A stretch of 64,000 nt of DNA from Flavobacterium terrae (lineage in GTDB: Bacteria; Bacteroidota; Bacteroidia; Flavobacteriales; Flavobacteriaceae): assembly GCF_900142035.1 (NCBI RefSeq), contig NZ_FQZI01000001.1, forward strand, positions 62,001 to 126,000, given 5' to 3'. Position 1 is the first letter of the stretch; each line of letters begins with the position of its first letter. Both the position numbers and the translations under genes were made by a program. The notes under the pieces were generated by a model, which saw only the letters and a list, made by a program, of their open reading frames with translations, made no database searches and was not told the origin of the DNA. This document shows, piece by piece, positions 1 through 64,000 of the stretch.

Positions 1-315
1 CTAAAACAAATTAAAGATGACCGTTTAGTTTTGATTAACAACAGTGCTGAAAAAATAGAACTTTATCTTAAAGAGCATGGATTCTCTTCGGCTAACTATA
101 TAGTTTCATCGTTGCCTTTCACCATGATCCCCGATGAAGTTGTTCATAGTATTTTAACTAATTCTGACAATGCACTTTCTGAAAATGGAAAATACATTCA
201 GTTTCAATATTCATTGAATGCCAAAAAAAAATTAGAAGGATATTTTAGCGAAGTTAGCATCAACTTCACCCTATTGAACTTACCTCCTGCTTTCGTATAT
301 ATCTGTTCAAAATAA
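1..315 (+). CDS. SAM-dependent methyltransferase-like protein, C-terminal part
   Basis: The reading frame is open from the first base of the window, so the 5' end of this gene lies outside it; a TTG at base 31 is inside the frame and not a convincing start. The visible 104 residues contain SSLPFTMIP followed by a helix and a strand (GKYIQFQYS) and end in PPAFVYICSK. This pattern (SxLPF, then a G-x-ahQF strand, then a final hydrophobic strand) is typical of the C-terminal half of class I methyltransferases related to phospholipid N-methyltransferase and rRNA adenine dimethylase. The SAM-binding glycine motif would be upstream and cannot be checked. The family is an inference from a short C-terminal piece; the substrate is unknown. 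Confidence 0.5.
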   Translation, partial: LKQIKDDRLVLINNSAEKIELYLKEHGFSSANYIVSSLPFTMIPDEVVHSILTNSDNALSENGKYIQFQYSLNAKKKLEGYFSEVSINFTLLNLPPAFVYICSK

Positions 316-328
316 AACAAAAACACCC

Positions 329-358
329 TTTGTCTTTTCCTCAATTTTTTTAAGTTTG
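329..358 (+). promoter_or_regulatory. Bacteroidota-type promoter for the FAD oxidase
   Basis: A TTTG box (329-332) is followed after 18 bases by TAAGTTTG (351-358), matching the TTG / TAnnTTTG promoter form of Bacteroidota. The -7 box lies 20 bases before the ATG of the downstream gene, giving a very short leader. Confidence 0.6.
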
Positions 359-378
359 CTCCACCAAACAAACACAAA

Positions 379-1947
379 ATGAAAAAGACAATTTGTATTG
401 CTGGAGGCGGAATCTCTGGACTTTACAGCGCACTTCAACTGAGTGATTTAGATTACAACGTTATTCTTCTTGAAGCTTCTGAAAATCATTGGGGCGGACG
501 TATTGAAACTACGGTTCTTGAAAATTTTATTACAGAATGGGGACCAATGCGTTTTGAGACAAAATTACAACCTAAGTTTGGCAAATTAATTGACGATTTA
601 AAAATTGAGCTTCTGCCGTTTAATGGTCCGCAAGCAAATCCTTCACAATTTCCTCAATACGATCTTCCGTTACAAGAGCAAAATTTAAATGCTTTAGACT
701 TATTACGCAAAGGCATTTTATTAATGATGGGTAAAAATCCTAACAACCCTCTTGATTTTGGTTGTCAAAACTGGATTGATAGCTTAACTGAAGAAGATTT
801 CAGAATCATGCGTAAGGAATCCAAACTCAATGGAAAACCTATGTGGAAAATGGGTTTTTGGAACGCTTTAAGTGAAGATGGAATTTTATCACACCAAGCC
901 CTAATGAAAATTAGAGACACTGGTACTTTTTATCATATGATTCCTGATAATTTAAATGCTATAGAATGGGTTATTTGGTGGTTAAGAGCTTTTAAAACAG
1001 ACGGCCAAATTTTGGCCACAATAAAAAAAGGAACAGATGAAATCACTAAGCAAATGTTACTAAAACTTCAAGAAAGAAAAAACGTAACACTTATTAATGG
1101 TGCCAAATTAATTTCCTTTAAAAGCATTAATAAAGACCAGGTTGAAGCAGCTTACACCAAGAAAGAGGAAAAATTAACTCTTGAAGCAGACCATCTATTA
1201 TTGGCGATGCCTCAATATCCCCTAAAGAAACTAAACCACTCTTTACCAGAAAAAATACGAGAACAATTAGACAGTGTAAATGGATTTGCCATGACTAAGG
1301 TATTTTTCATTCTAGACAAACCTTGGTGGGAATACAATCAATCACCTCAAGCAAGAGCAAATCGAATGCCAACTCGTGAAATTCATTACTTCCGCAGATC
1401 AAAAACCAATGATTTTGATGGTTACGGAATGATTCTATTATACACTGACAAACCTGCAACAGAATTTTGGAACTATTACATAGAAAATAGAAACAAGCAT
1501 GAATTTGCAGAAATAAACAATAACGACGAAATCAAACAACAGTTTGCTAATTTTATGTCAAAAGATGTTTATCGATCGTTACAAGGAAATGAGGCAATGT
1601 CAACCACCGGTTTACAACTTACTAAAGAAGCTTTATTGAAATACGCCAATATGAGTTTGACTGAAATTAAAGATGATATTGAAAAATCGATAGTTTCATA
1701 CGGTATTCGTGACTGGTCATGTGCTCCTTATGGCGCTGGAAATCACTGCTGGAGACCAGGTGTAAAATCATGGGAAATTCAAGAACAATTCAAAGCTTTT
1801 GCTTTAGATAATTCTGAAGCAAAAAACATCCATATTATTGGGGAAGCTTATTCAGATTATACCGGTTTTATAGAAGGCGCTATCAATTCATCCGATTGGG
1901 CCCTTGAAGAAATCACCGGAAAAAAGATGACTATCAATTTTAGTTAA
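379..1947 (+). CDS. FAD-dependent amine oxidase family protein
   Basis: The 522-residue product begins with a dinucleotide-binding fold: GGGISG at residues 9-14, an acidic residue ending the second strand (LLEAS, E32), and GGRIET at 39-44, the arginine-containing motif of flavin amine oxidoreductases. GPMRFE follows at about 55-60. Near the C terminus IIGEAYSDYTGFIEGAI contacts FAD in this family. It therefore probably oxidises an amine or a related C-N or C-C bond with FAD in the cytoplasm; there is no signal peptide. The substrate cannot be told from the sequence. It stands alone on this strand with its own promoter and a terminator shared with the convergent gene. Confidence 0.85.
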   Translation: MKKTICIAGGGISGLYSALQLSDLDYNVILLEASENHWGGRIETTVLENFITEWGPMRFETKLQPKFGKLIDDLKIELLPFNGPQANPSQFPQYDLPLQEQNLNALDLLRKGILLMMGKNPNNPLDFGCQNWIDSLTEEDFRIMRKESKLNGKPMWKMGFWNALSEDGILSHQALMKIRDTGTFYHMIPDNLNAIEWVIWWLRAFKTDGQILATIKKGTDEITKQMLLKLQERKNVTLINGAKLISFKSINKDQVEAAYTKKEEKLTLEADHLLLAMPQYPLKKLNHSLPEKIREQLDSVNGFAMTKVFFILDKPWWEYNQSPQARANRMPTREIHYFRRSKTNDFDGYGMILLYTDKPATEFWNYYIENRNKHEFAEINNNDEIKQQFANFMSKDVYRSLQGNEAMSTTGLQLTKEALLKYANMSLTEIKDDIEKSIVSYGIRDWSCAPYGAGNHCWRPGVKSWEIQEQFKAFALDNSEAKNIHIIGEAYSDYTGFIEGAINSSDWALEEITGKKMTINFS

Positions 1948-1954
1948 AAAACAA

Positions 1955-1989
1955 AAACCTCAAAGCATTATCACTTTGAGGTTTCTTTT
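1955..1989. terminator. Bidirectional intrinsic terminator
   Basis: Perfect 11-bp inverted repeat (arm aaacctcaaag, 1955-1965; partner 1974-1984) with an 8-base loop, A-rich on the left and T-rich on the right, between two convergent genes. Confidence 0.8.
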
Positions 1990-2807
1990 TATTTCTGAAG
2001 GCCAACTTCATTTCTATAAATATAATCTCCGTGATTTGGCGAAAAATACTTATTCATTTTTTTATCAAACTCTTTCATTTTGGACTCATCTTTCCAATAA
2101 GCTTTAGCTAGTTCGTCATCTTTTGCCCAAGCTTTTTCGATATCTCCCAAACTATCGTAAACGAATACTTCAACAAATTCACCTCCTTTAGAGCCCCATG
2201 CATGAGCGTAAGTATAATAAGCCTTAAGTAAATCGTTTTTATTTATCAAATTATCCATTACCTCTTTAAACATGGCATCAAATTCCTTAGTGCTACCTTC
2301 TTTATTGTCTGCAAAAGCACTTTTTCTAACATAATAAACCAACTGTTTATCAGGAATTTTTGCTAACATTTTTCGATTTGGTAAAACTGTATAAATTTCA
2401 TCCGAATGTCCTTCTGAGTAGAAAGTCGCTCTTTTATCAAAAAAAGCCTTCCTTGCTTTCTCATCTGGCCAAGCCGCTTTAACTAATTCATTTTCTTTTT
2501 CCCAAGCTTTATCAATAGCTTCCCAATTTTCATATACCTGTACCAAGAGAATTTCAGTGTTATCTTCAGTAAAAAAGTGAGTCAAAATATTATGTCTTAA
2601 CACTAACGGATTCTTCATGACCACTTTGTCAAAATACTCTTTTTCAATTTTAAGCCAATCTTCTCGCTTTAAATCAGGATTAGAAGTATTTCTGTGTAAA
2701 GTAGTTACTGTTAAAAAGCGAGGTACTGCTTCTTGAGCAATTGTGGGATTTATGCTTCCTAAAAAAAACAGGAACAGCCCCAAAAGTTTGTAATGAATTG
2801 CTTTCAT
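1989..2807 (-). CDS. Secreted protein with two tandem homologous domains, unknown function
   Basis: The 272-residue product has an N-terminal signal peptide (MKAIHYKLLGLFLFFLGS, cleavage probably after IAQ near residue 25). The rest is two copies of one domain. Copy 1 (about 30-147) contains YENWEAIDKAWEKENEL and then WPDEKARKAFFDK; copy 2 (about 155-262) contains VYDSLGDIEKAWAKDDEL and WKDESKMKEFDKK. The repeat, with its Asp-Glu-Leu helix, resembles a dimeric alpha-beta barrel (NIPSNAP/ABM-like) duplicated so that one chain forms the pseudo-dimer. This is an inference; I do not recognise a named family. No catalytic residues stand out. It is probably periplasmic. A CAAATTTA (-7 box on this strand) lies at 2898-2905. 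Confidence 0.7.
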   Translation of the reverse strand: MKAIHYKLLGLFLFFLGSINPTIAQEAVPRFLTVTTLHRNTSNPDLKREDWLKIEKEYFDKVVMKNPLVLRHNILTHFFTEDNTEILLVQVYENWEAIDKAWEKENELVKAAWPDEKARKAFFDKRATFYSEGHSDEIYTVLPNRKMLAKIPDKQLVYYVRKSAFADNKEGSTKEFDAMFKEVMDNLINKNDLLKAYYTYAHAWGSKGGEFVEVFVYDSLGDIEKAWAKDDELAKAYWKDESKMKEFDKKMNKYFSPNHGDYIYRNEVGLQK

Positions 2808-3032
2808 AATTTCAAAAATTAAAAGTTTATAAAGAAGTAAAACTTGTTTTTGAAACCAGAAATACGTGGATTTTTAAGAACATACTAAATAGTTGTACAA
2901 ATTTACAATAATTTTAATTTAAAATTCTGATTATCAGTAGAATATAAATAACTAGCTTTGCCATTTCAAGTCATTATTGTTTTATAAGTCGAAATAAATC
3001 AATGATTTAGATATAATTTATTTTTTTGGTCT

Positions 3033-3040
3033 TAAATTTG
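3033..3040 (+). promoter_or_regulatory. -7 promoter box upstream of DUF4407 gene
   Basis: TAAATTTG fits TAnnTTTG. It lies inside the longest possible reading frame (TTG at 3026), so a transcript starting here must use the ATG at 3068. No clear TTG box is seen upstream. Confidence 0.45.
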
Positions 3041-3067
3041 CTGTATCATCAATCAAAATCAATCATC

Positions 3068-4168
3068 ATGTTAAAACGTTTTTTTATTCTGTGCTCTGGC
3101 GCAGATAGAGAGTTACTAGACTCTTGCAGTGAAGGCGAACAAACTAAGTATGTTGGAATTGGCGCTACAGTATTTTTTACCGCAGTCATGGCATTTTTAG
3201 CGAGTGCTTACGCATTGTTTACAGTATTTGACAATCCTTATTATGCTGTAGCTTTTGGAACTGTTTGGGCATTACTTATTTTCAATCTAGACCGCTTTAT
3301 TGTTTCAACCATTAGAAAGAGAGACAATTTATTAGCAGAACTTGCACAAGCTTCTCCCCGAATTATATTAGCAATGATTATTGCCATTGTTATATCAAAA
3401 CCCTTAGAAATCAAAATTTTCGAAAAAGAAATCAATACAGTTCTTTTAAAAGAAAAGAATGCCATGGCAATTGCCAATAAAAATCAAGTTACCAATTTCT
3501 TTAAGGGTGATGTAACCAAAAATCAAGGAGAAATTGACAGTATTAAATCGAACATAAAAGCTAAAGAAAAAGAAGTGGCCGATTTGTATCAATCCTACAT
3601 TACAGAGGCTGAAGGTTCTGCTGGAACTAAAAAAATGGGTAAAGGACCTATTTACAAGGAAAAAAGAGAGGCTCATGATTTGGCCTTACGTCAACTGGAT
3701 TCTTTAAAAGCCAATTCTTCTAAAACCATTGCCGATAAAGAAGCCAGAGCAAAGACTTTACAAGCCGATTTAGACAAAAAAGTAGCCGATTCTAAACCTA
3801 TAATAGACAATTTTGATGGATTAATGGCAAGGATTAATGCCTTAGGAAAACTTCCTTTATTACCTTCTCTTTTTATAATGTTGTTGTTTTTAGCTATCGA
3901 AACATCACCTATTATTGCTAAAATGTTATCACCTAAAGGTGAGTATGACTTTAAATTAGAAGACAACGAAACTGCCTTGAAAACTCATATTGAACAAAAC
4001 AACTTTCAACGTGCTTTACAAAAAGATACTGATGCCATGATTTATGACAAAGTGTATGAAGACATCAGGTCAGACAAAGAATTGTACGATTACAAGAAAA
4101 GATCTGCAATTGAAATATTAAAACTTCAATCTGACAGTTACGTTGCAAAACAAAAAAGTGTTATGTAA
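3068..4168 (+). CDS. DUF4407 membrane protein
   Basis: With the ATG at 3068 the product has 366 residues and starts MLKRFFILCSGADRELL, the classic start of the DUF4407 family, followed by EQTKYVGIGATVFFTA. Hydrophobic segments are seen at about 31-51, 56-74 and 94-111, then a long charged coiled coil (about 120-245) and a fourth segment near 262-280 (LPSLFIMLLFLAIE). The C-terminal 85 residues are charged. An upstream TTG would add 14 residues, but the putative -7 box lies inside that stretch and family members start at this Met. The function of DUF4407 is unknown; the arrangement suggests an inner-membrane protein with a coiled-coil domain on one side. Confidence 0.85.
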   Translation: MLKRFFILCSGADRELLDSCSEGEQTKYVGIGATVFFTAVMAFLASAYALFTVFDNPYYAVAFGTVWALLIFNLDRFIVSTIRKRDNLLAELAQASPRIILAMIIAIVISKPLEIKIFEKEINTVLLKEKNAMAIANKNQVTNFFKGDVTKNQGEIDSIKSNIKAKEKEVADLYQSYITEAEGSAGTKKMGKGPIYKEKREAHDLALRQLDSLKANSSKTIADKEARAKTLQADLDKKVADSKPIIDNFDGLMARINALGKLPLLPSLFIMLLFLAIETSPIIAKMLSPKGEYDFKLEDNETALKTHIEQNNFQRALQKDTDAMIYDKVYEDIRSDKELYDYKKRSAIEILKLQSDSYVAKQKSVM

Positions 4169-4176
4169 CTAAAATT

Positions 4177-4207
4177 AAAAAGGCATTAGATAATCTAATG
4201 CCTTTTT
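4177..4207. terminator. Bidirectional intrinsic terminator
   Basis: Inverted repeat with arms aaaaaggcattag and ctaatgccttttt around a 5-base loop, between convergent genes; A run on one side, T run on the other. Confidence 0.85.
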
Positions 4208-4236
4208 CTTGTTTATAATTTAAGAGATTACATATA

Positions 4237-4965
4237 TTACATATACTGTAAAACCTCAGCTTTTAAACGGTCATATTCTCCCTGAAGAATTAATCCGTTA
4301 TCTAATAATTTTTTATAATTCTGAAGTTTAGCAAATAGCTCTTCACTACTCATTTCACTTAATTTTCTTTCACCAGAATTAGTTGGTGTATTTTCTACTT
4401 TCTCTTCAATAATTGGTTCGTTAATTACTGGAACTGAAGGCATGATTTCAGCAAATGAAGTTACTTCTTCAACTTCAACCTCTTCCACAATTTCTGCAGG
4501 ATATTCTTCTTCAACGGCTGATGGAGTTTCTATAACAGGAGCTGTTTCAATAGTAGTTGTTGCTTGCGGATTTTTCAATAAATCCATTTGCTCTTTAGCA
4601 AAAGTATATAGCTTTCTAGCTTGATTTTTAGGCAAATAATCTACTGTATGAGTTAATTCAGTTTTTGTTGAAAAAGTAAAATCAGAACCTAAAATTCCTT
4701 CTTTCACAAACGTTCCTCCTATTTCATCCCAATTAAAGTCAATAAACTCCATAGATAAGCCTAAATTTTTAGGTTTACATAAGATGATGCGTTTATTAGT
4801 AACTACTATACTATCAGGAAAAACTGTAATCGCTGGTTTTTTTTGTACAGCAATGTAACCAACTTCCTCGTTAGTCATCAATAAATTCTCAAGCTTAGCC
4901 GTAATTTTCTCAATCGCTTTTGGGTCTTGGTCTTCGTTTAATATTTTCTTTAAATTATCAATCAT
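4237..4965 (-). CDS. PH-domain and SHOCT-domain protein
   Basis: The 242-residue product has an N-terminal region (about 30-130) that reads as a bacterial PH domain of the YokE type: AVQKKPAITVFPDSIVVTNKRIIL, then a strand-rich stretch with FDFNWDEI. A Glu/Val/Pro-rich linker (about 140-200) follows. The C-terminal 40 residues (SSEELFAKLQNYKKLLDNGLI with YDRLKAEVL) match SHOCT, a short helical oligomerisation motif often found at the ends of such proteins. There is no signal peptide or membrane segment. The role is unknown. A -7 box on this strand (CAAAAGTA read on +, 5003-5010) lies upstream. Confidence 0.75.
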   Translation of the reverse strand: MIDNLKKILNEDQDPKAIEKITAKLENLLMTNEEVGYIAVQKKPAITVFPDSIVVTNKRIILCKPKNLGLSMEFIDFNWDEIGGTFVKEGILGSDFTFSTKTELTHTVDYLPKNQARKLYTFAKEQMDLLKNPQATTTIETAPVIETPSAVEEEYPAEIVEEVEVEEVTSFAEIMPSVPVINEPIIEEKVENTPTNSGERKLSEMSSEELFAKLQNYKKLLDNGLILQGEYDRLKAEVLQYM

Positions 4966-5019
4966 AATTATTGTTTATTATTTTTTGCGCTTACAATAGC
5001 ATCAAAAGTAATGCCTAAA

Positions 5020-5385
5020 TTAAGAATTTATTACTTCAGCTTGTAATTTCTTTGTTAAACTTTTAAACACTAAATCGTATGAATCGTTAATCAATTCCAG
5101 CATCATTTTATCAGAAACGTCTTTATGAAAATCGACAGTATTCCAATGTACTTTACTCATGTGATAACCTGGTCTTATTCCATCATATTCAGCGCGAAGT
5201 TCTTCCGCTTTTTCTGGATCGCATTTTAAATTTAAAGAAGGATTTCCTTTTTCCCACTCCTGCAAAGATGTTAAGCAAAACATTTTCTCTCCCACTTTAA
5301 AAACCAAAGTATCTTCATCAAAAGGGAAATGCTCTGTAACTCCTTTTTTTGACAAACAAAACTCATAAAGTTGCTGTATATCCAT
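5020..5385 (-). CDS. MmcQ/YjbR family DNA-binding-fold protein
   Basis: The 121-residue product starts with LYEFCLSKKGVTEHFPFDEDTLVFKVGEKMFCL and contains the SLNLKCDPEKAEELRAEY and YHMSKVHWNTV signatures of the MmcQ/YjbR family (CyaY-like fold). Length is normal. The molecular role of the family is not settled. It is the last gene of a probable operon hemW - cyclase - VOC - this gene; the gap from the VOC gene is 6 bases. Confidence 0.9.
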   Translation of the reverse strand: MDIQQLYEFCLSKKGVTEHFPFDEDTLVFKVGEKMFCLTSLQEWEKGNPSLNLKCDPEKAEELRAEYDGIRPGYHMSKVHWNTVDFHKDVSDKMMLELINDSYDLVFKSLTKKLQAEVINS

Positions 5386-5391
5386 CTTATT

Positions 5392-5742
5392 TTATATTGA
5401 TTGCCCAAAAGTTAGCAAAGTTCCATTAGGATCAATTATCGAAAATTCTATTTGGTTCCATGGTTTCACTTCAAGTTTTCCATTGGGATGAATTTCAATA
5501 TTTTTCTCTTCCAATTTTTTATAAAATTCATCAATTTTATCTTCTAACCGAATATAAATCATAAAATCTGATTTCATTGGATTCAAATTTTGATAGGCAA
5601 ATAAATGAATTTCCAAGTCATCCTTTGAAATAATACAATAATCGTCATAATCTGAATTCAAAACAAAACCTAATTTTTCATAAAACTCAATTGTTTTGCT
5701 TTTATGAATAAAAGGCAGCTTAGGAATAATTGCTGTTATCAT
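5392..5742 (-). CDS. VOC-superfamily (glyoxalase/bleomycin-resistance fold) protein
   Basis: The 116-residue product has the VOC pattern: a first half with KTIEFYEKLGFVLNSDYDDYCIISKDDLEIHLF, then a second half ending WNQIEFSIIDPNGTLLTFG. The final DPNG motif is typical of bleomycin-resistance-like members. It starts inside the 3' end of the cyclase gene (4-base overlap) and is followed after 6 bases by the MmcQ-like gene, so it is cotranscribed. Substrate unknown; a bleomycin-resistance function should not be assumed. Confidence 0.85.
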   Translation of the reverse strand: MITAIIPKLPFIHKSKTIEFYEKLGFVLNSDYDDYCIISKDDLEIHLFAYQNLNPMKSDFMIYIRLEDKIDEFYKKLEEKNIEIHPNGKLEVKPWNQIEFSIIDPNGTLLTFGQSI

Positions 5743-6503
5743 ATTTTATATAAAATTGGCTTACTAGGGCTTGCATCATTTTCAAACGAAGCAACTTGAA
5801 GATTTAGTATATAAGATCCATCTTCAATTGCATCATTCACATAAACTAACTCTGTAATAGTACAATCGATTCTGGCGTCTTCATTAAGATGATTCACGTC
5901 TTTTACATTCCAAAATGCTTTATGTGCTAATAATTTTCCTTCGTCATGCTCTCTGTCGACACTTGGCAAATCTATCAATAAATGTTGAATACCTTTTTCG
6001 CGGATAAACGTTGCTGCTTCTTCCAATAGATAAGGCCAGTTTGTATTTGAATATTTCTTTGAAGTTTTTTCCGGTGAATTCGGTAATGTTCTAATTATAA
6101 TTGCTTCTGGCGATTTATCTTTTAAAGCATCAACAATTTGCGCTTTAGTGATTACAAAATCTTCTCCTTGTGCTTCTGGCTGAACCGAAATCACTTCTGC
6201 AGTAAAAAAGAATTGCTTTAAACATTGATTGATACTATAGAAGTCTATTGTGATATGCCCCAGACATTCGGTATGCGTACCATGTCCGTGAGGGTTAAAA
6301 AAAATATTATTGAAATTTGTTGAAGAACTTCCTTCTGAAACTTTACCAACCCAATCACCAAATCGAACAGGTTCTATTTCTGGTTTTTCGATATACCAGG
6401 CAATTGGATTTTGTTCAGTATTAGAAATTGGCAATGAAATATCTAAAGGCTTTGATAAATCTATTTTAAAAATCTGATTTTGGTGTTGAATTTCTGCAAT
6501 CAC
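5739..6503 (-). CDS. Cyclase family protein (kynurenine-formamidase-like)
   Basis: The product contains HGHGTHTECLGHI (near residues 72-84), the metal-binding HxGTHxx...H motif of the cyclase/arylformamidase family, and LLIDLPSVDREHDEG followed by AHKAFW, which complete the usual active-site set. It is probably a cytoplasmic metal-dependent hydrolase; the acyl or amide substrate is unknown. Start choice: I use GTG at 6503 (VIAEIQHQ..., 254 residues), 11 bases after the hemW stop. A TTG at 6533 in the same frame would give 264 residues and overlap hemW by 19 bases; there is no ATG. The 3' end overlaps the VOC gene by 4 bases. Confidence 0.8.
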   Translation of the reverse strand: MIAEIQHQNQIFKIDLSKPLDISLPISNTEQNPIAWYIEKPEIEPVRFGDWVGKVSEGSSSTNFNNIFFNPHGHGTHTECLGHITIDFYSINQCLKQFFFTAEVISVQPEAQGEDFVITKAQIVDALKDKSPEAIIIRTLPNSPEKTSKKYSNTNWPYLLEEAATFIREKGIQHLLIDLPSVDREHDEGKLLAHKAFWNVKDVNHLNEDARIDCTITELVYVNDAIEDGSYILNLQVASFENDASPSKPILYKI

Positions 6504-6514
6504 TTTGAAATTAT

Positions 6515-7648
6515 TTATTCCAAATTTAACCAAAAAAGATCTGATGCAATTCCGTCACAAAAGAATTTTCCTTTTTTTGTAGTTTTTAGAATATTACTTT
6601 CAATAATCAGCTTTTCATCATCCAAAAATCGTTGTGCATTTTGAAGTAAATATTCAAGATAGTCTTTACCAAATTCCTTTTCTATTATTTCTAAAGAAAC
6701 ACCCCAAACGGTTCGCAAACCTGTCATAACATATTCGTTATATCTGTCAGTAATAGATAATGTTTCGACTTCACTCGGCAATTTAGATTCTTGCATCGAT
6801 TTGATGTACAAGGAATTATTAGAAACATTCCAACTACGATTTATTCCATCATAACTGTGTGCCGATGGACCAATGCCAATGTATTTTTTACCCAGCCAGT
6901 ACGCCGAATTATTTTGAGAAAAGTAATTTGGTTTACCAAAATTTGACAATTCGTAATGAACAAAACCATTAGCTTCGAGTTTGTCCACCAACATTAAAAA
7001 CTGTTCATGAGCAACTCCATCATCAAGCGCTGGAATCTCTCCTTTTTGAATCATTTTTTCTAAAGCTGTTTTATGCTCGACAGTTAATGCATAGCTTGAT
7101 ATATGAGGAATATTTAAATCAAGTAATATTTGAATATTCTCTAACCACTTTTCATTTGTTAGTCCAGGAATTCCATAAATCAAATCGACCGAAATATTGT
7201 CAAAATATTGAACAGCTAATTCAAGACATTTTTTGGCTTCATTTGCATTATGGGCACGATTCATCAACTTTAAATCTTCTTCAAAAAAAGACTGTACTCC
7301 TATTGATAATCTATTTACTCGAGAAGCTGCTAGTTCTTTAATCCGTTTATCATTTAAATCATCAGGATTGGCTTCTATAGTTATCTCGGTATTATCTGAA
7401 ACTTTATAATTGGCATAAACCTCATCGATTAAATGATTTAAATCCTCTGAAGACAATATAGAAGGTGTACCACCACCAAAATAAATAGTTTCTACTAGTT
7501 CACCTTTAAATTCATTTTTTCGTAAAACAAGTTCTTTGGCCAAAGCCAAAACCATTGCATCACTTTTCTTCAATGAGGTTGAAAAGTGAAAATCGCAGTA
7601 ATGACAAGCCTGCTTGCAAAATGGGATATGAATATAAATTCCTGCCAT
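6515..7648 (-). CDS. hemW: Radical SAM heme chaperone HemW
   Basis: The 377-residue product starts MAGIYIHIPFC and carries the radical-SAM cluster CxxxCxxC (C11, C15, C18 in CKQACHYCDF), then FGGGTPS, EANPDD, RLSIGVQSF and SVDLIYGIPG, the standard HemW sequence marks. HemW was long annotated as oxygen-independent coproporphyrinogen III oxidase; the established view is that it binds and delivers heme. The extra N-terminal residues typical of true HemN are absent. It is first in an operon with the cyclase, VOC and MmcQ-like genes. Its leader begins directly in the T run of the upstream terminator. Confidence 0.93.
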   Translation of the reverse strand: MAGIYIHIPFCKQACHYCDFHFSTSLKKSDAMVLALAKELVLRKNEFKGELVETIYFGGGTPSILSSEDLNHLIDEVYANYKVSDNTEITIEANPDDLNDKRIKELAASRVNRLSIGVQSFFEEDLKLMNRAHNANEAKKCLELAVQYFDNISVDLIYGIPGLTNEKWLENIQILLDLNIPHISSYALTVEHKTALEKMIQKGEIPALDDGVAHEQFLMLVDKLEANGFVHYELSNFGKPNYFSQNNSAYWLGKKYIGIGPSAHSYDGINRSWNVSNNSLYIKSMQESKLPSEVETLSITDRYNEYVMTGLRTVWGVSLEIIEKEFGKDYLEYLLQNAQRFLDDEKLIIESNILKTTKKGKFFCDGIASDLFWLNLE

Positions 7649-7672
7649 AAAAAAGGGCAGATAAACTGCCCT
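7649..7672 (-). terminator. Intrinsic terminator after the lipoprotein gene
   Basis: On the minus strand agggcag / ctgccct hairpin (7654-7672) with a 5-base loop is followed by six T. It ends directly at the hemW start codon, so readthrough into hemW is possible. Confidence 0.7.
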
Positions 7673-7683
7673 AATATTTAATA

Positions 7684-8538
7684 TTATTGTGCTCCTTCTT
7701 TAAAAGTACCATTTGTAATTGTAACGGTAGATCCGTTTGTTGGATGTGTTGCCGTTAAGCTGAACGTTCCTTGTGCCAATATTGAAGCTTGAGTATAAGT
7801 AATAGTTCCCGAAACATTGTACTCTATTTCCTCATGTGTTACTGGGTCATATTTTGAAAACGAGATTCTATTACTTGCGGAATTATTCGAAAAATTAAAT
7901 GTTCCTGTTTGAAGAGATGAATCAGGATAAACAATTCCAATAATATACTCACCTCCGTTTTGTTCGTACAAAGTCATTGTACTACCGTTCCCAGAAGCAT
8001 ATTTTTGAATACCATACCAATCTTGTCCATTTATTTTAGCGTAGGTTCCAATACCACTGATAGGTGGTGTTACTGATGTATAAGGAATTTTAAACGAACC
8101 ACTAACTGTATTAGTTGCTGAAGTATGATCGTATTCATCTTCGTATAACTTACCACTAAAATTAACCTTGATTGTTTTATTAGTTGTATTTAATTCAACT
8201 AATTGAAAAGTAAAAGTACTATTACTAAAATATGCAAACGAACCTGAAGTAGGTATTGTACTCGATGGAGTATTTGGATGAGTAAAAGCCTCATATAAAT
8301 TACCGTGAGCATTAAATTTTAAAGAAATCCCAAGACCATCAGGCGTATCTCCCGAAACTTCAATAAAATCTTCTTGTTTAATAGCAACCCAGCTATTAAC
8401 TGTTTTTGCTTGACCATTATAGGTTAAGTTAAAATAATCAGCTGAGTTATCTGTTGTGTCATCACTTGAACTATCAGAAGAACAAGAAAACAAAGAAACT
8501 GCTATAAATAATACAGCAAAGAATTTAAACATTTTCAT
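7684..8538 (-). CDS. Secreted lipoprotein, beta-rich, unknown function
   Basis: The 284-residue product has a lipoprotein signal (MKMFKFFAVLFIAVSLFSCSSD, lipid cysteine C19) followed by a Ser/Asp-rich tether. The remainder is rich in Thr, Ser, Gly and Asn with short strands; two halves look alike in composition (YFNLTYNGQAKTVNSW near the start, YAKINGQDWYGIQKY in the middle), which suggests two DUF6252-like domains. This family name is from memory and not certain. It is likely anchored to the outer membrane. A TATATTTG -7 box on this strand lies at 8560-8567. Confidence 0.7.
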   Translation of the reverse strand: MKMFKFFAVLFIAVSLFSCSSDSSSDDTTDNSADYFNLTYNGQAKTVNSWVAIKQEDFIEVSGDTPDGLGISLKFNAHGNLYEAFTHPNTPSSTIPTSGSFAYFSNSTFTFQLVELNTTNKTIKVNFSGKLYEDEYDHTSATNTVSGSFKIPYTSVTPPISGIGTYAKINGQDWYGIQKYASGNGSTMTLYEQNGGEYIIGIVYPDSSLQTGTFNFSNNSASNRISFSKYDPVTHEEIEYNVSGTITYTQASILAQGTFSLTATHPTNGSTVTITNGTFKEGAQ

Positions 8539-8589
8539 AAGCAGGTTTTAATTTTTTTGCAAATATATTCTTATTTCTCAACAGTAAGG

Positions 8590-9144
8590 TTATTTTTTTA
8601 TTCTTCCTTCGTTTTGTTTCACAAAGGCATCCCAACCAGAATAACTTTTACCAATCTCTACTCTTCCCGAATTAAAAAAATGGCAAACAGCTGCTGCCAA
8701 ACCATCCGTAGAATCTAGGTTTTTAGGCAACTCTTTTAATCCTAATAATTGCTGAAGCATTTTTGCGACTTGTTCTTTACTTGCATTTCCGTTTCCTGTA
8801 ATTGCCATTTTAATTTTCTTAGGCTCATATTCTGTAATTGGAATTTGCCGTGATAAACCCGCAGCCATTGCAACACCTTGTGCTCTTCCAAGCTTCAACA
8901 TTGATTGCACGTTTTTACCAAAGAAAGGTGCTTCAATAGCAATTTCATCAGGATGATAGGTGTCGATTAACTCAATAGTTCGTTCAAAAATTCGTTTCAA
9001 ACGCATATAGTGATCATCCATTTTGTTTAATTGCAATTCATTAAGTTGGACAAATTCCATCTTTTTATTGACTACTCGAATGAGTCCAAAACCCATAATT
9101 GTGGTACCTGGATCAATTCCTAATATGATACGTTCGTTTGACAC
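8590..9144 (-). CDS. ruvC: Holliday junction resolvase RuvC
   Basis: The 184-residue product has the four catalytic acids in the right order: D11 in ILGIDPGT, E71 in EIAIEAPFFGKN, and D144/D147 in NLDSTDGLAAAVCHFF. The GKNVQSMLKLGRAQGVA helix follows as in all RuvC proteins. It cuts four-way junctions with RuvAB during recombination repair. Length is normal for Bacteroidota. It is divergent from the flippase-like gene, with about 55 bases between starts. Confidence 0.96.
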   Translation of the reverse strand: MSNERIILGIDPGTTIMGFGLIRVVNKKMEFVQLNELQLNKMDDHYMRLKRIFERTIELIDTYHPDEIAIEAPFFGKNVQSMLKLGRAQGVAMAAGLSRQIPITEYEPKKIKMAITGNGNASKEQVAKMLQQLLGLKELPKNLDSTDGLAAAVCHFFNSGRVEIGKSYSGWDAFVKQNEGRIKK

Positions 9145-9200
9145 TCTTTTTATTTGAAAGGTTAAAGGTTAAACGTCTAAAGTTTCGTTACTTTGCTTCA

Positions 9201-10157
9201 ATGATAACTGTAAGCGACAAAGCTAAGCAATTCCTTATACTTCTCCTTAAACTTTGCATTGTTGGAGGAGCTTTTTATTTTATTTATGATCGATTAGCAC
9301 ATGACAATCAATTAAATTGGAGTCAATTCAATAAATTACTGATTGAAAAAGCCTCTATAGGAAATGTTTGCTTTATTTTATTTCTCTCTTTTTTAAACCG
9401 TTATCTAGAAATTCTTAAATGGAAAAACTTGGTAAATTTCATAAAACCGATAACTATATGGGAATCTACAAAACAGGTTATGGGAGCCTTAACATTGGCT
9501 CTTTTCACTCCAAATGGGATAGGTGAATACGCAGGAAAAGCGTTGTTTTTTGAAAAAGAAAAAAGCAAAAAAATTGTCTTTCTGAATTTAATTTGTAACG
9601 GAATCCAGATGATTTTAACGGTTATTTTTGGCACTTTTGGATTATTATATTTCAATGCTTCTTTCAACATCATTACTCCTAAAAGTGTTATTTTAATTTT
9701 CGGATTGTTTATAGTACTACTTTCCCTTTCATTTTTCATGAAGAGAATTAATATTAAAGGATATTCCTTGGAAAAACTGATACACAAAATCAATGTCATT
9801 CCTAAAAAAATACACCAAAAAAACATTTTATTAGCCGTTGCCAGATACCTTACATTTTCACATCAGTACTATGTTTTGTTTTTGATTTTGGACGTTCAAC
9901 TGCCTTATCTATCATTGATGGCCGCCATAACGAGCGTATATTTTCTTGCTTCTGCTTTGCCAAGTTTTCAATTTCTAGACTTTGCCGTTAAAGGGAGTGT
10001 GGCGGTTTATTTTTTTGGATTACTAGGCGTTAACGAATGGATTGTCGTGTTTGTCACAACACTTATGTGGTTTTTAAATACTGTTTTACCAGTTGTTATA
10101 GGAGCCTATTTTGTATTTACATTTAAATCAGGATGGAAACAGGAATCATTATCATAA
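9201..10157 (+). CDS. Flippase-like integral membrane protein (UPF0104 / LPG synthase TM-region type)
   Basis: With ATG at 9201 the product has 318 residues and about eight hydrophobic segments. The pattern FLSFLNRYLEILKWKNLV early, then LFTPNGIGEYAGKAL, then a final cluster of helices matches the membrane region of lysylphosphatidylglycerol synthase and related UPF0104 proteins, which move lipids or lipid-linked sugars across the membrane. There is no catalytic synthase domain. An upstream TTG at 9138 would add 21 residues that overlap the ruvC start; I reject it. The 3' end overlaps the glycosyltransferase start by 25 bases, which suggests coupled translation and a shared role in surface glycan or lipid work. 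Confidence 0.8.
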   Translation: MITVSDKAKQFLILLLKLCIVGGAFYFIYDRLAHDNQLNWSQFNKLLIEKASIGNVCFILFLSFLNRYLEILKWKNLVNFIKPITIWESTKQVMGALTLALFTPNGIGEYAGKALFFEKEKSKKIVFLNLICNGIQMILTVIFGTFGLLYFNASFNIITPKSVILIFGLFIVLLSLSFFMKRINIKGYSLEKLIHKINVIPKKIHQKNILLAVARYLTFSHQYYVLFLILDVQLPYLSLMAAITSVYFLASALPSFQFLDFAVKGSVAVYFFGLLGVNEWIVVFVTTLMWFLNTVLPVVIGAYFVFTFKSGWKQESLS

Positions 10158-11233
10158 CAATATACTATGTTTTAAACATTTTATGGCTGATCTACGGTTT
10201 CGCCAAAGTAAAAACATTCATTCCTAAAGAAAGTACACCATCCAATCAATTTACAATTGTTATTCCTTTTAGGAATGAAGCCCAAAATCTTCCTAAGCTA
10301 ATGCAGTCAATTGAAAAACTAGATTATCCTTATAACTTATTCAGAGTTATTTTAGTCGATGATGACTCTACAGATAAGTTTCAGATTTCAGATTTCAGAT
10401 TTCAGATTTTCGTATTAAAGAATATTCGAAAAACCAATTCACCAAAAAAAGATGCTATTAATACGGCCATCAAAAATGCTGAAACAGATTGGATTATAAC
10501 AACAGATGCGGATTGCATTATCCCTAAAAATTGGCTAAAAACATTTGATGCTTTTATTAAAGAACATGATCCAAAAATGATAGCATCTGGTGTTTATTAT
10601 CAAACAGGGAATTCAGTTATTGATGAATTTCAGCAATTGGACTTAATGAGCTTACAAGGAACAACGATAGGAAGTTTTGGTAATCAACAACCATTCATAT
10701 GCAACGGTGCCAATTTTGCTTATCAAAAAGATTTTTTTGAAGAGCTAAACGGATTTGAAGGGAATGATACTATTGCAAGTGGTGATGATGTTTTTTTATT
10801 ACAAAAAGCCCTTAATTATCAAAGTGAAAATGTTCATTTTGTAAAATCAAACGAAACTTTAGTACTCACTCAAACTGAAAAATCATGGTTATCTCTATTT
10901 CATCAACGAGTACGATGGGCGAGTAAAACAGGAAGTTATTCAGGGGTCTATAGCAAGCAATTAGGATTATGTGTGTTTTTAATGAATTTAACCTGCATAA
11001 TATCTATACTGCTTTGGCTAACTAATTTCATCGCTTTAGAGGTAATTATATCTGTTATGATTTTAAAGTTTATAGTTGACTATATACTTATTCGAAATAC
11101 TTCAAACTTCTTTAAAGTGAATCTCAATCATTTTTTTCTAAGTAGTTTAATTTATCCTTTCTTTAGTTCCGCAGTAGTTTTTTATAGTTTTTTTGGAAAC
11201 TATAAATGGAAAGGAAGAACTTTCAAAAAATAA
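10133..11233 (+). CDS. Family 2 glycosyltransferase with C-terminal membrane segments
   Basis: The 366-residue product starts with one membrane helix (about 3-22), then the GT-A domain: TIVIPFRNEAQNLPKL, VILVDDDSTD, TTDADCIIP (the DxD-type metal site) and later SGDDVFL and the QRVRWASK (QxxRW-type) motif of processive-like GT2 enzymes. At least two more hydrophobic segments follow (about 283-345). Directly after DDDSTD the DNA carries four tandem copies of the heptamer TTTCAGA (10379-10406), encoding a Phe/Gln/Asp-rich insert (FQISDFRFQIF) not expected in the family. Because the unit is 7 bases, gain or loss of one copy shifts the frame. Acceptor and sugar unknown. Confidence 0.88.
   Translation: METGIIIITIYYVLNILWLIYGFAKVKTFIPKESTPSNQFTIVIPFRNEAQNLPKLMQSIEKLDYPYNLFRVILVDDDSTDKFQISDFRFQIFVLKNIRKTNSPKKDAINTAIKNAETDWIITTDADCIIPKNWLKTFDAFIKEHDPKMIASGVYYQTGNSVIDEFQQLDLMSLQGTTIGSFGNQQPFICNGANFAYQKDFFEELNGFEGNDTIASGDDVFLLQKALNYQSENVHFVKSNETLVLTQTEKSWLSLFHQRVRWASKTGSYSGVYSKQLGLCVFLMNLTCIISILLWLTNFIALEVIISVMILKFIVDYILIRNTSNFFKVNLNHFFLSSLIYPFFSSAVVFYSFFGNYKWKGRTFKK
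10379..10406 (+). repeat. Tandem heptamer TTTCAGA x4 inside the glycosyltransferase gene
   Basis: Four exact copies at 10379-10385, 10386-10392, 10393-10399 and 10400-10406, then a partial TTT. The gene is in frame with four copies; three or five copies would break it. Confidence 0.95.
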
Positions 11234-11297
11234 TTCCAAAAAAACTAATTCGTTAAAACCAAAACAAAAAACAATTAACCTATTTCATAATATATTA

Positions 11298-11325
11298 TAA
11301 CATAAGATTTTGTAACTTTATGTTA
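11298..11325. promoter_or_regulatory. Inverted repeat in the leader of the carboxypeptidase-regulatory-like gene
   Basis: Perfect 8-bp arms taacataa (11298-11305) and ttatgtta (11318-11325), 12-base spacer, ending 17 bases before the ATG at 11343. It could be an operator or overlap the promoter; no run of T follows, so it is not a terminator. Confidence 0.3.
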
Positions 11326-11342
11326 CTCTCAATTATAGTCTT

Positions 11343-11837
11343 ATGAAAAGTAGATTCTACATATTGTTTTTCATATTTCTGGTTCAAATTTGCTTTTCGC
11401 AAACCGGAATGTTTGTGCATGGAAAAGTTGTTAACAACGATATTCCTATAAAGGGTGTAGAGGTGATCAGTTTAAACACTCGAAATATTGTTATTACTGA
11501 TACAAATGGACTTTTCTCTATAATTGTAAAACCTAAAGACGTACTTGTTTTTGGAATTAAAGGCTATGAACCCAAAAGAATAGTCTTAGATCCAAGCAGA
11601 GCTGAAAACTACTACGTTAAAGTCGTTTTAGCTCCTTCAAGAGATGAATTAGAAGAAATTATCGTTACATCATTTGCAAGACCAAAATTTGATTCTCAAA
11701 AAATTATTGATACACAATACTTTGAAGATTTCCAGTCTACTCCAAAGAATAGACTTATTAAAGACGGAACTATCGAGAACGGAATAAATTTTGTGAGATT
11801 ATTTAAAGATGCAAAAAGTATGGTTAACAGAGATTAA
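11343..11837 (+). CDS. Secreted protein with carboxypeptidase-regulatory-like (CarbopepD_reg) domain
   Basis: The 164-residue product has a signal peptide (MKSRFYILFFIFLVQICFS, cleavage near FSQ) and then a single beta-sandwich domain of the type found at the N terminus of TonB-dependent receptors: HGKVVNNDIPIKGVEVISLN, then ITDTNGLFSI and VLVFGIKGYEPKRI. The last 60 residues are charged and do not match a plug or barrel, so this is a free-standing domain rather than a truncated receptor. Its role is unknown; it is probably periplasmic or on the surface. Its stop codon overlaps that of the convergent lipoprotein gene. Confidence 0.8.
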   Translation: MKSRFYILFFIFLVQICFSQTGMFVHGKVVNNDIPIKGVEVISLNTRNIVITDTNGLFSIIVKPKDVLVFGIKGYEPKRIVLDPSRAENYYVKVVLAPSRDELEEIIVTSFARPKFDSQKIIDTQYFEDFQSTPKNRLIKDGTIENGINFVRLFKDAKSMVNRD

Positions 11838-12301
11838 TCAACTCTTTTTATAACAACCGGAACGACAAACTCAGATTTTACTTTTATACCCCTTTTTATC
11901 GCAGGCTCAATAATAGGCATTCCTACTGTTAGTTGTTTAACTACACTATCTAGCTTAAAAACATCCTCTGAAGTATTTTGTGATGCAAATTCGATTGTAT
12001 AGTCAGGTGATACAATTATTTTAAGTTGCAAAGTATCAATACTTGGAAATTGAGTTCTAATGGTATCATTACTCAATCTAGATTCTAAATCACGTGTTAA
12101 TAATTCAAAAAAACATTGTTTTCTGTCTTCTTTGCTATCAAGTGAATCACAAACCACAAGACTTGGAAATTCATCAACCTTATCCCAATCTATTTTTTTA
12201 ATTTCTTGTTTCAACAATTCATCTTTGCTAGGCACTTCTTTTTCAAAGTACTGGCACGAAAATAAAAGAAAAGCCAAAGAAAGAGGAAATATTCTTTTCA
12301 T
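11834..12301 (-). CDS. Small secreted lipoprotein, unknown function
   Basis: With the ATG at 12301 the product has 155 residues: lipoprotein signal MKRIFPLSLAFLLFSCQYF (lipid cysteine C16), then an acidic/lysine-rich region, a CDSLDSKEDRKQC segment with two cysteines, and a C-terminal strand region ending KSEFVVPVVIKRVD. An in-frame ATG at 12352 would add 17 residues ahead of the signal, but a TACTTTTG -7 box on this strand (12350-12357) would start transcription downstream of it. The C-terminal part resembles the conserved tail of TonB-type C-terminal proteins, but this is weak. No family is recognised with confidence. Confidence 0.7.
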   Translation of the reverse strand: MKRIFPLSLAFLLFSCQYFEKEVPSKDELLKQEIKKIDWDKVDEFPSLVVCDSLDSKEDRKQCFFELLTRDLESRLSNDTIRTQFPSIDTLQLKIIVSPDYTIEFASQNTSEDVFKLDSVVKQLTVGMPIIEPAIKRGIKVKSEFVVPVVIKRVD

Positions 12302-12349
12302 TTTGGGACAACCCGATTTAATTTGAGAAAATAATTCTATTTTAGGGTT

Positions 12350-12357
12350 CAAAAGTA
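12350..12357 (-). promoter_or_regulatory. -7 promoter box of the small lipoprotein gene
   Basis: TACTTTTG on the minus strand fits TAnnTTTG and decides for the start at 12301 over 12352. Confidence 0.45.
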
Positions 12358-12371
12358 ATAAAAATTAATTT

Positions 12372-12872
12372 ATGGATATATTGCTATTAATACTTGGCTT
12401 TGTTTGTGTTATTACTGGAATTATTGGCAGCTTTTTACCAGCCCTACCCGGCCCAGGATTAAGTTGGATTGGAATTTTACTATTATACCTTACCAACGCC
12501 GTTCCAAACAATTATTGGGTATTAGGAATAACTCTTGCAATCACATTACTAATCATGATTTTAGATTACATTATTCCTGCCAAAGGCACTAAAAAATTTG
12601 GAGGAAGTAAGTACGGTGTTTGGGGAACAAATATTGGTTTGATTATTGGTCTATTTATTCCCATCCCTTTCGGATTTATTATTGGTGCTTTTTTAGGTGC
12701 TTTTTTAGGCGAATTACTTTATGACAAAGATGATCACAAAAGAGCCTTAAAGGCAGCCACAGGATCTTTTCTGGGGTTCTTAGTTTCTTCTTTTATGAAA
12801 TTCATAGTCTGCATGATTTTTCTAGGCACCTTCCTTTATGTGAGTTGGACAAACAGACATTTTTTTTTCTAA
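12372..12872 (+). CDS. DUF456 membrane protein
   Basis: The 166-residue product is almost wholly hydrophobic. It starts LLILGFVCVITGIIGSFLPALPGPGLSWIGILLLY, the recognisable first repeat of DUF456, and later has GTKKFGGSKYGVWGTNIGLIIGLF and a Gly-rich FIIGAFLGAFLGELLY glycine-zipper-like helix, then KAATGSFLGFL. About five membrane segments. Function of the family is unknown. It is followed by a terminator shared with the opposing tRNA-Asp. Confidence 0.9.
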   Translation: MDILLLILGFVCVITGIIGSFLPALPGPGLSWIGILLLYLTNAVPNNYWVLGITLAITLLIMILDYIIPAKGTKKFGGSKYGVWGTNIGLIIGLFIPIPFGFIIGAFLGAFLGELLYDKDDHKRALKAATGSFLGFLVSSFMKFIVCMIFLGTFLYVSWTNRHFFF

Positions 12873-12895
12873 GAAAAACACATATGATATAAAAT

Positions 12896-12927
12896 AAAAA
12901 AAGCCTTTCGATTGAAAGGCTTTTTTT
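12896..12927. terminator. Bidirectional terminator between DUF456 gene and tRNA-Asp copy 1
   Basis: Arms aaaaaaagcctttc (12896-12909) and gaaaggcttttttt (12914-12927) with a 4-base loop; serves the + strand gene and the - strand tRNA. Confidence 0.9.
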
Positions 12928-12932
12928 ATTAC

Positions 12933-13009
12933 TGGCGGTCTGGACGGGACTCGAACCCGCGACCCCATGCGTGACAGGCATGTATTCTAACCAACTGAAC
13001 TACCAAACC
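12933..13009 (-). tRNA. tRNA-Asp(GTC), copy 1
   Basis: Read on the minus strand a 77-base cloverleaf: acceptor GGTTTGG paired with CCAGACC (one G-U), D arm, anticodon loop CTGTCAC with anticodon GTC, T arm GCGGGTTCGAGTCCCGT, discriminator G and an encoded CCA end. It is identical over the tRNA to the copy at 13311-13387. A well-formed promoter lies 12-20 bases upstream. Confidence 0.95.
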
Positions 13010-13027
13010 AGTGCTTAATTGCGAGTG

Positions 13028-13057
13028 CAAATATACAACCGTTTTTTATTTTCACAA
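13028..13057 (-). promoter_or_regulatory. Promoter of tRNA-Asp copy 1
   Basis: On the minus strand TTG (13057-13055), 19 bases, then TATATTTG (13035-13028), an exact match to the Bacteroidota TTG-N19-TAnnTTTG form. The same boxes recur 378 bases away for copy 2. Confidence 0.8.
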
Positions 13058-13064
13058 GTCTTTT

Positions 13065-13277
13065 CTATTTTGAAATTCGTTATTTTTTTGATTAAAATCA
13101 TAACTTATTTACTGTTAACATGTTTCATAAAAAAACACAAAATGAAACAAACCGATATAAAAATAAAAAAGCCCTCCAATCAAATGGAAAGCTTTTCATT
13201 GGTCTAACTACTAAACCATTCCGATTTTACTCGGAACTAAACAACACAACTAATTTTAAATATCTTAAGAGGGCAAA
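13065..13277. other. Spacer between the tRNA-Asp copies; no gene, possible tRNA remnant
   Basis: About 210 bases without a credible gene (a 62-codon reading frame here has no start context or known match). It holds a terminator-like hairpin on the minus strand at 13165-13193 and, just upstream of it on that strand, a stretch (about 13195-13240) whose complement has GGTTTAGTAGTTAGACC, similar to the 5' part and D arm of a tRNA but with no foldable remainder. It may be what is left of a third tRNA gene; this is weak. Confidence 0.35.
13165..13193 (-). terminator. Orphan terminator-like hairpin
   Basis: On the minus strand agctttcca (13193-13185) pairs with tggagggct (13178-13170) using G-U pairs, followed by TTTTT. 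No intact gene precedes it. Confidence 0.45.
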
Positions 13278-13301
13278 AAAGCTCCGTGTTTAACGGAGCT
13301 T
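13275..13301 (-). terminator. Terminator of tRNA-Asp copy 2
   Basis: On the minus strand aagctccgt / acggagctt with a 5-base loop, then six T (13280-13275), ten bases after the tRNA. Confidence 0.85.
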
Positions 13302-13310
13302 CCTCTTTTC

Positions 13311-13387
13311 TGGCGGTCTGGACGGGACTCGAACCCGCGACCCCATGCGTGACAGGCATGTATTCTAACCAACTGAACTACCAAACC
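13311..13387 (-). tRNA. tRNA-Asp(GTC), copy 2
   Basis: Same 77-base sequence as copy 1, anticodon GTC, encoded CCA. It has its own promoter and its own, different, terminator, so the two copies are separate transcription units rather than one tandem transcript. Confidence 0.95.
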
Positions 13388-13405
13388 AGTGCTTAATTGC
13401 GAGTG

Positions 13406-13435
13406 CAAATATACAACCGTTTTTCATTCCCGCAA
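13406..13435 (-). promoter_or_regulatory. Promoter of tRNA-Asp copy 2
   Basis: On the minus strand TTG (13435-13433), 19 bases, TATATTTG (13413-13406). Confidence 0.8.
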
Positions 13436-13473
13436 GTCTTTTTTTAAAAAAATTTAAAATATTTTATTTAAAA

Positions 13474-14400
13474 TCACCCAAATCTTTGTTTTTCAACCAA
13501 ATAAGTTGTCATTATTTTTTCAAATTTTTCGTCGACATAAACAGGAACATACTTAATTTTATACATTGCACAGGTATTAGCTATTTTTCCAAAATAGTTT
13601 TTTACCAATTTTTCATAATCGGTTTTTATGTTTTCGGCAAATAAATTTACCTCATCTCCTGTTTCAAGGTCGATAAATTTTCGTGGTGAATTATCAAAAT
13701 TAAAATTCAATTCTGTTTTCTTATCTAATACATGAAACAAAACTACTTTGTGCTTGTTGTGCTTTAGATGCTGAAGTGCCTTAAAGAGCTTCTCATCATC
13801 TGCTCCTTGAAACATGTCTGTAAATAAAATTATCATTGAACGACGATGCATTTTTTCCGCAATATGATGCAAATACGTAATAGTATCTGTTTGCTTAGTT
13901 GAATTATTTGTTTGAAGTAAATTTTCTAATTTATGGAGCAACATTCTATGATGACGATCACTTCCTTTTTCGGGAGCATAATACTCATATGAACCCGAAT
14001 ACACACTCAATCCAACGGCATCACGCTGTTTTTTAAGCAAATTCATCAGCACTGCTGATGCCAGAACCGAAAACCCAATTTTGTTTTCATAAAAAAACTG
14101 ATTTGAAGAAAGTTTCGGGTAATGCATCGAAGAAGAATTATCAATAATTAAATGACAGCGGAGATTTGTTTCTTCTTCAAATCGCTTTGTATAAAGACGA
14201 TCTGTTTTAGCGTAAAGTTTCCAATCAATATGCTTTGTGCTTTCTCCTGCATTATATATCTTATGTTCAGCAAATTCTGCCGAAAAACCATGAAAAGGAG
14301 ATTTATGCATTCCAGATATAAAACCTTCAACAATTTGATTTGCTAAAAGTTCCAAATGTTGGAAGCTAGATATTTTTTCTATTTGAGATTCTAGGTTCAT
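13474..14400 (-). CDS. DUF58 domain protein (VWA-like)
   Basis: The 308-residue product has the DUF58 core: FHGFSAEFAEHKIYNAGESTKHIDWKLYAKTDRLYTKRFEEE near residues 35-78, then a von Willebrand A-like domain beginning LIIDNSSSMHYP (MIDAS-type DxSxS) and MIILFTDMF. DUF58 proteins usually sit next to a MoxR-type AAA ATPase and belong to a stress or envelope-related chaperone system; no MoxR gene is visible here, so it is an isolated member or its partners are elsewhere. No membrane helix. A TATTTTTG -7 box ends only five bases before the start codon, inside the arm of the preceding terminator. Confidence 0.88.
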   Translation of the reverse strand: MNLESQIEKISSFQHLELLANQIVEGFISGMHKSPFHGFSAEFAEHKIYNAGESTKHIDWKLYAKTDRLYTKRFEEETNLRCHLIIDNSSSMHYPKLSSNQFFYENKIGFSVLASAVLMNLLKKQRDAVGLSVYSGSYEYYAPEKGSDRHHRMLLHKLENLLQTNNSTKQTDTITYLHHIAEKMHRRSMIILFTDMFQGADDEKLFKALQHLKHNKHKVVLFHVLDKKTELNFNFDNSPRKFIDLETGDEVNLFAENIKTDYEKLVKNYFGKIANTCAMYKIKYVPVYVDEKFEKIMTTYLVEKQRFG

Positions 14401-14415
14401 CTCTCAAAAATAAGA

Positions 14416-14444
14416 AAAAGGTTTGGCTTTTCGCCAAACCTTTT
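14416..14444 (-). terminator. Intrinsic terminator after the DUF4082-like lipoprotein gene
   Basis: 12-bp perfect stem aaaaggtttggc / gccaaacctttt with a 5-base loop, T run on the minus strand. Confidence 0.85.
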
Positions 14445-14468
14445 CAAGTATAATACTTATGTTATAAT

Positions 14469-15062
14469 TTACGACTTAACAAATTTAAAAGTTAAATCAC
14501 CAGCATAATAATTCATAGGAATTACATCAGGCATTACTTGATTCGTACCTGATTTGTATGCATAAGACATAATCTTAATATCACCTACAGTTACAGGATA
14601 AGTTGTATTAGTCCCATCTGTTTTTTTTCTCTCGTACCAGTCATTACTGTTATACGTAATCATGTACTCTTTATCCTTTACAAGATCCAACGGCGAAATA
14701 ACTTTACTTATTTCTACACCCGAAGAAGTTACATCAATCAATTCTGTTCTTAAAATTGTTGCTGTAGCTTTGTCCCAAATTGTAATTCTCATCGAAGTAC
14801 GAACATCAGGAATTTTAGTCATTAATGTAGTTATCTTACCATTTACAAGAGGTGTAAATGTGATTCCAAATTCGTAATCCCCAGAATTAACATAATTAGT
14901 CGTTTTTTGATCAAACCCTGTTGCTGTTAAATAACCAGGTAAAGGATTTTGCTCTGTTACAACAGGTGTTTGTGACGAATTATCATCGTCCTTATTACAA
15001 GAAATTATTGCCCCACACAATAATGTAATACACAAAAGATTTTTTAAAGTTTTCATAGCCAT
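14469..15062 (-). CDS. Lipoprotein, DUF4082-like, unknown function
   Basis: The 197-residue product has a lipoprotein signal with lipid cysteine in AIISCNKDD, a short Asp/Asn/Ser tether, then one beta-sandwich domain: GYLTATGFDQKTTNYVNSGDYEFGITF, KITTLMTKIPDVRTSMRITIWDKATATIL, then EYMITYNSNDWYERK. The strand pattern (xxEfGxxFTP...GkItxlxxK, xxxxVxIWd) resembles DUF4082, a domain seen in surface proteins; this is from memory and moderate. Either ATG (15062 or 15056) gives a valid signal. It has its own terminator. Confidence 0.65.
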   Translation of the reverse strand: MAMKTLKNLLCITLLCGAIISCNKDDDNSSQTPVVTEQNPLPGYLTATGFDQKTTNYVNSGDYEFGITFTPLVNGKITTLMTKIPDVRTSMRITIWDKATATILRTELIDVTSSGVEISKVISPLDLVKDKEYMITYNSNDWYERKKTDGTNTTYPVTVGDIKIMSYAYKSGTNQVMPDVIPMNYYAGDLTFKFVKS

Positions 15063-15197
15063 TTAGTTAGTTTAAAATTTATTAAGTTTTATCCACTACA
15101 AATATTTAACAATAGCTGGTCATATGAAAGAGTGTCTTTCCTGTTTTAAAAGGGTGTTTTTCCTATTTTTTTACAAGTGTTATCTCCCTTAAGAAAC

Positions 15198-15228
15198 AAA
15201 AAAGGCTCGGAATTACCGAGCCTTTTTT
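15198..15228 (-). terminator. Intrinsic terminator of trxA
   Basis: 13-bp perfect stem aaaaaaggctcgg / ccgagcctttttt, 5-base loop. Confidence 0.9.
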
Positions 15229-15249
15229 ATATTCTAATTTAATAAAGAA

Positions 15250-15567
15250 TTACAATAAAGCATCAATAGCTTTAGTATAAGTATCTTTTGGAGCAACACC
15301 TACTTGACGTCCTACTACTTCTCCATTTTGAAAAATAAGAACAGTTGGAATATTACGAACTCCATATTTTGCAGCAAATTCTTGATTTGCATCTACATCA
15401 ACTTTACCTACTACAGCTTTACCATCGTATTCAGTAGAAATTTCATCAATGATTGGACCAACCATACGACAAGGACCACACCATGCTGCCCAAAAATCTA
15501 CTAATACTGGTTTACTTGATTGTAATACTACTTCTTCAAAAGTAGCATCTGTTATTGCTTGTGCCAT
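15250..15567 (-). CDS. trxA: Thioredoxin
   Basis: The 105-residue product carries the WCGPC active site (C30, C33) after VLVDFWAAWC, the cis-Pro segment RNIPTVLIF, and the final GRQVGVAP turn. Length and residues match cytoplasmic thioredoxin 1, the general protein disulfide reductase. Single-gene unit: -7 box TAAATTTG on this strand at 15597-15590, terminator downstream. It is not close to the VKOR-thioredoxin genes further right and is unlikely to be part of that system. Confidence 0.95.
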   Translation of the reverse strand: MAQAITDATFEEVVLQSSKPVLVDFWAAWCGPCRMVGPIIDEISTEYDGKAVVGKVDVDANQEFAAKYGVRNIPTVLIFQNGEVVGRQVGVAPKDTYTKAIDALL

Positions 15568-15589
15568 TTTTATTTATTTTTATTACGGA

Positions 15590-15597
15590 CAAATTTA
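15590..15597 (-). promoter_or_regulatory. -7 promoter box of trxA
   Basis: TAAATTTG on the minus strand, 22 bases before the start codon; no clear TTG partner. Confidence 0.45.
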
Positions 15598-15660
15598 GCA
15601 TTTTATTTTAATTGACAGCTCGAAAGAGAATTACAATTCTTGATACATAGATAAATAAAA

Positions 15661-17580
15661 CTAATACGTGTTATTTATACTAATTTTTTCTGATTTTAGT
15701 CTTGTATCATCTTTTAATAGAGCAACAACAAAATATTGGTAAATTTGATTTTCTTCCGAATTTAAATCTATAAACTCATTATTTGTAAAGAATGAAGAAA
15801 TAATTCTAAAACCTGAATCGCCATCTTTTCTATACACAATTAGCTCTTGAATTTCTTCTGGCTTAACGCCTGTTATTGTTAGTACTACTTTTTTTCTCGC
15901 AATATTTTGATTGACTACCAAAGAGAAATCAGCTTTTATATCTCCTGTTGCAATAGCAATTTTATTTGAAGGGCTTGACACTAATTTTGCCGAATCTACC
16001 GCTTTGACATAATATTCTATAATTCCGCGATTTTTAATTTTATCAACAAAGGTTAATCCGTTTACTAAATCAGTTGAAATTTTTTCATCTATTTCATCTA
16101 TTCTTCTATAGACTTCATAACCTTGAATAGCATCAGTCAAAACAGGATTCCAATTCAAAATTACCTCATCGTTTTCTATTTTAGCTTCTTTTAAGAATGG
16201 TGCTGTTGGCGGAATAACATCTGGTAATTGAATCCAAACTTCAGCTTTTTCACTATGATTATAAGATTTATCAACAGCAGCTACTTTATAGATAAATTTT
16301 GTACTTGCTTTTTCGTTAAATGTATCTACAAATATGGTTGCTGTTTGAGGTTCAACATTTAACAATAACATTTCGTTTTCATCATCGTTTTTCAGTCCGC
16401 GATAAATTCTATAACCCGCTAAATCTTTCTCTGAATTTGCCTTCCATGAAATCGTAATTTTGCCTACTTCTGATTTTCCTTTTACATCTTCAAGTTTTGC
16501 TGGAGCCTCAACATCGGGTGCAAAAATTGCCACAGGCATGGATAACAATCCATTACCGCTAGCATCAACTGCTTCTACTTTATACTGTAAAGTTCCAGAA
16601 ACATCTTTTTTAAGCACATCAATATATTTGTTCTCTTTTATGGGTTGTGTAGTGATTTTTGCAAAATTTTTACCCATATCGTTACTCTTGTGGATATTAT
16701 AACCCACAACATCTGCGTCTGTTGAAGCTTTCCAAGTGATTGTGACGCCAAGATTTTTACGTTCAGCATTAACTCCTTTTACTACTGCAGGAGGTGTAGC
16801 ATCTTTCACTTCAACCTTAATCTCTTGTGAGGGGTTCGATTCAGTATTTAAGAAAGTAACACCTTTTATTATATAAACATAATTACCCGCAGGTACTTTA
16901 AGATCATTATAAGAATTTATTGAAACAGAGCCTTTTTCAGTATTAGGCATTATTAATTCTCCATTAATTTTATCATTGTTTCTATATAAGTTATAACCAA
17001 TATAATCTTCATTTATAGGCCAAACCAACTCGATATTTTGCTTGTTTTGCTTGAATTTTATATTGTCTGGTGCATTCCCTAGATTACCTACTGTTAAATT
17101 ATTTATTACAGAAAGCTCTTTTTGAGATTTTGCATCTACTAATTTATAGGAATATGTTTTTCCTTTTTGAACATTGCTATCTTCAAAATAAATACCGCGA
17201 TGTTTTGCTAAAACATTATCTGAAATTGAATTCATTGCTAAAGTATAATCAGCATAAGCTTGTTTGTTTGCTGCGTCTTCTTTTTTAGAATAATGTTCAA
17301 CATATATTGCATATGCTTCATCATTCGGAAAAGGATTTTTAGATGATTTTAATTCATTCGCAGAAATCAATGGTGAAGGAACAATAGGATTCATGTTTAA
17401 TTTCTCCCAATTTTCGTTTTCTTTTTTATATACATCAAAAGCTGTTTCCCTCGATATTTGTTTTGACATCCATTTTAATTGCACTTTTTCGTTGATTGAA
17501 GCGCCAAATAGCTTGTATTCTTGTGCTTTGACTGAAACTGTAACAAAAGTAAAAACGATATATAATATGTATTTTTTCAT
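15661..17580 (-). CDS. Secreted protein with about four fibronectin type III domains
   Basis: The 639-residue product has a signal peptide (MKKYILYIVFTFVTVSVKAQ). After an alpha-rich N-terminal region (about 20-170) come four Fn3-like repeats recognisable by their W and Y core: LVWPINEDYIGYNLYRNND, ITWKASTDADVVGYNIHKS, ISWKANSEKDLAGYRIYRG and LNWNPVLTDAIQGYEVYRR (starting near 175, 262, 357 and 458). A last strand-rich domain ends in YQYFVVALLKDD. No C-terminal T9SS sorting motif is obvious. It is the third gene of an operon behind the OM barrel and the 1513-residue protein (gap 12 bases), so it probably acts with them at the cell surface. Function unknown. Confidence 0.8.
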   Translation of the reverse strand: MKKYILYIVFTFVTVSVKAQEYKLFGASINEKVQLKWMSKQISRETAFDVYKKENENWEKLNMNPIVPSPLISANELKSSKNPFPNDEAYAIYVEHYSKKEDAANKQAYADYTLAMNSISDNVLAKHRGIYFEDSNVQKGKTYSYKLVDAKSQKELSVINNLTVGNLGNAPDNIKFKQNKQNIELVWPINEDYIGYNLYRNNDKINGELIMPNTEKGSVSINSYNDLKVPAGNYVYIIKGVTFLNTESNPSQEIKVEVKDATPPAVVKGVNAERKNLGVTITWKASTDADVVGYNIHKSNDMGKNFAKITTQPIKENKYIDVLKKDVSGTLQYKVEAVDASGNGLLSMPVAIFAPDVEAPAKLEDVKGKSEVGKITISWKANSEKDLAGYRIYRGLKNDDENEMLLLNVEPQTATIFVDTFNEKASTKFIYKVAAVDKSYNHSEKAEVWIQLPDVIPPTAPFLKEAKIENDEVILNWNPVLTDAIQGYEVYRRIDEIDEKISTDLVNGLTFVDKIKNRGIIEYYVKAVDSAKLVSSPSNKIAIATGDIKADFSLVVNQNIARKKVVLTITGVKPEEIQELIVYRKDGDSGFRIISSFFTNNEFIDLNSEENQIYQYFVVALLKDDTRLKSEKISINNTY

Positions 17581-17592
17581 CTCTTTATTTTT

Positions 17593-20500
17593 TTAAACCC
17601 AAATACTAAATCCGCCATTTGACGACCATCTTGCATGTAATGTAAAATCAGGAATCCATCTACTTACATCACAACTAACTGAACCTTCAAAAACGACTGG
17701 ATTAGGCATAGTAACTGCTAATTTTGCTCCTACACCACAACTGCCACTTATACAGCCTATATATTTCACACAACCTTTACCATATGCTCTCCCGCTAAAT
17801 GATGCATTTCCTGTAGCTTGAAACGATGGTGAATATTGAACATTCAATCCTGCAGAAAAATCGGTTACTAATTTTCCTTGTGCTGATGCTACATGTAGAT
17901 TTAACCCTTTCCATCCAGAGTCATAATGTTCTTTTACACCTAGCTCAATATTAGTTTTAGATAAGTTGAACCAAACCCCCATAGTTAAACCACTTCCACA
18001 CATTACTTCTGCTGTAATAGGGACGCTTTCTGTTCCAATATCGATTTTAAATTCGCCTCCACCAAATTGAAAAAAAATAGAATCTTCGTTAGTTTGCCCT
18101 TCATTCAAGCATACAATGTCTTTTACTTTACCCCAAATTTGACCTTTACCGTTAATGTATTTATCCTTCCAGTTCAAACTTCCGTTTAAACGAGCTTGAA
18201 GCATACCTGAACTATTTGAATTTTCGGCTATAGCATCAGCTTTGATGTAATAATCGATACCGCTAATACTCCAATCGTAGAATTCAGTTACAATTTGTAC
18301 TGAGCCGTGTAAGGTTCTGCCATTATCGTATGCAGTACGTGCATATGCAGTAGCGGCAATACCTAATGATAAACTTGAGTCAGGATTTAAGTCGGTAACT
18401 TGGCCTAAATTATCATAGGTAGGTTTCATATGATAGTATGCCTTGCCACCAAAACCATGAATTTCAACTACACCTGGTATAACTGGCACTACAACCATTC
18501 CTTTTTGCTTGAATTCAAAAAACCAATAGGTGAATTTACCATTACTTTCGAGCGTTTTCCCTAAAATTAATTTAGATTCAAGTTCTTTTGCTGTAGGTTC
18601 TTTTGCTTCATATTTTCCTTCTAATTGAAAATAATCCCCCCATTTATCATCATGCCCTATTTTAAAACCACCACCAAATTTTTGTGCTCCATCTTCATAT
18701 CCGCCGCTAATAGCTTTTCCATCATCCGATATAGAAATGTTATTCTCTAAAGTTGAGACATAATGGTATACTTCTGAATTAGGCCCTTTGATTCCTTTAG
18801 GAGCTTGGTAATTGCCAGAATTTGGATTTTGACTTGCGCTATTGTTTATTCCTTCTAAATCCGACAGAGTTACATTAGGATTTGGTGCTTGACCAATATA
18901 TTTGAAACCCATTTCTTTTTTTGAATTGGTAGCTATATTTTGACCTAAATTAATATCCCCCGAGAATAAAAATTCTGCTTCAGTCTTAGAAGCATTTCTT
19001 TTTATTTTCATTTTATCAATTCCGTAAGTAAAACGATAATAAGTTGCCCATTTTTTCGAACCTTCACAAGCTGAATCTGAATTTAAAGAGAAGTTTTTAT
19101 CGTAAGATACTGTCCCCTCTGAATTAACATACAAATCACACATAGACATATCATTAGTCTCAAATCCTTTATTTTTTGAGTTTTTGATTGTAATTCTAGG
19201 TGATAGTACAATTGCCTTGTTTTCAAATCTACCAGAAGATATTTTTACAAATGCCGATGTTGTTTTGTCTTTTGATAAATAATATATTTTATTGTAATCG
19301 AAAGAAAGATTAGCGTCTTGTAATTTATCATCGTCTATAAAAATATTTATTCCCACCCAATCGTTGATAAAAGGAACATACATATTTCCTTCTACATTAA
19401 GCATATATAATTTATTAAATTTCATTAAAAAAGTTGATTTTTGAAGTTTTGTAAGAAAACCTGCGACATCGATTTTTGACTTAACAACTTCCTCCCCTTT
19501 TTTATTATTAGTGTAACCATCTCCGTTATTATAAACTTTATCAAAGTTTAATTTGAATGTTGATGGTTGTTTTCCTGACTTTGAAGGCATAACAACTTCA
19601 ACCCCTAATTTCTCTATGTTTAGACCTAGAGGATAAGTTTTATATTTAGCATCTAACATTCCTTCTTCTGACAAATGAACATATGCTTTTTCGATAATTG
19701 CAAAAACAGATTTGTCTTTTGAAATATTCCAACGTAATGGTTTTGCGAAAAGATGTTCAAAATTCAAATTTGATTTTTGTTTGAATGTAATTTCTAATTT
19801 CCCTAGATTAGCTAGACTACCTCCCCCTTCAATTTTAATGATAGCATTTTCAGAATTTGCTTTTGGAATAGTTACCTTCCCATTTAAAGAAGATTCTGCA
19901 GTTAATCCTTTAATTTTTGCTTTTACACCTTCAAGTGCATCAAAATCTACCTCAATACCATGCCCTCCAAGGTTTTCAAGTTTTTGATTTTTGAATTGAA
20001 TTGTCCCATCAAATCTATCTTTAAAGGTCATTTTAATGTCTTCTTCATTGCTTTCAAAAACATATTGAGAATATTCACCAGTTTGTTTTTCTTTAGGCAG
20101 CATAAAGTTTGAGTACCATTTTGCTGTTATCTTAGCTGTTGTTGTACCTAAATCTTCTGTGACTTTGAATGTTTTTGTTTCTGGATTTTCAATGCCTTTT
20201 AGATTTGCCTTAAATGTGATGTTTTTGAAAAATAATTCATAAGCACCCTCACTTTGATTGTGAGTACTTAAACTAATTTTTTCTTTTTTGTATTCAAACG
20301 CCTTATTGTAAGGCATATCAATCATTCCATCAACTACAGCATAAACATATGATTTTGTTTTAGCGATATAGGAAATAGGTTTAATTTTTAAATCCTTGAA
20401 CCAAACGGTTATAGTTGGCCCGTTTTCCCATAATAAAACTTTTCCTTGACCAGCATATGAGTCAGGATTTTTATCATTAATTTTTGTTATCTGAATACTG

Positions 20501-22134
20501 TAACCATTTATTATCAAGTTTTTTAAATTAGCCAAATCTGATTTATCTTTTACAAATTCCAAATAATCTGGCAAACTACTATCTACAATTTTATTATTAG
20601 AAATCCCTATAACACGCCAAGCCATCATTCGTTCGTCTTGATCTACTTGAGTCTTCATACTAAACTGCGTTTCTTTGAATGGTCCAATAGATCCATTAAA
20701 ATCTGTATCAGAAAAAAGCTTTTCACTAACCTCATTCTTATTTTTAATGTATTTCCATTGTATCAAATACTCTTGTACTGTTTTTTTCTTAGAAGCTGTC
20801 CATGAATAAGTTATTGTTTCTCCACCTGAAATTTGTTTACCATTAATAGGAGAAATTAATTTTATACGATCACTACTTGGTGCATCTACTACTTCATAAA
20901 TTTCAATTGCACTTTTGTCAATGATTTTATCTTGTGAATCAAGTCCTACAATACGCCAAGCAATTTTCCCATTTCCAGTTGTAAATGAAGGAGGTAAAGT
21001 CTGTTTCGTATTTAAACCAGTATCCTTGCTTGCATAAAAACTATTGGGCAAATCAAATAAATTTTCAGGCAAACTATTCCAATTAGTAATTTTTACGTCT
21101 TGAGTAAATCTATCAGTAAATTGCAACTGATATTTTTTAACTGCTTGTTTTGAAGGAGCCCAAGAAAATTCTAATCCATATCCACTAAAAATTTTTTTAC
21201 CTTTAATAGGATCTAGTAGAGTTATTCCATTTGTTACATTTTGTGGAATAGTTGATACATTTTCATCTTCTTTATATTCAAAACTACAAACCTCACTATT
21301 TCCTTTGTTTTGTGTATTTAATGGAGTTCCTCCCCTTACACCTGCAGGCAGTAAAGTCACACGCCACGCATACTTTTTACCCTTTTTAAACTGAGGTTGA
21401 GCTGGCCCATACACATAAGTATAAGAGCTTGTGGTTGTTTCAAAGAAAGCTGGAGTAGTAGCACTATTCATGGCCTCATTTGGATTACGAGTCGCAGGAA
21501 TCAGCTCAACAATTTTCAGTTTGTATTGACTCCCTGCTGGTGCTCCAGCAGATGGCGACCATGAAAAGATTACATTTTGAATATTGCTAGCCATAATTGG
21601 CTCATCACATCTTGGAGTAATTAACTGTGGAGGGGTAATTTGTTCGATATTGAATGAATTACTACATCCCAAAGGTTCGGGGCTACTTAAAGCTGCTCCT
21701 GTATTATAATCTAAAACTTGAACACACAACGTATAATTCCCTTCAGGTATCCCTGAACCTCTAAACAATTCTCTTTTATCAATACCACTCACAGTAACCG
21801 AATTAAATTCAAGATAATTTCTCAAATCTATACCCGTTAAGATTTTTGACTGATAAGCTGTAAGCTGCAAAGGAGCTGAAGGTCTATAACTATCAGAGGT
21901 TGCAACTGTTATGCCATTGTCGCCAGTTATTGTTGCTTTCAACTTTACATTTGCATTTGTGTAAGACAAAAGTGTAAGTAACACTTTATTTGAACTATTT
22001 ACATAATCTGGCAAATAAGTTGAGTAAGGTGGTAAAACCTGTACTGTAACATTTACAGTTGGTGATGCTTGTGACCAAATTAATTGTGCCAAAAGCAATA
22101 AAACGATGTTTAAAAATTTTAAATTATTTTTCAT
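17593..22134 (-). CDS. Very large secreted surface protein (1513 residues), unknown function
   Basis: Signal peptide MKNNLKFLNIVLLLLAQ, cleavage near IWSQ. An N-terminal domain (about 25-160) has VTVQVLPPYSTYLPDYVN and GIPEGNYTLCVQVLDY. Three Ig/Fn3-like repeats follow, marked by IFSWSPSAG (about 190), LEFSWAPSKQ (about 320) and ITYSWTASKK (about 440). From about 540 to 1513 the chain is strand-rich without cysteine until a final region with CVNG-like loops (GKGCVKYIGCISGSCGVGAKL, about 1455-1475). This architecture recalls what databases call TANFOR proteins, but I could not verify that. Ten bases separate it from the OM barrel gene upstream. Probably exported across the outer membrane or attached to it. 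Confidence 0.75.
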   Translation of the reverse strand: MKNNLKFLNIVLLLLAQLIWSQASPTVNVTVQVLPPYSTYLPDYVNSSNKVLLTLLSYTNANVKLKATITGDNGITVATSDSYRPSAPLQLTAYQSKILTGIDLRNYLEFNSVTVSGIDKRELFRGSGIPEGNYTLCVQVLDYNTGAALSSPEPLGCSNSFNIEQITPPQLITPRCDEPIMASNIQNVIFSWSPSAGAPAGSQYKLKIVELIPATRNPNEAMNSATTPAFFETTTSSYTYVYGPAQPQFKKGKKYAWRVTLLPAGVRGGTPLNTQNKGNSEVCSFEYKEDENVSTIPQNVTNGITLLDPIKGKKIFSGYGLEFSWAPSKQAVKKYQLQFTDRFTQDVKITNWNSLPENLFDLPNSFYASKDTGLNTKQTLPPSFTTGNGKIAWRIVGLDSQDKIIDKSAIEIYEVVDAPSSDRIKLISPINGKQISGGETITYSWTASKKKTVQEYLIQWKYIKNKNEVSEKLFSDTDFNGSIGPFKETQFSMKTQVDQDERMMAWRVIGISNNKIVDSSLPDYLEFVKDKSDLANLKNLIINGYSIQITKINDKNPDSYAGQGKVLLWENGPTITVWFKDLKIKPISYIAKTKSYVYAVVDGMIDMPYNKAFEYKKEKISLSTHNQSEGAYELFFKNITFKANLKGIENPETKTFKVTEDLGTTTAKITAKWYSNFMLPKEKQTGEYSQYVFESNEEDIKMTFKDRFDGTIQFKNQKLENLGGHGIEVDFDALEGVKAKIKGLTAESSLNGKVTIPKANSENAIIKIEGGGSLANLGKLEITFKQKSNLNFEHLFAKPLRWNISKDKSVFAIIEKAYVHLSEEGMLDAKYKTYPLGLNIEKLGVEVVMPSKSGKQPSTFKLNFDKVYNNGDGYTNNKKGEEVVKSKIDVAGFLTKLQKSTFLMKFNKLYMLNVEGNMYVPFINDWVGINIFIDDDKLQDANLSFDYNKIYYLSKDKTTSAFVKISSGRFENKAIVLSPRITIKNSKNKGFETNDMSMCDLYVNSEGTVSYDKNFSLNSDSACEGSKKWATYYRFTYGIDKMKIKRNASKTEAEFLFSGDINLGQNIATNSKKEMGFKYIGQAPNPNVTLSDLEGINNSASQNPNSGNYQAPKGIKGPNSEVYHYVSTLENNISISDDGKAISGGYEDGAQKFGGGFKIGHDDKWGDYFQLEGKYEAKEPTAKELESKLILGKTLESNGKFTYWFFEFKQKGMVVVPVIPGVVEIHGFGGKAYYHMKPTYDNLGQVTDLNPDSSLSLGIAATAYARTAYDNGRTLHGSVQIVTEFYDWSISGIDYYIKADAIAENSNSSGMLQARLNGSLNWKDKYINGKGQIWGKVKDIVCLNEGQTNEDSIFFQFGGGEFKIDIGTESVPITAEVMCGSGLTMGVWFNLSKTNIELGVKEHYDSGWKGLNLHVASAQGKLVTDFSAGLNVQYSPSFQATGNASFSGRAYGKGCVKYIGCISGSCGVGAKLAVTMPNPVVFEGSVSCDVSRWIPDFTLHARWSSNGGFSIWV

Positions 22135-22144
22135 AATCCTAAGT

Positions 22145-23827
22145 TTAAAATGTATAGGTATAACCTAAATCTATATTGTACTCCTTAAATGAAATTCCTG
22201 TGGTGCTTTTTGCCGTATTATCAAGATAAACCCCTCTCAATGTTAATCCGTGATGTTGATTGAAGTTATAAGTATCTTGCAAAGTGATATTTAGTATGTC
22301 TGCAAAATATTCTCCGTTTAACTTTTGTTGTGTCGCGTTAGCCGAAAGATTCAAATTCATTTTATTTTGAAAAAAAGGCTTGGCTAAATTCAATCCTACT
22401 CCATTTAATCGATTAACATTTACCTCAGAATTAAAAATTGAAAGCAGGTAATTAACTCCAACCATAAATCCAGTTTTATTGAAAATAAAATTGCTATTAT
22501 AATTTAGGTTGTCTACCTGATATTCCGTCAAATTAGCTGTATTAGGATTTCTATCCGTCATCCATTGCTTGTTTAGCATTAGCGTATGAAAGTGAGTTAA
22601 CCTCTCTTTAACAAAAGTCAATCGAGGCATCAAAACCATATTCTGAGAAACATAAGATTGTTGTGTAGCCTGATTAGGAATTTTCAATCCTTTTCCTTGT
22701 TCTCCTGAATAATTTGAATACAAAGCATTAAAACCAAACTTCTGAGAAATAGTCCAATCTAGTCCAATGTTTCCGATAAAACGCTTAGTAGTAAAAGACT
22801 TTTTATTCATAAGGTTATCGCGTTGCTGACCAACACTACTTGATATTTTTAATTTATTTTTTAATAAATACGCAGAAGGTTCTAAAGTGATATTCTCTAC
22901 ATCTGTCTGAAAATAATAGGCACCCATACTTTGAAAATCAGGTTCAACACGTCTGTATTTGGCTTTAATTTTATAGAACTTTTCCTCATACCTTACTTCG
23001 GTCTGATATGCATTGTACCATTGCGTTGATGTGTTTACTTTTAATAATGATTTAAATTGATCTAAAGTTGATTCTTCATTAGCAGTAAATCCAATTGCAT
23101 TAACATCTCTTGTATACAAACTCGATGCAACATCAAAATCCCAAAATAAATGATCTGTAAACTTCATTTTTGATGATAAAGCAGCTACAACATTTTCACC
23201 TGATAAAACTTCTGTCTGAGTAGGAATAGTATTTAATGAGTTTTGATCGTCCTTCCCTTTTAGTAAAATTAGATCAACATGACTTGTTTCTGTTCCATAC
23301 CCAATTTTCATAGCGTATCCCATTCTTTTGTAGGCAGGAGTTATTGCTTCAGGGGAATTCAAATCCTCTTCCACTGCCCTGTTAAGCCTTCCATATAATG
23401 CTCCAAATCTAAATTTCCCTGGATTAAGCTCAACTCCAACTCCCATTGCCGTTTGTCCAGCCCATGAGAAAGGTGACCAAGTTAAATTTGTGTAGCCTAA
23501 ATGCACTTTTGCCCATTTATAACTTGGACTAATGCAAAACTGATTGAACGGTTGACGAAAAGAACGTTCTTGTTCACTTACTGTGAATGAAAATGGAATT
23601 TCGATTCCATACAATTTTAATATTGGATTACCAGTTACATACCAAGAAAAATCTTTCCTACGCGCATCAATGCCTGTTACATTGTAATAAGAACCAAAGA
23701 CAGACAAAGTCCCTGTTAATTCAATAGGCTTTTGTTCTGCAATGGTTTCCATATCTTGTGAAAACAATCTTGGGCTAATTCCGCAGGAAAAAAGTAAAAT
23801 GACTATTATCCATTTAATCTCCTTCAT
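22145..23827 (-). CDS. Outer-membrane beta-barrel protein
   Basis: The 560-residue product has a signal peptide (MKEIKWIIVILLFSCGISPRLFSQ) and then alternating amphipathic strands with frequent aromatic residues, ending in the sequence EYNIDLGYTYTF, whose final phenylalanine and alternation are the normal insertion signal of outer-membrane barrels. There is no TonB box, plug domain or CarbopepD domain, so it is not a TonB-dependent receptor. It is the first gene of the three-gene operon that includes the 1513-residue and Fn3 proteins and may be their outer-membrane partner. The start is divergent from the LytTR regulator 240 bases away. Confidence 0.8.
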   Translation of the reverse strand: MKEIKWIIVILLFSCGISPRLFSQDMETIAEQKPIELTGTLSVFGSYYNVTGIDARRKDFSWYVTGNPILKLYGIEIPFSFTVSEQERSFRQPFNQFCISPSYKWAKVHLGYTNLTWSPFSWAGQTAMGVGVELNPGKFRFGALYGRLNRAVEEDLNSPEAITPAYKRMGYAMKIGYGTETSHVDLILLKGKDDQNSLNTIPTQTEVLSGENVVAALSSKMKFTDHLFWDFDVASSLYTRDVNAIGFTANEESTLDQFKSLLKVNTSTQWYNAYQTEVRYEEKFYKIKAKYRRVEPDFQSMGAYYFQTDVENITLEPSAYLLKNKLKISSSVGQQRDNLMNKKSFTTKRFIGNIGLDWTISQKFGFNALYSNYSGEQGKGLKIPNQATQQSYVSQNMVLMPRLTFVKERLTHFHTLMLNKQWMTDRNPNTANLTEYQVDNLNYNSNFIFNKTGFMVGVNYLLSIFNSEVNVNRLNGVGLNLAKPFFQNKMNLNLSANATQQKLNGEYFADILNITLQDTYNFNQHHGLTLRGVYLDNTAKSTTGISFKEYNIDLGYTYTF

Positions 23828-24066
23828 AAATAGTTTGTTTTTGATTTAAAAAAATCGATAAAAAGCAAATAAATCCGACGAAATAAAATTTTTTATAAGT
23901 ATCAGTGTTTATAGGACTTAACAATTGTTTTTAACAAAATTTTAAGCCAAATTTGCGGTGGGTTTTTCAAGTAAAAAAACACCGATATACAAACGACATT
24001 AAAAATAGACGAACAACATTTTTATCGTTTTTCTATTTTTTATATATTTAAGCATGAACTAATCTT

Positions 24067-24771
24067 ATGAAGCAAATAAACTGCATCATTGTTGACGATG
24101 ACGAAATAGATAGATTGATGACAATTTCTAACGTAAAGAAATTTCCTCAATTGAATTTATTAGGCTCTTTTGACAACGCAAAAGATGCTCTTGAGATAAG
24201 CAATAAAGAAAGAATAGATGTTTTATTCTTAGATATTGACATGCCTGAAACCAGCGGTTTTGAAATTAGAAAAAGTGCAGCACAAATTCCAGTTTGTGTT
24301 TTTATAACAGCACATCCAGAACATGCTGTTGAAAGTTTTGATTATGAAACATTAGATTTTATAATCAAACCTCTTAAAAGTGAGCGTTTCAAGAATACTG
24401 TTACTCGAATTGAAGAGTTTCTAGAAATTAAACAAAAAGCTGAATTGTTCGAATCTAGCATAGGTGGTGATACGATTTACATCAAAGAAGGTCACGAACA
24501 AACTAAAGTAAAACTTCATGAAATACTTTACTTAGAAGCGCTTAAAGACTATACTTTAGTAGTTACAACTCAAAAAAAACACTGTGTCCTTTCAAGCATT
24601 GGCACACTATTAAAAGAGAACCATTTTCAATCGTTTGTTCGAATACACAGAAGTTTTGCTGTCCAAAAACAATACGTAAAAAAAATTGGTTCACAGGAAA
24701 TTGAATTAAACAATAACATTTCGATCCCGGTTGGTCGGAGTTATAAAGACAATCTAAGTTTGATAGCATGA
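24067..24771 (+). CDS. LytTR-family response regulator
   Basis: The 234-residue product has an N-terminal receiver with the acidic pair in CIIVDDDEID (D10-D12), the phosphoryl-accepting D56 in VLFLDIDMPETSG, a Thr in VCVFITAHPEH and the KPL lysine at FIIKPLKSERF. The C-terminal LytTR DNA-binding domain (about 135-234) begins DTIYIKEGHEQTKV and contains ILYLEALKDYTLV and FVRIHRSFAV. It overlaps the kinase gene by 4 bases (ATGA), so the two are coupled. LytTR regulators bind direct repeats; the natural candidate target is the divergent surface operon starting at 23827. Confidence 0.93.
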   Translation: MKQINCIIVDDDEIDRLMTISNVKKFPQLNLLGSFDNAKDALEISNKERIDVLFLDIDMPETSGFEIRKSAAQIPVCVFITAHPEHAVESFDYETLDFIIKPLKSERFKNTVTRIEEFLEIKQKAELFESSIGGDTIYIKEGHEQTKVKLHEILYLEALKDYTLVVTTQKKHCVLSSIGTLLKENHFQSFVRIHRSFAVQKQYVKKIGSQEIELNNNISIPVGRSYKDNLSLIA

Positions 24772-26816
24772 GAAAAATCATAGCGATTTTACTCCTTACT
24801 TCTCTTTTAGGCTTCGGACAAAACCGAAACAAAGAAATCATTCGGCTATTAGAAGAATGTGAAACCATCAAAAAAAACGAAAATTATAGACAACTAATTT
24901 CGGTTGCAAACAAAGGACTTTCTTTATCCAAAGAAGACACTTACTTACTTTCTCGATTTAGTTTTTATAAAGCTTATGGTTATGAGTATGACAATAACCA
25001 ATATGAAAAAGCAACACCTTATTTTGAAGCTTCTTGGCGATTTGCAAAAAAAAATAAAAACCTCAAAGAAGAAACTTTAGCTATAATGCGACTGAGTTAT
25101 TTGTATTACTCAACCAAACAATTTCAAAAAAGAGAAGAATTAATAAAATACATCAAGGAAGTTTTAGACACTACTAAGAGCATTTATACTCAAGGTATTT
25201 TAAATGGGAGTTTAGGAGAATATCATTTGGATAAATCTGAAATTGAACCATTTATTGGCTACAAACTAAAAGCAATTGAATATCGAAAAAAATTCCCGAA
25301 AGAAGACGCTAGTAATATCGTTAATATTGGAATTTCATATTCTCAAATTGGACAAGCGTACATTAAGATGAAACAATTCGATAAAGGAATTGAATACTCT
25401 AATTATGCCAAACCATATATGGAAGGTTCTTCAAATTCATTAGCTTTTTTATACAATGACTATATAAAATGTTATACCGGAAAAAACAACCTTGACAGCA
25501 TTACAAAATATTACAAAGAGGTTTATAAATTAGTTTCCAAGGAAGATTCTCTTCATATCAGTGTAAGTTCTGCAAATCGATATATGGCCGAATACTTTAT
25601 TGCCAAAGATGATATTAGCAAAGCTTCTTTTTTTGCAAAAAAAGCCATTCGTTTTGCCGAAAAATCGAATGATGAGGAAATATTAATGGAAGCTCGTGTA
25701 AGTCAAGGAAAATTACTTTACCGTCAAAAACAATTTAACGCAGCTATTGAAGTTTTAAAACAAGCCTCGACTCACGCCTATGAATTTGACAAAAATTCAT
25801 TTATTGTTATCAATCAGTTATTATCTGAAAGTTATGCTAAAATAGGAGATTGGAAACAAGCCTTTTATTACCAAAGCATCTATACTAAAGCCAATGAAAA
25901 AGTCCTAAGTGAATCCGCAAAACAAAGTATTGCAAATGCTGAAGCAAAATTCCAAAACAGAAATAAACAAGAGAAGATTAATCTTCTTTCTGCCGAAAAT
26001 AAAGTAAAGAATTTACAAATTGAAAATACCAGAAAAACACAAATATATCTCGGTATTGCATTTTTATTTTTACTTACAATTGTCACTTTATTATATCGTC
26101 AAAATGTAAACCGAAAAAAGACGAATAAAAAATTAGAAAAATTAAATACTGAATTAGATCTAGCCAATAAAACCAAAGCTCGCTTTTTTAGTATTATAAA
26201 CCACGATCTGAGAGGACCTGTTGCAAATTTAATTAGCTTTTTACATCTTCAAGAAAACCACCCGGAATTATTGGATGAAGAAAGCGAAAAAAGACTTAAA
26301 CAAAAAACAACAGAAGGGGCTGAAAATCTTTTATCTTCAATGGAAGACCTTTTATTATGGAGTAAAAGTCAAATTGAGAACTTTGAACCTCAGCCTAAAA
26401 AAATCACTGTAGATTCTTTGTTTTCTGATACCGCAAATCATTTCTCTAATTTTGAAAACATTTCAATTACTTATGAAAACACCCAGAATATTGAGCTTTA
26501 TGCAGACGAAAACTATTTAAAAACCATAATAAGAAACCTTACCGGAAATGCTATTAAAGCTTTAGAAAAAACCGAGAACCCTAAAATTGAATGGAAAGCA
26601 TATACTAAAGATAATAAAGTAATTTTAAGTATACATGATAATGGTCCTGGAGGAACAAAAGAGCAGTTTAAAGCTTTATACGACGAGACAACAATAACTG
26701 GTATTTCATCAGGATTAGGCCTTCATCTTATCAGAGATTTAGCAAAAATTATAAAAGCTGAGATAACAGTTAAAACAAGCAATGACTTTGGAACTACTAT
26801 TCACATAATTTTATAA
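24768..26816 (+). CDS. TPR-containing membrane sensor histidine kinase
   Basis: The 682-residue product has a signal-like N terminus (MRKIIAILLLTSLLGFGQ), TPR-type helical repeats (about 40-390), one membrane helix (about 423-440, IYLGIAFLFLLTIVTLLY), a coiled-coil linker and the kinase core: H479 in FSIINHDLRGPVANLI, an N box near ETIIRNLTGNAIKAL, G box DNGPGG and SSGLGLHLI. The TPR part is therefore predicted to be periplasmic, a common design in Bacteroidota. It partners the LytTR regulator encoded just upstream. The signal is unknown. A bidirectional terminator follows. Confidence 0.9.
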   Translation: MRKIIAILLLTSLLGFGQNRNKEIIRLLEECETIKKNENYRQLISVANKGLSLSKEDTYLLSRFSFYKAYGYEYDNNQYEKATPYFEASWRFAKKNKNLKEETLAIMRLSYLYYSTKQFQKREELIKYIKEVLDTTKSIYTQGILNGSLGEYHLDKSEIEPFIGYKLKAIEYRKKFPKEDASNIVNIGISYSQIGQAYIKMKQFDKGIEYSNYAKPYMEGSSNSLAFLYNDYIKCYTGKNNLDSITKYYKEVYKLVSKEDSLHISVSSANRYMAEYFIAKDDISKASFFAKKAIRFAEKSNDEEILMEARVSQGKLLYRQKQFNAAIEVLKQASTHAYEFDKNSFIVINQLLSESYAKIGDWKQAFYYQSIYTKANEKVLSESAKQSIANAEAKFQNRNKQEKINLLSAENKVKNLQIENTRKTQIYLGIAFLFLLTIVTLLYRQNVNRKKTNKKLEKLNTELDLANKTKARFFSIINHDLRGPVANLISFLHLQENHPELLDEESEKRLKQKTTEGAENLLSSMEDLLLWSKSQIENFEPQPKKITVDSLFSDTANHFSNFENISITYENTQNIELYADENYLKTIIRNLTGNAIKALEKTENPKIEWKAYTKDNKVILSIHDNGPGGTKEQFKALYDETTITGISSGLGLHLIRDLAKIIKAEITVKTSNDFGTTIHIIL

Positions 26817-26842
26817 AAAAAAGAGACCTTTTAGGTCTCTTT
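26815..26842. terminator. Bidirectional intrinsic terminator
   Basis: 10-bp perfect stem aaagagacct / aggtctcttt, loop TTT, between convergent genes. Confidence 0.85.
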
Positions 26843-26862
26843 CTATTAAGATGATTTACATA

Positions 26863-27813
26863 TTATAAATCGTAACGTATTCCGAATGTCAAACCTACAC
26901 CGCTGATACCAACATATGAACTTAATTCATCTTTAGCATTATTAGTGTTATAACCTGTTGAATTAGTTTCAGGATTATTTGAATTTGTATCTAAATGATT
27001 TACATAGTTTGTATGAATCTCAGAATAAGGCAATGTGCTTAATCTATCTTGTCCATTAACAACATAATCTTTAGTTTCTTTAGTTTTACCATGAACAGTA
27101 AAGTTTCTGTATTCTACTTCACCATATAATGATAGTTTTCCTGATAATTTATAAGAAGTTCCTAAAGCTGCCATAAAACCTACAGTTGGGTTTGGTTTTA
27201 CTACATCTCTTTTATAAACATCTGCTAACTTAGTTCCAGAAGTTGTAGATTTTGTGGCATCTGTTTTTATTTCTAAGAAACCATAAACAGGAACAATCAC
27301 ACCAACCTTAGTGTATGGTTCAAAACCTTTAGTTTCTCCTAGATTTAAAACTAATGATGGAGACAAATCTAAAGCTTTAATTTGTCCTTTAGATTGGAAA
27401 GTAATAACTGTTGGAACAAAAACTCCAGGAGCTACTTGTGTATTCCCATCTTCTAAATTAGTATAAGAAGCCATTTTTCTTGAATTTCCAATATAGTAAT
27501 GAATTCCCATTTCGAAAGCTAAACGCTCCGTAAATCTGTATCCAACTCCTAAATTAGTTCTAAATCCTTCTCCAAAAGAACCAGTAATACTTTTCGAAGA
27601 CAATAATTCAGTTCCATCTGAATTATAAACTTCTTCTTTAGCTTCGTGTCCATTTACAGTAGGAAATTCTGTAGCAACTGTTTGAAAAAAATAAGAACCT
27701 CCTGCTTTAAAGTAAAATCCTTTTTTACCTGTTACAGTACTTTCTTCTGTAGTCTGCGCAACCATAGTAGCAGAAAATGCCATAATGCCTGCAAATAATA
27801 ACTTTTTAATCAT
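26863..27813 (-). CDS. Outer-membrane beta-barrel protein (small porin-like)
   Basis: The 316-residue product has a signal peptide (MIKKLLFAGIMAFSATMVAQ), then a barrel of about 10-12 strands: GFYFKAGGSYFFQTV, TNLGVGYRFTERLAFEMGIHYYIG, LDLSPSLVLNLG, TVGFMAALGTSYKLSGKLSLYGEVEYRNF and a final VGLTFGIRYDL. Loops are Thr/Asn/Lys-rich. It belongs to the general outer-membrane beta-barrel group of Bacteroidota; no specific function can be told. A TATTTTTG -7 box on this strand lies at 27849-27842. Confidence 0.8.
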   Translation of the reverse strand: MIKKLLFAGIMAFSATMVAQTTEESTVTGKKGFYFKAGGSYFFQTVATEFPTVNGHEAKEEVYNSDGTELLSSKSITGSFGEGFRTNLGVGYRFTERLAFEMGIHYYIGNSRKMASYTNLEDGNTQVAPGVFVPTVITFQSKGQIKALDLSPSLVLNLGETKGFEPYTKVGVIVPVYGFLEIKTDATKSTTSGTKLADVYKRDVVKPNPTVGFMAALGTSYKLSGKLSLYGEVEYRNFTVHGKTKETKDYVVNGQDRLSTLPYSEIHTNYVNHLDTNSNNPETNSTGYNTNNAKDELSSYVGISGVGLTFGIRYDL

Positions 27814-27912
27814 GATAAAATTTGGGTTAATATATTTTTCGCAAAAATAAAACCCTGAAACTTAATATCATAATCCTTTTTTGCATTTCATATTACATTA
27901 TTTTTAAAAAAC

Positions 27913-30900
27913 CTAATTTAATTTGAAATTTATTTGCATTTTCTCTAATTCAGAAAGTAACTCATTAGAAATCTTAATTTTAAGTTTTCTACTATGCATT
28001 GCTATCCTGTTTACAACCCTTGTCTCCTCGACTTCGGTCATTATTGGCTCAATTATTTCACTGATTTCGACATCATTATCTACAGAATCATCATTGCTTT
28101 CAGTAACAATTGGTTCATTTAAAATTTCTACTTGTTTTTTGAATTTTTCAAGTTCCATTACTTCAAAAGTAACTTGGTGATCACCTTTGTTACTAGTAAA
28201 CAAACTATACAGATTGTTTACAAGATTTTCTTCTAGTTCATTAATTGAAAAAAGAATAGTGATTTTTTTAGCAAAAGTTGATAATACATCAGCTAACATT
28301 TTAGCTTCTAAAAACTGTAAACGAGGGTCTGATTTTTTTCCTGTCTCTCTGTTTACCCAACCATCTTTTACATTAACTTTAAAGAACACAAATGTATTTT
28401 GTACCAAGAAATGACGGAACTTTAAATATTCCTCATCAAAAATTCTAAATTCAAAACTCTCATCATATCCTTCTAAATTGAAGGTTGCCCATCCTTTTCC
28501 ATTTTTAGCTGTACGATGCTGCACATTGTTCACCATGCCTCCAAAGGTCACATTTTTGCCAACAAACTGTTCTAGACTATTTAGATACTCCAACCTTGTG
28601 TTACAGAAATATTTCATTTCAAACTTATAATCGTCTAATGGATGTCCTGAAATGTAAATCCCTACCACTTCTTTTTCTCTGGCCAATTTTTCCATGGTAT
28701 GCCATTCTTCACATGGCGGAACTGTTGGCTCAGGAATTTGAACTTCTGTAGATTCACCAAACAAACTTACTTGTGATGAATTTTCATTTTCTTGCATCTT
28801 AGCACCATACTTCATCGCTTTTTCTAAGAACCAAATATTATCTCCATCATGATGAAAATACTGTGCTCGATGTGTATCTGTAAAACAATCAAAACCACCT
28901 GAAAGTGCTAGATTTTCGAATGCTTTTTTATTTGCTGATCGCAAATCAATTCGTTTAGCCAAATCAAAGATGGATTTATATTTTCCCTCTTTCCTATTTT
29001 CAACTATCGTATTTACTGCACCTTCACCAACTCCCTTTATCGCTCCCATACCAAAACGAACTGCATAGTTTTCGTTTACAGTGAACTTATAAAATGACTC
29101 ATTAACATCAGGCCCTAAAACCGCTAATCCCATACGCTTACACTCTTCCATAAAGAAAGACACCTGTTTGATATCATTCATATTATTAGAAAGTACCGCA
29201 GCCATATATTCAGCAGGATAATGCGCTTTCAAATAAGCCGTTTGATAAGCCACCCAAGCATAACATGTTGAGTGCGATTTATTGAAGGCGTAACTTGCAA
29301 AGGCTTCCCAGTCTGTCCAAATTTTATCTAATTTTTTTTCATCATGACCATTAGCCATAGCTTGATCAATGAACTTAGACTTCATTTTGTCAAGAACATC
29401 CTTTTGCTTTTTACCCATCGCTTTACGAAGGACATCGGCATCACCTTTAGAGAAATTAGCTAACTTCTGTGACAAAAGCATCACCTGCTCCTGATATACT
29501 GTAATACCATAGGTTTCTGCTAAATATTCCTCGCAAGCATCCAAGTCATAAGTAATGGGTTCCTCTCCGTTTTTACGACGAACGAAAGAAGGAATATACT
29601 CCAATGGTCCTGGACGATATAATGCATTCATCGCAATCAAATCCCCAAAAACATTGGGTTTTAGTTCCTTCATGTATTTTTGCATTCCCGGTGATTCGTA
29701 CTGGAAAATACCTACAGTTTCACCACGCTGGAAAAGTTCATATGTTTTTTGGTCGTCTATAGGGAAAGTATCTGGATCTAATTCGATTCCTGTTCGATAT
29801 TTTACCAGTTTTACTGTATCTTTTATCAGAGTAAGGGTCTTCAAACCCAAGAAGTCCATTTTTAGCAATCCCGCACTTTCTGCAACTGAGTTATCAAACT
29901 GAGTCACATATAAATCAGAGTCTTTTGCAGTTGTAACCGGAACGAAATTAGTAATATCATCAGGTGTAATAATTACACCACAAGCATGAATACCAGTATT
30001 ACGAAGTGATCCTTCTAAAACTTTTGCCTGCTGAATAGTTTCTCCTGCTAAATCACCTTCATTTGCAATGGCAATCAATTCTTTTACACGATCAAATTCT
30101 TCGGAACGTAATGCTTTTTTTACTTCACTTTCATCTTCTTTTAAGAAACGTGCCAAATTCCATTTTGAAGGCATCATTCCCGGAATCAACTTCGCAATTC
30201 TATCAGCTTCAAATAAAGGCAAATCTAATACACGAGCCGTATCACGAATAGCCGATTTAGTAGCCATTTTACCATAGGTAATAATTTGAGCTACTTGATT
30301 TGCTCCATATTTATTGATTACATAATCCATTACCAAACCACGACCTTCATCATCGAAGTCAATATCAATATCGGGCATGGATACACGGTCAGGGTTCAGG
30401 AAACGCTCAAAAAGCAAATCATATTTAATTGGGTCAATATTGGTAATTCCTAAGCAATAGGCTACCGCAGAACCCGCCGCAGAACCACGACCTGGCCCAA
30501 CTGACACTCCCATTTTACGAGCTTCAGCAATGAAATCTTGTACAATCAAAAAGTAACCAGGATATCCTGAATTGGAAATCGTAAGCAACTCAAAGTCCAA
30601 ACGCTCTTGAATCTCAGAAGTTATCTCTTCATATCTCCTTTTAGCACCTTCCATGGTAAGATGACGTAGATAGGCATTTTCACCTCTTACTCCGCCATCT
30701 AATTTATCTTCCTCTACTTTAAACTCATCAGGAATATCAAATTTTGGAAGTAATACATCTCTATATAATGAATAAGGTTCAACTTTATCAACAATCTCTT
30801 GAATATTAATAATAGCCTCAGGTAAATCAGAAAAGAGCTTTTTCATTTCGTTTTGACTCTTAAAATAATACTCCTGATTAGGCAAACCATAACGATATCC

Positions 30901-32436
30901 TCGACCACGACCTATTGGTGTAGCCTGCTTTTCACCATCTTTGACACACAATAAAATATCATGAGCATTGGCATCTTCTTTTGCTACGTAATAGGTGTTA
31001 TTTGTAGCAACTAATTTGACGTTATGTTTCCTAGCGAATTGAATTAAAGTTTGGTTGACACGATTTTCATCTTCTTGATTGTGTCTCATAATTTCGAGAT
31101 ACAAATCATCCCCAAATAGAGATTTCCACCACAACAATGCTTCTTCGGCTTGGTTTTCGCCAATATTTAAAATTTTACTTGGAATTTCACCGTATAAATT
31201 TCCAGATAAAACAATAAGATCTTCTTTGTATTTTTCGATTACACTACGGTCGATACGAGGCACATAATAAAACCCTTCGGTATAAGCAATCGAAGCCATT
31301 TTGGCCAAATTATGATAACCTTTTTTATTTTTCGCTAGAAAAACAACTTGATAACCATTATCCTTTTGAGATTTGTCTTTATGGTTGTTACAAACAAAGA
31401 ACTCACAACCCACAATAGGTTTAATTTCGACTTCTGTGGGCTCTTCTCCTGCTGCAATGGCTTCATCAATTTTAGACTTGACCACTTTATTATGATTCAT
31501 TACAGCACTCACAAAGTGGAAGGCTCCCATCATGTTTCCAGTATCAGTCATCGCTACAGCTGACATTTTATTTTTTGCTGCAGCATTAACCAAATCAGGA
31601 ACTCCTATTGTTGATTGTAATACTGAAAATTGTGTGTGATTGTGTAAATGAGCAAATGACGCATGTTCTAAATCCTTTACATCTTCTTCAGAAACAGGAG
31701 AAAGGACTTCTTCCTGCTGGATTTTATTCAATCGCTTTCTTATTTCCTCTGAAGCCGATTTTAAATTAATATGTTTTAATCCAATTAATTTAATTTCTTG
31801 AGGATTGTTCTCACGAAAACGACTATAATAATCTTCAGTAACATCTAGTTCTTCTTTTGTAAAAACCTCTCGTTTAATTAACTCTAAAAAACAACGAGTA
31901 GTAGCTTCTACGTCGGCAGTTGCATTGTGAGCTTCTGCAAAAGGCTCACCAAATAAATATTCGTGTAATTCGGTAAGTGTTGGTAATTTATATCTTCCTC
32001 CTCTACCACCAGGTAATTTTAATAATTCAGCAGTAATTTCGGTACAGGTATCTAACACTGGCATTTTAACCATATCAGAATCAATTCCCACACGATGAAA
32101 TTCACAGCCCATGATGTTCACATCGAAACCAACATTTTGTCCAACAATATATTTGGCTTTTGATAAAGCAATATTGAATTTTTCTAAAACTTCTTGTAAA
32201 GCAATCCCTTGTTCCATGGCCAATTCGGTTGAAATACCATGGATACGCTCTGCGTCATAAGGAATATTGAATCCTTCTGGTTTGACTAAATAATCTTGAT
32301 GTTCTATAAGATTTCCTAACTCGTCATGCAATTGCCAAGCAATTTGAATACAACGAGGCCAGTTGTCAGTATCTGTAATTGGTGCTGACCAACTGCGCGG
32401 TAATCCAGTAGTTTCGGTATCGAAGATTAAATACAT
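27913..32436 (-). CDS. dnaE: DNA polymerase III alpha subunit with fused DnaQ-like exonuclease
   Basis: The 1507-residue product starts with a DEDDh exonuclease (about 1-180): D6 and E8 in IFDTETTG, the middle Asp in GQNVGFDVNIMG, and H/D in HNATADVEATTRCF. The PHP domain begins HLHNHTQFS near 267, but several metal ligands of active PHP domains are changed (TDTGNM where TDHGNM is usual; NNTYY where NDxHY is usual). The polymerase core has PDIDIDF near 689. A clamp-binding motif QVSLFG lies near 1223, and an OB-fold follows (NVTFGGMVNNVQHRTAKNGK). It is the replicative polymerase; proofreading probably comes from the fused exonuclease. Single gene with its own promoter. Confidence 0.96.
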   Translation of the reverse strand: MYLIFDTETTGLPRSWSAPITDTDNWPRCIQIAWQLHDELGNLIEHQDYLVKPEGFNIPYDAERIHGISTELAMEQGIALQEVLEKFNIALSKAKYIVGQNVGFDVNIMGCEFHRVGIDSDMVKMPVLDTCTEITAELLKLPGGRGGRYKLPTLTELHEYLFGEPFAEAHNATADVEATTRCFLELIKREVFTKEELDVTEDYYSRFRENNPQEIKLIGLKHINLKSASEEIRKRLNKIQQEEVLSPVSEEDVKDLEHASFAHLHNHTQFSVLQSTIGVPDLVNAAAKNKMSAVAMTDTGNMMGAFHFVSAVMNHNKVVKSKIDEAIAAGEEPTEVEIKPIVGCEFFVCNNHKDKSQKDNGYQVVFLAKNKKGYHNLAKMASIAYTEGFYYVPRIDRSVIEKYKEDLIVLSGNLYGEIPSKILNIGENQAEEALLWWKSLFGDDLYLEIMRHNQEDENRVNQTLIQFARKHNVKLVATNNTYYVAKEDANAHDILLCVKDGEKQATPIGRGRGYRYGLPNQEYYFKSQNEMKKLFSDLPEAIINIQEIVDKVEPYSLYRDVLLPKFDIPDEFKVEEDKLDGGVRGENAYLRHLTMEGAKRRYEEITSEIQERLDFELLTISNSGYPGYFLIVQDFIAEARKMGVSVGPGRGSAAGSAVAYCLGITNIDPIKYDLLFERFLNPDRVSMPDIDIDFDDEGRGLVMDYVINKYGANQVAQIITYGKMATKSAIRDTARVLDLPLFEADRIAKLIPGMMPSKWNLARFLKEDESEVKKALRSEEFDRVKELIAIANEGDLAGETIQQAKVLEGSLRNTGIHACGVIITPDDITNFVPVTTAKDSDLYVTQFDNSVAESAGLLKMDFLGLKTLTLIKDTVKLVKYRTGIELDPDTFPIDDQKTYELFQRGETVGIFQYESPGMQKYMKELKPNVFGDLIAMNALYRPGPLEYIPSFVRRKNGEEPITYDLDACEEYLAETYGITVYQEQVMLLSQKLANFSKGDADVLRKAMGKKQKDVLDKMKSKFIDQAMANGHDEKKLDKIWTDWEAFASYAFNKSHSTCYAWVAYQTAYLKAHYPAEYMAAVLSNNMNDIKQVSFFMEECKRMGLAVLGPDVNESFYKFTVNENYAVRFGMGAIKGVGEGAVNTIVENRKEGKYKSIFDLAKRIDLRSANKKAFENLALSGGFDCFTDTHRAQYFHHDGDNIWFLEKAMKYGAKMQENENSSQVSLFGESTEVQIPEPTVPPCEEWHTMEKLAREKEVVGIYISGHPLDDYKFEMKYFCNTRLEYLNSLEQFVGKNVTFGGMVNNVQHRTAKNGKGWATFNLEGYDESFEFRIFDEEYLKFRHFLVQNTFVFFKVNVKDGWVNRETGKKSDPRLQFLEAKMLADVLSTFAKKITILFSINELEENLVNNLYSLFTSNKGDHQVTFEVMELEKFKKQVEILNEPIVTESNDDSVDNDVEISEIIEPIMTEVEETRVVNRIAMHSRKLKIKISNELLSELEKMQINFKLN

Positions 32437-32490
32437 TTCTCTGATTTTTAAGCTTTAAGCAAAACGCTTCAAGCAAATTTTAGGTAAACA

Positions 32491-32521
32491 CAAAAGTACA
32501 TTTTCAGAACGGAGAAATCAA
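32491..32521 (-). promoter_or_regulatory. Promoter of dnaE
   Basis: On the minus strand TTG (32521-32519), 20 bases, TACTTTTG (32498-32491); about 48-base leader. Confidence 0.6.
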
Positions 32522-32541
32522 AAATTGTTATTAACACAAAC

Positions 32542-32569
32542 AAAAAACCATCTCGAATGAGATGGTTTT
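32542..32569 (-). terminator. Intrinsic terminator of the RRM gene
   Basis: 11-bp perfect stem aaaaccatctc / gagatggtttt with a 4-base loop and a T run on the minus strand. Confidence 0.85.
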
Positions 32570-32593
32570 AAAACAATGATATAAAAAATAAGT

Positions 32594-32947
32594 CTAGTAT
32601 CTTCCTCCTCTATTGTTACCTCCGCCATAGTTTCCACCACCACGGTTGTTTCCATAACCACCACTCGTTGAACGGTTGTTATTAAAACTTCTTCTTTCGC
32701 CTTCCGGTTTTGGTTCCGATTTGTTTACCACAATCGTACGACCATCAACAGTAGCACCGTTTAATTCTTGGATAGCTTTTAATGCTTCTTCGTCATTTGA
32801 CATTTCAACGAATCCGAAACCTTTGCTACGGCCTGTGAATTTATCAGTAATAATTTTTACTGATGTTACAGTACCATACACTCCAAAAGAATCTCTTAAG
32901 TCTGCTTCGTCTATTGAAAACGGAAGACTTCCCACAAAAATATTCAT
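32594..32947 (-). CDS. Single-RRM RNA-binding protein with Gly/Asn-rich tail
   Basis: The 117-residue product is one RNA-recognition motif with RNP2 NIFVGSLPF (residues 2-10) and RNP1 KGFGFVEM (42-49), plus FTGRSKG just before RNP1, followed by a tail from about 85 rich in Gly, Asn and Arg (GGYGNNRGGG). This matches the small RRM proteins common in Bacteroidota and cyanobacteria, often linked to cold or general RNA binding. Bacteroidota lack Hfq in many lineages and such proteins may serve general RNA functions; that is inference. Monocistronic. Confidence 0.93.
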   Translation of the reverse strand: MNIFVGSLPFSIDEADLRDSFGVYGTVTSVKIITDKFTGRSKGFGFVEMSNDEEALKAIQELNGATVDGRTIVVNKSEPKPEGERRSFNNNRSTSGGYGNNRGGGNYGGGNNRGGRY

Positions 32948-33085
32948 ATATAAATTTTATAATTCTGGGTAAAGGTAGACTATTAAGATGGCAATTAACT
33001 GATAATTAAAGTTTTTCTTCAAAAATATTTTTTTGACCTTAAAAAATTAAAGAAAAAAATTATACTACTGTATGCTAAAGTTTTA

Positions 33086-33093
33086 TATATTTG
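33086..33093 (+). promoter_or_regulatory. -7 promoter box of the rpsP operon
   Basis: TATATTTG, 47 bases before the rpsP start; no clear TTG box at the usual distance. Confidence 0.5.
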
Positions 33094-33140
33094 CACCCTT
33101 AAATAACGAGGTCGTGTACCTCAAATTAATCAATTAGATT

Positions 33141-33713
33141 ATGTCAGTAAAAATTAGATTACAAAGACACGGTAAAAAAGGGAAACCTTTTTACTGGATC
33201 GTAGCAGCTGATGCTAGATCAAAAAGAGATGGTAAATTCTTAGAAAAATTAGGAACTTACAATCCAAACACTAACCCTGCAACTATCGACTTAAATGTTG
33301 ATCAAGCAGTTACATGGTTATTTAACGGTGCTCAGCCTACTGACACTGCAAGAGCTATCCTTTCTTACAAAGGTGCTTTATTAAAACATCACTTAGAAGG
33401 TGGAGTACGTAAAGGTGCTTTAACTCCTGAGCAAGCTGAAGCTAAATTCAACGCTTGGTTAGATGAAAAAGCTGGTAAAGTTAATGCTAAGAAAGATGGT
33501 TTAGCTAAATCTAAAGCAGATGCTAAAGCTGAAGCTTTAAAAGCTGAAAAAGTTGCAAACGAAAAACGTGCTGCTGCTCAAGCTGAAGCTGCTAAGGCTG
33601 CTGAAGCTACAGAAGAGGTTGCTGAAGAAGTAGAAGCTCCTGCAGATGTTGAAGCAACTGTAGAGGAAACTCCTGCTGCTGAAGAAGCTAACAACGAAGA
33701 AACAGAAGCTTAA
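33141..33713 (+). CDS. rpsP: 30S ribosomal protein S16 with C-terminal extension
   Basis: The first 80 residues are a normal bS16: MSVKIRLQRHGKKGKPFYWIVAAD, RDGKFLEKLGTYNPN, then AQPTDTARAILSYKG. The chain goes on to 190 residues with a Lys/Ala- then Ala/Glu-rich low-complexity tail (about 110-190) that ends strongly acidic. Such tails are usual in Bacteroidota S16. It heads an operon with rimM (gap 15 bases) and trmN6, a conserved link between small-subunit assembly genes. Confidence 0.97.
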   Translation: MSVKIRLQRHGKKGKPFYWIVAADARSKRDGKFLEKLGTYNPNTNPATIDLNVDQAVTWLFNGAQPTDTARAILSYKGALLKHHLEGGVRKGALTPEQAEAKFNAWLDEKAGKVNAKKDGLAKSKADAKAEALKAEKVANEKRAAAQAEAAKAAEATEEVAEEVEAPADVEATVEETPAAEEANNEETEA

Positions 33714-33728
33714 TTATAACTGGCGATA

Positions 33729-34256
33729 ATGCGTAAAGACGATTGTTTCTATTTAGGTAAAATCGCTAAAAAATTTAGTTTCAAAGGGGAAGTTCTTATC
33801 TATTTAGATACTGACGAACCTGAAATGTATGAAGATTTGGAATCAGTTTTTGTTGGATTCAACAAAAATCTGGTTCCATTTTTTATTGAAAATGCCCAAC
33901 TTCACAAAAACGACTTCTTAAAAGTTCGTTTTGAAGATGTTGACAACGAAGAAAAAGCCGATGAGTTAATTGGCCGAGAAGTATATCTTCCATTATCAAT
34001 GTTACCCAAACTAGAAGGCAACAAATTTTATTACCACGAAGTAATTGGTTTTGATGTTATTGACAAACGCTTAGGAAACATTGGAAAAATTGTTTCCATA
34101 AATGACAGCGCTGCACAACCTTTATTTGAAATTGACAAAGATGGAATCGAAATTTTGATTCCTATGATTGACGATTTCATTGTAGAAGTTAATCGCAACA
34201 ATAAATCAATCTCTTTAAATACTCCAGAAGGATTAGTGGACTTATATTTAGGATAA
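33729..34256 (+). CDS. rimM: 16S rRNA processing protein RimM
   Basis: The 175-residue product has the RimM N-terminal beta-barrel (YLGKIAKKFSFKGEVLIYLDTDEP) and the C-terminal PRC-barrel (FYYHEVIGFDVIDKRLGNIGKI, then ILIPMIDDFI). RimM helps mature the 30S head with S19; its place directly after rpsP is conserved. Length is normal. Confidence 0.96.
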   Translation: MRKDDCFYLGKIAKKFSFKGEVLIYLDTDEPEMYEDLESVFVGFNKNLVPFFIENAQLHKNDFLKVRFEDVDNEEKADELIGREVYLPLSMLPKLEGNKFYYHEVIGFDVIDKRLGNIGKIVSINDSAAQPLFEIDKDGIEILIPMIDDFIVEVNRNNKSISLNTPEGLVDLYLG

Positions 34257-34274
34257 AAATTCTAAATTCCAGCC

Positions 34275-34979
34275 ATGTTTCAATTCAAACAATTCAAAAT
34301 AGAACAAGACCGCTGTGCTATGAAAGTAGGCACTGATGGCGTTTTGCTGGGAGCTTGGACTCCATTAATCAATAATCCTTATAACATACTCGATATTGGA
34401 GCAGGTACAGGTTTAATTGCTCTAATGCTAGCTCAACGTAGTAATGCTGAACAAATTGATGCTATTGAAATAGATGATAATGCTTACGAACAAGCTACTG
34501 AGAATTTTGAAAATTCACCATGGAATGACCGTTTGCATTGTTATCATGCAGGATTAGATGAGTTTGTAGAAGAAGTAGAAGAAGAATTTGATTTAATTGT
34601 CTCCAATCCACCTTTTTATACCGATGATTACAAATCAGGTGACGAACTGCGAGATAATGCTCGTTTTGAAGATTCACTTCCTTTTGAAGAATTAGTAGAA
34701 GCCGCCGATTTCTTTTTATCAGACAATGGAATTTTCTCTTTAATTGTACCTTTTAAAGAAGAAGAAAAAATAGTAGCTCTTTGTCAAGAAAGAGAATTGT
34801 TCCCACTGAAAATTACTCGTGTAAAAGGAACACCTACATCTGAAATTAAAAGGAGTTTACTAGCCTTTACAAGAATCCAGCAAACCCCTTTAGTAGATGA
34901 ATTAATTATTGAAATTTCGCGTCATCAATATACTCCCCAATATATTGAACTGACTAAAGATTTTTATTTGAAAATGTAA
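34275..34979 (+). CDS. trmN6: tRNA1(Val) adenine-37 N6-methyltransferase
   Basis: The 234-residue product has DRCAMKVGTDGVLLGAW near the start, SAM motif ILDIGAGTGLI (residues 38-48) and the catalytic NPPFY (111-115) of N6-adenine methyltransferases. Together with length this is the YfiC/TrmN6 family, which methylates A37 of tRNA1(Val). It is third in the rpsP-rimM operon (gap 18 bases). Only six bases separate its stop from the convergent HlyD gene, and no terminator is seen between them. Confidence 0.9.
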   Translation: MFQFKQFKIEQDRCAMKVGTDGVLLGAWTPLINNPYNILDIGAGTGLIALMLAQRSNAEQIDAIEIDDNAYEQATENFENSPWNDRLHCYHAGLDEFVEEVEEEFDLIVSNPPFYTDDYKSGDELRDNARFEDSLPFEELVEAADFFLSDNGIFSLIVPFKEEEKIVALCQERELFPLKITRVKGTPTSEIKRSLLAFTRIQQTPLVDELIIEISRHQYTPQYIELTKDFYLKM

Positions 34980-34985
34980 AAACCA

Positions 34986-36284
34986 CTATGATGTTTTCAG
35001 CATATCTCTAAACTGATACAAAACTCTTTCAAGCAATCTTAAATCTTCTGTAATAATTTCTGCAGATCCTCGCATTTCTTGTTGGAAAGGAATTGTTTTT
35101 TTATAACTAGTTTTCATTCCTTCTGGAAGCACAACATCAATTGCAATATTACCTTCTTTGTCTGGCACTAAGGCTATATTTTGTATTTTCCCTTTAAGTA
35201 TTCCAAACTCTCTATCAGGATAATTTAAAAGTCTAACATTTACTTTTTGACCAACTTTAATTTTTCCTGAATTTTGAGAAGGCGCTTTAAGTTTTCCTAT
35301 GTAACCTTCACCTGCTGAAGGCACAACTGAAAAAACTTCTTCTCCAGAAGTAACTGTTTGATTTTTAACCCAAACCTTTGTAAAAGTTACTTGCCCATCA
35401 ATACCTGACTGCAAAACATAGTTAAGTTCCCAATCTTTAATCGCTTTTTTAAGTTGGTAAAAAGATTGTGACAAATTCCTGTCTAGATTAACAGTTTCTT
35501 TTACATCGTTTATTTCGTTTCCTTTAATTGCTTTTGTATTATCAATTAATGAAGATTGCAATTGTGAAATTGAAGACAATAAGTTCTTATAATTTTTTTC
35601 AGCTTGTAAAAAAGCCATTTTTTTACTTTCAAATTCCTGATCAGAAACTACTCCTTTATCATGAAGCTTAGTATAACGAGTCAATTCACTTTTTTGTAAT
35701 TGAAGTTCTTGTTCATTAATCGATTTTTGCTGAATCAGTAATGACAATCGTTCTTTAATTTGTGAACTTTCAGAACGCTGTGCAGAAGATTCTACCTTAT
35801 AAGGAGTCAAGCTTTTATTCAAACTATTGGCCATATAATCCTTTTGAAAAGCAGCATAAGCACTCTCTATATCTCCAAATTGAGCATTAGTGAATTTAAC
35901 AAAAGAAAAATCATTAAAATTTCTCTTTTGAAAAGCCTCTAATTCATTTTTCAATTTAAAGATATCTTCATAATTTGAAGCATTTTCAATTACTGCTAAT
36001 GGTGTATTTGCTTTTACCAATGCTTTATCTTTTATCAAAAGACTCTGAATTCTACCGGAAGCTTTTGCCATCATTTTTTCTGGCGGAATATTTGTCGTTA
36101 TAACAACTTCTGTTCTCACAATGTCTGGATATTTCAAAAACCATGAAATAACAAACATCAGCACTATAATTGAAAAAATCAAAACTGTTCCCCAACGAAT
36201 CATCCAGTTAGGAACTTTTGAGAGTATGTCTTGTACTTCTTCACTGCGAAGTTCAAAAGAAGTATCGTATGTATTTTGTGCCAT
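34986..36284 (-). CDS. HlyD-type adaptor of the peptide exporter
   Basis: The 432-residue product has a short cytoplasmic N terminus, one membrane helix (about 31-50), a lipoyl-like half (AKASGRIQSLLIKDKALVKANTPLAVIE), a long coiled-coil hairpin (about 150-265) and a beta domain with QSGIDGQVTFTKVWVKNQTVTSGEEVFSVVP, the HlyD/membrane-fusion signature of bacteriocin exporters. It sits directly downstream of the C39 ABC transporter (2-base gap), so the pair forms the inner-membrane part of a type I-like exporter for the double-glycine peptides encoded nearby. The outer-membrane channel is not in this locus; a general TolC protein would be needed. Confidence 0.9.
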   Translation of the reverse strand: MAQNTYDTSFELRSEEVQDILSKVPNWMIRWGTVLIFSIIVLMFVISWFLKYPDIVRTEVVITTNIPPEKMMAKASGRIQSLLIKDKALVKANTPLAVIENASNYEDIFKLKNELEAFQKRNFNDFSFVKFTNAQFGDIESAYAAFQKDYMANSLNKSLTPYKVESSAQRSESSQIKERLSLLIQQKSINEQELQLQKSELTRYTKLHDKGVVSDQEFESKKMAFLQAEKNYKNLLSSISQLQSSLIDNTKAIKGNEINDVKETVNLDRNLSQSFYQLKKAIKDWELNYVLQSGIDGQVTFTKVWVKNQTVTSGEEVFSVVPSAGEGYIGKLKAPSQNSGKIKVGQKVNVRLLNYPDREFGILKGKIQNIALVPDKEGNIAIDVVLPEGMKTSYKKTIPFQQEMRGSAEIITEDLRLLERVLYQFRDMLKTS

Positions 36285-36286
36285 GA

Positions 36287-38479
36287 TTAATTTCCTAATT
36301 GTAATTGGTTTCTAACCAATTCAAAATAATTTCCTTTTTGCTCTACTAACGCGGAATGGCTTCCTATTTCGATAATTTTACCTTTATCTAATACCACAAT
36401 TTGGTCAGCATTCATTACTGTACTTAATCGGTGCGCTATTACTACTACAGTTTTGTCTTTGAAAAACAAATCTAGTTTTCTCATGATTTCCTTTTCGTTG
36501 TTAGCATCTAAAGCAGAAGTAGCTTCATCAAAAAACAACATTTCGGGATTTTTATAAACTGCTCTAGCAATGAGTAATCGTTGTTTTTGCCCTGTACTCA
36601 TTCCAACACCTTCTTGTCCTATCTTAGTATTATATCCTAACGGAAGTCCATTAATGTAATCCGTAATATTAGCCACATCAGCTGCATAAGCTAAGCGTTG
36701 CTTATCAACTTTATCTACTCCAACAGCTATATTATTTGCAATAGTATCATTAAAAATAAAACCTTCTTGCATTACTGCACCAATACTATTTCTCCATGCC
36801 TTCTGTGAAATGTTTTTAAGTTGTGCATTGCCAACAAAAACTTCTCCTTTTTCTGGCTCATAAAACTTTAAAAGTAATTTCATCAAAGTGGTTTTACCAC
36901 TACCGCTTACCCCAACAATCGCAGTCACCTTATTAGCAGGAATTACTAAATCCAAATTTTCTAAAACGGGTATATCAGCACCTAAATATCTGTAGGTTAA
37001 ATTCTTTACATGAATATCTTGATTATTTGGCACATCATGCATTTGAAATTCTTCTTGTTGAACCTCATCTTCTTTTTCATGAATTTCTGACAAACGAGCT
37101 AAGGATATTTTAGCGTCTTGCAATTCTCTAACAAAACCAATTAATTGAGTTATTGGACCATTTAAATTTCCAACAATCGAACTAATTGCCATCATCATAC
37201 CAAGAGTAATATCTCCATCAATAACCAACTTAGCAGAAATAAAAACAATAAAAATATTCTTTAATTCATTGATAACTGACGAACCAATAGTTTGTGTTTG
37301 TTCTAAAACTAAACCTTTCATAGACACTTTAAACAATCTTGCCTGAACATGTTCCCAACCCCATCTTTTTTGTTTTTCGGCATTATGGAGTTTTATTTCC
37401 TGCATACCATTAATTAACTCCATAACTTTGCTTTGTTCCTGACTTATTTCGGAAAAACGCTTGTAATCTAATGCCTCTCTTCGTTTTAAAAACAAAGTTA
37501 TCCAACCAAAATAAAGTATACTTCCAGCAAAAAAAACAAAGAATATCTGAAGATTATAATAGGCCAAAACTCCACCCATAACTATCATGTTGATAATAGA
37601 AAAAATTACGTTTAGTGACGAAGTAGTCAGAATTCTTTCAATTCGGCGATGATCATTAATACGTTGCATGATATCACCAGTCATTCGTACATCAAAGAAC
37701 GAAATTGGCAAATTCATCAATTTGATAAAGAAATCTGAAATCAGTGAAATATTAATCCTTGTAGATAGATGAAGTAAAATCCAACTTCGTATAAGCTCTA
37801 TTCCAGTTCTACCCGCAAATAAAAATAATTGCGCAAAGAGAATAAGATAGATAAAATTGATGTTTTGATTTTGAATTCCAACATCGACTATACTTTGAGT
37901 TAAAAATGGAAAAACTAGCTGCAATAATGTTGCTGCTAACAATCCAATACTTAGCTGAACAAGAAAGGATTTATATTTCCATAAATATTGATACAAAATT
38001 CCAAAACCTAAAGCTTTCTTTTCCTCTTTATCAAAATCAGTTTCAAAAAACTTAGGAGTAGTTTCTAGTAACAATGCAACTCCTTCTGGAGTTTTATCAT
38101 CAGCATTATTTCCAATCCAAAATTTTAAAAACTCCGTCTCATTGTAATCAATAAGACCAAAACCAGGATCCGAAATACGATATTGACCTTTTTTAATATC
38201 ATATAAAACCACATAGTGCTCCTTATTCCAATGCAAAATGCATGGCAAGGGAGCCTCTTGAAGACTTTCTAAATCAAGCTTTACACCTAAAGTTCTGAAC
38301 CCAATACGTTCTGCAGCATCACTTAAAAAAAGTAAATTACTCCCCTCACGGGTAGTCTCAGAGTAATCTCGTAACTGTTGTATATTGATTGTCCTGCCAT
38401 AGTATTTAGATACAATCTTCAAACAAGTTGGTCCACAATCTTTAGCATCAGCCTGAATATATGTAGGAAATTTTTTCAA
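36287..38479 (-). CDS. C39-peptidase ABC exporter for double-glycine leader peptides
   Basis: The 730-residue product has three parts. Residues 1-130: C39 peptidase with catalytic C15 (Q9...DCGPTC), H88 (KEHYVV) and D104 (SDPGFG). Residues about 165-440: ABC membrane domain. Residues about 490-725: ATPase with Walker A GVSGSGKTT (near 525), signature STGQKQR (near 630, variant of LSGGQ), Walker B MLFFDEATSALD and H-loop IAHRLS. It should cut peptides after GG and export the core. Start is TTG: an in-frame stop lies two codons upstream and the peptidase needs the first 15 residues, so no ATG fits. A TACTTTTG box lies upstream; the HlyD gene follows. Confidence 0.95.
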   Translation of the reverse strand: MKKFPTYIQADAKDCGPTCLKIVSKYYGRTINIQQLRDYSETTREGSNLLFLSDAAERIGFRTLGVKLDLESLQEAPLPCILHWNKEHYVVLYDIKKGQYRISDPGFGLIDYNETEFLKFWIGNNADDKTPEGVALLLETTPKFFETDFDKEEKKALGFGILYQYLWKYKSFLVQLSIGLLAATLLQLVFPFLTQSIVDVGIQNQNINFIYLILFAQLFLFAGRTGIELIRSWILLHLSTRINISLISDFFIKLMNLPISFFDVRMTGDIMQRINDHRRIERILTTSSLNVIFSIINMIVMGGVLAYYNLQIFFVFFAGSILYFGWITLFLKRREALDYKRFSEISQEQSKVMELINGMQEIKLHNAEKQKRWGWEHVQARLFKVSMKGLVLEQTQTIGSSVINELKNIFIVFISAKLVIDGDITLGMMMAISSIVGNLNGPITQLIGFVRELQDAKISLARLSEIHEKEDEVQQEEFQMHDVPNNQDIHVKNLTYRYLGADIPVLENLDLVIPANKVTAIVGVSGSGKTTLMKLLLKFYEPEKGEVFVGNAQLKNISQKAWRNSIGAVMQEGFIFNDTIANNIAVGVDKVDKQRLAYAADVANITDYINGLPLGYNTKIGQEGVGMSTGQKQRLLIARAVYKNPEMLFFDEATSALDANNEKEIMRKLDLFFKDKTVVVIAHRLSTVMNADQIVVLDKGKIIEIGSHSALVEQKGNYFELVRNQLQLGN

Positions 38480-38497
38480 TTTTTAGTTTGTTTTTGG

Positions 38498-38505
38498 CAA
38501 AAGTA
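38498..38505 (-). promoter_or_regulatory. -7 promoter box of the exporter genes
   Basis: TACTTTTG on the minus strand, 18 bases before the TTG start codon, directly after the terminator hairpin. Suggests the exporter pair can be transcribed apart from the peptides. Confidence 0.5.
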
Positions 38506-38508
38506 ATG

Positions 38509-38538
38509 AAAACCGCCTGAATAATCAGGCGGTTTTTT
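38509..38538 (-). terminator. Terminator between peptide genes and exporter genes
   Basis: 12-bp perfect stem aaaaccgcctga / tcaggcggtttt with a 4-base loop. On the minus strand only four T follow, so partial readthrough into the exporter is likely. Confidence 0.75.
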
Positions 38539-38560
38539 AACATGATCTTATTTTTAAAAA

Positions 38561-38764
38561 TTATCCTTTAATACAACATTTGCATTTAGTGTTGTAAACA
38601 CCTTCATAAAGACTAAAACAATCTTCAGCATTGATTGTATAATCACAAACATTTCCAGGAGGAAGGCTACATCCACTAGGATTTGTTATTCCTCCGTTAA
38701 TTGTTTTTTGTTCTTTTTTGCTCAATTCAAGAGCGCCCTCTAAGTTTAAAATGTTTTTTAACAT
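38561..38764 (-). CDS. Double-glycine leader peptide precursor A (6 Cys)
   Basis: 67 residues from the ATG at 38764 (an upstream in-frame ATG at 38782 lies outside the conserved leader). Leader of 25 residues starts MLKNILNLEG and ends KKEQKTINGG. Core of 42 residues, ITNPSGCSLP... to CKCCIKG, with six cysteines, three of them in the last seven residues. The leader matches precursors B-E; the core is unlike them. Expected path: leader recognised and cut by the C39 exporter, cysteines paired by the VKOR-thioredoxin proteins. It is 11 bases after precursor B and followed by a leaky terminator. Activity unknown. Confidence 0.85.
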   Translation of the reverse strand: MLKNILNLEGALELSKKEQKTINGGITNPSGCSLPPGNVCDYTINAEDCFSLYEGVYNTKCKCCIKG

Positions 38765-38775
38765 ATCAAAATAAA

Positions 38776-38994
38776 TTAACAAAGAATAAATTCGAAATAA
38801 TCGTCTGGTCCTGTTACAGGTTTAACTATTGTACATTTATTAGGTGCAGTCCATTTTCCCATCCATTCAGCACATTGTTCCTGTGTAAAAACTGTTACTA
38901 CACATTGATCATCTCTAAGTCCACCACTGATTATTTTTTGTTCTTTATTAGTTAACTTTTGAACACCGTCTAAGTTTAAAATGTTTTTTAACAT
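38776..38994 (-). CDS. Double-glycine leader peptide precursor B (4 Cys)
   Basis: 72 residues from the ATG at 38994. Leader MLKNILNLDGVQKLTNKEQ ending IISGG (25 residues), core of 47 residues with cysteines at core positions 6, 16, 29 and 47, the last residue. The core has two Trp and is mildly acidic (GPDDYFEFILC at the end). First peptide gene after VKOR-Trx 1; the predicted pseudoknot element ends 26 bases upstream of the ATG. A longer frame from 39030 would run through that element and is rejected. Confidence 0.85.
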   Translation of the reverse strand: MLKNILNLDGVQKLTNKEQKIISGGLRDDQCVVTVFTQEQCAEWMGKWTAPNKCTIVKPVTGPDDYFEFILC

Positions 38995-39020
38995 GATTAA
39001 ATAATTTAAATAATTTATTT

Positions 39021-39071
39021 TCTCAATCATTTAAAGACAGTTGAGATTTCTGTCTATTCTTGGCCAAGAAT
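39021..39071 (-). promoter_or_regulatory. Predicted structured RNA element, copy 1 (hairpin plus H-type pseudoknot)
   Basis: Read on the minus strand: palindrome ATTCTTGGCCAAGAAT (39071-39056); then S1 AGACAG (39055-39050), AAA, S2 TCTCAA (39046-39041), S1 partner CTGTCT (39040-39035), 8 bases, S2 partner TTGAGA (39026-39021). S1 and S2 interlock as an H-type pseudoknot with 6-bp stems. It begins 4 bases after the VKOR-Trx 1 stop and ends 26 bases before precursor B. A second copy with one compensatory change is at 43823-43870. It is not a known riboswitch as far as I can tell. Read on the + strand, the palindrome is followed by a T run. Confidence 0.55.
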
Positions 39072-39075
39072 TTTT

Positions 39076-40650
39076 TTATACAATTTGAAAGTTTTCTTTA
39101 TTTTTTAATGTGTTAGTTTCTTCTTCAAAATCATTTAAGAAATATTTTATATCACTTAACTCATATTCATCTGGAAACAATTTGTTATTAACAATTTTTA
39201 CAGGAGTAAAATTGAACTTGTTAGTTAAGCACCAATCATACTGTTTCATCATTTGATTATTAATAATCATATTGTATGACGATAAAGACCATTTTTCTTT
39301 CCATTCTATCAAACTAATGTTATTAATGTGCCAATCCTCCAAAGCTTCTTTAGCCATCTTTTCATTTGATGAGTTTAAAGCCAATAATGTTTCTACAATA
39401 GATAAATACTCATTGTCTCTATTTTCAGGGTTGACATTAAATAATATATTGAGGTATACATTGCTTTTATTTTTTTCGAATAAATCCTTAGCGTCTTTAA
39501 ACGCCTTATGACAATGACCACAACTTGGACTTAAAAAAAGAGTCAAACTTATCGATGCATTACTATCACCATATTTAATGCCCTTTAACTTTTCAAAACC
39601 CTCATGTATTTCTATCTTCTTGCTAAAAGATTTGAAAACTTTAAAATTTCTTTTAAGACGTTTATAGACATTTAATTCATCTTTTAATTGAACATTTCTT
39701 TCAATAATTGGTCTTATAAAAAACCAACTTGAAATGATTAAAATCGAAGGTTGTATATAACCAAAAGAGTTACTAAAAGTGAAATTGCTAATAGACTCTG
39801 AATATGAAAAAAAAAGTGTTCCTTGAATCAGAATGACTAATGAAACCACCAAACATAAAAAACACCATTTTTTTAAAATCGCTTTTTGAAGCCAAATAGA
39901 ATAACCTAGGAAAGGAATTGACACTAAACTCAGACAAACAATTGGTAAACTCGAATTATTTGGATCTGTAAGTAGTGCTAAAAAATTAATTACGAAAAAA
40001 AGAATGGGTAAATCATAAAAACTTAGTCCTTTAAAAATTTCGCTTTTATTTGATCTTATTACTGATTCACATGAAGCTTGAGCATTAACGTTACAAAGTT
40101 TTGATCCTATTTCTGTTTTGATTCCAAATTTTTCTTGTAAAATCAAAACACTAACTAACAACCCTATTATTGTTAGTCCTAACACAGAGAAACTAAAGGC
40201 TGAAAAATTAAACGAAAAGGTTGATAATAAAACTAATAATAAGACAGGCAATAAATACAACACCCCATTTGAATAACTATTTTTAATTTGAAAATTTTTT
40301 ACATCTGTATTTGACTCGATAACAACAACAATTTGACCCCATTCCCTTAGAAATTCATCAGAAGTGATAGTTAATCTTTTTCCTTTTTCACTCTCAACTA
40401 ATACTGCTGAATTATCTTTTTTTATCAAAGCTAGCGCTCCTTTATATACTGATAAAAAATATTTAGGTAATTCTGCAAATTGATCTTTTGGAACTTTCAC
40501 TGCTAAATTATCAATAGCCAAATAACTCAATGTGTCTGTAACGGCATACAAGCTCGGATAATTTGGGTGAGATAAAAAAGCCTCTTCAAATAATTCTTTT
40601 TGATCATAATACTTATTTAAATTCAAGTATTTTTTAATGATGTTTAACAT
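39076..40650 (-). CDS. VKOR-thioredoxin fusion with degenerate C39-like N-terminal domain, copy 1
   Basis: 524 residues. About 1-115 aligns by eye with the C39 domain of the exporter (HPNYPSLYAVTDTLSYLAIDNLAVK against the REGSNLLFLSDAAERIGFRTLGVK region; SDEFLREW against ETEFLKFW) but lacks the catalytic Cys and His. Hydrophobic segments lie near 130-150, 153-172, 212-228, 235-255, 262-280 and 298-316. VKOR loop cysteines are C186 and C194, its redox pair WCFLC is C263/C266. A thioredoxin-like domain (about 340-510) has SCGHC (C377/C380). It should make disulfides outside the inner membrane using quinone. Its neighbours are cysteine-rich precursors, so these are the likely substrates. Confidence 0.88.
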   Translation of the reverse strand: MLNIIKKYLNLNKYYDQKELFEEAFLSHPNYPSLYAVTDTLSYLAIDNLAVKVPKDQFAELPKYFLSVYKGALALIKKDNSAVLVESEKGKRLTITSDEFLREWGQIVVVIESNTDVKNFQIKNSYSNGVLYLLPVLLLVLLSTFSFNFSAFSFSVLGLTIIGLLVSVLILQEKFGIKTEIGSKLCNVNAQASCESVIRSNKSEIFKGLSFYDLPILFFVINFLALLTDPNNSSLPIVCLSLVSIPFLGYSIWLQKAILKKWCFLCLVVSLVILIQGTLFFSYSESISNFTFSNSFGYIQPSILIISSWFFIRPIIERNVQLKDELNVYKRLKRNFKVFKSFSKKIEIHEGFEKLKGIKYGDSNASISLTLFLSPSCGHCHKAFKDAKDLFEKNKSNVYLNILFNVNPENRDNEYLSIVETLLALNSSNEKMAKEALEDWHINNISLIEWKEKWSLSSYNMIINNQMMKQYDWCLTNKFNFTPVKIVNNKLFPDEYELSDIKYFLNDFEEETNTLKNKENFQIV

Positions 40651-40864
40651 AATATATCCTTCTGTTTATTTTCAAATACTGGGGCAAATTTTGATGCATT
40701 TGGAGAATAAAAAAAACGAATACAATTGCAATTTTTAAATTATATGTATGACTATTTATAAATTAGCTTACGTCATTAAGTACATAAAACACTGATTTTA
40801 AAAGAACTAAAACCACAAGCAGCTGCAAAACCTTTAATTCTAAAAAACAAACTGAATGATTAAC
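40651..40864. other. Divergent upstream region, VKOR-Trx 1 / precursor F
   Basis: About 215 bases, very AT-rich, no gene. It must hold the promoter of VKOR-Trx 1 on the minus strand, but I find no exact TAnnTTTG there. No copy of the pseudoknot element is present. Confidence 0.4.
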
Positions 40865-40872
40865 TAAATTTG
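40865..40872 (+). promoter_or_regulatory. -7 promoter box of precursor F
   Basis: TAAATTTG, 18 bases before the ATG at 40891. It covers the alternative TTG start at 40870, which decides for the ATG. Confidence 0.45.
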
Positions 40873-40890
40873 AAAAAATTTAATTCTGAA

Positions 40891-41136
40891 ATGAAAATGA
40901 AAAACAGCAAATTGAAAATTAGTGAGTTTGAAAAGTATTCTTTATCAACAAAATTTCAAACTTTAATAAAAGGAGGATTAACAGATGGAGGTGATGACGA
41001 CCTAGGTGGCTATGGAAGTGATGGTGACCCGGATGATCCAAATAATCCAGGTGGGCCAGGCGGAACTACAATGTCGGTACCAGTCACCACAACCCTCGAC
41101 CATTCAAATCCCATTATAGTTATTATTAAAAGTTAA
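40891..41136 (+). CDS. Double-glycine leader peptide precursor F (no Cys, Asp/Gly-rich)
   Basis: 81 residues from the ATG at 40891. Leader MKMKNSKLKISEFEKYSLS then KFQTLIKGG (29 residues) resembles the LKLxKLSxxEL...GG leader style of Bacteroidota natural-product precursors and is not related to the MLKNIL leader of A-E. Core of 52 residues starts LTDGG, is rich in Asp, Gly and Pro with no cysteine, and ends in a hydrophobic tail (PIIVIIKS). It is alone on the + strand between the two VKOR-Trx modules. It may share the exporter; because it has no cysteine it is not a disulfide substrate. A signalling role is possible but not shown. Confidence 0.65.
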   Translation: MKMKNSKLKISEFEKYSLSTKFQTLIKGGLTDGGDDDLGGYGSDGDPDDPNNPGGPGGTTMSVPVTTTLDHSNPIIVIIKS

Positions 41137-41197
41137 ATAAGTAATTTTACTTTAATAATAATACCGAAAATTAAAGTTAATTATAACTTCTCTTTTA

Positions 41198-42967
41198 TTA
41201 AGAGAAATTATAATTTGCATCATCTAACTTTTTTGCAAATTGAACTGGACTAAGTCCAGTTTTTTTGTTAAAAGACCTCGCAAAAGAAGCTGCATTTTTA
41301 TATCCAACACTTTCTGCGATGGCTTGAGTTGAATATTTCCTATATAATGAATTAGTAATCATCTCATTAATGACATAATTAATTTTTAACTCATTTGCAT
41401 ATTCACTAAATGTTTTTTCAAAATTTTTATTCACAATATATGAAAGATAGGTTGTATTTGTTTTAATTTTTTTAGCTACAAATTGCAATGTAAAATCTTG
41501 ATTTAAAAAAACTTTTTTCTCTTCAAGATCTTTTAGTTTTTGCAATAACTGAGTTTCCTTTTCTTCATCTAGATTTAATGTAGCAACTTGATTGCTCACT
41601 TGTTGGTTTTCTTCTTGGAAACTCAATTTTAAAGATTCCATTCCTAAATTTTCTTCCTTTCTATATTTTTCGATTATATCGTTAAACTTAGCTTCGGTAA
41701 CTTTTCTGTATCTATAATTTTTTATTGAAAAGTAAAGTAACATCACTATAGTAATTAAACCCAAACACCATGCAATTGTTTTAAAAAGATTTTGCACTTC
41801 ATACTTAGCTTGCATTTGAATCATTTCTTTTTTCAAAACTTGTTCATTTTGAAAACCATTAATTTTTTCTTTTTCATTAATCAATTTCATCTCCTCAGAT
41901 TCTAGATTTTCAAGATAAGTCTTTGCAAAATGTGTTGCCTTTACATAATCCCCTTGAAACTCATGAATTTTAGCCTGATAATATTTTGAACTTACATATT
42001 CTTCCCTGCGATACTTTTTCTCAGTTGTAGCATAAATTGAATCAACTTTCGAAAAATAAACCAGAGCTTTTTCATAATCCTCTTTTAAAAAATAAGCATA
42101 TCCAAAATTGTATAATGATACATAAAATTCATCGTAGAGTTCGTTCTCTATACATTCTGAAATAATGTTCTGATAAATGTTTATTGCATAATCGATTTTA
42201 TTTAATTGTAAATAGACTCCAGCCATATTTATCTGAATCCTAACTTTAGACATAATCGAATACTTTGAATAAGCAATTGCCTTTTTATAATAAAACAATG
42301 CTGAATCTAAAATTTTCTTATCTTTTTGGTTCTTCTTAAAAACGCTCTCATAGTTTTTTCCTAAATTTAGAAGAAGACTAGATTTTGTCGTTAGTAAATC
42401 ATTTTCTGTAAAAAGGAAATTATTTTCCCCAATCATTTTTTCAGACCTTTTCAAGGATTTAATAGCTAATTGATAATTACCAATTTCATTATTAATAATT
42501 GCAATATTATTTTGTAGTTTTATGACTTGTCTTAGATCATTTATTTTTATTGAATAACCCAGTCCTTTGTTAAGTTTCAACAAAGCATTACTTAATTTAG
42601 CTTTTTGCCAATCCATCAAACCTATATAATTATACAGATATGCTAAAGTTCTATCTTTCTTAACTGAATTTGGTATTTTCTCCGAAAGTTTTAGTGCTTC
42701 ATTTACTTTTTTGTTAGAAATTATAGTATCGCCTTTCGACTGAGAAAGATAAGCAATTGCTCCTTTTGCAAAAATTTTTTGTTCTAAATCTGTTGATTTT
42801 TCTAATCTAAAAGCTATTACAAAAGCACTATCTTGGTTAGAATTAGTCAATCTTCTTATTTCATCTTGAAAATTCGAATACTCTTTTGTACTAAAAGCTT
42901 TTTGTGCTTGAAGCGGTAAATAAAAAAATGTAAAGAAGAAGATGAAGTATAAAAAATATGCTCTCAT
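41198..42967 (-). CDS. Membrane-anchored TPR sensor with AraC-type DNA-binding domain
   Basis: From the ATG at 42967 the product has 589 residues and begins with a signal-like segment (MRAYFLYFIFFFTFFYLP, then LQAQ). An ATG at 43000 adds 11 charged residues. TPR-type helical repeats span about 25-385 (for example YNYIGLMDWQKAKLSNALLKL and KEDYEKALVYFSKVDSIY). One membrane helix lies near 397-415 (WCLGLITIVMLLYFSI), then a coiled coil and a C-terminal AraC domain (AIAESVGYKNAASFARSFNKKTGLSPVQF). TPRs are thus predicted outside the inner membrane and the HTH inside. It lies within the peptide locus, after the terminator of precursors C-E. An AT-rich inverted repeat (41179-41215) overlaps the gene end. 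Confidence 0.85.
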   Translation of the reverse strand: MRAYFLYFIFFFTFFYLPLQAQKAFSTKEYSNFQDEIRRLTNSNQDSAFVIAFRLEKSTDLEQKIFAKGAIAYLSQSKGDTIISNKKVNEALKLSEKIPNSVKKDRTLAYLYNYIGLMDWQKAKLSNALLKLNKGLGYSIKINDLRQVIKLQNNIAIINNEIGNYQLAIKSLKRSEKMIGENNFLFTENDLLTTKSSLLLNLGKNYESVFKKNQKDKKILDSALFYYKKAIAYSKYSIMSKVRIQINMAGVYLQLNKIDYAINIYQNIISECIENELYDEFYVSLYNFGYAYFLKEDYEKALVYFSKVDSIYATTEKKYRREEYVSSKYYQAKIHEFQGDYVKATHFAKTYLENLESEEMKLINEKEKINGFQNEQVLKKEMIQMQAKYEVQNLFKTIAWCLGLITIVMLLYFSIKNYRYRKVTEAKFNDIIEKYRKEENLGMESLKLSFQEENQQVSNQVATLNLDEEKETQLLQKLKDLEEKKVFLNQDFTLQFVAKKIKTNTTYLSYIVNKNFEKTFSEYANELKINYVINEMITNSLYRKYSTQAIAESVGYKNAASFARSFNKKTGLSPVQFAKKLDDANYNFS

Positions 42968-43075
42968 TTGTCGCTTTTTAGAACTTGCAAAGGAACTCAT
43001 TTTTTTAAAAAAATTATACGTATTTAATCAACTATCTCTAAAATTCTATAAACAAATGGAGAATCTATATTAAAC

Positions 43076-43099
43076 AAAAAAGGGGAAAATTCCCCTTTT
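43076..43099 (-). terminator. Terminator after precursors E-D-C
   Basis: 10-bp perfect stem aaaaggggaa / ttcccctttt with T run on the minus strand, separating the peptide operon from the AraC-type gene. Confidence 0.85.
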
Positions 43100-43113
43100 A
43101 TAATTATTAAATC

Positions 43114-43338
43114 CTAATATGGCGGTGGCGGAACATATGGACCACAAAAATAAGCTTTACAAATACCTAATGAATATGAATAATTATATCCTTCTGATCT
43201 AGTAGCTTTACAGTTAGCCAAGCTAGTTCCTTCCCAGCTTTGATATTGACAACCAGCTGGTATACCTCCATTAATTTTTTTTTGGTCAACCCTTGTTATC
43301 AATTGAGCACCTTCTAAGTTTAGAATGTTTTTTAACAT
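43114..43338 (-). CDS. Double-glycine leader peptide precursor C (4 Cys)
   Basis: 74 residues. Leader MLKNILNLEGAQLITRVDQ ending KKINGG (25 residues); core of 49 residues, IPAGCQYQSWEG onward, with cysteines at core positions 5, 18, 35 and 40 and a proline-rich end (GPYVPPPPY). Last of three peptide genes behind VKOR-Trx 2, directly before a terminator. The leader departs most from the others (LITRVDQ in place of LSKNEQ). No similarity of the core to A, B, D or E beyond cysteine content. Confidence 0.85.
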   Translation of the reverse strand: MLKNILNLEGAQLITRVDQKKINGGIPAGCQYQSWEGTSLANCKATRSEGYNYSYSLGICKAYFCGPYVPPPPY

Positions 43339-43407
43339 GATTTAATTTTTTTTTAGTTTTTAAAAATCCCTTTAAAAAAAACAAGGGAATAAACTCAGTA
43401 AAACTTA

Positions 43408-43572
43408 TTATGGTTCTAACTGTATTCGGCAAGGATTAGCACAAGCCAAACTGTAATATCTACATTGTCCTGTCATTGGATCAATACAATCTTTCAATCC
43501 TCCTTTAACTGATTTTTGCTCATTTTTAGATAATGCTTGAGCACCTTCTAAGTTTAAAATGTTTTTTAACAT
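43408..43572 (-). CDS. Double-glycine leader peptide precursor D (4 Cys), short
   Basis: 54 residues, easily missed by length cut-offs. Leader MLKNILNLEGAQALSKNEQ ending KSVKGG (25 residues); core of 29 residues, LKDCIDPMTGQCRYY then SLACANPCRIQLEP, with cysteines at core positions 4, 12, 19 and 23. The first 70 bases are almost identical to the leader-coding DNA of precursor E. Two stop codons in a row (TAA TAA) end it. It lies 46 bases after E and 69 bases before C, all on the minus strand behind VKOR-Trx 2. Confidence 0.88.
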   Translation of the reverse strand: MLKNILNLEGAQALSKNEQKSVKGGLKDCIDPMTGQCRYYSLACANPCRIQLEP

Positions 43573-43618
43573 GATATTTTATATTTAAATTATGCGTATT
43601 ATTTTAAAAAAATCTTTA

Positions 43619-43798
43619 TTAGCATGGAACATAACTGATTGGCCTGCATAAGTTTTCATAACGACAGTCCGTTACACATTTAGTACCTGCTGGACAATAA
43701 TTATTATCAACGCCACAGGCTAAACCTCCTTTAATCGTTTTTTGCTCATTTTTAGATAATGCTTGAGCACCTTCTAATTTTAAAATGTTTTTTAACAT
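43619..43798 (-). CDS. Double-glycine leader peptide precursor E (6 Cys)
   Basis: 59 residues from the ATG at 43798 (an in-frame ATG at 43828 would reach into the pseudoknot element). Leader MLKNILKLEGAQALSKNEQ ending KTIKGG (25 residues); core of 34 residues, LACGVDNNYCPAGTKC onward to the final Cys, with cysteines at core positions 3, 10, 16, 20, 26 and 34. Spacing and density recall small disulfide-knotted peptides. First peptide gene behind VKOR-Trx 2. Confidence 0.87.
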   Translation of the reverse strand: MLKNILKLEGAQALSKNEQKTIKGGLACGVDNNYCPAGTKCVTDCRYENLCRPISYVPC

Positions 43799-43822
43799 AA
43801 TTAATAGTTTAATAGTTTTATT

Positions 43823-43870
43823 TCTCAATCCTTTAATGACTGTTGAGACTCAGTCCTCTCCTGGCCGGGA
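43823..43870 (-). promoter_or_regulatory. Predicted structured RNA element, copy 2 (hairpin plus H-type pseudoknot)
   Basis: Read on the minus strand: TCCCGGCCAGGA (43870-43859, imperfect GGCC-centred hairpin), GAG, S1 GACTG (43855-43851), AG, S2 TCTCAA (43848-43843), S1 partner CAGTC (43842-43838), 9 bases, S2 partner TTGAGA (43828-43823). Same order and loop sizes as copy 1. S1 differs from copy 1 by an A-T to T-A swap on both arms; S2 is identical. It starts 4 bases after the VKOR-Trx 2 stop and ends 24 bases before precursor E. Confidence 0.55.
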
Positions 43871-43874
43871 TATT

Positions 43875-45431
43875 TTACTGTGCTATATTTTCGTGCTGAA
43901 GTTTGTTTATTTCCTCAAAATCATTCATGAAATAATATAGATCTGCTATTTCGTATTCATTTGGAAAAAGCTTTCCGTTAATAATCTTCACAGGAGAATA
44001 GTTAAATTCGTTCTCAACACACCAATTATACTGGTCATAAATTTCATTATTTACCATCATATCATGTATATCAATTCCCCATTTTTCCTTCCATAAGTCT
44101 AATCCAATTTCATTAATATGCCAATCAATTAAGGCCTCTTTAGCTTTATTAGAATTAACAGAGTTGATATACAGTAAATTTTGAACAATTATCTTATACT
44201 TGTTTTGTTCATTTTCTGGATTAACGTTAAATAGGATTTTTAAATAAATGCTCTCTGGATACTTTTTATATAATTCATAAGCATCTGCAAAAGCTTTATG
44301 ACAATGTCCACAACTAGGACTCAAGAAAAGTAAAATATTAGTAGTAGCCTCAAAATTTCCAATCTCAATCCCTTTTAATTTTTCCAAAATATTTTTTGAA
44401 TCAATCTCTTTAGTCAGAGAACTAAAAACTTTAAAATTTCGCTTAAATCTTTTTAATTCCTTTACTTCTTTTGTAGCTTTAATTTCTTTTTCCAAAACTG
44501 GCTTCATTAAAAACCATGCTGAAAAAAGTAATGTTACTGAAAATAAATAAGAGACAAATCCTGACGGTGTAAAAGTATTAAAAATGAATGGGTTAAAAAC
44601 AAAAAATAGTCCTTGCAACAACACAACTCCTGAAATTCCTAAACATAGTAAACACCATTTTTTTATTTTAAACTTCTGAATCCAAACCGAATAAATCAAA
44701 AAAGGAATAGTCAACAAACTTAGTCCAGATATAATGCTAACTGACAAAATTGGGCTCAGTAGTAGTGATAAAAAGTTAGATCCAAAAAACAATAATGGCA
44801 AATCTGTAAAACTCAACCAACTTGTAATCTGACTTTGATCAGATTTAATAACTGAATCACAAGATGTTTCTTGATTCATATTACACAATTTGGAAACTAT
44901 TTCTGTTTTTATTCCAAATTTTTCTTGTAGTACCAAAACACTTAAAAGAAGTCCTAAAACATTTAGTCCTAAAAGCAAAATCGAGCTAATTGAATATCCA
45001 TTGGAAAAAGAAGACAATAAAATCAACAATAATAATGGAAGCCCCAACAAAACCCATTTTGAAGTCTTTTTTAGTTCAATTTTCTTTTCTGTATTTGGTT
45101 CTACAGCAATAACAATCTGATCCCAATCACCAAGAAATACATCGAGAGTTAACTTTAATTTCTTTCCTTTTTCATCTAGAACAGTGATTAAATCATTACT
45201 TTTAGATAAAAAAACCAATTCTCCCTTATAAAGAGTCAAGAAAGTTTTCGGTAATTCTACAAACTGTTCTTTAGGTATTTTTATGGCAAGATTTTCAACT
45301 CCCAATAAACTCAATGTATCAGTAATAGCAAACAAACTTGGATAATTGGGATGTGAAGAAAATAGATCTTCAAATTCATCTACAACATTTGAGTACTTAT
45401 TCTCAATTAAAAGTTTTTTAACTAAATGCAT
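43875..45431 (-). CDS. VKOR-thioredoxin fusion with degenerate C39-like N-terminal domain, copy 2
   Basis: 518 residues, collinear with copy 1: degenerate C39-like region (about 1-115, SHPNYPSLFAITDTLSLLGVENLAIK), hydrophobic segments, VKOR loop cysteines C183/C191, redox pair WCLLC (C260/C263), and a thioredoxin-like domain with SCGHC (C374/C377) and a C-terminal EFNYSPVKIINGKLFPNEYE. The catalytic Cys and His of C39 are absent here too. It heads the E-D-C peptide genes. Keeping two diverged copies, each with its own peptides, suggests each serves its own set. Upstream lies the 329-base divergent region before the acyl-CoA dehydrogenase. Confidence 0.88.
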   Translation of the reverse strand: MHLVKKLLIENKYSNVVDEFEDLFSSHPNYPSLFAITDTLSLLGVENLAIKIPKEQFVELPKTFLTLYKGELVFLSKSNDLITVLDEKGKKLKLTLDVFLGDWDQIVIAVEPNTEKKIELKKTSKWVLLGLPLLLLILLSSFSNGYSISSILLLGLNVLGLLLSVLVLQEKFGIKTEIVSKLCNMNQETSCDSVIKSDQSQITSWLSFTDLPLLFFGSNFLSLLLSPILSVSIISGLSLLTIPFLIYSVWIQKFKIKKWCLLCLGISGVVLLQGLFFVFNPFIFNTFTPSGFVSYLFSVTLLFSAWFLMKPVLEKEIKATKEVKELKRFKRNFKVFSSLTKEIDSKNILEKLKGIEIGNFEATTNILLFLSPSCGHCHKAFADAYELYKKYPESIYLKILFNVNPENEQNKYKIIVQNLLYINSVNSNKAKEALIDWHINEIGLDLWKEKWGIDIHDMMVNNEIYDQYNWCVENEFNYSPVKIINGKLFPNEYEIADLYYFMNDFEEINKLQHENIAQ

Positions 45432-45760
45432 GTTTTTTAATTAAATTTTATGTAATTTCTTACAAATATGAAACGAATTTATTTATAAAAAAATTGTTTA
45501 CTGTTAAATAATCTGATAATATTTTCTAAAATTTTAGTTCTGAACCTCACTCAAAATTGATAACATGTTTGTATTTACGAACAATACCAACTATTTAAGC
45601 AAAATGACATCTAAACTTGCAAACAGTCTCTATTATAAAAAAAAATGTCCTTAAAAATTATAACATTCCTTAATTGATTTGTTAAAAATCTTTACTTACT
45701 TTTGTGTCCTATTATTAACAGATTGCTCCGCATAACTGCGTCGCACATAATGCATTAATT
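45432..45760. other. Divergent intergenic region without a gene
   Basis: 329 bases, AT-rich. On the + strand it holds a promoter for the acyl-CoA dehydrogenase (45674-45704) and a 57-base leader with a GC-richer stretch (gctccgcataactgcgtcgc). On the minus strand CATATTTG at 45468-45461 is one base off a -7 box for VKOR-Trx 2. I see no small precursor gene and no copy of the pseudoknot element here. Confidence 0.5.
45674..45704 (+). promoter_or_regulatory. Promoter of the acyl-CoA dehydrogenase
   Basis: TTG (45674-45676), 20 bases, TACTTTTG (45697-45704). Confidence 0.6.
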
Positions 45761-46939
45761 ATGAAACCAGATTTATTTCAATCTCCTGATTATTATTTGT
45801 TAGATGATTTACTAACAGAAGAACATAAATTAGTACGTGATTCGGCACGTGCATGGGTAAAAAAAGAAGTTTCTCCAATTATTGAAGAATATGCTCAAAA
45901 AGCAGAATTCCCACATCAAATTGTAAAAGGGCTTGCAGAAATTGGAGGTTTTGGGCCTTATATTCCTGTTGAATATGGTGGAGCTGGTCTTGATCAAATT
46001 TCTTATGGTTTAATCATGCAAGAAATTGAGCGTGGTGATTCTGGTGTACGTTCTACATCATCTGTACAATCTTCATTGGTTATGTATCCTATTTGGAAAT
46101 ATGGAAATGAAGAACAACGCATGAAATATTTACCAAAGTTAGCTACTGGAGAATGGATTGGTTGTTTTGGTTTAACTGAGCCTGACCATGGATCAAATCC
46201 TGGCGGAATGATAACCAACTTCAAAGATATGGGTGACCATTATCTTTTAAATGGTGCTAAAATGTGGATTTCAAACGCTCCATTTGCACAAATTGCTGTC
46301 GTTTGGGCTAAAAATGAAGAAGGAAGAATCCATGGATTAATTGTTGAACGTGGCATGGAAGGATTTACAACTCCAGAAACACACAACAAATGGTCATTAA
46401 GAGCTTCTGCAACTGGTGAACTTATCTTTGATAATGTAAAAGTTCCTAAAGAAAACTTATTGCCAAATAAATCAGGATTAGGAGCTCCTCTAGGATGTTT
46501 AGATTCCGCTCGTTATGGTATTGCTTGGGGTGCTATTGGTGCTGCAATGGATTGTTATGATACTGCTTTAAGATATTCTAAAGAAAGAATTCAGTTTGAC
46601 AAGCCTATTGGTGCAACTCAATTACAACAAAAGAAATTGGCAGAAATGATTACTGAAATCACTAAAGCACAATTATTAACTTGGAGATTAGGAGTTTTAC
46701 GCAATGAAGGAAGAGCAACATCTGCTCAAATTTCAATGGCTAAAAGAAATAACGTAAACATGGCAATCGAAATTGCTCGTGAAGCACGTCAAATGTTAGG
46801 TGGTATGGGAATTACTGGTGAATACTCAATCATGCGTCATATGATGAACTTAGAATCGGTAATTACTTATGAAGGAACTCATGACATTCATTTACTAATT
46901 ACAGGTATGGATGTAACTGGCTTTTCTGCTTTTAAATAA
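45761..46939 (+). CDS. Acyl-CoA dehydrogenase, glutaryl-CoA dehydrogenase type
   Basis: 392 residues with the acyl-CoA dehydrogenase marks CFGLTEPDHGSNPGGM, MWISNAPFAQ, RYGIAWGAIGAAMDCYDTAL, RIQFDKPIGATQLQQKKLA and ARQMLGGMGITGEY. The catalytic base region reads TYEGTHDIHLLI, with the Glu in the position used by glutaryl-CoA dehydrogenases. That subgroup oxidises and decarboxylates glutaryl-CoA to crotonyl-CoA in lysine and tryptophan breakdown, using FAD. Substrate assignment is by motif only. Monocistronic: own promoter, terminator 28 bases after the stop. Confidence 0.9.
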   Translation: MKPDLFQSPDYYLLDDLLTEEHKLVRDSARAWVKKEVSPIIEEYAQKAEFPHQIVKGLAEIGGFGPYIPVEYGGAGLDQISYGLIMQEIERGDSGVRSTSSVQSSLVMYPIWKYGNEEQRMKYLPKLATGEWIGCFGLTEPDHGSNPGGMITNFKDMGDHYLLNGAKMWISNAPFAQIAVVWAKNEEGRIHGLIVERGMEGFTTPETHNKWSLRASATGELIFDNVKVPKENLLPNKSGLGAPLGCLDSARYGIAWGAIGAAMDCYDTALRYSKERIQFDKPIGATQLQQKKLAEMITEITKAQLLTWRLGVLRNEGRATSAQISMAKRNNVNMAIEIAREARQMLGGMGITGEYSIMRHMMNLESVITYEGTHDIHLLITGMDVTGFSAFK

Positions 46940-46966
46940 TTGAACAATAGATAAAATTGATACAAA

Positions 46967-46999
46967 ATGCTTCCTAAATTCAGGAAGCATTTTTATTTT
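46967..46999 (+). terminator. Intrinsic terminator of the acyl-CoA dehydrogenase gene
   Basis: Stem atgcttcct / aggaagcat with a 6-base loop and a T-rich tail. A TATTTTTG -7 box for the next gene (46994-47001) overlaps the tail. Confidence 0.85.
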
Positions 47000-47059
47000 T
47001 GTAACGTGAAAAACAAAACCAAATCTCAACGTTTTTCGTATATCTATAAAAATTGCCCC

Positions 47060-47845
47060 ATGAATATACAATCTATAAATCAGTCTATTGAACAACAAAA
47101 AAAACAATTGTTGAACCATTCTTTGTATTCTAAAATTAAAACCATTGATGATTTACATTCTTTTTTAGAAATACATGTATATGCTGTTTGGGATTTTATG
47201 TCGCTATTAAAAGCTTTACAACAAAAACTCACTTGCACAACAACGCCATGGAAAGCATCCAAAAATCCTGAAACAAGATACCTAATTAACGAAATTGTTA
47301 TAGCAGAAGAATCTGATTTAGGTTTAGACGGAAGACGCTTGAGTCATTACGAAATGTATATTGAAGCTATGCAAGATTGTCAAGCTTCCACCTCTGAAAT
47401 TGAACAATTTTTATTTGACATAGAAGATACTAAAAACGTTTTTATAGCCATAAAAAACAGTCCTCTTGACAATGCAATAAAAGAGTTTTTAAACTTTACT
47501 TTTAGAGTGATTGAAAAAGGAAACGCTCATGAAATAGCCTCAGCCTTTACATTTGGCAGAGAGGATTTAATACCAAATATGTTCACTGAAATTCTAAGAA
47601 ATTTTAAGACTAATTTTCCTGAAACTAACCTTTCTAAACTGATTTATTATTTCGAAAGACATATTGAATTAGATGCTGATGAACATGGACCAATGGCCAT
47701 GAAAATGATTGAAGAATTGGCTGAAAATGATCCAATAAAATGGAAGGAAATGGAAGAAGTTGCACTTGAAGCTTTAGAAAAAAGAATTGGATTATGGGAT
47801 GCAATAGAAAAAACAATTAAAGAAAAAGAATTATCTTTAGCATAA
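47060..47845 (+). CDS. DUF3050 protein (heme-oxygenase-fold-like)
   Basis: From ATG at 47060 the product has 261 residues. It shows the DUF3050 pattern: LYSKIKTIDDLHSFLEIHVYAVWDFMSLLKALQ, then TRYLINEIVIAEESDLG, LSHYEMYIEAM and YYFERHIELDADEHGPMAM. The histidines and acidic residues on helices recall iron-binding heme-oxygenase-like oxidases, but the function is unknown. The longer frame from 46967 starts inside the terminator and is rejected. The frameshifted metallophosphoesterase follows after 15 bases. Confidence 0.88.
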   Translation: MNIQSINQSIEQQKKQLLNHSLYSKIKTIDDLHSFLEIHVYAVWDFMSLLKALQQKLTCTTTPWKASKNPETRYLINEIVIAEESDLGLDGRRLSHYEMYIEAMQDCQASTSEIEQFLFDIEDTKNVFIAIKNSPLDNAIKEFLNFTFRVIEKGNAHEIASAFTFGREDLIPNMFTEILRNFKTNFPETNLSKLIYYFERHIELDADEHGPMAMKMIEELAENDPIKWKEMEEVALEALEKRIGLWDAIEKTIKEKELSLA

Positions 47846-47860
47846 ATCTGAAACCTTTAA

Positions 47861-48761
47861 ATGTTATCATCAAAAGACCGATTAGACAGAGCTTATAAAA
47901 ACGCCATCAGAATTCCTTTTGATGATGATTCCAAATTCATCTTATTTAGCGACTGTCATAGAAGTGATGGAAGTTATGCTGATGATTTTGCTAATAACAG
48001 AAACATTTTTTTTTCATGCTTTATCGCAATATTTTAAAAACGGGTTTCATTACATCGAATTAGGTGATGGTGATGAACTTTGGGAAAACATATTCTTTAA
48101 AGAAGTATTCGAATCCAATAAAAATATTTATTTACTACTTCAAAAATTTTATTTAGAAAATAGACTAAATATGATTTGGGGAAATCATGATATGATTTTT
48201 AGGAACCCCAATGTTGTGAAAAAAAATTTCTCTGAATATTTCGATATGAACTTAGGACAAAAGGTTCCTTTAATGCCAGGACTTACCTATCAAGAAAGTA
48301 TCATACTAGAACATAAAGACACTAAACAAGAACTATTTTTAATTCATGGTCATCAAGCCGATTTCATGAATTATGTAGGTTGGAAAATAAATCAATTCTT
48401 GGTTCGTATTTTATGGAAACCGCTCCAAATTTGGGGAATTAAAGACCCAACAAGTCCTGCTAAAAACTATGTTGAACTTATTAAAGTTGAACGCAGAATT
48501 AAAAAATGGATTTTAGAAAACAATAATAAAATTACAATCACTGGTCATACACATCGTCCAAGATTTTCAAGACCAAATGACAGCGAAGCTAATTATTTTA
48601 ATGACGGAAGCTGTATTCACCCTCGTTCAATAACTGGAATTGAAATTGAAAATGGAGAAATAGCTCTTATAAAATGGTTTATTGATACTCGTGACGATGG
48701 AACCTTACAAATAGTTAGAGAATATCTTGAAAGGCCTAAAGCGTTGAAGGATTACATTTAA
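47861..48761 (+). pseudogene. Metallophosphoesterase broken by a +1 frameshift in a T9 run
   Basis: The ATG at 47861 gives MLSSKDRLDRAYKNAIRIP and the first metal motif FILFSDCHRSDGS, then hits a run of nine T (48006-48014) and stops at 48035-48037. The remaining motifs lie in the next frame: ELGDGDELWEN, MIWGNHDM, FLIHGHQAD and TGHTHRPRF. With eight T the protein would read through as NIFFHALSQYF and give about 299 residues of an intact calcineurin-type phosphoesterase. So this is either a recent frameshift, a sequencing error in a homopolymer, or a slippage-controlled gene. A start in the second frame at 47919 lacks the first metal motif and is unlikely to be used. Confidence 0.85.
48006..48014 (+). 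repeat. T9 homopolymer at the frameshift
   Basis: Nine consecutive T inside the phosphoesterase gene; eight would restore the frame. Confidence 0.9.
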
Positions 48762-49090
48762 CTCTCAGGAGCTAACTCTACTGCTAGTCCATCAATTTCA
48801 GGAGTAATATTTATTTGACAACCTAAACGACTATTATCTTTCACATTAAAAGCTTCCCAAAGCATTGCGTCTTCATCAGCATTTTTTTCAGGTAATTCAA
48901 CATCATTTAAAATATAGCATTGGCATGAAGCGCACATTGCCATACCTCCACAAATACCTATAGTGCCTTCTGGAGCCAACTCATACATACGTACAACCTC
49001 CATGATATTCATATTCATATCAGTAGGCGCTTGAACTTCATGTGTTACTCCTTCTCTATCGGTAATTTTTAGGGTAATATCAGCTGACAT
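48758..49090 (-). CDS. 2Fe-2S ferredoxin
   Basis: 110 residues with the adrenodoxin-type cluster motif CGGMAMCASCQCYI (Cys spaced C-x5-C-x2-C) and the distant fourth Cys in SRLGCQI near residue 93. Begins LKITDREGVTHEV as in other Flavobacteriia ferredoxins. It is a soluble electron carrier; partners are unknown. Its stop overlaps that of the convergent phosphoesterase by 4 bases. Promoter TTG-N18-TATTTTTG on this strand upstream. Confidence 0.92.
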   Translation of the reverse strand: MSADITLKITDREGVTHEVQAPTDMNMNIMEVVRMYELAPEGTIGICGGMAMCASCQCYILNDVELPEKNADEDAMLWEAFNVKDNSRLGCQINITPEIDGLAVELAPES

Positions 49091-49105
49091 ATCGTAATTT
49101 TTTTA

Positions 49106-49134
49106 CAAAAATAAATATATTCTATCAAAATCAA
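49106..49134 (-). promoter_or_regulatory. Promoter of the ferredoxin gene
   Basis: On the minus strand TTG (49134-49132), 18 bases, TATTTTTG (49113-49106). Confidence 0.6.
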
Positions 49135-49142
49135 TATATTTG
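49135..49142 (+). promoter_or_regulatory. -7 promoter box of tRNA-Ala
   Basis: TATATTTG, 12 bases before the tRNA start. Confidence 0.55.
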
Positions 49143-49154
49143 TTTACAATCAAC

Positions 49155-49228
49155 GGGGGATTAGCTCATTTGGCTAGAGCGCTACGCTGGCAGCGTAGAG
49201 GCGACCGGTTCGAATCCGGTATTCTCCA
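49155..49228 (+). tRNA. tRNA-Ala(GGC)
   Basis: 74-base cloverleaf: acceptor GGGGGAT / ATTCTCC containing the G3-U70 pair that identifies alanine tRNA, D arm GCTC...GAGC, anticodon stem CTACG/CGTAG with loop CTGGCAG and anticodon GGC, T arm ACCGG TTCGAAT CCGGT, discriminator A. CCA is not encoded, unlike the two tRNA-Asp genes. Confidence 0.95.
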
Positions 49229-49234
49229 CTAAAA

Positions 49235-49260
49235 TGCAACTCTTAAGAGTTGTATTTTTT
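49235..49260 (+). terminator. Intrinsic terminator of tRNA-Ala
   Basis: Inverted repeat gcaactc / gagttgt around TTAA followed by TTTTTT, six bases after the tRNA. Confidence 0.8.
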
Positions 49261-49330
49261 GTTAAATTTCACTCATCGTTTTTACTTTTTTATAAAAAAT
49301 TCGATTTTTGCAAACCAAATCGAATTAACC

Positions 49331-50284
49331 ATGAATAAAAAATTACATTTTTTACTTTTTATTGCTATTTTTTCAAGCCAATTTATTTTTTCACAAGTAG
49401 AGATTATAACTAAACTTCCCGATTCAACCACTTATTGGAAAAAGGAAAATAAAATAGGATTTGACATAAGTCAAGTTGCTTTTCTAAACTGGAACGCTGG
49501 TGGTGTAAATACTGTTTCTGGATTACTAAAAGGTAAATTCACTAGAATCTATGAAAAAGAAACTGTAAAATGGCACAATGAGTTACTTTTTAAATATGGT
49601 ATTAACAAACAAGATGGAGTAAAAGTCAGAAAAACTGATGATGCATTAGCTCTAAACTCAACCTTTGGCTTTAGGAGAGATACTATTTCTAATTGGTTTT
49701 ATTCTGCCAAATTCAATTTTAGTACCCAGTTCACAAACGGTTATTTGTATCCAAATACTGAAAGAGCCATTTCAAAATCCTTTGCCCCTGCTTATGTCTT
49801 TTTAGGAGCTGGTTCTGAATATATTGATAAAGAAAGAAAATTCAATCTCTATTTGTCACCAATAACAATGAAAACAACTTTTGTTCTTGACCAAAGATTA
49901 GCCAATGAAGGGGCTTTTGGAGTAACAAAAGCTACTTATGATCCAATTACTGGTGAAATCACCTCTAAAGGGGATAAAATAAGAATGGAACTAGGTGCCT
50001 TGTTTACAGCCTATCATAAAGACGAGATTTTCACTAATATGTACTTGGAAAACAGATTAGCTTTATATTCTGATTATATTAACAATTTCGGAAACATAGA
50101 TGTAAACTGGCAATTGCAATTAGATTTAGTAGTAAACAAATATGTCAATGCAAATATTGGCACACACATCATTTATGATGATGACATCAAAGCTAAAGAT
50201 GAAGTTGATGGAGTACAAGTTACTTTAGGACCAAGAATTCAACTAAAACAAATTTTAGGAATCGGTTTAACATACACCTTCTAA
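49331..50284 (+). CDS. DUF3078 outer-membrane-type protein
   Basis: From ATG at 49331 the product has 317 residues: signal peptide MNKKLHFLLFIAIFSSQFIFS, then the DUF3078 pattern GFDISQVAFLNWNAGGVNTVSGLLKG, KWHNELLFKYGINKQDG, KTDDALALNSTFGF, and barrel-like strands to the C-terminal GIGLTYTF. It is most likely an outer-membrane beta-barrel; function unknown. A frame from 49250 starts inside the tRNA terminator and is rejected. Confidence 0.88.
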   Translation: MNKKLHFLLFIAIFSSQFIFSQVEIITKLPDSTTYWKKENKIGFDISQVAFLNWNAGGVNTVSGLLKGKFTRIYEKETVKWHNELLFKYGINKQDGVKVRKTDDALALNSTFGFRRDTISNWFYSAKFNFSTQFTNGYLYPNTERAISKSFAPAYVFLGAGSEYIDKERKFNLYLSPITMKTTFVLDQRLANEGAFGVTKATYDPITGEITSKGDKIRMELGALFTAYHKDEIFTNMYLENRLALYSDYINNFGNIDVNWQLQLDLVVNKYVNANIGTHIIYDDDIKAKDEVDGVQVTLGPRIQLKQILGIGLTYTF

Positions 50285-50286
50285 TA

Positions 50287-50317
50287 AAAAAGGCCAGCTT
50301 ATTGAGCTGGCCTTTTT
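50287..50317. terminator. Bidirectional intrinsic terminator
   Basis: 13-bp perfect stem aaaaaggccagct / agctggccttttt, 5-base loop, between the DUF3078 gene and the convergent RND permease gene. Confidence 0.9.
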
Positions 50318-50334
50318 ACTAATTAAATTTATAA

Positions 50335-53300
50335 TTAAGCTTCTGAAAGATTTCTTCTTCTTTCTCTTCTATCACGTAACCAATATTTAGTTCTCTTAAC
50401 CAAGTAGAACATAACTGGCACCATTACTAATGTCAACACAGTAGCATATGTTAATCCAAAAATAATTGTCCATGCTAATGGCCCCCAGAAAATAACGTTA
50501 TCTCCACCCATATATAAGTGTGGATTAAAATCGGTAACTAATCCGAAGAAGTCAAAATTTAATCCAATTGCTAGCGGAATTAGACCTAATACTGCGGTAA
50601 GCGCCGTTAATAATACAGGACGTAAACGTGATTTACCTGACTCAATAATCACTTCTTTGATTTGATCAAGTGTTAAATCATCATGACTTTCAAGACCATT
50701 ATCTGCCACTTTTTTATCCATTAACAAGACAAAGAAGTCCATTAATACAATTCCGTTTTTAACTACAACTCCGGCTAACGAGATTATTCCCATCATGGTC
50801 ATTAAAATAACGAAATCCATGTTTGCTATCACATACCCATAGAATACTCCACTAAAACTCAATAGTACCGTAAACATAATAACCATAGTTTTTGACACAG
50901 AGTTGAACTGAAGTACAATAATTGTTGTAATACCAGCCAATGCTAAGAATAAAGCAAAGAATAAGAAACTTTGATTTTTACCTTGTTCCTCTTGAACTCC
51001 TGAAAAACCATAAGTAATATCTCCAGCAAGCTTGTAATTCTCTAATTCTTTAGCAATGCTTTTCGTAATCTCATCACCGTTATATCCTGTCAAAATGTTT
51101 GAATATACGGTCATGATACGTTTATAGTTTTTACGTTTAATTTGATTATAAGTAGTTGTTTTTTCTGTATTTGACACCGCCGAAATTGGCACTTGCATAA
51201 TTTGTCCATTGTTTGGATTACGATATGTCAAAGGTTGATTAAACAGTACACTTTCGTTTTTACGTTGGTCTTCTTGCAAACGCATTACAATGTTATAATC
51301 ATCATCACCTTCTTTGTAAGTAGAAATTTCTTGTCCATATACTGCTCTACGTAAAGTAAATCCAGCCATTCCAGTTGAAGCTCCTAAACTTCCTGCGTTA
51401 GCACGATCAATTTTTACTGATAATTCTGGACTTTCTTTATTGATATCTACTTTTAGCTTCTCAATACCTGGAATATTTTTAGAATTTAAGTACGCAATCA
51501 TCTTATCTGCCTCTTTAAGCATCAAGTCATAATCTGTACCAGTTAATTCAATACTAATTGGATAACCCGCTGGTGGCCCTGCGGCATCTTTTTCAACAGT
51601 AACAGACGCTCCTGGAATTGCTTTGATTCTGGCACGAACTTCTTCCATAACATCTGCAGTATTAATACCTCTACGGAATTTAAATTCAGCAAAATTTACT
51701 GTAACTTTCCCTTTATGAGGAGTTTCAGACTGAGAACCTAAGTCAACTTGAGGATTGGTTGCACCAACTCCTACTTGGGCTACGATTGATTCTGCTAAAT
51801 AATTCTCACTCGTTTTAGGATCAACATATTTACTTATTACATCAATAATTTGTTTTTCAACGAAATTTGTCGCTTTATTCGTTTTAGAAATATCGGTTCC
51901 TTGCGGATATTCAATATAAGCAATTACTTGGTTAGGAATATTATCAGGGAAGAATAACACCTTTCTTGGGAAAACTCCAACTAAAACAAACGAAAAGAAT
52001 AACATAGCCACAATTACTCCAAAAGCTCTCCAAGCCGATTTACCAGTTAAAATTCGAGCTAACATTGCTTTGTACTTTTCCTCCATACGAGGAAAGAAAC
52101 TATGTTGAAAATCTTGTGTCCATTGATATAGTTTTTTATAATACAACCACATCATAGCTACAGCAATCAATGATAAGTGACCAATTGCTCTTCCTAATTT
52201 TGAATCAAAAACATTTCCAATAACTACAAAAAATACACCTATTACTAAGAAAATAATTGTATTCCTTTTTAAGACTTTAGATTCAATATTTCTATCTACA
52301 ATATCCATAGAACCACCAGTCATTGCAGCATTTACAACCATAGCCACAAACAATGAAGCTCCTAAGGTTACTGACAATGTTAATGGGAAATACATCATAA
52401 ATTTACCCATAGTACCAGGCCATAATGCAAATGGTAAAAATGCCATTAATGTAGTTGCAGTAGATGATATTACTGGCCAAGCGATTTCTCCAATACCTAT
52501 TTTGGAAGCTTGAACTCTTGGCAATCCCTTCTGCATGTTGGCAAAAACGTTATCGACCACCACAATACCATCATCTACAAGCATTCCTAATCCCATAACT
52601 AATCCAAACAATACCATTGTATTCATGGTAACACCAATAGCTTGAAGTAATGTAAAGGCGATAAATATTGATAGAGGAATTGCCGCACCCACAAACAATG
52701 AGTTACGTAATCCCATAGTAAACATCAAAACAATCATTACCAAAACAACCCCAAAAATGATGTGGTTTGACAACTCATCTACTTGATGCTCAACGCGTGA
52801 CGATTGGTCGTTTGTTAAAGTTACTTCTAGGTTTTTAGGCAAAACCGTTTCTTGAGCTTTTTTAACTACTTCTTTTACTTGATCAATAGCAGTAATCATG
52901 TTTTGACCTGAACGCTTTTTAACATTCAACATTACTACTTCCTGATTTTTTTCACGAGCATACGTTGTTCTTTCTTTCTCTTTAAAACTAATCTTAGCGA
53001 TATCCTTTAGATAAACCGTACCTCCATATGATTTTACAATTACATTCTCTAATTCAGACGGGTCTTCAATTTCACCAATGATTCGGATATTATTACGTGC
53101 ACCTTGAGAAACTAAATTTCCTCCAGACAAAGTCATGTTCTCATACTTTACTGCACTAGCAATATCATCAAAGCTCACTTGCGCTGCATTCATTTTGTAT
53201 ACATCAACAGCAATTTCAACTTCTTTGTCATCAACACCTAAAATATCAACAGCTTTTACCTCAGAAATGTCTTCAATTTCATCTTCAAGATATTCACCAT

Positions 53301-53805
53301 ATTTTTTTAGCTGTTGTGCTGTATAATTTCCTTTAAGATTGATGTTAAGGATTGGCACCTCTTCTGCAATATTAATACTAAAGACATTGGGTTCTACTTT
53401 ACTTCCATTATCAAGCGTAGGCCAATCAGTATCTGCTTTTGAAACATCTACTTTGTCCTTGATTAAGATTTTAGCTTGATCAACAGTGATATCATCGTCA
53501 AATTCGGCAACAATCATTCCATAATCTTGGAACGAACTTGATGTTACTTTATTAACACCACTTATGTTTTTGATATTATCCTCTAAGGGTTTAGTTACTA
53601 ATTTCTCTACATCTTCTGCTGAGTTTCCAGGGAATATAGATGAAATATAAATCTTGTTTTCGATGATTTCAGGGAAATCCTCACGCGGCATGGTTATATA
53701 GGCATAAATCCCTGTAATAACCACAATAAATGTAAGTATATATACGGTCACTCGGTTGTCTACTGCCCAACTCGAAATGCCAAACTCTTTTTGCTGATGC
53801 GACAT
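50335..53805 (-). CDS. RND-family efflux permease
   Basis: 1156 residues. N terminus ISSWAVDNRVTVYILTFIVVITG then PREDFPEIIENKIYISSIFPGNSAEDVE, the HAE-type RND start; the fourth helix carries the proton-relay acidic residues in GMLVDDGIVVVDNVF; later GITTIIVLQFNSVSKTMVIMFTVLLSFSGVFYG and a long C-terminal helix bundle. About 100 residues longer than AcrB because of an inserted pair of membrane segments near 500-545. It is the inner-membrane pump of a tripartite efflux system with the adaptor and TolC-like genes upstream. Substrate unknown. Confidence 0.93.
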   Translation of the reverse strand: MSHQQKEFGISSWAVDNRVTVYILTFIVVITGIYAYITMPREDFPEIIENKIYISSIFPGNSAEDVEKLVTKPLEDNIKNISGVNKVTSSSFQDYGMIVAEFDDDITVDQAKILIKDKVDVSKADTDWPTLDNGSKVEPNVFSINIAEEVPILNINLKGNYTAQQLKKYGEYLEDEIEDISEVKAVDILGVDDKEVEIAVDVYKMNAAQVSFDDIASAVKYENMTLSGGNLVSQGARNNIRIIGEIEDPSELENVIVKSYGGTVYLKDIAKISFKEKERTTYAREKNQEVVMLNVKKRSGQNMITAIDQVKEVVKKAQETVLPKNLEVTLTNDQSSRVEHQVDELSNHIIFGVVLVMIVLMFTMGLRNSLFVGAAIPLSIFIAFTLLQAIGVTMNTMVLFGLVMGLGMLVDDGIVVVDNVFANMQKGLPRVQASKIGIGEIAWPVISSTATTLMAFLPFALWPGTMGKFMMYFPLTLSVTLGASLFVAMVVNAAMTGGSMDIVDRNIESKVLKRNTIIFLVIGVFFVVIGNVFDSKLGRAIGHLSLIAVAMMWLYYKKLYQWTQDFQHSFFPRMEEKYKAMLARILTGKSAWRAFGVIVAMLFFSFVLVGVFPRKVLFFPDNIPNQVIAYIEYPQGTDISKTNKATNFVEKQIIDVISKYVDPKTSENYLAESIVAQVGVGATNPQVDLGSQSETPHKGKVTVNFAEFKFRRGINTADVMEEVRARIKAIPGASVTVEKDAAGPPAGYPISIELTGTDYDLMLKEADKMIAYLNSKNIPGIEKLKVDINKESPELSVKIDRANAGSLGASTGMAGFTLRRAVYGQEISTYKEGDDDYNIVMRLQEDQRKNESVLFNQPLTYRNPNNGQIMQVPISAVSNTEKTTTYNQIKRKNYKRIMTVYSNILTGYNGDEITKSIAKELENYKLAGDITYGFSGVQEEQGKNQSFLFFALFLALAGITTIIVLQFNSVSKTMVIMFTVLLSFSGVFYGYVIANMDFVILMTMMGIISLAGVVVKNGIVLMDFFVLLMDKKVADNGLESHDDLTLDQIKEVIIESGKSRLRPVLLTALTAVLGLIPLAIGLNFDFFGLVTDFNPHLYMGGDNVIFWGPLAWTIIFGLTYATVLTLVMVPVMFYLVKRTKYWLRDRRERRRNLSEA

Positions 53806-53827
53806 TATTATTGCTTTTTATGGGTTA

Positions 53828-53904
53828 AAAATTGAAGTTGGTTTTGTTGAAGATTGAATAATAAACCAACAAAATCCGATCATCACTAAGCCAACTTCAA
53901 TTTT
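53828..53904. promoter_or_regulatory. Long inverted repeat between adaptor and permease genes
   Basis: Perfect 14-bp arms AAAATTGAAGTTGG (53828-53841) and CCAACTTCAATTTT (53891-53904), 49 bases apart, filling most of the 103-base gap. The other genes of this operon are only 4-24 bases apart. It may act on mRNA processing or stability; it has no adjacent T run of terminator type beyond five T. Confidence 0.5.
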
Positions 53905-53908
53905 AGAT

Positions 53909-55048
53909 TTAGAAAGTTAATTTCATTCCTTCAGAAACTGTATTTGCTCCTTCTGATACTACAACATCACCAGTTTTTAATCCTGATAAAATTTCTGTAT
54001 TGTTATTAGCGTTTTGTCCTACCTTAACAATTGCTTTTTTAGCAACTCCGGCATTTTTTGCAGTATTTGTAACTACATAAACATACTTTGCACCATTTGC
54101 ATCTTGCTGAATAACATTTGTAGGAACTGTAATTGCTGATTTATTAGAATAATCTACTATTTTAAGTTTAGCCACTTGATTAGGACGTAATAACCCTTCA
54201 GGATTTGGAACGGTTACTTCAATTCCAAAACTTCTGTTAGCAGGATTAATCGTTTTAGCTACTTGACGTACTTTACCCATGTATGTTTTACCTATAGAAG
54301 CAATATTTGTCTCAACTGAAGTTCCTACTTTTACTTTACCCACATACATTTCTGGTATTGCAGTACTTATGTACATTTGGCTTAAATTAACGATACGCAT
54401 TAAGCCTTGTGGGCTAGCCGAAACTACTTGTCCTCTTTCTACAAAAACCTCATCGATTACACCATTAAATGGCGCACGGATTATTGTTTTCGCAATTTGA
54501 GCCTTCATTTGATTAACTGATTTTGACAAACTAACCATTTGAGTTTGCGCTTGTAAATATTGAATCTCTGACCCAATTTTTTGATCCCACAATCTTTTTT
54601 GACGCTCAAAAGTTGTTTTAGCTAATTCGTATTGTGTTTGAATTTGAGCTAATTGTTGACTCATTCCTCCATCATCTACTCGACCTAAAACTTGATCTTT
54701 TGAAACAGTTTGTCCAGCCTTAACATTTAAAGCGATTAAAGCACCTGGCATTTCTGGTTGAATCAAAACGTTTTGTTGTGTATCAACATTTCCTTGTATT
54801 TCAACATAGTGATTGAAAACAGTATCTTTTACTGCAATAGTCTCTACTAAAGCTTCATCAGATTTTTTTTCTAATGTTGCTAATGCTGCATCAATTTTAG
54901 ACAAATCTGTCTGCAAAGCAGCTCTTTTTGCCTTCAATTCTGTTAAATTCTTAGCTTCAATCAAAGCATCGATTGAAGCGCTATTTTCGTTGCCTCCACA
55001 TGCCATAAATAAAGTTGAAACAACTGTTAGTATAAGTATTTTTTTCAT
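53909..55048 (-). CDS. RND efflux periplasmic adaptor (lipoprotein)
   Basis: 379 residues with a lipoprotein signal (lipid C17 in LFMACGGN), coiled-coil near 30-65, lipoyl halves (GALIALNVKAGQTVSKDQVLGRVDDG and APFNGVIDEVFVERGQVV), and beta-barrel/MP domains with NQVAKLKIVDYSNKSAITVPTNVIQQD. It links the inner-membrane pump with the TolC-like channel. 24 bases follow the TolC-like gene, 103 bases with a large inverted repeat precede the permease. Confidence 0.93.
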   Translation of the reverse strand: MKKILILTVVSTLFMACGGNENSASIDALIEAKNLTELKAKRAALQTDLSKIDAALATLEKKSDEALVETIAVKDTVFNHYVEIQGNVDTQQNVLIQPEMPGALIALNVKAGQTVSKDQVLGRVDDGGMSQQLAQIQTQYELAKTTFERQKRLWDQKIGSEIQYLQAQTQMVSLSKSVNQMKAQIAKTIIRAPFNGVIDEVFVERGQVVSASPQGLMRIVNLSQMYISTAIPEMYVGKVKVGTSVETNIASIGKTYMGKVRQVAKTINPANRSFGIEVTVPNPEGLLRPNQVAKLKIVDYSNKSAITVPTNVIQQDANGAKYVYVVTNTAKNAGVAKKAIVKVGQNANNNTEILSGLKTGDVVVSEGANTVSEGMKLTF

Positions 55049-55072
55049 GTTTTGAATGATATATTTAAATGA

Positions 55073-56422
55073 TTAGTTTGTTATTTTTTCTAATGAAGCT
55101 CTTTTGTTTACAACATTTACCATTGATTGTAAATAGCTTTGTTGCGCAGCATATAATTGTCTTTGCGCTTCTGTAAACTCGAAGCTTGTAGACAAACCTT
55201 CTTTAAATTTTATTTGTTGCTTTTTTTCAATTCTTTCAGCAAGTTTTAGGTTGTTTTTTGCTGTTTCATATTCTTCAACGCTAAACTCATAATCACTTTT
55301 TGCTGCTTGATATTGAAGTTTTAGCATTTGCTCTGCTTCTTTTTGTTTTGTTTGAGCTTGTTCGAAAGCTATTTTTGCTTGTTGCGTTCTTGCACTTCTG
55401 CCAAAACTGCTAAAAATTGGCACATTTAATGCAACTCCTAAGTTTGAATAATTAAACCATTTTTGGTTTTCATTAAAAAAACTAAACGTATTACTAAAAG
55501 CATTGTATCCAAAATTTACTTGGGCTCCTAAAGATGGCAAAGCTTTACTTTTTTCTAATTTTAAAAGCAATCTTTTTTGCTCGGTCATATTAGTTGCCAT
55601 TTGATAATCAATATTTTTATCGACACTAAATTCTGATGTGGTAATCGCTAAGTCTAAATTTTCTTTAGAAAGAGTTTCAAGATTATCTGTTAAAGTTAAT
55701 TCATCTTCTAATTCTATTCCTAAATTAATTTTTAACATTTTTAAAGCCAACTCTCTTGAACGTTTAACATTATTCAATGTACTATTTACAGTAGATAATG
55801 TGATTGCTATTTGCTCAACACTCTCTTCTTCTGCTAATCCGTTTTTATAAATTTGATTAACATCATTATAGTTTTTTTCTAAAATAGTCTTATTACTCTC
55901 TAAGACTTTTATACTTTCTTGAGCTAAAAGAACGTTCCCATAAGAACTGATTACCATTTGTTTGATTTCAGAATCTGTTTTCTTTTTAGAATTTTCAAAC
56001 AACTGAAGGTATACTTTTGCAGACTGTAAACCTACTAAATAAGAACCATCAAAAATTAATTGACTCAAAGTTAAACTTGCCCCCATATTATGTTTTGTAC
56101 CAAATTCAACCTCAGCGAAACTTCCTGGAGGTCCACCAAAAAACTCTCCTGGCACAACAGATTTTTGCAGTTTAAAATTGTTTTGGTAACCAACATTACC
56201 ATTTAATTGTGGAAGACCTATAGTTGTAGTTTCCCACTTTTTCTTTTTTGCAGCCTCTATATCTCTTCCTGCATTTATTTCGGCATAGTTATATTGCAAA
56301 GCATGCTCAATTGATTGCTTTAAAGTGAATGAGTAACTTTGTTTTGCATCATTCTTATTCACCTCTTGCGCATTGAGCTGCGCGAAATAAATTAGATTAA
56401 TTAATATTACTATTTTTCTCAT
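55073..56422 (-). CDS. TolC-family outer-membrane efflux protein
   Basis: 449 residues with signal peptide (MRKIVILINLIYFAQLNAQ) and the two-fold OEP repeat: SFTLKQSIEHALQYNYAEINAGRDIEAAKKKKWETTTIGLPQLNG in the first half, LPSLGAQVNFGYNAF and AKIAFEQAQTKQKEAEQMLKLQYQAAKSDY in the second. Outer-membrane channel of the RND system. It could in principle also serve the peptide exporter further left, which has no channel gene of its own; nothing in the sequence shows this. Confidence 0.92.
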   Translation of the reverse strand: MRKIVILINLIYFAQLNAQEVNKNDAKQSYSFTLKQSIEHALQYNYAEINAGRDIEAAKKKKWETTTIGLPQLNGNVGYQNNFKLQKSVVPGEFFGGPPGSFAEVEFGTKHNMGASLTLSQLIFDGSYLVGLQSAKVYLQLFENSKKKTDSEIKQMVISSYGNVLLAQESIKVLESNKTILEKNYNDVNQIYKNGLAEEESVEQIAITLSTVNSTLNNVKRSRELALKMLKINLGIELEDELTLTDNLETLSKENLDLAITTSEFSVDKNIDYQMATNMTEQKRLLLKLEKSKALPSLGAQVNFGYNAFSNTFSFFNENQKWFNYSNLGVALNVPIFSSFGRSARTQQAKIAFEQAQTKQKEAEQMLKLQYQAAKSDYEFSVEEYETAKNNLKLAERIEKKQQIKFKEGLSTSFEFTEAQRQLYAAQQSYLQSMVNVVNKRASLEKITN

Positions 56423-56426
56423 AAAA

Positions 56427-57023
56427 TTATTTATAGTTAGTTTGTAATTGTTTCTCTAATTCTTCTATTCCTTTTGGAGTTGCTAAAGCTCTTGTGTGGT
56501 ATTCTAAAGCTTCTTTTTCAAGTAATAATGCTTCGCTTTCAAGTTGAGTATTTTCGTTTATACTAAATATCAAAGTATAATAGAACTTTATATAAACATC
56601 AATATTAACATCATCTCTATACAAACCTTCGGCAATACCTTTACTGATATTTTGTCCAAACATTTCGTTACAGTCTTCAATTTTTGAAGCCATCATTTTA
56701 TCCCATATTTCCGGATAGTGCTTTTTTAACTGATATGCAGGCGAATGATCTAATGATTGAAACATTTCTTTGAACATTTCTCTAATTTTAAAATTTTCTT
56801 CAATAGCATTATAGTTCTTAGATATAACCTCATCCATTAAAGAATTTATTTTATTGTTTACGATAGCTGTTCCTTCTTCTATTAGCGCTTCCTTATTGCT
56901 GAAAAATTTATAAATTGTTTTTTTAGAAATACACATTTCACAGGCTATATCATCCATTGTTACGCTCTTAAAGCCCATTTTCAAAAACATGTCTGTCGCT
57001 TTAGCGATAATCTTCTCTTTCAT
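56427..57023 (-). CDS. TetR/AcrR-family regulator of the RND operon
   Basis: 198 residues. N-terminal HTH: KIIAKATDMFLKMGFKSVTMDDIACEMCISKKTIYKFFSNKEALIEEG (3-50), the usual TetR DNA-binding domain; the C-terminal two thirds is helical and ligand-binding, ending KGIEELEKQLQTNYK. It lies inside the efflux operon, 10 bases after the YceI-like gene and 4 before the TolC-like gene, so it is coexpressed with the pump. The 17-bp palindrome at 57563-57600 over the operon promoter is the likely operator. Confidence 0.92.
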   Translation of the reverse strand: MKEKIIAKATDMFLKMGFKSVTMDDIACEMCISKKTIYKFFSNKEALIEEGTAIVNNKINSLMDEVISKNYNAIEENFKIREMFKEMFQSLDHSPAYQLKKHYPEIWDKMMASKIEDCNEMFGQNISKGIAEGLYRDDVNIDVYIKFYYTLIFSINENTQLESEALLLEKEALEYHTRALATPKGIEELEKQLQTNYK

Positions 57024-57033
57024 ATTTTCCCTA

Positions 57034-57534
57034 TTAATTCGCTGTAAAGTTTTTAAAATCTAAATTTGCTACCAAGTTTACATTTTGACTCAATGGAAAG
57101 TCTCCCCAATTTTTATATTCTTGTAAAGTCCAACCAAAATCTTTCTTATTTATTATTCCTGTAATTTCTATAAAAGCATTTCCGTTTGTTCCTTCATCTT
57201 CAGTAGAAACTAAAGAAACCTCAAGTTCAACAACTTTAATTACATTATTAATCGTGAGATACCCTTTGATAAAACTCATCGTTTGATTAATTTTTTGAAA
57301 TGAAATGGATTTAAAAGAAATTTGAGAAGTTTCTTCAGATTTAATGAAATTGAAATTATTAGACACAATTTCCAGAATAAAATCAAGCTGCAAATCTTCA
57401 ATTTGGTCATTTGAAACAGACAAAAAACCATTTGATGCTTTAATATTAGTTTTTAGATAACGATTTACACTACGTCTAATTTTGATTAAAACGTTTGACT
57501 GATCTTTATCAAACAATAAATTATTTGCTGTCAT
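57034..57534 (-). CDS. YceI-like domain protein, first gene of the RND operon
   Basis: 166 residues, no signal peptide. The pattern FDKDQSNVLIKIRRSVNRYLKTNIKASNGFLSVSNDQIEDLQLDFILEIVSNNF, then ISFKSISF, SFIKGYLTINNVIKVVELEVSL and KDFGW resembles the YceI lipocalin-like fold (isoprenoid-binding in other bacteria). Similarity is moderate; the usual periplasmic signal is missing, so a cytoplasmic role is likely. It is the promoter-proximal gene of the efflux operon and lies opposite the polyprenyl synthase gene. Confidence 0.6.
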   Translation of the reverse strand: MTANNLLFDKDQSNVLIKIRRSVNRYLKTNIKASNGFLSVSNDQIEDLQLDFILEIVSNNFNFIKSEETSQISFKSISFQKINQTMSFIKGYLTINNVIKVVELEVSLVSTEDEGTNGNAFIEITGIINKKDFGWTLQEYKNWGDFPLSQNVNLVANLDFKNFTAN

Positions 57535-57555
57535 CTTTATAACATAATTTCAATG

Positions 57556-57563
57556 CAAATATA
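57556..57563 (-). promoter_or_regulatory. -7 promoter box of the RND operon
   Basis: TATATTTG on the minus strand, 22 bases before the start at 57534. The palindrome begins on its last base. Confidence 0.6.
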
Positions 57564-57600
57564 CTTAGGAAACTTTTAACACTTTAAAAGTTTCCTAAGT
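57563..57600. promoter_or_regulatory. Perfect 17-bp inverted repeat, likely TetR operator
   Basis: Arms ACTTAGGAAACTTTTAA (57563-57579) and its exact reverse complement (57584-57600) around CACT. It fills the space between the -7 box and where the -33 box of the efflux promoter should be, so a bound TetR dimer (or two) would block transcription. Confidence 0.75.
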
Positions 57601-57674
57601 TTTTACAAAAATTTAACATTTTAGTAAACTTTGCCAAGTGCAAGTTTTAAAGTATTTTAGCAAAAAAATAAATA

Positions 57675-58649
57675 ATGCATTCCATATCTTATTATCAAGA
57701 AGTTATAAGTAACCATTTTTCTTCTTTAACAATCAACCAAGAACCTCAAAACTTATACGAGCCTATAAAATACATTTTATCTCTTGGAGGTAAAAGAATA
57801 AGACCTGTTCTAACATTGATGAGTGCAGAAATATTCAATTGTAATTATGAAAAAGCCTTACCTGCAGCAACCGCAGTAGAAGTTTTTCATAATTTTTCTT
57901 TGATCCATGATGATATTATGGATGATGCACCATTGAGAAGAGGAAACGAAACTGTACATGAAAAATGGAATATTAACACAGGTATTCTTTCTGGAGATGC
58001 TATGTTAATTTTAGCATATCAGTATTTTGAACAATACGAACCTATTATTTTCAGAGAGCTCGCAAAATTATTTAGCAAAACTGCATTAGAGGTTTGTGAA
58101 GGACAACAATGGGATATTGATTTTGAAACAAGAGATGATGTGACAATCCCAGAATACATTAAAATGATTGAATTCAAAACAGCAGTATTAGTCGCTGCTG
58201 CCATGAAGATGGGAGCTATTGTAGCTGATACTTCAAAAGAAAATGCTGAATTAATCTATGATTTTGGTTTAAATCTAGGCATTGCATTCCAACTTCAAGA
58301 TGATTATCTTGATGCTTTTGGCGATCCTGAAACCTTTGGAAAACAAGTTGGAGGAGATATAATCGAAAACAAAAAAACATATCTTTATCTTAAAGCAATA
58401 GAATTTGCAACAACCGAAACAAAAGAACAATTGCTTCATTTATTTTCAATTCAACCAAAAGAAAATAGTGATAAAATTAATTCTGTGAAAGATATTTTTA
58501 ACCTCACAGGATCTAGCAAAGCAACTCTTGAGGCTATAAAAGAATACACTGAAAAAGCTTTTCAAACTCTAGAAAAAATGAACATAGAAGACACGAAAAA
58601 AGGAGTTCTAAAAGCTTTTGGTGAAAACTTAATGGGAAGAAAAGTTTAG
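57675..58649 (+). CDS. Polyprenyl diphosphate synthase
   Basis: 324 residues with GGKRIRPVLTLMSAE, the first Asp-rich motif HDDIMDDAPLRRG (D79-D84) and the second DDYLDAFGD (near 213-217), plus KTAVLVAAAMKMGA and GLAFQLQ-like GIAFQLQDD. Trans-isoprenyl synthase adding isopentenyl diphosphate to an allylic primer; long-chain products for menaquinone side chains are likely in Bacteroidota, but chain length cannot be set from the sequence alone. Followed after 3 bases by a small gene of unknown function. Confidence 0.93.
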   Translation: MHSISYYQEVISNHFSSLTINQEPQNLYEPIKYILSLGGKRIRPVLTLMSAEIFNCNYEKALPAATAVEVFHNFSLIHDDIMDDAPLRRGNETVHEKWNINTGILSGDAMLILAYQYFEQYEPIIFRELAKLFSKTALEVCEGQQWDIDFETRDDVTIPEYIKMIEFKTAVLVAAAMKMGAIVADTSKENAELIYDFGLNLGIAFQLQDDYLDAFGDPETFGKQVGGDIIENKKTYLYLKAIEFATTETKEQLLHLFSIQPKENSDKINSVKDIFNLTGSSKATLEAIKEYTEKAFQTLEKMNIEDTKKGVLKAFGENLMGRKV

Positions 58650-58652
58650 AAA

Positions 58653-59003
58653 ATGTTTATAGCACCCAAAAACACGGACTTATTACTTTCTGAAGCTCAG
58701 AAAGAACAATTGTATTTTAAATTAGTTGAGCAGATTAACAAAGATTTTTCATTAGCGAATGAAAGCGTGGATTTCGATACAAACATTTCTCCAATTGATT
58801 TGAAAATTCAACTCCAAGAAAAGATATACAAACTTATACAGTTCAAGTTTGCCGAATATCTGAACTTATTATACATCATAGATGTTCCAGAAAGCCAAAT
58901 AAAAAGTCTCGATGGTTCTGATATATATGAACTTTCAGAACAAGTATCTTTTTTAATTTTAAAAAGAGAATGGCAAAAAGTTTGGTTTAGAAATAGACTA
59001 TAA
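58653..59003 (+). CDS. Small conserved-looking protein, unknown function
   Basis: 116 residues, soluble, helical: LLLSEAQKEQLYFKLVEQINKDFSLANESVDFDTNISP, then LKIQLQEKIYKLIQFKFAEYLNLLYIIDVPESQIKSL and a final LILKREWQKVWFRNRL. No cysteine, no signal, no known motif recognised. Three bases after the polyprenyl synthase gene and before a strong terminator, so it is the second gene of that operon. The codon use and composition do not differ from neighbours, which supports a real gene. Confidence 0.75.
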   Translation: MFIAPKNTDLLLSEAQKEQLYFKLVEQINKDFSLANESVDFDTNISPIDLKIQLQEKIYKLIQFKFAEYLNLLYIIDVPESQIKSLDGSDIYELSEQVSFLILKREWQKVWFRNRL

Positions 59004-59007
59004 AGCA

Positions 59008-59042
59008 ATCATCCCTTAAGGTTACTTAAGGGATGATTTTTG
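59008..59042. terminator. Bidirectional intrinsic terminator
   Basis: 13-bp perfect stem aatcatcccttaa / ttaagggatgatt, 6-base loop, T run on the + side, between convergent genes. Confidence 0.88.
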
Positions 59043-59053
59043 TTTTGGAAATT

Positions 59054-60322
59054 TTAGTTTGTTGCCAATCTAGTGGTATTGATTGGGTCTTTAATTCTAT
59101 AATCCGGCATTTTTTTTGAGTCAACCTCTGTAAAAAAAGCAACATCCATGATAGTAGAATATTCTATTATATTACTGTTGGAACTATACCAACTATTTAT
59201 TTCTTCGTTATACTCAGGCAGCTCGCTTTCTATATGACCATCACAATTATTAAGCAACATGCCTCTTAATTTTATTTTAGCTAATGTCTCTGGTTTCACT
59301 TTGAACCCCTTATCAAAAATCAAACTTTGACTAAATCCAGACACCACACTATTACTAATATTTAATGAACAATTTTCTTTTATTAAAATAGCTTCTTTAA
59401 CTAGACCATTATTCTCAGCAAATTCATTGAACAAGGTAATGTTATTAGCAATTACATTCGTAAGTCTTTTACTTAAATCAGCTTTTGATGCGACGTCATA
59501 CGATTTTACTTCAAAACATCTAGATTCTCCAGCTCTAGAAGAAAAAGGATTTCTTACCGCAAGACTATTAGTTATTATACATTGTGTACCTTCAGTAAAA
59601 TTATAATCAGTGTTCATGTTTTTATAAGAAATCAAATTTTCTGCATAAATAATTCCTCCACAAAAACTAAAAGCATCATCATTACAAAAACTCACTTGAA
59701 TGTTACTAATAATTGACTTACTTCCTACTCCAGCTAAAATAAGTCCTTGATTATTAATCGCGTTTTTTTCCTTTTTCCCAGCAAATTCAATTCTAACGTA
59801 TTTCAATATCCCAGAATCACTTTCATCTTTACCACCACCATAACTATTGTACTGAGATTCTATATTTAAATCTAATCTTTTTGTAAAATTATTTGTTGTC
59901 GCTTCTCCCATTACAACTATCCCACCCCAATCTCCTGGCTTTCTTTCAGAACTTGGTTTATTAGATGTAAAAACAATTGGATCAGTCTCATTTCCAAGAG
60001 CAATAATTTTTGCACCTTTTGTTATTATTAAACTTCCTCCTGTTTCAAAATCTCCCCTTATCACTGTCCCTGGTTCAATAAATAAGGTTGCTCCATTTGT
60101 TACATACACATTACCCATTAACAAATAAGTGTTTTTTTTATAAAGCATCATATCCTTACTAACAACTCCAGCTAAAACATTTGAAGCTTCGCTGTATTCA
60201 GTTGTTTTTGGCTTAAAATTGGTCCAATTTTTTAGCCAATTTGTTTCTCCAACTATTCCTTTTGTTTGACCATTAGTCAAAAAAACCAGAAAAAGTGTAA
60301 AACCTAAAATAATTTTTCTCAT
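59054..60322 (-). CDS. Secreted right-handed beta-helix-like protein
   Basis: 422 residues with signal peptide (MRKIILGFTLFLVFLTNGQ). The body has the stacked-strand pattern NTYLLMGNVYVTNGATLFIEPGTVIRGDFETGGSLIITKGAKIIALG, the motif KPGDWGGIVVMGEA common in Bacteroidota beta-helix surface proteins, then LKYVRIEFAGKK, GSKSIISNIQVSFCNDDAFSF and so on. The family is widespread in Flavobacteriia and is often mislabelled as a transporter. No enzyme motif is seen. No C-terminal T9SS sorting sequence is evident. Probably extracellular or periplasmic. Small inverted repeat TACGG-N5-CCGTA at 60416-60430 lies upstream. Confidence 0.75.
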   Translation of the reverse strand: MRKIILGFTLFLVFLTNGQTKGIVGETNWLKNWTNFKPKTTEYSEASNVLAGVVSKDMMLYKKNTYLLMGNVYVTNGATLFIEPGTVIRGDFETGGSLIITKGAKIIALGNETDPIVFTSNKPSSERKPGDWGGIVVMGEATTNNFTKRLDLNIESQYNSYGGGKDESDSGILKYVRIEFAGKKEKNAINNQGLILAGVGSKSIISNIQVSFCNDDAFSFCGGIIYAENLISYKNMNTDYNFTEGTQCIITNSLAVRNPFSSRAGESRCFEVKSYDVASKADLSKRLTNVIANNITLFNEFAENNGLVKEAILIKENCSLNISNSVVSGFSQSLIFDKGFKVKPETLAKIKLRGMLLNNCDGHIESELPEYNEEINSWYSSNSNIIEYSTIMDVAFFTEVDSKKMPDYRIKDPINTTRLATN

Positions 60323-60415
60323 ATTCGTTTGTTTTTGGTTTGAAATGGGGGCAAAAAAGTCAATAAGGCACGAATAATTACATCATAAAGGTAAATACGA
60401 AAAAAGATTTTTGAT

Positions 60416-60430
60416 TACGGTTTTACCGTA
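60416..60430. promoter_or_regulatory. Short palindrome upstream of the beta-helix gene
   Basis: tacggt / accgta around TTT in a 190-base AT-rich gap. Could be an operator; weak. Confidence 0.25.
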
Positions 60431-60513
60431 TAAATTGTTAAAAATAATCTTTTGTAGAAATAAAACGAAAAACTAATAGCAAACAAGAAACTTAGACTCA
60501 GTTACAACTAATG

Positions 60514-61611
60514 CTAATTTTTATTTTCATAAACAAAAACCACCTTTCCAAATTTATCTTTATTTAAATTGTAGGATCTAGAAATGAAATCAGAAATACT
60601 ATTCTCCTCAGTAAATACCGTATCAATAAACATCTTGTTTTCTCTATAGTTTTGTAATCCTTCAACTAAATCTTGAGTAGAGCCTAAACAATTACCTATT
60701 AAACTAATATTCTTCATCATTAAACCAACTATTAAAGCTGAAAGGTTTACTCCATCACTATTAATCATTTTATGACTAGATTGTTTAAAAATCCCACAGG
60801 TTACGTATCTGGCATTAAAATTAAGACAAGGAATTAAATATTCTAGATAAGTATCTGAAAAAGCATCAAATACAACATCAAATAAAATATCTTTTGGAAT
60901 ATTATTCTCACTAACTGAAAAGACTTCCTTAATAAAAGGAAAATGGTCTTTTACTTTTTGGATATTCTCCCCAGAATATGAGAGCCCATAAACATTACAG
61001 TCTTCACCCCATAATGTATTTAATAGAAAAAAAGAGGTATTTGAAGTGATAGAAGTAACTAAAACATTGTTTCCTTTTTTAATTGCTCCTTTTTTAAGCA
61101 TAGACATTGAAGTTTGTGTCCCAATGCTTAGAGCTCCAGCATCTTCAGCTGAAATATAATCAGGTACTTTACAAAGTTTTAGCTGATTATAAACCTCAAA
61201 CTCTCGACTTGAATGATTAGAAGGTATCCCTGGATTCACACCTTCCTTAAAATCAGGAAAGGCACAATCTCCAATTACCAAATCTCCAATTGAAAAACGA
61301 GTTACATCTTTACCAACTTTAATCACATATCCAGAAAAATCTGAGCCTATAGGATAATAAGTTTCTACTTCTTTGTCTTTTAAATAATTCCACGCCATTT
61401 CCATAATTCCTAAATCTCTATAATTTAGTGAAAAACTCTTTTTTTGTACTAAAACTGAATTTTTAAAAATATCAGACTCGGGATCAAATTCAGGTGCATT
61501 ACCTTCTACTAAAGCAAGAGGAATCTTTAAATCATCTATTTCCATTAAATGTTTGTTCTTTTCATCAATTACTTCAAACAAACTTGGAGTCACAACAGCT
61601 AAAGCTTTCAT
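60514..61611 (-). CDS. Medium-chain dehydrogenase/reductase (MDR) linked to a lantibiotic dehydratase
   Basis: 365 residues. MDR fold: FSLNYRDLGIME and YYPIGSDFSGYVIKVGKDVTRFSIGDLVIGDCAF (GroES-like part), PDYISAEDAGALSIGTQTSMSMLKKGAIKKGNNVLVTSITS (nucleotide fold start; the usual GxxGxG is altered to SITSNT), then LFDVVFDAFSD. The structural-zinc cysteine cluster is absent. It starts 3 bases after the LanB stop, so the two are cotranscribed. Zinc- or NADPH-type MDR enzymes in lanthipeptide clusters reduce dehydroalanine; that role here is an inference. The atypical nucleotide-binding loop is odd. Confidence 0.8.
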   Translation of the reverse strand: MKALAVVTPSLFEVIDEKNKHLMEIDDLKIPLALVEGNAPEFDPESDIFKNSVLVQKKSFSLNYRDLGIMEMAWNYLKDKEVETYYPIGSDFSGYVIKVGKDVTRFSIGDLVIGDCAFPDFKEGVNPGIPSNHSSREFEVYNQLKLCKVPDYISAEDAGALSIGTQTSMSMLKKGAIKKGNNVLVTSITSNTSFFLLNTLWGEDCNVYGLSYSGENIQKVKDHFPFIKEVFSVSENNIPKDILFDVVFDAFSDTYLEYLIPCLNFNARYVTCGIFKQSSHKMINSDGVNLSALIVGLMMKNISLIGNCLGSTQDLVEGLQNYRENKMFIDTVFTEENSISDFISRSYNLNKDKFGKVVFVYENKN

Positions 61612-61614
61612 AAT

Positions 61615-64000
61615 TTATAAATTAATAGTTTCTAATTCTGTTTTATTTTCTTTAATAACATGCAGTTTCTTACTATAATACTTGTACATAAAATCATAAA
61701 CCACCATTTCATGAACACGTTGTTTTGAAATAAAAATCCTATTACAAATCATATGTAAATAGCTCATAACAATATCTTCAACAGGGATTTTTAAAGCATT
61801 TTCTTGATTCATTTGAAGTATAAAAGAAATTGCTTCTTCATTTGCTTTAGAACGTTTTAACAAAACCTCCCAGATTGGTAAATAATCCTGATGAGTATTT
61901 ACTTTAGATAGAAAATTTTCAATTTCTAGCTCATGAGTTGCATAATACTCATTGATTTGTTTGTTTAATTTACCAGATCGATTAAATTCTTTCCCAAAGT
62001 TTGTTTTGGCCACATTAAAAAGTTGCATTCTTTTTTCAAATGAAAATCCAAAATCATTTAAGAAATGATCCATTGACAACAATGAATACAACCACCTGAT
62101 TTTTTCTCCTTCATCTCCTTCAATCATATCAACAAATTGAAGTGTAGAAACGCTGTCATTATAAAATAAAGTTTCAGTAGCTTCTATCGAATCAAATCCG
62201 TAACGTTGTAATTCTCTTAGATATGTGTCTGTTTGTGTTTTCCAAATAACATTATTCACTTCAAAAGGTAATGTGAATTTTTTTACTGCCTTAATACAAT
62301 CTGTAAATAAATTCAAGTCTTTTAACAAAACTCTAAAACGAAGATGATGTCCTTGAGCATCGTAATAGCGTATGAAAAACCATTTTTCCATGATCTTTTT
62401 TTGCTCTAACTCTGCAACCAGTGGGTTAATTACTTTATTTAAAATTTCCTCACCAGCTCTTTCACCACAATAAAATTTATAATACAACCATTGTTCACCT
62501 ATCGAAAAAGATTTTTTAACATCATAATTAATCTCTTCAAATTGATGCAAATCTTTTTGAATATTTTGTTCCTGTTTTTCTGGTAAATTTTTATGAGCAA
62601 CTAAAACTACTTCATTACAATAAGCTCCAGTTATACTATCTTCTTTAAACAAAAATTCTTTTAGTTGTAAAAAGCGTTCTCCTTTTAACATATTATAAAA
62701 AACAATACAACTAAACTCATTTTCAAAGTTTATTAAAACCTCATTGTCTCCTTGAGTAATATAAATGAGATTTGGAATATTTCTTGATTTTTGAAATGCT
62801 CTTATGATTCCTACAGCATTAGATTCATCATTAGCGAGTAAAGTATCAATATCACTCTTATTAATATTCCAAGTAGCTCTTGAAAAGATAATATCCTTAT
62901 AACAAACTCTTGGCAAAAAATCAAATTCGCTTTGTAAAGCTCCCCAACTAAAAGCAAAACCAGAAGATTCTTGATTTTGAATGTCACATAAAAAATGATA
63001 AATAGGCAATGCATTACTGCTGTAATTATGTGCATTGCTTAATCTTGGAATAATTTCTTTATTTAATTTCTTAGATCTCAGAATCACTTTATTATTTTTT
63101 ACCGAAACCAGTAAATCTTCTATTAAAATTTGATGCTCTTGATCTACTGATGCATTTCCTAAATAAGGTATTTCATATTCACGTTGAAAACTTCTGTACA
63201 GTATATTACCAGTTCTTGCTTGTGGTAAGTGAACTATTTCGGCAACAATTTTATCTATAGATAAGTTTTTTTCGATTTCTGTAATTTCATTAGACAAAGT
63301 AAAAATTTGAGAATCTAAATGAGTAAACCTTCCTATTAAGCCGTTTGCTGTAGGCCCTGAAACTGTTTTTAGGTTAATTTTCTCTTTTCCATTTTCAGTA
63401 AAAATATTTGTAAATACTGAAAAAGTATCTGGATACAACCTTTCATCCTCAACAAAATTTTTAATTTCATCATCAGTAATCTCAATAGATTGCCAATTAT
63501 TTTTATGAGCTTCTAATAATTTTTTGAATAGAAAAGTCTTTTTAAAATCCATAGAGAACTTTCTTTCTCCGCTATAATTTCTCATTAGAACTAAATTATC
63601 AACTAATGGAGTTTTAGCTCCTGATTTAGCTCCATATCCAACCCCTAAATCTGGATCCAAAACTTTAATTAAAGGCTGTTCATATTCCTCATAGCGTTCT
63701 TGAAAATTCTTTTTAAATTCTTTCAAAGTATCATTTTCATGATAAGAACAAAGCTTATTTAAAGCTGTTATTGCTCCTCTAACCGCTTTTAAAGTTTTAA
63801 AACTTAGACTACCATTATTTATTTTACGACAGCTATCCACCTGAAATAGTTTAGTAATATCTATCTCTTTTCCTAGCTGAGCCGTCAAAAATTCATGTAT
63901 TTCATAATAGTATTGAATATCATTAATGCAATTTTTATCCAAATCATTTATTTTGTCTTTTAATGTATTAATAAGATTTTTAATTACATGTGCTTCATAG
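61615..64000 (-). CDS. Lantibiotic dehydratase (LanB-like), 5' end beyond window
   Basis: The frame is open to the window edge, adding about 19 residues (AHVIKNLINTLKDKIND region) before an in-frame TTG at 63942 that is not a real start. About 795 residues are seen. The first part matches the latter half of the lantibiotic dehydratase N-domain (ARTGNILYRSFQREYEIPYLG, VLRSKKLNKEIIPRLSNAHNY, FLPRVCYKDIIFSRATWNI). The last about 280 residues are the SpaB_C / thiopeptide-type elimination domain (GEQWLYYKFYCGERAGEEIL, WFFIRYYDAQGHHLRFRVLL). Full LanB enzymes glutamylate Ser/Thr using Glu-tRNA and then eliminate to dehydro-residues. LanC, precursor and exporter would be to the right. Confidence 0.88.
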   Translation of the reverse strand, partial: YEAHVIKNLINTLKDKINDLDKNCINDIQYYYEIHEFLTAQLGKEIDITKLFQVDSCRKINNGSLSFKTLKAVRGAITALNKLCSYHENDTLKEFKKNFQERYEEYEQPLIKVLDPDLGVGYGAKSGAKTPLVDNLVLMRNYSGERKFSMDFKKTFLFKKLLEAHKNNWQSIEITDDEIKNFVEDERLYPDTFSVFTNIFTENGKEKINLKTVSGPTANGLIGRFTHLDSQIFTLSNEITEIEKNLSIDKIVAEIVHLPQARTGNILYRSFQREYEIPYLGNASVDQEHQILIEDLLVSVKNNKVILRSKKLNKEIIPRLSNAHNYSSNALPIYHFLCDIQNQESSGFAFSWGALQSEFDFLPRVCYKDIIFSRATWNINKSDIDTLLANDESNAVGIIRAFQKSRNIPNLIYITQGDNEVLINFENEFSCIVFYNMLKGERFLQLKEFLFKEDSITGAYCNEVVLVAHKNLPEKQEQNIQKDLHQFEEINYDVKKSFSIGEQWLYYKFYCGERAGEEILNKVINPLVAELEQKKIMEKWFFIRYYDAQGHHLRFRVLLKDLNLFTDCIKAVKKFTLPFEVNNVIWKTQTDTYLRELQRYGFDSIEATETLFYNDSVSTLQFVDMIEGDEGEKIRWLYSLLSMDHFLNDFGFSFEKRMQLFNVAKTNFGKEFNRSGKLNKQINEYYATHELEIENFLSKVNTHQDYLPIWEVLLKRSKANEEAISFILQMNQENALKIPVEDIVMSYLHMICNRIFISKQRVHEMVVYDFMYKYYSKKLHVIKENKTELETINL

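What the first reader, a model, noticed from the sequence alone, without database searches (positions are those of the whole stretch)
34986..45431. Candidate disulfide-peptide system: exporter, five Cys-rich GG-leader precursors and two VKOR-thioredoxin enzymes
Seen: a C39 ABC exporter and HlyD adaptor, five precursors (A-E) with one 25-residue leader type and unrelated cores holding 6, 4, 4, 4 and 6 cysteines (always even), and two C39-like/VKOR/thioredoxin fusions each heading its own set of peptides. Known: C39 exporters cut after GG and export; VKOR-Trx proteins make disulfides using quinone. Inference: the locus makes small disulfide-bonded peptides, each VKOR-Trx serving its own set. Related bacteriocin-type loci exist in Bacteroidota, but a duplicated dedicated disulfide module with this many cores is, to my knowledge, not described functionally.
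Basis: partly seen in the sequence, partly recalled or inferred. Interest (0 to 1): 0.9.

Follow-up and report, generated by a model that had tools for sequence, protein, structure and literature searches.

The report
Exported disulfide peptides with dedicated oxidase
This stretch of a flavobacterial genome encodes what looks like a small factory for secreted, cysteine-bridged peptides, with two copies of a custom disulfide-making enzyme, an exporter, a possible signal-peptide switch and an RNA knot in front of the peptide genes; relatives of the enzyme sit beside such peptides in many related bacteria.

Summary
In detail: five GG-leader precursors with 6, 4, 4, 4 and 6 core cysteines, two C39-like/VKOR/thioredoxin fusions, a C39 ABC exporter and an HlyD adaptor. 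Relatives turn it into a system. In 102 of 108 fusion loci (some counted twice) a same-type precursor was found; 380 of 421 unique cores have an even cysteine number. The modelled fusion is a C39 domain without its catalytic cysteine, VKOR, then a DsbA-like domain. Before both window sets, and 222 of 394 precursors in the named loci, lies an RNA H-type pseudoknot (6 of 6 P3 pairs covary; no Rfam match); outside the family it was mostly not detected. 'Each fusion serves its own set' is not supported: leaders do not segregate and the genome has five more dispersed precursors. Nearest known: bacteroidetocins. I call it a new variant of a known kind. Disulfides, pheromone role, RNA function and bioactivity are inferred.

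The parts
43875..45431 (-). Fusion 1 (518 aa): inactive C39-like domain (1-114), VKOR (about 145-286), DsbA-like domain (338-511)
   Evidence: Pfam; model; fold matches; six redox Cys (183,191,260,263,374,377) invariant in 30 aligned fusions
43799..43874 (-). 5' leader of precursor A with RNA element: hairpin P1, helix P2, pseudoknot helix P3
   Evidence: CM match 43799-43885, 37 bits, E=4e-4; one of the 66 sequences the model was built from; covariation
43619..43798 (-). Precursor A, leader ...TIKGG, 34-aa core with 6 Cys
   Evidence: similar core with 6 Cys in L223
43408..43572 (-). Precursor B, 29-aa core with 4 Cys
   Evidence: similar cores with 4 Cys in L220 and L224
43114..43338 (-). 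Precursor C, 49-aa core with 4 Cys
   Evidence: similar core in L220
41198..43000 (-). Regulator (600 aa): TPR repeats, one predicted TM helix (about 404-427), AraC-type HTH_18 (509-590)
   Evidence: Pfam; hydropathy; tblastn relative in 8 of 12 same-genus fusion loci
40891..41136 (+). Cys-free GG-leader peptide (leader ...LSTKFQTLIKGG), convergent with the regulator, divergent from fusion 2
   Evidence: ORF from TTG 40870; first ATG 40891. The leader HMM does not recognise it; it rests on the GG, alignment with L218 and the same layout in 7 same-genus loci
40727..40771 (-). Tandem direct repeat (two about 18-bp copies, 23 bp apart), predicted regulator site
   Evidence: score 25.7, best in the 64 kb; next non-overlapping 8.5; six random 64-kb sequences reached 7.3-17.6; window not used to build the matrix
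39076..40650 (-). Fusion 2 (524 aa), same domain order, 54% identical to fusion 1
38995..39075 (-). 5' leader of precursor D with the same RNA element
   Evidence: CM match 38995-39083, 61.3 bits, E=3e-10; in the training set
38776..38994 (-). Precursor D, 47-aa core with 4 Cys
38561..38764 (-). Precursor E, 42-aa core with 6 Cys
   Evidence: similar cores in L220, L223 (by eye)
36287..38479 (-). C39 peptidase-containing ABC exporter (730 aa, start TTG) with DCGPTC motif
   Evidence: Pfam; BLAST relatives of the exporter in 54 of 75 long loci, window counted
34986..36284 (-). HlyD-type membrane-fusion adaptor (432 aa)
   Evidence: Pfam; relatives in 50 of 75 long loci, window counted

Best explanation
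A secreted-peptide system with its own disulfide machinery. Precursors carry a common GG leader whose hydrophobic residues at -4 and -12 match positions that C39 proteases read; the C39 ABC exporter with HlyD cuts after GG and exports the core. The fusion is a dedicated oxidase: its DsbA-like domain oxidises core cysteines in the periplasm, its VKOR domain passes the electrons to quinone, and its C39-like domain, which has no catalytic cysteine, binds the leader and so tethers precursors to the oxidase and exporter. The fusions also serve orphan precursors elsewhere in the genome. In part of the genus a Cys-free GG peptide is probably exported by the same transporter and sensed by the periplasmic TPR part of the membrane regulator, which then acts on the fusion promoter through the 23-bp direct repeat. 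Where present, a pseudoknot in the 5' leader of the peptide mRNAs sets their translation or stability. Shown here: gene content, domain folds (predicted), co-occurrence, even cysteine numbers, RNA covariation, direct repeat. Inferred: disulfides, leader tethering, pheromone role, RNA function. The product is most likely a mixture of antibacterial peptides (weakest step).
For: Precursor found in 102 of 108 fusion loci; of 242 same-strand precursors within 3 kb, 234 are downstream of the fusion. 380 of 421 unique cores have even Cys numbers, 4 and 6 making up 348. Fusion x leader 31/9/5/254 and fusion x RNA element 30/10/9/250 over the same 299 family genomes. Redox Cys invariant; domain folds. 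Of five leader-positive family genomes without a fusion match, G069 and G263 have an AhpC-TSA/Redoxin thioredoxin-like protein near the precursor and G028 a sub-cut-off Redoxin match, so a redox partner recurs. P3, left out of the model's pairs, is 93.8% and 93.7% paired in 144 and 110 matches against 21-51% when slid. Leader position -4 is I or V in 423 of 436, -12 is L or I in 426 of 436; these are positions that sit in hydrophobic pockets of LahT (PMC6363468, passages). Circuit.
Against: No expression, mass-spectrometry or activity data. 41 of 421 unique cores have odd Cys numbers. Six fusion genomes have neither leader nor element match at the thresholds used (two, G133 and G266, do have GG precursors beside the fusion). 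L031, L105 and L107 lack a recognised precursor. Of the five leader-only genomes, G038 showed no redox protein among the two neighbours scanned and G093 was not scanned. The RNA element is far from general: in the phylum draw 8 of 33 fusion genomes have it at E 1e-4 with strict filters; in fetched loci 5 of 12 same-genus loci (L218 only weakly, E 0.25) and 0 of 8 loci from outside the family at E up to 1. It also precedes non-Cys-rich genes: own-genome L177 (1 Cys), a lipoprotein in G045, a 301-aa secreted protein in L035. 24 of 74 loci over 5 kb show no exporter match in the flanks. At LahT position -7 (Leu) these leaders have Q in 397 of 436. The window's Cys-free peptide is not recognised by the leader HMM. 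The direct repeat is AT-rich and binding is untested; L224 has the regulator but no site.
Confidence: 0.68

Rival explanations
1. The fusions are general periplasmic disulfide enzymes of these bacteria that happen to sit beside peptide genes.
For: VKOR-Trx proteins form disulfides generally (recalled); six family genomes have the fusion without leader or element match, three loci without a recognised precursor.
Against: The fusion matched in only 40 of 299 family genomes, patchy even in the genus (12 of 18 drawn, own genome counted), and tracks the peptide leader (31 of 40 against 5 of 259). Precursors mostly lie just downstream of it.
Confidence: 0.12
2. The cysteines serve another chemistry (thioether rings, metal binding, glycosylation) and the fusion only protects or reduces them.
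For: 41 of 421 unique cores have odd Cys numbers; 147 hold CC and 107 CxxC.
Against: No Lan, radical-SAM or glycosyltransferase domain among the eleven window proteins scanned; VKOR plus a DsbA-like domain is an oxidising pair (recalled); even numbers dominate.
Confidence: 0.1
3. The peptides are signals, adhesion or structural factors rather than antibacterials.
For: I saw no evident immunity gene among the window ORFs (by eye); the cores are diverse; the five precursors have no Pfam match and only sub-cut-off leader matches in NCBIfam.
Against: Large variable arrays (twelve or more precursors in Tenacibaculum loci L040 and L041) and a layout like that of bacteroidetocins, which kill without an evident immunity gene (PMC6671954), fit competition better.
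Confidence: 0.3
4. The 5' element is a DNA site (interleaved palindromes bound by a regulator), not an RNA structure.
For: P2 and P3 are also dyads in DNA; P1 loop holds TCGCGA in 177 of 254.
Against: 105 of 1495 P3 cells are G-U pairs, kept in RNA but mismatched as DNA symmetry; P3 letters vary while pairing is kept.
Confidence: 0.1

Closest known systems
Bacteroidetocins (class IIf bacteriocins; PMC6671954)
   Same: GG-leader peptide with 4 Cys, C39 ABC exporter, thiol oxidoreductase needed for full activity, Bacteroidota, no immunity gene found
   Different: Leader 15-16 aa there, 25 here; about one peptide per locus against five; separate five-TM protein and thiol oxidoreductase against a C39-like/VKOR/DsbA fusion; no RNA element, Cys-free peptide or TPR regulator mentioned in the section and passages I read
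Bacterial VKOR-thioredoxin fusions (PDB 4nv6, 3kp9, 'VKORC1/thioredoxin domain protein'; Synechococcus origin recalled)
   Same: VKOR domain fused to a thioredoxin-fold domain (weak profile matches, E 0.001 and 0.06)
   Different: Extra N-terminal C39-like domain, DsbA/ScsC-like C-terminal domain, and genomic coupling to GG peptides
C39-like domains of type I exporters (HlyB CLD; discussed in PMC6363468, passages)
   Same: C39 fold without catalytic cysteine, thought to recruit substrate
   Different: Here on an oxidase, not on the ABC exporter
RRNPP peptide-sensing TPR regulators (recalled)
   Same: Short peptide gene beside a TPR/HTH regulator
   Different: The TPR part is predicted periplasmic with a TM helix; HTH is AraC-type; peptide has a GG leader

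Membership tests
Bacteroidetocins | GG leader of 15-16 residues | tested here: not met
   Leaders are 25 residues; definition from PMC6671954
Bacteroidetocins | Separate five-TM protein gene plus separate thiol oxidoreductase gene | tested here: not met
   No such separate genes among the ORFs of 34986-45431; VKOR and DsbA-like domains sit in one fusion
Bacteroidetocins | C39 ABC exporter | tested here: met
Bacteroidetocins | Disulfide-bonded, anti-Bacteroidales activity | not testable with these tools
   Needs expression and assays
VKOR family | VKOR domain with loop Cys pair and CxxC | tested here: met
   Pfam VKOR 49.9 and 54.0 bits over cut-off 27.5; C183, C191, C260, C263 invariant
DsbA-like/thioredoxin | CxxC active site, thioredoxin fold | tested here: met
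   C374-G-H-C377; Z 17.2 to ScsC, rmsd 2.6 over 161 residues
Active C39 peptidase (fusion N-terminus) | Catalytic Cys | tested here: not met
   First Cys of fusion 1 is residue 183; C39 fold matched in the model
PCAT exporter | C39 domain with Cys, ABC TM and ATPase domains | tested here: met
   Pfam all three over cut-off; DCGPTC near N-terminus
Lanthipeptide or radical-SAM RiPP | Modification enzyme in the cluster | tested here: not met
   None in Pfam/NCBIfam scans of eleven locus proteins
Known Rfam RNA family | Match to a covariance model | tested here: inconclusive
   No match at the elements of the window or of L040, L033, L075 at E up to 5; absence from Rfam is not proof of novelty
RRNPP regulators | Cytoplasmic TPR sensor of re-imported peptide | tested here: not met
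   Hydropathy predicts one TM between TPR and HTH, signal-like N-termini in seven relatives; defining feature recalled

The most novel reading that the evidence does not exclude
A system spread over several classes of Bacteroidota in which a dead C39 protease domain acts as a leader receptor on a quinone-linked disulfide oxidase, so that any peptide with the right GG leader, in the cluster or dispersed in the genome, is oxidised and exported; in a large part of the family the same peptide mRNAs carry a new pseudoknot RNA, and in part of the window's genus a Cys-free GG pheromone and a periplasmic TPR one-component regulator switch the system on.
Probability: 0.3. Interest if true: 0.87.

Novelty: new variant of a known kind. 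Interest (0 to 1): 0.72.

Why it matters
If right, it opens several hundred candidate disulfide peptides (421 unique cores in this sample) with a ready genomic handle for finding more, gives a plausible role to a C39-VKOR-DsbA fusion for which my searches listed no paper, supplies a strongly covarying RNA element of unknown function, and proposes a testable peptide-sensing circuit in flavobacteria.

Tried and rejected
Rejected: 'each fusion serves its own set' (leaders not segregated; own-genome orphans). A tree puts fusion 2 as sister to fusion 1 plus L220, so the window pair is a lineage duplication; the L218 pair is recent and the L219 and L222 pairs mix two clades. Rejected: P1 loop as a self-dimerising palindrome; 50 of 254 have none and shuffled 14-mers reach one in 31%. 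Rejected: Rfam matches at 38468-38581, under gathering score and not at the element. Rejected on recheck: the RNA element as a general part of the system. A first genome-contig scan found no relative. hhalign of the fusion profile against the exporter was weak (probability 3.8%), so the C39 fold rests on the model and sub-cut-off Pfam matches. Z about 13 for the helical VKOR part is near the level the tool calls common for helical bundles; Pfam supports it independently.

Literature: all ten searches used; no listed title or abstract describes VKOR with GG peptides (one search listed 20 of 963). PMC6671954: section 7 and passages. PMC10352776, PMC6363468, PMC10734526: passages found by term. 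Other papers: listings only.

Rows dropped: one search left out four leaders with no visible element (L019, L025, L028, L086) and those over 90% identical (73 left of 92); one search used 66 of the 73, so the pairing figures are for sequences chosen to have the element. L004 was left out of alignment A3 (two stops in the match). The 22 leaders of alignment A8 were hand-picked and leave out window leader C, which has I at -12.
Full report
Observation. The five precursors share one 25-residue leader and have 6, 4, 4, 4 and 6 Cys in their cores. Pfam supports the C39 ABC exporter, the HlyD adaptor and VKOR in both fusions; Thioredoxin_4 passes its cut-off only in fusion 2 and Peptidase_C39 in neither. 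The search of the own genome gave two fusion matches, both in the window. The window lies in family Flavobacteriaceae by inference: a genome given as 'same family' (G200) has a contig of the same length as the named Pontimicrobium aquaticum contig fetched as L032. I did not identify the genus.

The enzyme. In 30 aligned fusions the four VKOR cysteines (183, 191, 260, 263) and the CxxC pair (374, 377) are invariant. An AlphaFold model of fusion 1 (mean pLDDT 82.6, pTM 0.62) matches C39 peptidase domains with residues 1-114 (6mpz_B, a GG protease with its leader, Z 13.1, rmsd 3.0), VKOR with 145-286 (6wv7_B, Z 13.2, rmsd 3.1) and DsbA-like ScsC with 338-511 (6mhh, Z 17.2, rmsd 2.6). The first cysteine is residue 183, so the C39-like domain has no catalytic cysteine. 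PMC6363468 (passages) describes degenerate C39-like domains as substrate recruiters and leader residues -4, -7 and -12 in hydrophobic pockets; over 436 precursor leaders here -4 is I or V in 423, -12 is L or I in 426, but -7 is Q in 397. Leader capture by the fusion is an inference with a structural basis.

Association. Over 299 family genomes the fusion occurs in 40, the leader in 36, the RNA element in 39; fusion and leader together 31, fusion and element 30, all three 27. In 108 fusion loci a leader HMM found 436 precursors, in 102 loci. Cys counts over 421 unique cores: 1:1, 2:3, 3:1, 4:173, 5:32, 6:175, 7:7, 8:27, 10:2. Of 1454 other small ORFs of the same loci 105 have four or more Cys after residue 25 (at least some are probably precursors the HMM missed). 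The HMM seeds came from fusion loci, so recall is biased to this leader type, and it does not recognise the window's Cys-free peptide. Of five family genomes with the leader but no fusion match, two (G069, G263) carry a thioredoxin-like protein near the precursor, one (G028) a sub-cut-off Redoxin match, G038 none among two neighbours scanned, G093 was not scanned. In the phylum draw the fusion matched in 33 of 296 genomes, from the same genus to other classes; named loci include Bacteroidales, Saprospiraceae, Cyclobacteriaceae and Roseivirga records (the best 80 of 212 kept). Neighbours in 75 long loci by BLAST clusters: the exporter in 54, HlyD in 50, and clusters whose single tested representative is CHAT-TPR (27), a TPR protein (25) and a sigma-70 region 2 protein (20).

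Orphans. The own genome has nine leader matches. Outside the window I read two precursors at L176 (6 and 6 Cys) and one each at L174 (4), L175 (4) and L177 (1 Cys, found through the RNA element); L175 and one of L176 end in GA and GS rather than GG. As the genome's two fusions are in the window, the window's enzymes and exporter may act on them in trans.

RNA element. Between fusion and first precursor, 92 intergenic stretches were collected. Most show a hairpin (P1), a 5-6 bp helix (P2) and a helix (P3) formed by the P2 loop with downstream sequence, an H-type pseudoknot. On 66 of them (those without a visible element left out) 92.8% of 1103 cells pair, 15 of 17 pairs change on both sides and 0 of 500 shuffles reach any of the five measures; slid versions give 35-52%. 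A model with P1 and P2 pairs only found 255 matches in the window plus 78 loci. Of the 254 aligned, 222 end within 8 nt of the ATG of a recognised precursor, 158 exactly; the model's 3' end was cut at the ATG, so abutment reflects that plus a constant spacing. Of the other 32, about ten precede precursor-like ORFs (mostly GS, GK or GA), five precede other ORFs and for 17 no ORF of 25 aa was found. 222 of 394 precursors in these loci have an element. P3, not part of the model's pairs, is 93.8% (144 matches) and 93.7% (110) paired; one weak measure (number of pairs with two-sided change) was reached by 5 and 23 of 500 shuffles, the others by none; part of these matches are the training set. 105 of 1495 P3 cells are G-U. 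Limits: only 9 of 296 phylum genomes match (8 of the 33 with the fusion, strict filters), and in fetched loci 5 of 12 same-genus (L218 weakly) and 0 of 8 from outside the family, so the element is mainly a family feature or diverges beyond the model. Element-only genomes show it before other small peptides, some Cys-poor, and one lipoprotein. Rfam gave no match at the elements. Function is unknown; its place just upstream of the ATG suggests control of translation or mRNA stability.

Regulation. On the + strand at 40891-41136 lies a Cys-free peptide with a GG leader. In 12 same-genus loci (11 genomes), 8 have a relative of the window regulator and 7 of these have Cys-free GG peptides (20 in all, up to six copies) on the opposite strand, convergent with the regulator and divergent from the fusion. 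The regulator has one predicted TM between its TPR part and its HTH_18 domain, with signal-like N-termini in seven relatives, so the TPR part should be periplasmic. The divergent region holds a direct repeat with exactly 23-bp period in all 8 loci, window included, 114-117 bp before the fusion ATG in 7 and 41 bp in L218. With a matrix built without the window, the window's best site in 64 kb is this one (25.7; next non-overlapping 8.5; random maxima 7.3-17.6). The five same-genus loci without a detected Cys-free peptide score at most 10.3. Pheromone sensing is inference.

Duplication. Fusion 2 is sister to fusion 1 plus L220 (support 97/99), a duplication in this lineage; other pairs arose separately. 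Nothing I found ties a fusion to its own set beyond position.

Comparison with known systems. Bacteroidetocins are the nearest described system I found: four genes, GG peptide with four Cys, thiol oxidoreductase needed for full activity, C39 exporter, altered migration under reduction (PMC6671954, section 7 and passages). Two features differ (leader length, separate TM and oxidoreductase genes), so this is not filed as a member, though it probably works alike. Ten literature searches of an open-access library listed no paper joining VKOR and GG peptides; papers outside that library were not searched.

Noticed in passing
   Followed up: yes
window 38995-39075 and 43799-43874 (-): H-type pseudoknot element heading both peptide sets; also before dispersed precursors in other family genomes.
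   Followed up: yes
L174, L175, L176, L177 (own genome, outside the window): Five dispersed precursors of the same leader type with 4, 4, 6, 6 and 1 core Cys.
   Followed up: partly
window about 38500-38540 (-): GC-rich hairpin followed by a short T run between precursor E and the exporter gene (read), terminator-like.
   Followed up: no
L035, L038, L062 and similar loci: CHAT-TPR protein (27 of 75 loci), TPR protein (25) and sigma-70 region 2 protein (20) near fusion loci, perhaps another control module.
   Followed up: partly
L182 (G045), L035:15501-15588: Pseudoknot element before a 175-aa lipoprotein and a 301-aa secreted protein, not GG peptides.
   Followed up: no
L178, L179, L180: Same leader type without a fusion match but with a thioredoxin-like protein near the precursor (sub-cut-off in L180); L179 has an exporter 68% identical to the window's.
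   Followed up: partly
L222 8825-10346 (-): A second fusion copy with stops in the frame used, apparently decaying.
   Followed up: no
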